A stretch of DNA of 15,271 nucleotides from an uncultured delta proteobacterium. GTDB lineage: Bacteria; RBG-13-61-14; DRUE01. This document shows, one piece after another, positions 1 to 15,271 of this stretch (positions are counted from its first letter, which is position 1; the number at the start of each line of letters is the position of its first letter). The notes under the pieces are model-generated. The model was not told the origin of the DNA, ran no database searches, and was given only the letters and a program-made list of their open reading frames with translations. The stretch lies in contig CAIYYW010000359.1 in the NCBI GenBank assembly GCA_903930515.1, positions 1-15,271 on the forward strand. Reading direction: 5' to 3'. The position numbers and the translations under genes are program-made.

Positions 1-22
1 AAGCACCGCTTCGCCCGTACAC

Positions 23-63
23 GCGAGTTTTTCCAGAAAAACTCGCATGCCCCTATATATAGG
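23..63. repeat. Perfect 10-bp hairpin followed by 12-bp palindrome
   Basis: Positions 23-32 (GCGAGTTTTT) and 37-46 (AAAAACTCGC) are exact inverted repeats around a CCAG loop. A second perfect palindrome, CCTATATATAGG, lies at 52-63. No T-run follows on either side, so this is not a classical rho-independent terminator, although it may mark the end of a gene lying to the left of the window. The symmetry is seen directly; its function is unknown. Confidence 0.6.
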
Positions 64-101
64 AAAATCGTAACATAGAGAATCCTGAATATATTTGCGA
101 T

Positions 102-244
102 AAGCCCTTGAATAATCTCTTAAATCCCGGATTTCAGGCCTAAAATTAGAGAAACGCAATGTTCAGCTATACTTAACGAAAAATATATTTTGCCGCAATT
201 TCAAGGGCTTGGAGAAAGGGGCAAATTGTTAAGTTTGACTGAAC
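102..244. other. Interleaved inverted repeats (pseudoknot-like topology), possible structured RNA
   Basis: AAGCCCTTGAA (102-112) is exactly complementary to TTCAAGGGCTT (200-210). An overlapping imperfect palindrome pairs GTTCAG (161-166) with CTGAAC (239-244), ACTTAAC (171-177) with GTTAAGT (228-234), and TTTGCC (189-194) with GGCAAA (220-225). The right arm of the first pair lies in the loop of the second, so the order is A-B-A'-B', the topology of an H-type pseudoknot. The region is AT-richer than the genes and has no credible ORF. It could be a structured RNA, a cis-regulatory leader or a relic of a small mobile element. Only the repeats themselves are certain. Confidence 0.35.
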
Positions 245-267
245 GATATTTTTGATTTGTCCGTGAC

Positions 268-287
268 ATCCCGCTCCAAGGCGGGAT
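268..287. repeat. 7-bp perfect hairpin
   Basis: ATCCCGC (268-274) and GCGGGAT (281-287) are perfect inverted repeats around a 6-nt loop, in the gene-free left region. No T-run follows. It may belong to the structured region at 102-244. The remaining stretch to 400 holds nothing I can assign. Confidence 0.45.
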
Positions 288-400
288 CTGCGCTCAACCC
301 GTAAACTCTTAAGCTGCAAATGAAGACCTGCCAAATGATTCATAGCTCCTTCCGCAGAGGCTGCAATGAGCGGAGCGGAGCGAAGCTCGTTACAAGGGGG

Positions 401-428
401 TTGACACTAACTTAAATAGTGGCATAAG
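401..428 (+). promoter_or_regulatory. Sigma-70-like promoter for the ferredoxin-methyltransferase
   Basis: A perfect -35 hexamer TTGACA (401-406) is followed after 16 nt by CATAAG (423-428), which matches the -10 consensus at four of six positions. The start codon at 451 lies 22 nt beyond the -10 box, predicting a leader of about 15 nt. No strong ribosome binding site is visible in that leader. Confidence 0.5.
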
Positions 429-450
429 TATTGGGTACAGGTCGGGTTAG

Positions 451-1812
451 ATGGAAGTTTTTAAATATCATATTTATTTATGCGCGCAACCCAAGCCGGA
501 GTGGGCTTTGTCATGCGCCGGGTGCGGAGCGGAGCAAACCCTGGCGGAGTTGCGCTCGCAGGTGAGCAAGTCCGGCCTTGATAGCGAGGTTCAGATCACG
601 ACCTGCGGCTGTCTGGGGTTGTGCGAAAAGGGCCCGAACCTGGTTATTTACCCGGAGGGGGTCTGGTATTGCGGGGTCACTTCGGACAAGGTGGCGGAGC
701 TGGTGGCAAGCCATTTGAAAGCCGGGAAACCGGTGGATGGTTTTGCGCGAACGGACTTGGCGGGAATGAAGCGGGAAATTATTGAGCATCTGCTCAAGGT
801 CAAGGCCCGGAAGGAATATATGGACCGGTCGGGAATGCTTCCGGAAGGGGTCAACAATCTTATGCGCGGTTTTATGGAAAGCCGGATTATGCTCAGCGCG
901 ATTGAGCTGGATATTTTCAGCGCCATCGGACCGGGATCGTCCGCCAAACAAGTGGCGAAAAGAATCAAGGCTGATCCGCGCGGCACCGAAACCATTCTCA
1001 ACGCCCTGGCCGCGCTCAAGCTTCTGTCCAAGACCGGCGACCGATTCCACAACACCCCCGTGACCGCCCGGGATCTGGTTGCGGACAGTCCCGATTGCGG
1101 GAGGCCGGCAATGATGCATACCGTTCATCTCTGGCATCGCTGGTCAACCCTGACCGAGGCGGTGAAAAAAGGCACGGCCGTGGAATTAGTGGAGATGAAA
1201 AAGCGCGATCCCAAAGTGACCCGGGCCTTTATCGCGGCAATGCACAAGAACGCCTGGTTCAGCGCTCCCCTGGTCGTCTCGGCCATTGATCTCAATGGGG
1301 TCAACACCTTGCTGGACCTGGGCGGAGGCTCCGGCGCCTATGCAATCGCCTTTGCGCGGAAAAAGCCGAATTTAAAAATCACCGTCTTTGACCTGCCCAA
1401 TGTGATCCCGCTCACTCGTAAATATATCGCTCAAGCCGGGCTGGAACGGGTGATTAAAACTCAAGCCGGGGACCTGCTCAAGGATCAGCCGGGAAAGGGC
1501 TCCGATCTGATTTTCGCCTCAGCCATCTGCCATATGTTAAGCCCGCGGGAAAATATCTCCCTGTTCAAGCGCGTCCGGAAAAGCCTTAATGCTCACGGCC
1601 GGATCGTGATCCAGGATTTCATACTCCAGCGCGATAAAATCTCCCCGCGATTTGCCGCGGTCTTCGCCCTCAATATGCTGGTCAACACCAAGGCCGGCGG
1701 AACTTATAGCGGCAAGGAATATCTGGACTGGCTGGAAAAAGCCGGGTTTGCGCAGGCCAAGATTCAATCCCTCCCCGGGCCAACCTCCTTGGTCATTGCC
1801 AAAAAAAAATAA
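451..1812 (+). CDS. Thioredoxin-like [2Fe-2S] ferredoxin / O-methyltransferase fusion
   Basis: A 453-residue two-domain protein. Residues 1-95 match thioredoxin-fold (Shethna-type) [2Fe-2S] ferredoxins. Likely cluster ligands are C11, C22, C54 and C58, within the typical GCLGLCEKGP block, followed by the YPEGVWY strand. C25, C52 and C74 are extra cysteines. Residues about 140-210 form the winged-helix dimerisation domain of small-molecule O-methyltransferases. Residues 285-453 are the SAM-binding fold, with LDLGGGSG at 288-295, FDLP at 313-316 and a histidine (H361) where the family places its general base. It would transfer a methyl group from SAM to an unidentified hydroxylated substrate; what the ferredoxin does is unknown. 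The gene has its own promoter, and 116 nt separate it from the esterase start. Domain identities are firm; the methyltransferase substrate is not predictable. Confidence 0.88.
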   Translation: MEVFKYHIYLCAQPKPEWALSCAGCGAEQTLAELRSQVSKSGLDSEVQITTCGCLGLCEKGPNLVIYPEGVWYCGVTSDKVAELVASHLKAGKPVDGFARTDLAGMKREIIEHLLKVKARKEYMDRSGMLPEGVNNLMRGFMESRIMLSAIELDIFSAIGPGSSAKQVAKRIKADPRGTETILNALAALKLLSKTGDRFHNTPVTARDLVADSPDCGRPAMMHTVHLWHRWSTLTEAVKKGTAVELVEMKKRDPKVTRAFIAAMHKNAWFSAPLVVSAIDLNGVNTLLDLGGGSGAYAIAFARKKPNLKITVFDLPNVIPLTRKYIAQAGLERVIKTQAGDLLKDQPGKGSDLIFASAICHMLSPRENISLFKRVRKSLNAHGRIVIQDFILQRDKISPRFAAVFALNMLVNTKAGGTYSGKEYLDWLEKAGFAQAKIQSLPGPTSLVIAKKK

Positions 1813-1913
1813 ACCGGCTTGCGGTTTCAAGGGATCCGGTCACGGCTTCAAGCGGCCGGATGCTGGATTATTTCGCTTAAACCGCTATCCTTGATCTGCG
1901 CGGAATGCGACTG

Positions 1914-1920
1914 AAGGAGG
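1914..1920 (+). promoter_or_regulatory. Ribosome binding site that decides the esterase start
   Basis: AAGGAGG at 1914-1920 is a full-strength Shine-Dalgarno. It lies downstream of the most upstream in-frame ATG (1905), which therefore cannot use it. TTG at 1929 is 8 nt away, the usual optimum, and ATG at 1935 is 14 nt away. Confidence 0.7.
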
Positions 1921-1928
1921 ATTGGGAA

Positions 1929-3563
1929 TTGAAAATGAGAAATATGGCAGTCAAAGCAGTTTTAATCTGTGCGCTGGTTTTATCCTTCTCCCTGAAAAGT
2001 TACAGCCGGGAACCAAGGGATTGCTCGGCCCCGGTCAAGACCGCCGAGGGATTGGTCAAGGGGATGGCGGACCCGGAAGCAGAGGCCTGCGCCTGGAAAG
2101 GGATCCCATATGCGGCCGCTCCGGTCGGGGATTTGCGGTTCCGGGAAACTCAGCCGGCGTTGGCCCGGACCGGAACCTTGGAAGCGGATCAGGTCGGGAT
2201 GTCCTGCCCGCAAGTGGAGCATTTTACTTCGGGCGGAAAATCGCGGGGATTTTCCGAGGACTGCCTTAATTTAAATATCTGGTCTCCGAAACCAGCCGGC
2301 CAATTCCCGGTAATGGTCTGGTTCCACGGCGGAGGGTTCCAGCAGGGAGGCGGCGGATACGATATGTATCGCGGGTCGTTTTTGGCCGGAGAAAAAAATG
2401 TGGTGATCGTAACCATCAACTACCGGCTCGGCTCGCTGGGATTTCTGGCATTGCCGGAATTGAAATCAGAAGACCCCAACGGGAGCGCGGGCAATTACGG
2501 AATCCTGGACCAGGTCCAGGCCCTGAAATGGGTGCGCGACAATATCGCCGGGTTCGGAGGCGATCCCGCCAATGTCACCATCTTCGGCCAGTCCGCAGGC
2601 GCGATGAGCGTTTGCGCGCATCTGGTCTCGCCCCTTTCCCAGGGACTGTTCCAGCGCGCGGTCGTGATCAGCGGCCCGTGCGATATGTTCTTCACCCTGG
2701 ACCAGGGATATGAGCAGGGGAAAAGCCTGCTCAAGACCGTTGGCTGCCCGGAGCAGGGGCCCGATGCGGTCAAATGCCTGCGGGCAAAAACTCCCGCCGA
2801 AATTTACATCAAGTCCCCCAACCGGCTGTTCGCCCTGGGGATGACCTGCGCCCCTCATATTGACGGCTATGTAATTCCGGACCAGCCGATCAAGCTGATC
2901 CAGCAAGGGAAATATAACCGGGCGCCGCTGATGATCGGGAATATGAAGGAAGAGCTGAAGCTTTATACGATGATGATCTCCGGGATCGGACTGGTCCCGC
3001 CCGCCTTGATCACGGCCTTAATGCGCAAGCTGATGGGGGATAAAACGGATGAAATCCTGGCCCTGTATTCATATAAAGATTACCGCCGTCCGGCTGACCT
3101 GTTCATCGCAACCGGGAACGACCTGGTCTTTGGCAGCGCGGCCTTTCAGATGGCCGAGGCGATGAGCAAAAATAACCCGGTTTATCTCTACCGGGTGGAC
3201 TGGAATGACACCAATTTTCCCCACAAGATGGGATCGTTCCACGGAATGGATGTCCCGCTGGTGTTCGGAACCCTCAATACCAACACCGCGATGGTGAATA
3301 TTATGGCGAACAAAAAAGCCAAGGAGCGGGCCAAGCCCCTCTCCGACCAGGTGATGAGCTATTACACCAATTTCGCCCGGACCGGAAACCCGAACGGAGA
3401 AAACCTGCTCTTATGGCCGGCCTATGACCCGAAAAATAAATCCCGGATCATCTTTAACAACCCGGTCACGATTTCCCCGCTCTCGGACCAGGAAGTCAAG
3501 CGGTTCCAGTATTTCCAGCAAAACCCGCCCAGCCAGATTGTTCCCAAGGGAAAAAACCAATAG
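1929..3563 (+). CDS. Exported carboxylesterase type B family protein
   Basis: An alpha/beta-hydrolase of the carboxylesterase/cholinesterase family (carboxylesterase type B), 544 residues from the TTG at 1929 (542 from the ATG at 1935). The N-terminus is a Sec-type signal: a few basic residues, a hydrophobic stretch, then a polar cleavage region near residue 26. With the 1929 start, the oxyanion-hole motif HGGGF is at 133-137. The nucleophile elbow GQSAG has its serine at 222. The acid is a glutamate near 341-342 in the GNMKEE block, and the histidine is H438 in FHGMDVPLVFG. The full catalytic triad is present and the length is normal, so it should be an active periplasmic or secreted esterase. 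The family hydrolyses carboxylic esters; the true substrate is unknown. Confidence 0.92.
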   Translation: MKMRNMAVKAVLICALVLSFSLKSYSREPRDCSAPVKTAEGLVKGMADPEAEACAWKGIPYAAAPVGDLRFRETQPALARTGTLEADQVGMSCPQVEHFTSGGKSRGFSEDCLNLNIWSPKPAGQFPVMVWFHGGGFQQGGGGYDMYRGSFLAGEKNVVIVTINYRLGSLGFLALPELKSEDPNGSAGNYGILDQVQALKWVRDNIAGFGGDPANVTIFGQSAGAMSVCAHLVSPLSQGLFQRAVVISGPCDMFFTLDQGYEQGKSLLKTVGCPEQGPDAVKCLRAKTPAEIYIKSPNRLFALGMTCAPHIDGYVIPDQPIKLIQQGKYNRAPLMIGNMKEELKLYTMMISGIGLVPPALITALMRKLMGDKTDEILALYSYKDYRRPADLFIATGNDLVFGSAAFQMAEAMSKNNPVYLYRVDWNDTNFPHKMGSFHGMDVPLVFGTLNTNTAMVNIMANKKAKERAKPLSDQVMSYYTNFARTGNPNGENLLLWPAYDPKNKSRIIFNNPVTISPLSDQEVKRFQYFQQNPPSQIVPKGKNQ

Positions 3564-3635
3564 ATTTTTTCCCTTAATCCGGGCGACGGAGGTCTGGGGA
3601 CGGGAGCGGGAAAGGATCCGTTTTTTATCGGGATC

Positions 3636-3663
3636 TTGAATAATCGCCCAATCCGGTTATTAT
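3636..3663 (+). promoter_or_regulatory. Sigma-70-like promoter for the YchF-like gene
   Basis: TTGAAT (3636-3641), a 16-nt spacer, then TATTAT (3658-3663), five of six matches to the -10 consensus. Transcription would begin near 3670, leaving a leader of about 110 nt before the start at 3782. That leader contains an in-frame open stretch of unknown meaning. Confidence 0.45.
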
Positions 3664-3781
3664 CGTTTTAGAGAAGTTGGTTATGCCGGCAGTTTTTTCG
3701 CTCTTGATTCTCTTGATTTTGCCGCACTTTAAGCCGACCTCGACCGGAAAAATCGCGGATGTTAACGGAGGAATTTGCTTT

Positions 3782-4813
3782 ATGAAGCTGGGAATTATGG
3801 GACTGGCCGGCTCGGGCAGGTCCACGATATTTGAGGCGCTCACGCAGAACCACGGCGCGGAAAGCCGCAAGGTTGAGGACCGGACCGCGTCGGTCAAGGT
3901 CCCGGACTTGAGGGTGGACGACCTGGCGGCATTATATCAACCGTCCAAGATCACCTATGCCCAGGTTGAGTACCTTTTGCCTGCTTTTACCACCGGGGCC
4001 GAGCGTAAAGAAGGCGCGGATGTCTTCAATTATGTTCGCAATTGCGACGCGCTTTTGCACATCGTTCGCAATTTCTCCAACAACGGCTCGGGTCCCGCAA
4101 CCCCGCGCGAGGATTTCCTCAAACTGGAGCGCGAGCTGATCTTCTCGGACTTCCTGGCGGTGGACAAACGGGTGGAACGGATGAACGCGGAGCGGGCCAA
4201 GAACAAAAAAATAGACGAGCAGGAACTGGAGCTTCTGACCGAGTGCCGCAAGGTCCTGGAAAAAGACGCTCCGCTCCGGAGCCGTCCCGAACTGGCCGGC
4301 GCGCCCAAGCTCCGGGGCTATGCCTTCATCTCCGCCAAGCCCATGCTCGCCCTGTTCAACAACGATGACTCGGATACCACGGCGCCTTCGCTGGGCGACT
4401 GCTTTCCATCCGGACCTTGCGAAGTTGTGCGGGGAAAGCTGGAGCGCGAGTTGGCGCAGATGCAGGCGGAGGGCGCCGCGGAATTCTCCCGGGAGTTCGG
4501 CATAGAGCAGTCGGCGATGGACCGCGTGATCCGCCGTTCCCATCAGCTCCTCGGCCTGATCAGCTTTTTCACGGTCGGCGAAGACGAGGTCCGGGCCTGG
4601 ACGGTCAAGCGGAACTCCACCGCAGTTGATTCCGCCGAGGCCATCCACTCGGACATCAAGAAAGGTTTCATCCGGGCGGAGATCGTGAGCTACGACCACC
4701 TGATCCGGTGCGGCTCCGAGCAGGAGGCCAAGCGCAAGGGTTTATCCCGGCTGGAGGGAAAGACATACCTGGTGCAGGACGGCGATATTATTTGCTTCCG
4801 GTTTAATGTCTGA
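3782..4813 (+). CDS. YchF/Obg-like (DUF933) protein with degenerate nucleotide-binding motifs
   Basis: A 343-residue relative of the YchF ATPase. The C-terminal 85 residues are the most conserved part. They carry the TGS-like YchF block: FFTVGEDEVRAWTV at 262-275, then HSDIKKGFIRAEI (289-301) and a final VQDGDIICFRFNV. The N-terminus aligns with the G domain, but the Walker A motif is GLAGSGRST (7-15), with arginine in place of the invariant lysine. The DxxG motif of G3 is also replaced, by LLPAFTTG around 65-72. A charged, probably coiled helical segment lies at 110-165. Start 3782 is chosen because GGAGG (3767-3771) sits 10 nt upstream and the P-loop begins at once, as in the family. The frame stays open upstream to 3677. 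YchF proteins bind ATP and ribosomes; this one may bind nucleotide weakly or not at all. Confidence 0.85.
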   Translation: MKLGIMGLAGSGRSTIFEALTQNHGAESRKVEDRTASVKVPDLRVDDLAALYQPSKITYAQVEYLLPAFTTGAERKEGADVFNYVRNCDALLHIVRNFSNNGSGPATPREDFLKLERELIFSDFLAVDKRVERMNAERAKNKKIDEQELELLTECRKVLEKDAPLRSRPELAGAPKLRGYAFISAKPMLALFNNDDSDTTAPSLGDCFPSGPCEVVRGKLERELAQMQAEGAAEFSREFGIEQSAMDRVIRRSHQLLGLISFFTVGEDEVRAWTVKRNSTAVDSAEAIHSDIKKGFIRAEIVSYDHLIRCGSEQEAKRKGLSRLEGKTYLVQDGDIICFRFNV

Positions 4814-5021
4814 CTTTTTCGCGTGTTTCCGGTTTGATGGTTTTTCCCAATTCTTCCGAGGCCGATTTAGTATCTATATCCTTGACCAAGACCCGCCCGG
4901 AAGCAGAGCTGGTTTTGGCGCGGGCGGTGTTAGCCCGTCCATACTTCATCCGGGCGACGGAATAACCCGCGAGCAGGACTAAAAACAGGCACATCAGAAT
5001 CATTATCTGTCTTGATTTCAT
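4803..5021 (-). CDS. Small single-pass membrane protein, unknown function
   Basis: A 72-residue ORF beginning MKSRQIMILM, with one hydrophobic helix at about residues 6-21 followed by a basic then mixed-charge soluble tail. It looks like a signal-anchored small protein. It converges on the YchF-like gene and overlaps its 3' end by 11 nt. Third-position bases look coding-like, but there is no strong ribosome binding site at 5021. An in-frame GTG at 5099, preceded by GGGGGA, would give a 98-residue version with a cytoplasmic N-terminal extension. I recognise no family. It may be real or a fortuitous ORF. Confidence 0.42.
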   Translation of the reverse strand: MKSRQIMILMCLFLVLLAGYSVARMKYGRANTARAKTSSASGRVLVKDIDTKSASEELGKTIKPETREKVRH

Positions 5022-5279
5022 TTGAGCATCCGCCCCATCCGGGTGAGGTTCAGGTTTGACTGCCTGGGTTGGCGTTTTCTCCCGCAAACATTTAATCACG
5101 ATTTTTCCCCCATTTTCTGCCCGCAAGACCCTCCCGGGGTTTCTCTTTCAATCGGATCCCGTTTTTCCATCTATAGGTTAGATGCCGGGAACGGCTGAAT
5201 AATGGCAGGATAATTTGGATCGCCGAATTTAGGAGGCCGCGTCCGAAACGGTCTTTTAAACCCTTTGCCGGTCATTGGC

Positions 5280-5309
5280 TTGCAACCCTGGCCGCATTTG
5301 TGGTATATA
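5280..5309 (+). promoter_or_regulatory. Extended -10 promoter for the B12-domain gene and operon
   Basis: TTGCAA (5280-5285), an 18-nt spacer, then TATATA (5304-5309) directly preceded by TGG (5301-5303), an extended -10 motif. The predicted start is near 5316, about 28 nt before the ATG at 5344. It is the only clear promoter seen ahead of the 5344-10843 cluster. The remaining sequence between 5022 and 5279 holds nothing else I can assign. Confidence 0.42.
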
Positions 5310-5343
5310 GAGGCAAAACTTTTTGGGCGGTAAGAAATAAGAA

Positions 5344-5751
5344 ATGAAGCAAAGACGGGTCAGGATTTTAGTGGCCAAGCCCGGCCTGGACGGGCATGAC
5401 CGGGGCGCGAAAGTGGTTGCGCGCGCCTTGCGGGACGCGGGCTTTGATGTCATTTACACGGGTCTTCATCAGACCCCGGAGATGATTGTGGAGTCCGCGG
5501 TCCAGGAAGACGCGGACATCATCGGTTTGAGCATCCTCTCCGGCGCGCATCTGACCATTTTCCCGGAGGTCCTGCGTCTGCTTAAGGAAAAAAAGGCCGG
5601 CCACATCAAGGTTTTCGGGGGAGGGATCATTCCGCCCGAGGATGTGAAAAAGCTGAAGAAGTCGGGCGTGATGGAAATATTTCTGCCTGGAGCCAGCACC
5701 GACCGGATTATTCAATTCGTGAAGGAAAATTTTCAGGAAAAGCAGCGCTGA
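5344..5751 (+). CDS. Cobalamin-binding domain protein (methylmalonyl-CoA mutase C-terminal/small-subunit type)
   Basis: A 135-residue protein consisting only of the B12-binding Rossmann-like domain of the acyl-CoA mutase family. The base-off/His-on signature DGHDRG is at 16-21, with H18 the cobalt ligand. SILSG (63-67) and FGGGIIP (91-97) complete the cofactor-binding set. Archaeal and several bacterial mutases carry this domain as a separate subunit that joins a catalytic TIM-barrel subunit, interconverting methylmalonyl-CoA and succinyl-CoA or related acyl-CoAs. No catalytic subunit lies in this window, so the partner must be encoded elsewhere. No strong ribosome binding site precedes the ATG. 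The gene ends 22 nt before the leader ORF at 5774 and may be cotranscribed with what follows. Confidence 0.92.
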
Positions 5752-5773
5752 AATATAAGTGAAGGAGGCAGGG

Positions 5774-5812
5774 ATGGCAAAAAGCAAGGCCGGCCCCGGA
5801 AGAATAAGCTGA
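5774..5812 (+). CDS. 12-codon leader ORF overlapping the ceramidase-like start (TGATG)
   Basis: GAAGGAGG (5761-5768) stands 5 nt before ATG 5774, which opens a 12-codon frame (MAKSKAGPGRIS) ending in TGA at 5810-5812. The last A of that stop is the first base of the downstream ATG. The downstream gene has no comparably good ribosome binding site at the right distance. The strong site therefore seems to serve the mini-ORF, with re-initiation at the overlap. It could be a coupling leader, an attenuator-like peptide or a degraded gene start. That it is translated is an inference. Confidence 0.45.
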   Translation: MAKSKAGPGRIS

Positions 5813-7128
5813 TGAGAAAAAAGAACGGCATCCTGGCGCTGATCATTTTGCTTTGCGCCTGCGCCCAGGCGCCGCTCGGGATCAATGACGCGAACCTGGC
5901 CCCGGTGGAAATCAGCGATCAATTCCCGGCCGGGCAACTCAAGGCCGGAGTGGCCAGTGTGGATGTCTCTCCTTCCCGGCCCCAATACCTTGCCGGGTTC
6001 GGCAATAACCGGAAAAGCACCGGCATCAATGACCCGATTTTCGCGCGCGCCGTGGTCTTTGAGCAGGGCGGGCAAAGACTCGCGCTCGTGAGTATTGACG
6101 CAATCGGGATCCAGCGCCACCACCTTCCGCAATATTTTGACAAGATCAAGGAAGTCCCGGCTGACCGCGTGATCATCGCCTGCACCCACGATCATTCCGC
6201 TCCGGACACCATGGGCCTCTGGGGAAAGGTTTATGCGGTTAGCGATGGCAGAGACCTGGAGTGGATTGAATACCTGGCAAGCAAAGTCGGAGAGGCGGTG
6301 GATCAAGCCGCGAAAAGCGCCGAGCCGGTGGAGCTGGTGTTCGGCAAAGGACAGGTGGCGGAGCGCGGGGTCGTGAGGAATGTCCGGGAGCCGCAGTGGC
6401 TGGACCGGGAAGTGGGAGTGATCGGAATCTTTCCGCTCGCGTCAAAAACCCCGAAAGCGGTGCTGGTGAATTTCCAGATGCACGGCGAGACCCTCTGGGG
6501 GGAAAATACCATCATCACTCCCGACTGGCCTGGATTTATGCGCAAGCGTCTGGAAGAAATGTCCGGAGCGCAAACCGCAATCCTTTTCAACGGCGCCTTC
6601 GGGGCAATGGTCACGGTGGATAATTTGATTGACCGGAACGGGAACGAGGCCCACACCTTTGCCGAGGCCGACCGGGTCGGGACCGCCATAGCCGAAACCG
6701 CGAATTCCGCGCTCAATTCCGGGGAGCGGATCAAAAATCCCGGACTGTTCTTCGCCCGTAAAATTTTTTATCTCCCCTCGGATAATCCGCTTTTTAATTT
6801 CTTCTCCAACACCCCGCTGATCACCCGGACTTTTTATCGCGGACATCTCCAGACCGAGGTGAATTATATCCGGATCGGCCCTCTGGAAATGCTCACCTTT
6901 CCCGGAGAGGCTTATCCCAAAATCGGCTTGAATGTCAAACAAAATATGACCGGGAAATATCATTGGCTGATCGGCCTGGCCGATGACGAGCTGGGATACC
7001 TGATCTATCCCTGGGATTATTACAACCGTATATATTCATACGAAATCAGCGCCAGTATGAGCCCGCGCTGGGGCGGATTGCTGGTGGAAAAGCAGGCGTT
7101 GGATTTGGCGAACAAATACTCCAAATAA
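5812..7128 (+). CDS. Neutral/alkaline ceramidase N-terminal domain-like lipoprotein
   Basis: A 438-residue envelope protein. Residues 1-17 form a lipoprotein signal with a plausible lipobox, L14-C-A-C17. The body matches the catalytic domain of the neutral/alkaline non-lysosomal ceramidase family. It opens with KAGVASVDVSP (44-54) and a conserved GIND/FARAVVF strand. THDHSAP (125-131) holds the likely zinc histidines H126 and H128. A further histidine, H224, sits in MHGE, the PGE motif is at 364-366, and a GYLIYPWDY block lies near 395-403. Family enzymes are zinc amidases that cleave N-acyl bonds of ceramides, but bacterial members without sphingolipid neighbours may act on other N-acylated lipids or sugars. 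It is shorter than classical ceramidases because the C-terminal domain is absent. It is coupled to the mini-ORF upstream and lies 14 nt before the first oxidoreductase. Confidence 0.82.
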   Translation: MRKKNGILALIILLCACAQAPLGINDANLAPVEISDQFPAGQLKAGVASVDVSPSRPQYLAGFGNNRKSTGINDPIFARAVVFEQGGQRLALVSIDAIGIQRHHLPQYFDKIKEVPADRVIIACTHDHSAPDTMGLWGKVYAVSDGRDLEWIEYLASKVGEAVDQAAKSAEPVELVFGKGQVAERGVVRNVREPQWLDREVGVIGIFPLASKTPKAVLVNFQMHGETLWGENTIITPDWPGFMRKRLEEMSGAQTAILFNGAFGAMVTVDNLIDRNGNEAHTFAEADRVGTAIAETANSALNSGERIKNPGLFFARKIFYLPSDNPLFNFFSNTPLITRTFYRGHLQTEVNYIRIGPLEMLTFPGEAYPKIGLNVKQNMTGKYHWLIGLADDELGYLIYPWDYYNRIYSYEISASMSPRWGGLLVEKQALDLANKYSK

Positions 7129-7142
7129 TTCAGGAGAGGCGA

Positions 7143-8225
7143 TTGAAAAAACTGGACCAGGTCAGAATCGGGATTATCGGCTGCGGCCGGATCGCGGACC
7201 TCAATATCCTCGGCTACCTTGACCATCCCAAGTGCGAGCTGGTCGCGGTCTGCGACCTCAATCAGGAACTGGCCAAAAGCCGGATGAAGGAATGGGGCGC
7301 GAAAAAGTATTACACCGATTTGGAAAAGCTGGTCTCGGACCCGGAGATCAACGCGGTGGAAATCCTGCTCCCGCATTCGTTACATCTCCCCGCGGTGGTC
7401 TCGGCTGCCCGGGCCGGGAAGCATATCTCGCTTCAGAAGCCGATGTGCATTGAATTGTCGGAAGGCCGGGCAATGGTGGAGGAGGCGAAGCAGGCCGGGG
7501 TCTGGTTTAGGGTTACCGAGAATTTTATGTTCTACCCGCCTTACCGGATGATGAAGCAAATGCTTGACGCCGGCGAAATCGGAGATCCGCTGTCCCTTGA
7601 CATTAAACTCGGAGGAGGCGCCGGGGGATGGTGGGTTCCGCTCAAGACCTGGCTCTGGCATATCTCTCCGGAAAAATGCGGAGGCACGCCCGCGGTTTAT
7701 GACGACGGGTATCACAAGTTGAGCATCGCCAAGTTTATGCTCGGGAACATTGAGAGCGTGAAATGCTGGCTGGATTTCACCTTCGGCGTGGTGGATATCC
7801 CGTCCCTGGTGACCTGGAAGCACAAGAGCGGACAGGTCGGGGTCTGGGAAGTGGAGACCGGGGTGAACCTGATGATGAACCATAAATATTACGGCGCGGA
7901 CGAATGGGTGGAAATCACCGGGACCAAGGGTGTGCTCACCGCGACCCGTTGCACCAGCCGCTTGATGGAAATCCCGCCCCTGATCCTTTACAAGGACGGA
8001 CGGCATTTGGCCATTGACGACATCCGCGACGACTGGGGGGACAGTTTCCACGATGCCGGCTGGCATTTCATTGACTCCCTGATCGCGGGCACACAGCCGG
8101 ACCTTTCCGGAGAGGACGGGCTATACCTGATGAAGTTCTGGAAAGCGATCTGGAGGAGCACTTGCGAGAACCGGGAGGTCCGGCTGGAGGAGATCAAGGA
8201 GGAAAAGGAGCCGGCCAATGCCTGA
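7143..8225 (+). CDS. Gfo/Idh/MocA family oxidoreductase, copy 1
   Basis: A 360-residue NAD(P)-dependent dehydrogenase of the Gfo/Idh/MocA family, which typically oxidises or reduces sugars, cyclitols or nucleotide-sugars. The N-terminal Rossmann motif GIIGCGRIAD (10-19) binds the dinucleotide. The catalytic-lysine motif is QKP at 98-100, a variant of the usual EKP. GGTPAVYDDGYH (180-191) provides D187 and H191 of the active site. The C-terminal alpha/beta domain ends in a charged tail. The start is TTG, with GGAG (7133-7136) 6 nt upstream; the copy at 8501 also starts with TTG. It overlaps the next gene by 8 nt. It is roughly three-quarters identical to copy 2 with no gaps over the aligned length. 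The substrate is unknown. Confidence 0.93.
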   Translation: MKKLDQVRIGIIGCGRIADLNILGYLDHPKCELVAVCDLNQELAKSRMKEWGAKKYYTDLEKLVSDPEINAVEILLPHSLHLPAVVSAARAGKHISLQKPMCIELSEGRAMVEEAKQAGVWFRVTENFMFYPPYRMMKQMLDAGEIGDPLSLDIKLGGGAGGWWVPLKTWLWHISPEKCGGTPAVYDDGYHKLSIAKFMLGNIESVKCWLDFTFGVVDIPSLVTWKHKSGQVGVWEVETGVNLMMNHKYYGADEWVEITGTKGVLTATRCTSRLMEIPPLILYKDGRHLAIDDIRDDWGDSFHDAGWHFIDSLIAGTQPDLSGEDGLYLMKFWKAIWRSTCENREVRLEEIKEEKEPANA

Positions 8226-8499
8226 ATTCCTCGCGAACCTGCTGGCCCGGATCGCCTTTCCGCTGATCCGGTATTGGATTTTACGCCGCTCGGATCGCCG
8301 GCTGGCCAAATCCATCCGGGTGATGCGCCGGATCGCTTTCGCGTTCACCGGGGATCAGATGGTTTTAACCGCGCTGGCAGATGCGGCGGAAATTTTTGAA
8401 CAGGGCGGATGGGGGACCGAGCTGTTGAGAAAGATGGTGAGGGAGACAACCCCGGAATACGCGATTACGATTTTGCGTTCTATTTTGAGGAAGGACTGA
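8218..8499 (+). CDS. 93-residue protein of unknown family, copy 1
   Basis: A 93-residue, mostly helical-looking protein. Residues 4-22 are hydrophobic with scattered arginines, suggesting an amphipathic or membrane-touching helix, followed by a very basic stretch (23-38). The motifs shared with the second copy are AF-x-TGD (41-46) and AEIFEQ (57-62), with a common R-S-x-L ending. ATG 8218 lies inside the end of the preceding oxidoreductase gene (8-nt overlap), with AAGGAG about 7 nt upstream, so translation is coupled. I do not recognise a family. The pairing with an oxidoreductase in both modules suggests a partner or assembly subunit, which is inference. Confidence 0.82.
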   Translation: MPEFLANLLARIAFPLIRYWILRRSDRRLAKSIRVMRRIAFAFTGDQMVLTALADAAEIFEQGGWGTELLRKMVRETTPEYAITILRSILRKD

Positions 8500-8500
8500 A

Positions 8501-9571
8501 TTGGAAAAGCTGGATCGGGTGAAAATCGGGATCATCGGCTGCGGCCGGATCGCGGACCTCAATATCCTCGGATACCTGGACCATCCCAAGTGCGACCTGA
8601 TCGCGGTCTGCGATCTCTCGGAGGATCTGGCCCGGCAACGGATGAAGGAATGGGGCGCGAGAAAATATTACACCGATTTTGAAAAGCTGGTCTCGGACCC
8701 GGAGATCAACGCGGTGGAAATTTTGCTTCCGCACCGGTTGCACCTTCCCGCGGTGCTTTCCGCGGCCAAGGCCAAGAAGCATATCTCCCTCCAGAAGCCG
8801 ATGTGCGTGGATTTATGGGAAGGCCGGAAAATGATTGAGGCGGCCAAGGAAGCAGGGGTCTGGTTCCGGGTCACGGAGAATTTTATTTTCTATCCGCCTT
8901 ACCGGTTGCAGAAGCAATTTTTGGATTCCGGAGAAATCGGCGAGCCGCTCTCTGTCAACATCAGGCTCTGCGGCGCGGCCGGGGGATGGTGGGTTCCGCT
9001 CAAGACCTGGCTCTGGCGGCTGGACTTGCAGGAATGCGGGGGCACCCCCAGCGTTTATGACGACGGCTATCACAAGCTGTCCATTGCCAAGTTCCTGCTC
9101 GGAGAAATTGACACGGTCAAAACCTGGATTGACTTCACCTTCGGATCAGTGGACACGCCCGCGCTGGTAAGCTGGAAATATAAAAGCGGTCAGGTCGGGG
9201 TCTGGGAGGTCACCACCGCCCCGAACCTTCTTACCAATGGAAAATATTACGGCGCGGACGAATGGGTGGAAGTCACCGGCACCAAGGGCGTGCTCACGGC
9301 GAACCGCTGCACCAGCCGGTTGATGGAAATACCGCCGCTGGTCCTTTATAAAGATGGAAAGCACCTGGCCATTGACGACCTCCGCGACGACTGGGGAGAC
9401 AGCTTCCACGATGCCGGCTGGCATTTTATTGACTCGCTCCTGGAAGGCAAGCAGCCTCTGCTCACCGGCGAGGACGGGCTTTACCTGATGAAATTCTGGA
9501 AAGCGATCTGGAAGAGCCACTCTGAGAACCGCGAGATCAGAATGGACGATCTTGGCGAGGATGATCGTTAA
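8501..9571 (+). CDS. Gfo/Idh/MocA family oxidoreductase, copy 2
   Basis: A 356-residue paralogue of the gene at 7143, aligning without gaps. It keeps every functional residue at the same position: GCGRIAD in the Rossmann motif (13-19), QKP at 98-100, and D187 and H191 in VYDDGYH. Differences cluster at 134-180 and at the C-terminus, where substrate specificity or partner contacts may differ. The start is TTG, preceded by AAGGA (8491-8495) with 5-nt spacing and only 1 nt after the stop of the upstream small gene. Keeping two active near-copies in one operon suggests either a hetero-oligomer or two related substrates. The substrate is unknown. Confidence 0.93.
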   Translation: MEKLDRVKIGIIGCGRIADLNILGYLDHPKCDLIAVCDLSEDLARQRMKEWGARKYYTDFEKLVSDPEINAVEILLPHRLHLPAVLSAAKAKKHISLQKPMCVDLWEGRKMIEAAKEAGVWFRVTENFIFYPPYRLQKQFLDSGEIGEPLSVNIRLCGAAGGWWVPLKTWLWRLDLQECGGTPSVYDDGYHKLSIAKFLLGEIDTVKTWIDFTFGSVDTPALVSWKYKSGQVGVWEVTTAPNLLTNGKYYGADEWVEVTGTKGVLTANRCTSRLMEIPPLVLYKDGKHLAIDDLRDDWGDSFHDAGWHFIDSLLEGKQPLLTGEDGLYLMKFWKAIWKSHSENREIRMDDLGEDDR

Positions 9572-9572
9572 A

Positions 9573-9854
9573 ATGCCGCGATTTTTGCAAAAAGCGATTC
9601 CCAACCTGATCTTCGCCGGGTTCCGGTGGTGGCTGCTGATCAATTCCAACCGCAGTCTCGCGTTCCAGTTTAAGCTCGCCCAGCGCGTCGCCTTCGCAAT
9701 TACCGGGGACCGGTTTCTGAAAAATGTGATCGGCGAATTGGCGGAAATTTTTGAACAGGAAGGCAAAGAGGCTGAAACCGCGCGCAATTTGTTCCGGCAG
9801 GCGGACCGCGAATATTCAGCCGCGATCGTGAGAAGTTTTTTGCAGGAGGACTGA
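9573..9854 (+). CDS. 93-residue protein of unknown family, copy 2
   Basis: A paralogue of the protein at 8218. With ATG 9573 as start it is also exactly 93 residues and aligns from the first methionine to the last residue without a gap, with 36 identical positions. This is the reason for rejecting the upstream in-frame TTG (9552) and ATG (9561). GAGGA at 9557-9561 lies 11 nt before the start. It shares the AF-x-TGD and AEIFEQ motifs, but its N-terminal helix is richer in tryptophan and less arginine-rich. It begins 1 nt after the copy 2 oxidoreductase stop, and its own stop overlaps the next start as TGATG. Function unknown. Confidence 0.82.
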   Translation: MPRFLQKAIPNLIFAGFRWWLLINSNRSLAFQFKLAQRVAFAITGDRFLKNVIGELAEIFEQEGKEAETARNLFRQADREYSAAIVRSFLQED

Positions 9855-10843
9855 TGGGATTCTGGCAAAGACTGACGAAATTGGAAGACCGGGTTGACCC
9901 GGTCCGGGTGGCGCTGATCGGGGACGATTCCAGGGAGCGCAAGCTTCTGGAAAGCGCGTATCGGCAAAATCCCAAGACAGAAATTGTCTTTTCCGGCTCC
10001 GGCGAAGATCTGCCAAAAGCACATAAACAGGGAGATGCGGAGTTGGTGGAAATATTCGCGCCTGCTGAAAAAAGGGCGGAATTGGCCGGGCAATTCCTTG
10101 AGGCCGGGTTCAATGTCTCGCTCGGAATGCCCTGCTCGCTGGAAGCCGGGGAAACCGATGCGCTCAAATCCAGGGGCGAGTTGAGGGGAAAACAGGTCCG
10201 GGTCAGGAACCACTGCCTGTACTACCAGCCGTTTCAAAAAGCCCGGGGGTTGCTGGACCAGGAAAAAATCGGTTACGCCACCATGCTCAGATTGGTGGTG
10301 AAGCGGAACCAGGCGCCGGATAAAAATTTTGACCGCGGAAAGTGGATCCTGGAAAACGAGAGCGGATATTTGGCGCTGGCGGAATTTTTTTACGGGCCGA
10401 TGGAAAAGATTTTCGTGACCACCGGCGCGAGCGGAGATAAAACCGTCGGATCCTTTTTGATCGGCTTTAAATTCAAGACCCCTCACCGGATGGGATACTT
10501 GCTTTCGGATTTCGCGCCCGGGCTTCAAATCCGGACTTTCACCGAGCCGGTCTTCCGCCAGGTCTGGGCCACCGGCACCGCCGGGGTGATTATGGTCAAC
10601 CGCGGGGAGGGCCAGCTCTGGAGGGCGCCGGTCTTATGGCTCCGGGCGAAAAATTATTCGCATACTTATGAAGACCTGAAGGACGGCTGGGAAGAAATAT
10701 ATCCGGCGATGGTCAACGACGCGGTGGGCGCGCTTAGGGAAAACCGGCCCCTGATCTCCGGGCTGGCGTCCGCGCAACGGGGGATCCGGATCGCGGGCGC
10801 GGCCAAAAAGGCCATGGAACTGGGACAGGAGATTGTGATTTAG
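9854..10843 (+). CDS. Degenerate Gfo/Idh/MocA-like protein (probable pseudo-oxidoreductase)
   Basis: A 329-residue diverged relative of the two preceding oxidoreductases, alignable along its length. For example, the C-terminal GTAGVIMVNR region matches GTKGVLTATR in copy 1, and the YEDLKDGW region matches IDDIRDDW. The cofactor motif GIIGCGRIAD has become ALIGDDSRER (20-29). The catalytic QKP is GMP, with methionine 92 replacing lysine. The active-site D and H are aligned to glutamate and glycine near 167-171. It therefore should not bind NAD(P) in the usual way or catalyse hydride transfer. The frame is intact, the start overlaps the previous stop (TGATG), and AGGAGG (9844-9849) precedes it. 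It thus looks like a maintained non-catalytic protein, perhaps a structural or regulatory subunit. Confidence 0.85.
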   Translation: MGFWQRLTKLEDRVDPVRVALIGDDSRERKLLESAYRQNPKTEIVFSGSGEDLPKAHKQGDAELVEIFAPAEKRAELAGQFLEAGFNVSLGMPCSLEAGETDALKSRGELRGKQVRVRNHCLYYQPFQKARGLLDQEKIGYATMLRLVVKRNQAPDKNFDRGKWILENESGYLALAEFFYGPMEKIFVTTGASGDKTVGSFLIGFKFKTPHRMGYLLSDFAPGLQIRTFTEPVFRQVWATGTAGVIMVNRGEGQLWRAPVLWLRAKNYSHTYEDLKDGWEEIYPAMVNDAVGALRENRPLISGLASAQRGIRIAGAAKKAMELGQEIVI

Positions 10844-10851
10844 ATCACAAT
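10832..10851. repeat. Perfect palindrome over the operon stop codon (TGTGA-N6-TCACA)
   Basis: ATTGTGAT (10832-10839) and ATCACAAT (10844-10851) are perfect inverted repeats around TTAG, which contains most of the stop codon. The core equals the TGTGA-N6-TCACA consensus of CRP-type regulators. It lies in the 15-nt gap between convergent genes, where an operator is not expected. A shared transcript-end hairpin is an alternative, though no T-run follows. Confidence 0.5.
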
Positions 10852-10858
10852 TGACCGG

Positions 10859-11791
10859 CTATTCCACGATCCCGCTATTGATCAGAACCCGGTAGAGGTT
10901 TTCCGCGATCCATCCGTATCCGGGAGGCTTGGGATGGATGTCTTCAAATAACACCTGGTTCCGCAATTCCAGGTTGAAAGTTCCGTCCGGGGCATAAAGG
11001 CGGCTCTCAAAATAAGCATAATTGTCCGCCAGGGGCGCGCCCATTTTTTCCGCCACCTGTCTGGTCAGTCCGTTGGGCACCTCGTAATTATGCTCGCGGT
11101 CTCCGGCATAGGTCATCAGCACAATCGCCACCCCATCCGCCCGGCAAGATTCCACGATCTTGATCAAATCCTGGATAAACCGCCTCTGGATCCCCCGGAG
11201 TTCTTCATTTCCCGTGACCGGGTAGCCGCGTCCGCGATGCACGATAATCTCTCCGGTGTCGCGGCGGCGGACTACCCAGTTGGAATCATGCTGAATGCCC
11301 AGGGCATAGACCATCGAGACCAATTTATACAATTTCAGGCCATATAAAAATTTCTGCGCCAAATTTTCATCCTGGCCGGACACATTCCAGCGGTTGTTCA
11401 CCCCCACCATTACCACCAGGGCCGCGGGATGATATTTCCTGAAAATGCGGGGAAGGTCGTTCAGGATTTCGGTGGAGTTCTGCCCCGGAGCGCCCAGGTT
11501 GATCACCGTGTAATTTTTTCCGTTCCGCCGGAGCAGCTTTTCCAACTGAGCCGGATACGCCTGTTCCGGCTTGAGGTATAGCCCATAGGTGTTGGAATCG
11601 CCGATGCAGACCATCACCCGGCTTCCCGGCGCGATCCCCTTTTCCCGCGCCCGTCCGAAAACCAGGCCCGCCAGCTGAAGGACCAATTCAAACAGGACCA
11701 GGAATAGGAGTACCGCCAGCGCGGAAAAAATCAACCGCTTGAAAATTCCGCGGCGCGCGTTCCGTGCTTTTTCCGGTTCCGGGTTTGCCAT
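10859..11791 (-). CDS. Membrane-anchored SGNH/GDSL hydrolase-like protein
   Basis: A 310-residue protein with a charged N-terminus, one hydrophobic anchor (about 20-46), then an SGNH-hydrolase domain facing the periplasm. Block I is GDSNTYG (64-70) with nucleophile S66. Block II is NLGAPGQNS with G100, and block III is GVNN with N132. Block V is EDIHP (283-287), where H286 is present but a glutamate occupies the position usually held by aspartate in DxxH. Such enzymes remove acetyl or other acyl esters from polysaccharides or lipids. It converges with the operon ending at 10843, leaving 15 nt. No ribosome binding site is evident, and a TATAAT box 8 nt before the ATG suggests a leaderless message. 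Confidence 0.85.
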   Translation of the reverse strand: MANPEPEKARNARRGIFKRLIFSALAVLLFLVLFELVLQLAGLVFGRAREKGIAPGSRVMVCIGDSNTYGLYLKPEQAYPAQLEKLLRRNGKNYTVINLGAPGQNSTEILNDLPRIFRKYHPAALVVMVGVNNRWNVSGQDENLAQKFLYGLKLYKLVSMVYALGIQHDSNWVVRRRDTGEIIVHRGRGYPVTGNEELRGIQRRFIQDLIKIVESCRADGVAIVLMTYAGDREHNYEVPNGLTRQVAEKMGAPLADNYAYFESRLYAPDGTFNLELRNQVLFEDIHPKPPGYGWIAENLYRVLINSGIVE

Positions 11792-11799
11792 TCCCCGAT

Positions 11800-11827
11800 A
11801 TTATAGATTGAATCCGGCCGCGGGCAA
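11800..11827 (-). promoter_or_regulatory. Promoter of the SGNH hydrolase, leaderless arrangement
   Basis: Read on the minus strand: TTGCCC (11827-11822), a 16-nt spacer, TATAAT (11805-11800, perfect consensus), then 8 nt and the ATG at 11791. Transcription would start at or within about 2 nt of the start codon. Confidence 0.5.
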
Positions 11828-11868
11828 AATTTTCCGGGCCGCCGGAGCCGGGGGCCGGTCGCGCTTAC

Positions 11869-11897
11869 TTGACAATCAAAAGAGGATATGTTTTATT
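11869..11897 (+). promoter_or_regulatory. Promoter for the acyl-CoA dehydrogenase
   Basis: A perfect TTGACA (11869-11874), a 17-nt spacer, then TTTATT (11892-11897, four of six matches). The predicted leader is about 60 nt, ending with AAGGAGG (11948-11954) 8 nt before the ATG. It is back to back with the SGNH hydrolase promoter. Confidence 0.5.
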
Positions 11898-11962
11898 TAC
11901 CGGCAGGTTTCGGCATTGTTTTAATGATCCCACCGAAAAATTTTCAAAAGGAGGACTAAAGA

Positions 11963-13744
11963 ATGAGCGAGGGTATTCCCAAGGGCGGAAGTTTCCTGGT
12001 GGAGAAGGTCGGGAGCCGGAAGATCTTCACGCCGGACAATTTCAATGACGAGCAGAAGGCGATGGCGGAAACCGCGTCCAAGTTCTGCGAGAACGAGATG
12101 CTCCCGAAGCGCGAGCAGATAGACCACAAGGAAAAAGGGCTGATGCCGGGGATTTTAAAGAAAGCCGGCGAGATCGGTCTGTTGATGGTATCCATCCCGA
12201 CCGAATACGGCGGGCTGGGGATGGACAAGAAAACCTTCGTGCTGGTGGGCGAGTGTTTGTCGCCGGAGGCGAGCACCTTCGTGACCATGGCCGCGCATAC
12301 CTGCATCGGCACGCAGCCGCTGATCTTTTTCGGAAATGAGCGGCAGAAGCAGAAATACCTTCCCAAGGTGGCGACCGGGGAAATGATCGCGGCCTACTGC
12401 CTGACCGAGACCGGCGCCGGCTCGGACGCGATGGGGCTGAAGAGCAAGGCTGTGCTCAGCCCGGACGGCAAATTTTATATCCTGAACGGGGGCAAGCAGT
12501 TCATCACCAACGGCGCGATCGGGGACCTCTATACGGTCTTCGCGCACATTGACGGAGATCGGAAAAAGGCCGCGGCGTTTTTGGTGGAAAAATCCTTTCC
12601 GGGATTTTCCTTCGGGGTGGAAGAAAAGAAGATGGGGATCAAGGGCAGTTCCACCACTTCGCTGACCTTTGAAGACTGCAAGGTCCCGGTGGAGAATTTG
12701 CTGGGGAGCATGGGCGAGGGCGGCAAGATCGCGTTCAGCGTCCTGGATTTGGGCCGGCTCCAAGTGGGAGGCGCCTGCGCCGGAGCGGCCAAATGGCTGC
12801 TCAAGCAGACCATCGCCTACGGCAAGGAGCGGATTCAGTTCAAGAAGCCGATCGTGGAGTTCGGGATGGTCCAGAGGATGATGGCCGATTGCGCGGCATT
12901 GATCTACGCCATTGAGACCATCGCCTACCGCTCCGCGGACTTGATTGATCTGGCCCTGGAGGCGATCCCGGCCGGAGAGGCCGACGCGCACGCGAAGAAG
13001 CTCCAGGCGATCGGGAACTACGCGCCGGAATGTTCGGTGGTAAAGGTTTTCGGGTCGGAAGGATTGAGCAAGGCCGCGGATATGTGCCTGCAAATTTACG
13101 GCGGGTACGGCTTCACCGAGGAATATCCCGCGGAGAAGGTCGCGCGCGACTGCCGGGTGAACCGGATTTTTGAGGGCACCAACGAGATCAACCGCCAGAT
13201 CGTGATCGGGTCCATCATCCGCGCCGCGATGAAGAACGAGCTGCCGCTCTTGCAGCAGATCGGCAAGGTGATGGAAGACTTGAAAAAGGACGCGCAACCC
13301 AAGCCGGAAAAAAGCCCGCTCGGAACCGCCATCGCCCAAGTTGAGTTGTCCAAATGGCTCACCCTTTACACCATCAACTTCGCGTTCCAGAAACTGGGAG
13401 AGAAGCTGATGGACGAGCAGATCGCGGCGGAGATGCTGGCGGAAATGGTGATTGAATGCTATTGCACAGACTCGGTCTGCGCTCGGACCATCCAACTCCT
13501 TGAGAGCCGGGGAGAAAAGGGAGCGGAATTCGCCCTGCTCCTCAACAATATCTGGTGCTTTGAATCGCACCAGAGGGTTGCGGACCTGGCGAGAAGACTG
13601 CTCGCCGCGCTATCCAATGAAGCCGAGATCGCGGTTCATATCCCGAACCTGCTGAAAATGGCAAAACCCTTTCCGTTCAATTTCATCCAGGCAAAGCATA
13701 AGGCGGCGGAAATGCTTGCCGCGCAGGGCGAATATAAGATCTGA
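11963..13744 (+). CDS. Acyl-CoA dehydrogenase (VLCAD/ACAD9-like, C-terminally extended)
   Basis: A 593-residue FAD enzyme that would introduce the alpha-beta double bond into acyl-CoA, the first step of beta-oxidation. The N-terminal helical domain occupies about 25-140. The middle beta domain has TETGAGSDAMG (148-158), and the C-terminal helical domain includes KERIQFKKPI (288-297). The catalytic base is expected at E387 in YGGYGFTEEYP (379-389), followed by RIFEGTNEINR (401-411), the family signature. About 170 residues extend past the standard 380-400-residue fold, as in the very-long-chain/ACAD9 type that associates with the inner membrane, so a long-chain substrate is plausible. The gene stands alone with its own promoter, an ideal ribosome binding site and a terminator. 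Electron-transfer flavoprotein genes are not in the window. Confidence 0.95.
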   Translation: MSEGIPKGGSFLVEKVGSRKIFTPDNFNDEQKAMAETASKFCENEMLPKREQIDHKEKGLMPGILKKAGEIGLLMVSIPTEYGGLGMDKKTFVLVGECLSPEASTFVTMAAHTCIGTQPLIFFGNERQKQKYLPKVATGEMIAAYCLTETGAGSDAMGLKSKAVLSPDGKFYILNGGKQFITNGAIGDLYTVFAHIDGDRKKAAAFLVEKSFPGFSFGVEEKKMGIKGSSTTSLTFEDCKVPVENLLGSMGEGGKIAFSVLDLGRLQVGGACAGAAKWLLKQTIAYGKERIQFKKPIVEFGMVQRMMADCAALIYAIETIAYRSADLIDLALEAIPAGEADAHAKKLQAIGNYAPECSVVKVFGSEGLSKAADMCLQIYGGYGFTEEYPAEKVARDCRVNRIFEGTNEINRQIVIGSIIRAAMKNELPLLQQIGKVMEDLKKDAQPKPEKSPLGTAIAQVELSKWLTLYTINFAFQKLGEKLMDEQIAAEMLAEMVIECYCTDSVCARTIQLLESRGEKGAEFALLLNNIWCFESHQRVADLARRLLAALSNEAEIAVHIPNLLKMAKPFPFNFIQAKHKAAEMLAAQGEYKI

Positions 13745-13767
13745 AATTTGTCGGGTGATTTTAAACC

Positions 13768-13806
13768 GCGGGGGCCGGGCGATCCGGCCCCTGCTTTGTT
13801 ATTTGT
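13768..13806 (+). terminator. Rho-independent terminator after the acyl-CoA dehydrogenase
   Basis: An 11-bp stem with one G-U pair (13768-13778 with 13784-13794, core GGGGCCGG/CCGGCCCC) and a 5-nt loop is followed by a T-rich tract at 13795-13805. It lies between convergent genes, and the T tract overlaps the end of the flavoprotein gene. The hairpin could serve both directions. Confidence 0.8.
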
Positions 13807-15121
13807 CTCCGGCGCGGAATTTTTCGATCAGGGGGACCGCGTTCAGGGCGGACAGGAAAGCGATCTCGCCGCCGACCCCGGGCGCGCGGGCGGTGTCTCC
13901 GGCGAAAAATAAATTTTCCACATCCTGAGACCGGAGCGGGGGTCGGTTCTGCCAGGCCTGTCCCACGCGCAGGTAAACCCCGTCCAGGATGCTGAAGTAA
14001 AGCCAGCGCTCCCACATCACCTTGCCCATGGTTCCGGGCGCCAGTTGTTCTATTTTGTTCCGCATTTGTTCACGGACGCCGCGGATAAAATTCTTGTCCC
14101 TCATCTTCAGCGAGTTGACCACCCAAAGCCAGGTGGCAAGCTGCCTGCCGGGCGGGCACAAAGACGGATCCGAGACCGACGGGAACCGGCCCATGAGAAA
14201 TTGCTCCAGGTCGAGTATGCTTCCGCCTTCGTCCGAGACCGGCTCGGCCAGGGCCAGGTCAACGGAAATCCCGCAGGTCGGCTCAAGGTTGAGCGCGTAA
14301 TTGTGGAACTCGGGCCGGAAATGTTTTGGATCCACGAACCGGAACAGGCGCTGAACCGGCATGGCAAAAAGAACCGCCTTGGGTTTCCATATCCCGTTTT
14401 CGGTTTCCACCGCCTCAACCCTTTTATCGCTGATGTGAATTTTTCTTACGCCGTTTTTCAGGTTGAGCCGAACCGGGTCAATGATATGCCGGATCAGCTT
14501 GTCAATCACCTGCTTCTCGCCGCCCAACGGATGACCGATGCCCTGGCGGGCGCGAATGCCTCGCCTAAGCAGATGGACCACTTCGCCCGCGGAGGCCTGG
14601 TCAATGTCCGGGGCCATGGCCGCGAGTCCGAGCGCCTGGAGCATGGTCCTGACCTGGGGCCGCTTGGAGGCCCGGCCGGCGAACTGCGCGAACGAGGTGT
14701 CGGCGATCATGGAGACCGGCACGGTCAGAATCTTGAGCAGGATCAAAGTGAATCGCAATGCGTCCCCCGGACTTAGCAGGGGAAGCCTGAAAATATCGGC
14801 GACCTTCTGCGGATACACGAAACGCTTTCCCCCGGTCACCAGCATGGCGCGGTTTCCGTGTTCAGGAACCCATTTAATGGTTTCGCCAAGTTCGCGAAGC
14901 ACGCGCGCGCCCGCGCTGTCGTCGGCGCACCGGTAACCGTGGACCCCGTGATCCAGCGTAAAACCGTCCCGCTCCGTGGATCGGGCCCGGCCGCCCGGCA
15001 CGGACAAGCACTCGAAGACTTCCGCCCGGATTCCTTTGCGCGCGAGCAGCGCGGCCGCGGTCAGTCCTCCGTAGCCCGCGCCAATGATCGCGACCTCGGT
15101 TTCCTTTACGAGATTTTCCAT
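13799..15121 (-). CDS. NAD(P)/FAD-dependent oxidoreductase, phytoene desaturase/amine oxidase-like
   Basis: A 440-residue flavoprotein of the phytoene-desaturase/protoporphyrinogen-oxidase-like superfamily. The N-terminal dinucleotide fold has GAGYGGLTAA (14-23), with E37 of VFE placed to bind the FAD ribose. PGGRARS (42-48) and DHGVHGY (57-63) follow, as in CrtI-type enzymes. The C-terminal FAD-closing motif is LFFAGDTARAPGVGGE (404-419). Members oxidise or isomerise carotenoids, porphyrins, amines or other hydrophobic substrates, often at the membrane. No carotenoid-synthesis genes are nearby, so I do not assign a substrate. No ribosome binding site precedes ATG 15121, but a -10-like box sits 8 nt before it. 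Confidence 0.88.
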   Translation of the reverse strand: MENLVKETEVAIIGAGYGGLTAAALLARKGIRAEVFECLSVPGGRARSTERDGFTLDHGVHGYRCADDSAGARVLRELGETIKWVPEHGNRAMLVTGGKRFVYPQKVADIFRLPLLSPGDALRFTLILLKILTVPVSMIADTSFAQFAGRASKRPQVRTMLQALGLAAMAPDIDQASAGEVVHLLRRGIRARQGIGHPLGGEKQVIDKLIRHIIDPVRLNLKNGVRKIHISDKRVEAVETENGIWKPKAVLFAMPVQRLFRFVDPKHFRPEFHNYALNLEPTCGISVDLALAEPVSDEGGSILDLEQFLMGRFPSVSDPSLCPPGRQLATWLWVVNSLKMRDKNFIRGVREQMRNKIEQLAPGTMGKVMWERWLYFSILDGVYLRVGQAWQNRPPLRSQDVENLFFAGDTARAPGVGGEIAFLSALNAVPLIEKFRAGDK

Positions 15122-15129
15122 GGGGTCTT

Positions 15130-15157
15130 ATTTTATCCGAAACCCGGGGGGGATCAA
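15130..15157 (-). promoter_or_regulatory. Promoter of the flavoprotein gene, leaderless arrangement
   Basis: Read on the minus strand: TTGATC (15157-15152), a 16-nt spacer, TAAAAT (15135-15130), then 8 nt to the ATG at 15121. Spacer length and box-to-ATG distance equal those of the SGNH hydrolase promoter, which strengthens both calls. Confidence 0.45.
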
Positions 15158-15175
15158 GGAAAAGGTTTTCCCAAG

Positions 15176-15214
15176 CGCTAAAATAAAACAGGCCCGAAAA
15201 ATCCGGGCCTGTTT
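15176..15214 (-). terminator. Rho-independent terminator of the right-edge gene
   Basis: An 11-bp perfect stem (15186-15196 with 15204-15214, AAACAGGCCCG/CGGGCCTGTTT) with a 7-nt loop. On the minus strand it is followed by TTTTATTTTA, a clear U-tract. It lies 23 nt after the stop codon at 15238, as expected for the end of that gene. The plus-strand side is also T-rich. Confidence 0.85.
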
Positions 15215-15237
15215 CTATCTTTATTTTGCGAGACTGC

Positions 15238-15271
15238 TCAGACCGCTTTGGCCTCCTTGGCCTTCAGCTCG
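15238..15271 (-). CDS. C-terminal end of an unidentified protein (partial)
   Basis: On the minus strand the window edge reads through codons for ELKAKEAKAV and ends in TGA at 15240-15238, followed by a strong terminator. The Lys/Ala/Glu-rich tail and the well-placed terminator support a real gene running in from the right. Ten residues are too few to identify it. Confidence 0.6.
   Translation of the reverse strand, partial: ELKAKEAKAV

Follow-up and report, generated by a model that had tools for sequence, protein, structure and literature searches.

Few dehydrogenases are commoner than the Gfo/Idh/MocA enzymes, which are usually regarded as stand-alone gene products. Inositol 2-dehydrogenase (IolG), glucose-fructose oxidoreductase and scyllo-inositol dehydrogenase possess two domains and a set of catalytic residues that are also present in g1 and g2, the two dehydrogenases of the locus described here. 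The window enzyme differs from these known dehydrogenases in having a conserved, adjoining small partner and an inactive paralogue. Its best NCBIfam match is to the IolG equivalog TIGR04380, at 111 bits for g1 and 109 bits for g2, which falls far short of the cut-off of 355 bits and places both proteins outside that family. Among inactive relatives, the yeast protein Gal80 is a regulator that has the Gfo fold but no enzymatic activity. It resembles g3, the third dehydrogenase-like protein of our locus, in being inactive, but it regulates transcription in yeast and has neither an operon partner nor a small protein. The Pfam domain of Gal80 (PF22685) gave only a weak match in the Pfam scan.

A comparable architecture is known from serine palmitoyltransferase, in which LCB2 is the catalytic subunit, LCB1 lacks the catalytic lysine, and a small subunit boosts activity and affects chain-length preference (PMC3794620). 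A catalytic subunit, an inactive paralogue without the catalytic lysine and a small subunit (ssSPT/Tsc3) are thus arranged much as the genes of our locus suggest. Serine palmitoyltransferase is, however, an unrelated PLP enzyme, whereas the window proteins belong to the Gfo/Idh/MocA group and do not have the PLP fold. The likeness is therefore analogous: it would concern how the parts may work together, not common descent. The serine palmitoyltransferase complex is proven while that of our locus is predicted. Nothing relevant on inactive or heteromeric Gfo/Idh/MocA proteins, or on SCP2 fusions, turned up in literature searches, which is weak evidence of absence given that the slashed family name searches poorly. 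In this locus, a known enzyme family appears in a new arrangement, together with a small protein family that is unmatched in the libraries searched.

Gene layout of the locus

The window, that is, the whole stretch of 15,271 nucleotides that was analysed, is the entire contig C359; the metagenome-assembled genome to which it belongs measures 3.6 Mb. The nearest relatives of this genome are a lake-sediment bin named "delta proteobacterium" (CAIUDS01; locus L018), which is a sister species, and Deltaproteobacteria bacterium RBG_13_61_14 (loci L019/L098). All five genes of the locus are on the + strand. The first copy of the catalytic Gfo/Idh/MocA dehydrogenase, g1 (7143–8225; 360 aa, TTG start), is followed by the first copy of a small helical protein, s1 (8218–8499; 93 aa). 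The second copies of both come next, namely g2 (8501–9571; 356 aa, TTG start) and s2 (9573–9854; 93 aa counted from the ATG, the mechanical open reading frame beginning at 9552). The last gene, g3 (9854–10843; 329 aa), encodes the non-catalytic Gfo/Idh/MocA paralogue.

The initial annotation had described an oxidoreductase and a 93-aa protein occurring twice in succession, then an inactive relative, and the five open reading frames at 7143–10843 are real and lie where it had placed them. The close spacing that it had reported (1-nt gaps, overlaps and a 14-nt gap) also holds, with junctions of −8, +1, +1 and −1 nt along g1-s1-g2-s2-g3 and a gap of 14 nt between a ceramidase-like gene and g1. 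A promoter and terminator scan gave counts that match the expectation from shuffled sequence.

Catalytic dehydrogenases and their inactive paralogue

The NAD-binding Rossmann domain (PF01408) is recognised in g1 at 77.7 bits and in g2 at 71.1 bits, against a cut-off of 24. The C-terminal alpha/beta domain (PF02894/PF22725) scores above cut-off in every case, with 35.2 bits for PF02894 and 53.6 bits for PF22725 in g1. The two proteins share 78% identity. The lysine of the QKP motif and the DDGYH motif are both retained in g1, and the catalytic lysine of (E/Q)KP and the Asp..His residues are present in 32/32 dehydrogenases compared. The g1 orthologue of the sister species is 84% identical, while the orthologues of g2 are 82% identical in the sister species and 61% identical in RBG_13_61_14.

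No Pfam match was obtained for g3. It aligns with g1 and g2 at ~22% identity in BLAST (E about 1e-10), and its profile matches Gfo/Idh/MocA structures in the PDB with E values down to 1e-10. Together with the model of a fused orthologue described below, these results agree that g3 belongs to the Gfo/Idh/MocA fold. In place of the catalytic QKP, g3 has GMP, and the Asp and His of DDGYH are gone. With lysine and histidine both lost, its residues indicate that g3 is not an active Gfo/Idh/MocA enzyme. The histidine is kept in 0/15 inactive copies with data and the lysine is lost in 10/16; as the other 6/16 retain the lysine, some residual binding of cofactor or substrate is possible. The sister-species orthologue of g3 is 71% identical. 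Values of dN/dS (NG86, window against sister species) range from 0.12 to 0.27 over all five genes, denoting purifying selection, and the value of 0.20 for g3 shows that it is a maintained gene and not a decaying one. In RBG_13_61_14, codon 24 of the inactive paralogue (L098 9496–10479, + strand) is an in-frame TAA, and a few successive residues are masked; either translation starts later, or the assembly is wrong here, or the gene is broken.

In the maximum-likelihood tree, the inactive copies form a single clade (100/99), and the triad dehydrogenases form another (99/98), which includes a solo copy of genome G390. The inactive lineage is thus ancient, selected and of single origin, although the point at which it attaches to the tree is unsure because of long branches. 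The window genes g1 and g2 group with g1 and g2 of the sister species, respectively, with mixed support for the g2 pair (96/44). This pairing places the duplication before the split of the two species and after their split from RBG_13_61_14. Distance matrices of the catalytic and inactive copies correlate (r 0.86, 0/5000 permutations), in a test that ignores the species tree and mainly reflects shared inheritance.

The small protein family

The products of s1 and s2 are 39% identical across all 93 aa (E 2e-24), and their sister-species orthologues are 55% and 69% identical, respectively. The small protein has no match in Pfam or NCBIfam. An AlphaFold (AF2) model of s1 consists of five helices with a mean pLDDT of 86, and a Foldseek search with this model gave no PDB match with an E value below 0.001. 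Homology within the family was assessed by held-out profiles, each built from the small proteins of some phyla and searched against those of others. The profile of standalone small proteins from the second and third phyla (see below) matches the window small proteins at 3e-16 and 4e-07, and the profile from the phylum of the window alone matches small proteins of the other two with E values from 1e-10 to, at the weakest, about 0.01. The small proteins are therefore one family, for which the searched libraries gave no match. The family is present in 9/386 genomes sampled, every time at the triad and nowhere else.

The N-terminal half of the small protein is basic and partly amphipathic. As this amphipathic character is moderate and uneven across the family, membrane binding by the small protein can only be guessed at. 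A role as a transmembrane anchor was considered and rejected, the 19-residue hydropathy maxima of 0.75–1.58 revealing no clear transmembrane helix.

Conservation of the triad in three phyla

The name of RBG_13_61_14 suggests that this genome, the sister species and the genome of the window belong to the candidate phylum RBG-13-61-14, which has been listed as a phylum in a published survey (PMC13170169). A scan of named genomes by short peptide patterns recovered, beyond the two nearest genomes, distant relatives only. Genes in the neighbourhoods were called with a codon-usage caller. The sister species has the same order, g1-s1-g2-s2-g3, followed as in the window by a convergent gene for a GDSL-type hydrolase, while RBG_13_61_14 has a single copy each of the dehydrogenase, the small and the inactive gene. 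Searching relatives brought up the dehydrogenase in further phyla as well, and the genomes other than the sister species have single triads. The conserved unit is the triad of dehydrogenase, small protein and pseudo-dehydrogenase, and the repeated dehydrogenase–small protein pair is an addition common to the two species of this genus. The duplicated module of the initial annotation accordingly survives as a repeat of that pair, but duplication is not the essence of the module because other genomes have single triads.

The triad, or a version with the small and inactive genes fused, occurs in 3/3, 7/7 and 5/7 genomes of three small phyla, the locus of a sixth genome in the last ending at a contig end. 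In the phylum of G037, the dehydrogenase is found in 7/7 genomes, each with an adjoining small protein and inactive paralogue, and G102 has an additional second locus. In the phylum of G263 and G127, the dehydrogenase is found in 6/7 genomes, with the small and inactive genes adjoining in five; the inactive gene of G263 is truncated by the contig end, and the contig of G391 stops at this place. The seventh genome, which is 67% complete, has no dehydrogenase match. In G100, G101 and G002, the reading frame of the small or the inactive gene is interrupted, probably through assembly errors. Most triad junctions are tight or overlapping, and the gene neighbourhoods outside the triad vary between genomes.

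Homologous dehydrogenases are therefore not always found alone: partners accompany those of the triad clade, and more distant relatives are solo. The wider dehydrogenase group (E up to 1e-55) is represented in 20/386 genomes. Several of its members are solo, including an extra copy within the triad clade itself (G390:C108), so that the enzyme fold does not in general need partners.

The small protein and the inactive dehydrogenase form a single chain in G102:C9 and G103, with the small protein at the N-terminal end, and the profile of standalone small proteins from the second and third phyla matches the fused N-termini at 4e-15 and 9e-12. That two of the three components are joined in one chain is the best indirect evidence of contact between them. 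The model of the fused G103 protein (pLDDT 85.7) begins with a five-helix domain, which a poorly defined linker connects to a Gfo/Idh/MocA fold that matches scyllo-inositol dehydrogenase (Foldseek E 4e-15). Residues 110–117 of the linker are of low confidence, and the placement of the two domains relative to each other is unreliable.

Genes flanking the triad

The ceramidase-like lipoprotein gene (5812–7128, + strand) had been taken to precede and join the operon module. Its product matches the neutral ceramidase N-terminal domain PF04734 at 43.3 bits (cut-off 32.1) over positions 4–255 of 509; the second half of the model is unmatched, and the protein is a putative ceramidase only. The assignment to PF04734 therefore stands, but membership in the module was rejected, as the corresponding position in the sister species has no ceramidase-like gene. 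The best homologue in that genome is on another contig (35% identity), and homologues elsewhere share only 27–35% identity. We treat this gene as a neighbour outside the conserved module.

A gene for a B12-binding protein of the methylmalonyl-CoA mutase C-terminal-domain type (5344–5751, + strand; TIGR00640, 170 bits) lies further upstream. Its counterpart in the sister species (L018 2665–3069, + strand) overlaps g1 by 4 nt. Its membership is uncertain; it is present in both species of the genus and absent beside the triads of other phyla, and it was accordingly set aside as a neighbour only. Downstream, the GDSL-type hydrolase gene (10859–11791, − strand) is convergent to g3 and conserved beside the module in the sister species (68%).

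Two further genes of the window were recorded. The first (451–1812, + strand) encodes an O-methyltransferase (PF00891, PF08100) whose N-terminal stretch is weakly like a thioredoxin-like 2Fe-2S ferredoxin (PF01257, 21.5 bits, below cut-off), possibly representing an unusual fusion. The second (3779–4813, + strand) is YchF-like, with a C-terminal YchF domain at 123 bits and no GTPase domain reported; its P-loop, GLAGSGRST, has an arginine where lysine is usual.

A possible lipid-linked substrate

SCP2 domains bind lipids, and UbiJ is a bacterial case (PMC9499169). We found a C-terminal SCP2 domain (PF02036) on four dehydrogenases of a sister clade, in G353, G135, G270 and G261, with scores of 24–46 bits in the three that were scanned. 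These Gfo/Idh/MocA-SCP2 dehydrogenases (L143 3292–4791; L144 7289–8773; L145 6927–8411; L150 1900–3366) form one clade and have linkers rich in basic residues. The C-terminal extension of such 490-aa dehydrogenases was considered as a possible fused copy of the small protein, which was rejected as the extension is SCP2. Their dehydrogenase part falls in a group adjoining the triad clade (92/87). Unlike the triad, they combine enzyme and lipid carrier in one chain, and neither a small nor an inactive gene lies beside them.

Beside the triad in G098, G099 and G100, a divergent gene encodes an SCP2-like protein of 253–254 aa (L117 8422–9183; L118 6288–7049; L120 6719–7483), with scores of 26, 22 and 20 bits, respectively (cut-off 21). 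Genes for a class III aminotransferase, a hexapeptide protein and a DegT protein come after the SCP2-like gene in G098 (L117). The window triad itself has no SCP2 domain. Because of these SCP2 links, both fusions and adjoining genes, a lipid-bound sugar or cyclitol is suggested as the substrate. A lipid-linked substrate is thus plausible, and among the sugar, cyclitol and lipid head group that had been proposed, the SCP2 links favour one that is bound to lipid.

Proposed function and alternatives

Gene order, homology, catalytic-residue loss, the single origin of the inactive lineage, co-occurrence and fusion are computational results, and we infer a physical complex with defined subunit roles, a lipid-linked substrate and a direction of reaction. 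We consider it fairly likely that the locus encodes a hetero-oligomeric, NAD(P)-dependent Gfo/Idh/MocA dehydrogenase composed of a catalytic subunit, an inactive paralogue and a small adaptor. The proposal of a hetero-oligomer in the initial annotation has good indirect support from the order kept over three phyla, the restriction of the small protein to these loci in the sample, the fusion in two genomes and the ancient, selected inactive lineage. It is probable that the dehydrogenase, the small protein and the inactive copy act together as a unit, and their substrate may be bound to a lipid.

In such a machine, g1 and g2 would use their retained Rossmann cofactor site, lysine and Asp/His residues for hydride transfer, oxidising or reducing a hydroxyl or carbonyl of a sugar- or cyclitol-like group. 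Having kept the overall fold without the chemistry, g3 would most likely bind the catalytic subunit and serve it in a structural or allosteric role. The s1 and s2 proteins would be five-helix adaptors, probably docking the inactive subunit and perhaps a membrane or hydrophobic substrate. Duplication of the dehydrogenase–small protein pair in this genus would have given a pair of catalytic subunits that have a small partner apiece, share one common inactive subunit and may differ in substrate. More tentatively, one may picture a three-component dehydrogenase, of a type not described before, that depends on its dedicated inactive paralogue and new five-helix adaptor, is docked at the membrane and oxidises a sugar or cyclitol lipid head. 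This full picture, in which the assembly is kept in three little-known phyla and sister lineages instead fuse an SCP2 lipid-carrier, is possible but on balance doubtful.

The inactive paralogue could instead, like yeast Gal80, be a sensor or regulator: on binding NAD or some ligand it would control the enzyme or the expression of the enzyme, without being a constitutive subunit. A fold kept without catalysis, and the variable cofactor-loop and lysine remnants in some inactive members, would fit such a role. We nevertheless consider it unlikely, as neither a regulator gene nor a DNA-binding domain recurs next to the triads, and its close coupling and fusion to the small protein speak for a partner of fixed stoichiometry. 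A mere set of neighbours inherited together within one pathway, for example with two substrate-specific dehydrogenases, and forming no complex is rather improbable: over three phyla just these three genes remain together while the flanks change, the small protein occurs nowhere else in the 386-genome sample, and small and inactive proteins are fused. This explanation would, however, agree with the sugar-type surroundings of solo relatives (DegT, xylose-isomerase-like, epimerase and GT2 genes), and the divergence of g1 and g2 could mean substrate specialisation. Very unlikely, finally, is the gain by the inactive paralogue of another enzymatic activity without the Lys/His pair, for although it is under purifying selection and some columns are strictly conserved (G147, G201, G233, G260-T261-G263), these are mostly glycines and positions also found in the parent family, the inactive sequences are poorly conserved (mean pairwise identity 0.26, compared with 0.49 among catalytic copies) and no new conserved polar cluster was seen.

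If the hetero-oligomeric dehydrogenase is real, its conserved inactive partner and small adaptor would mean that a division of labour between subunits has evolved in the Gfo/Idh/MocA group too. The adaptor would then also represent a new family of small proteins, and the SCP2 links would indicate a chemistry of lipid-linked sugars or cyclitols that has so far gone unseen.
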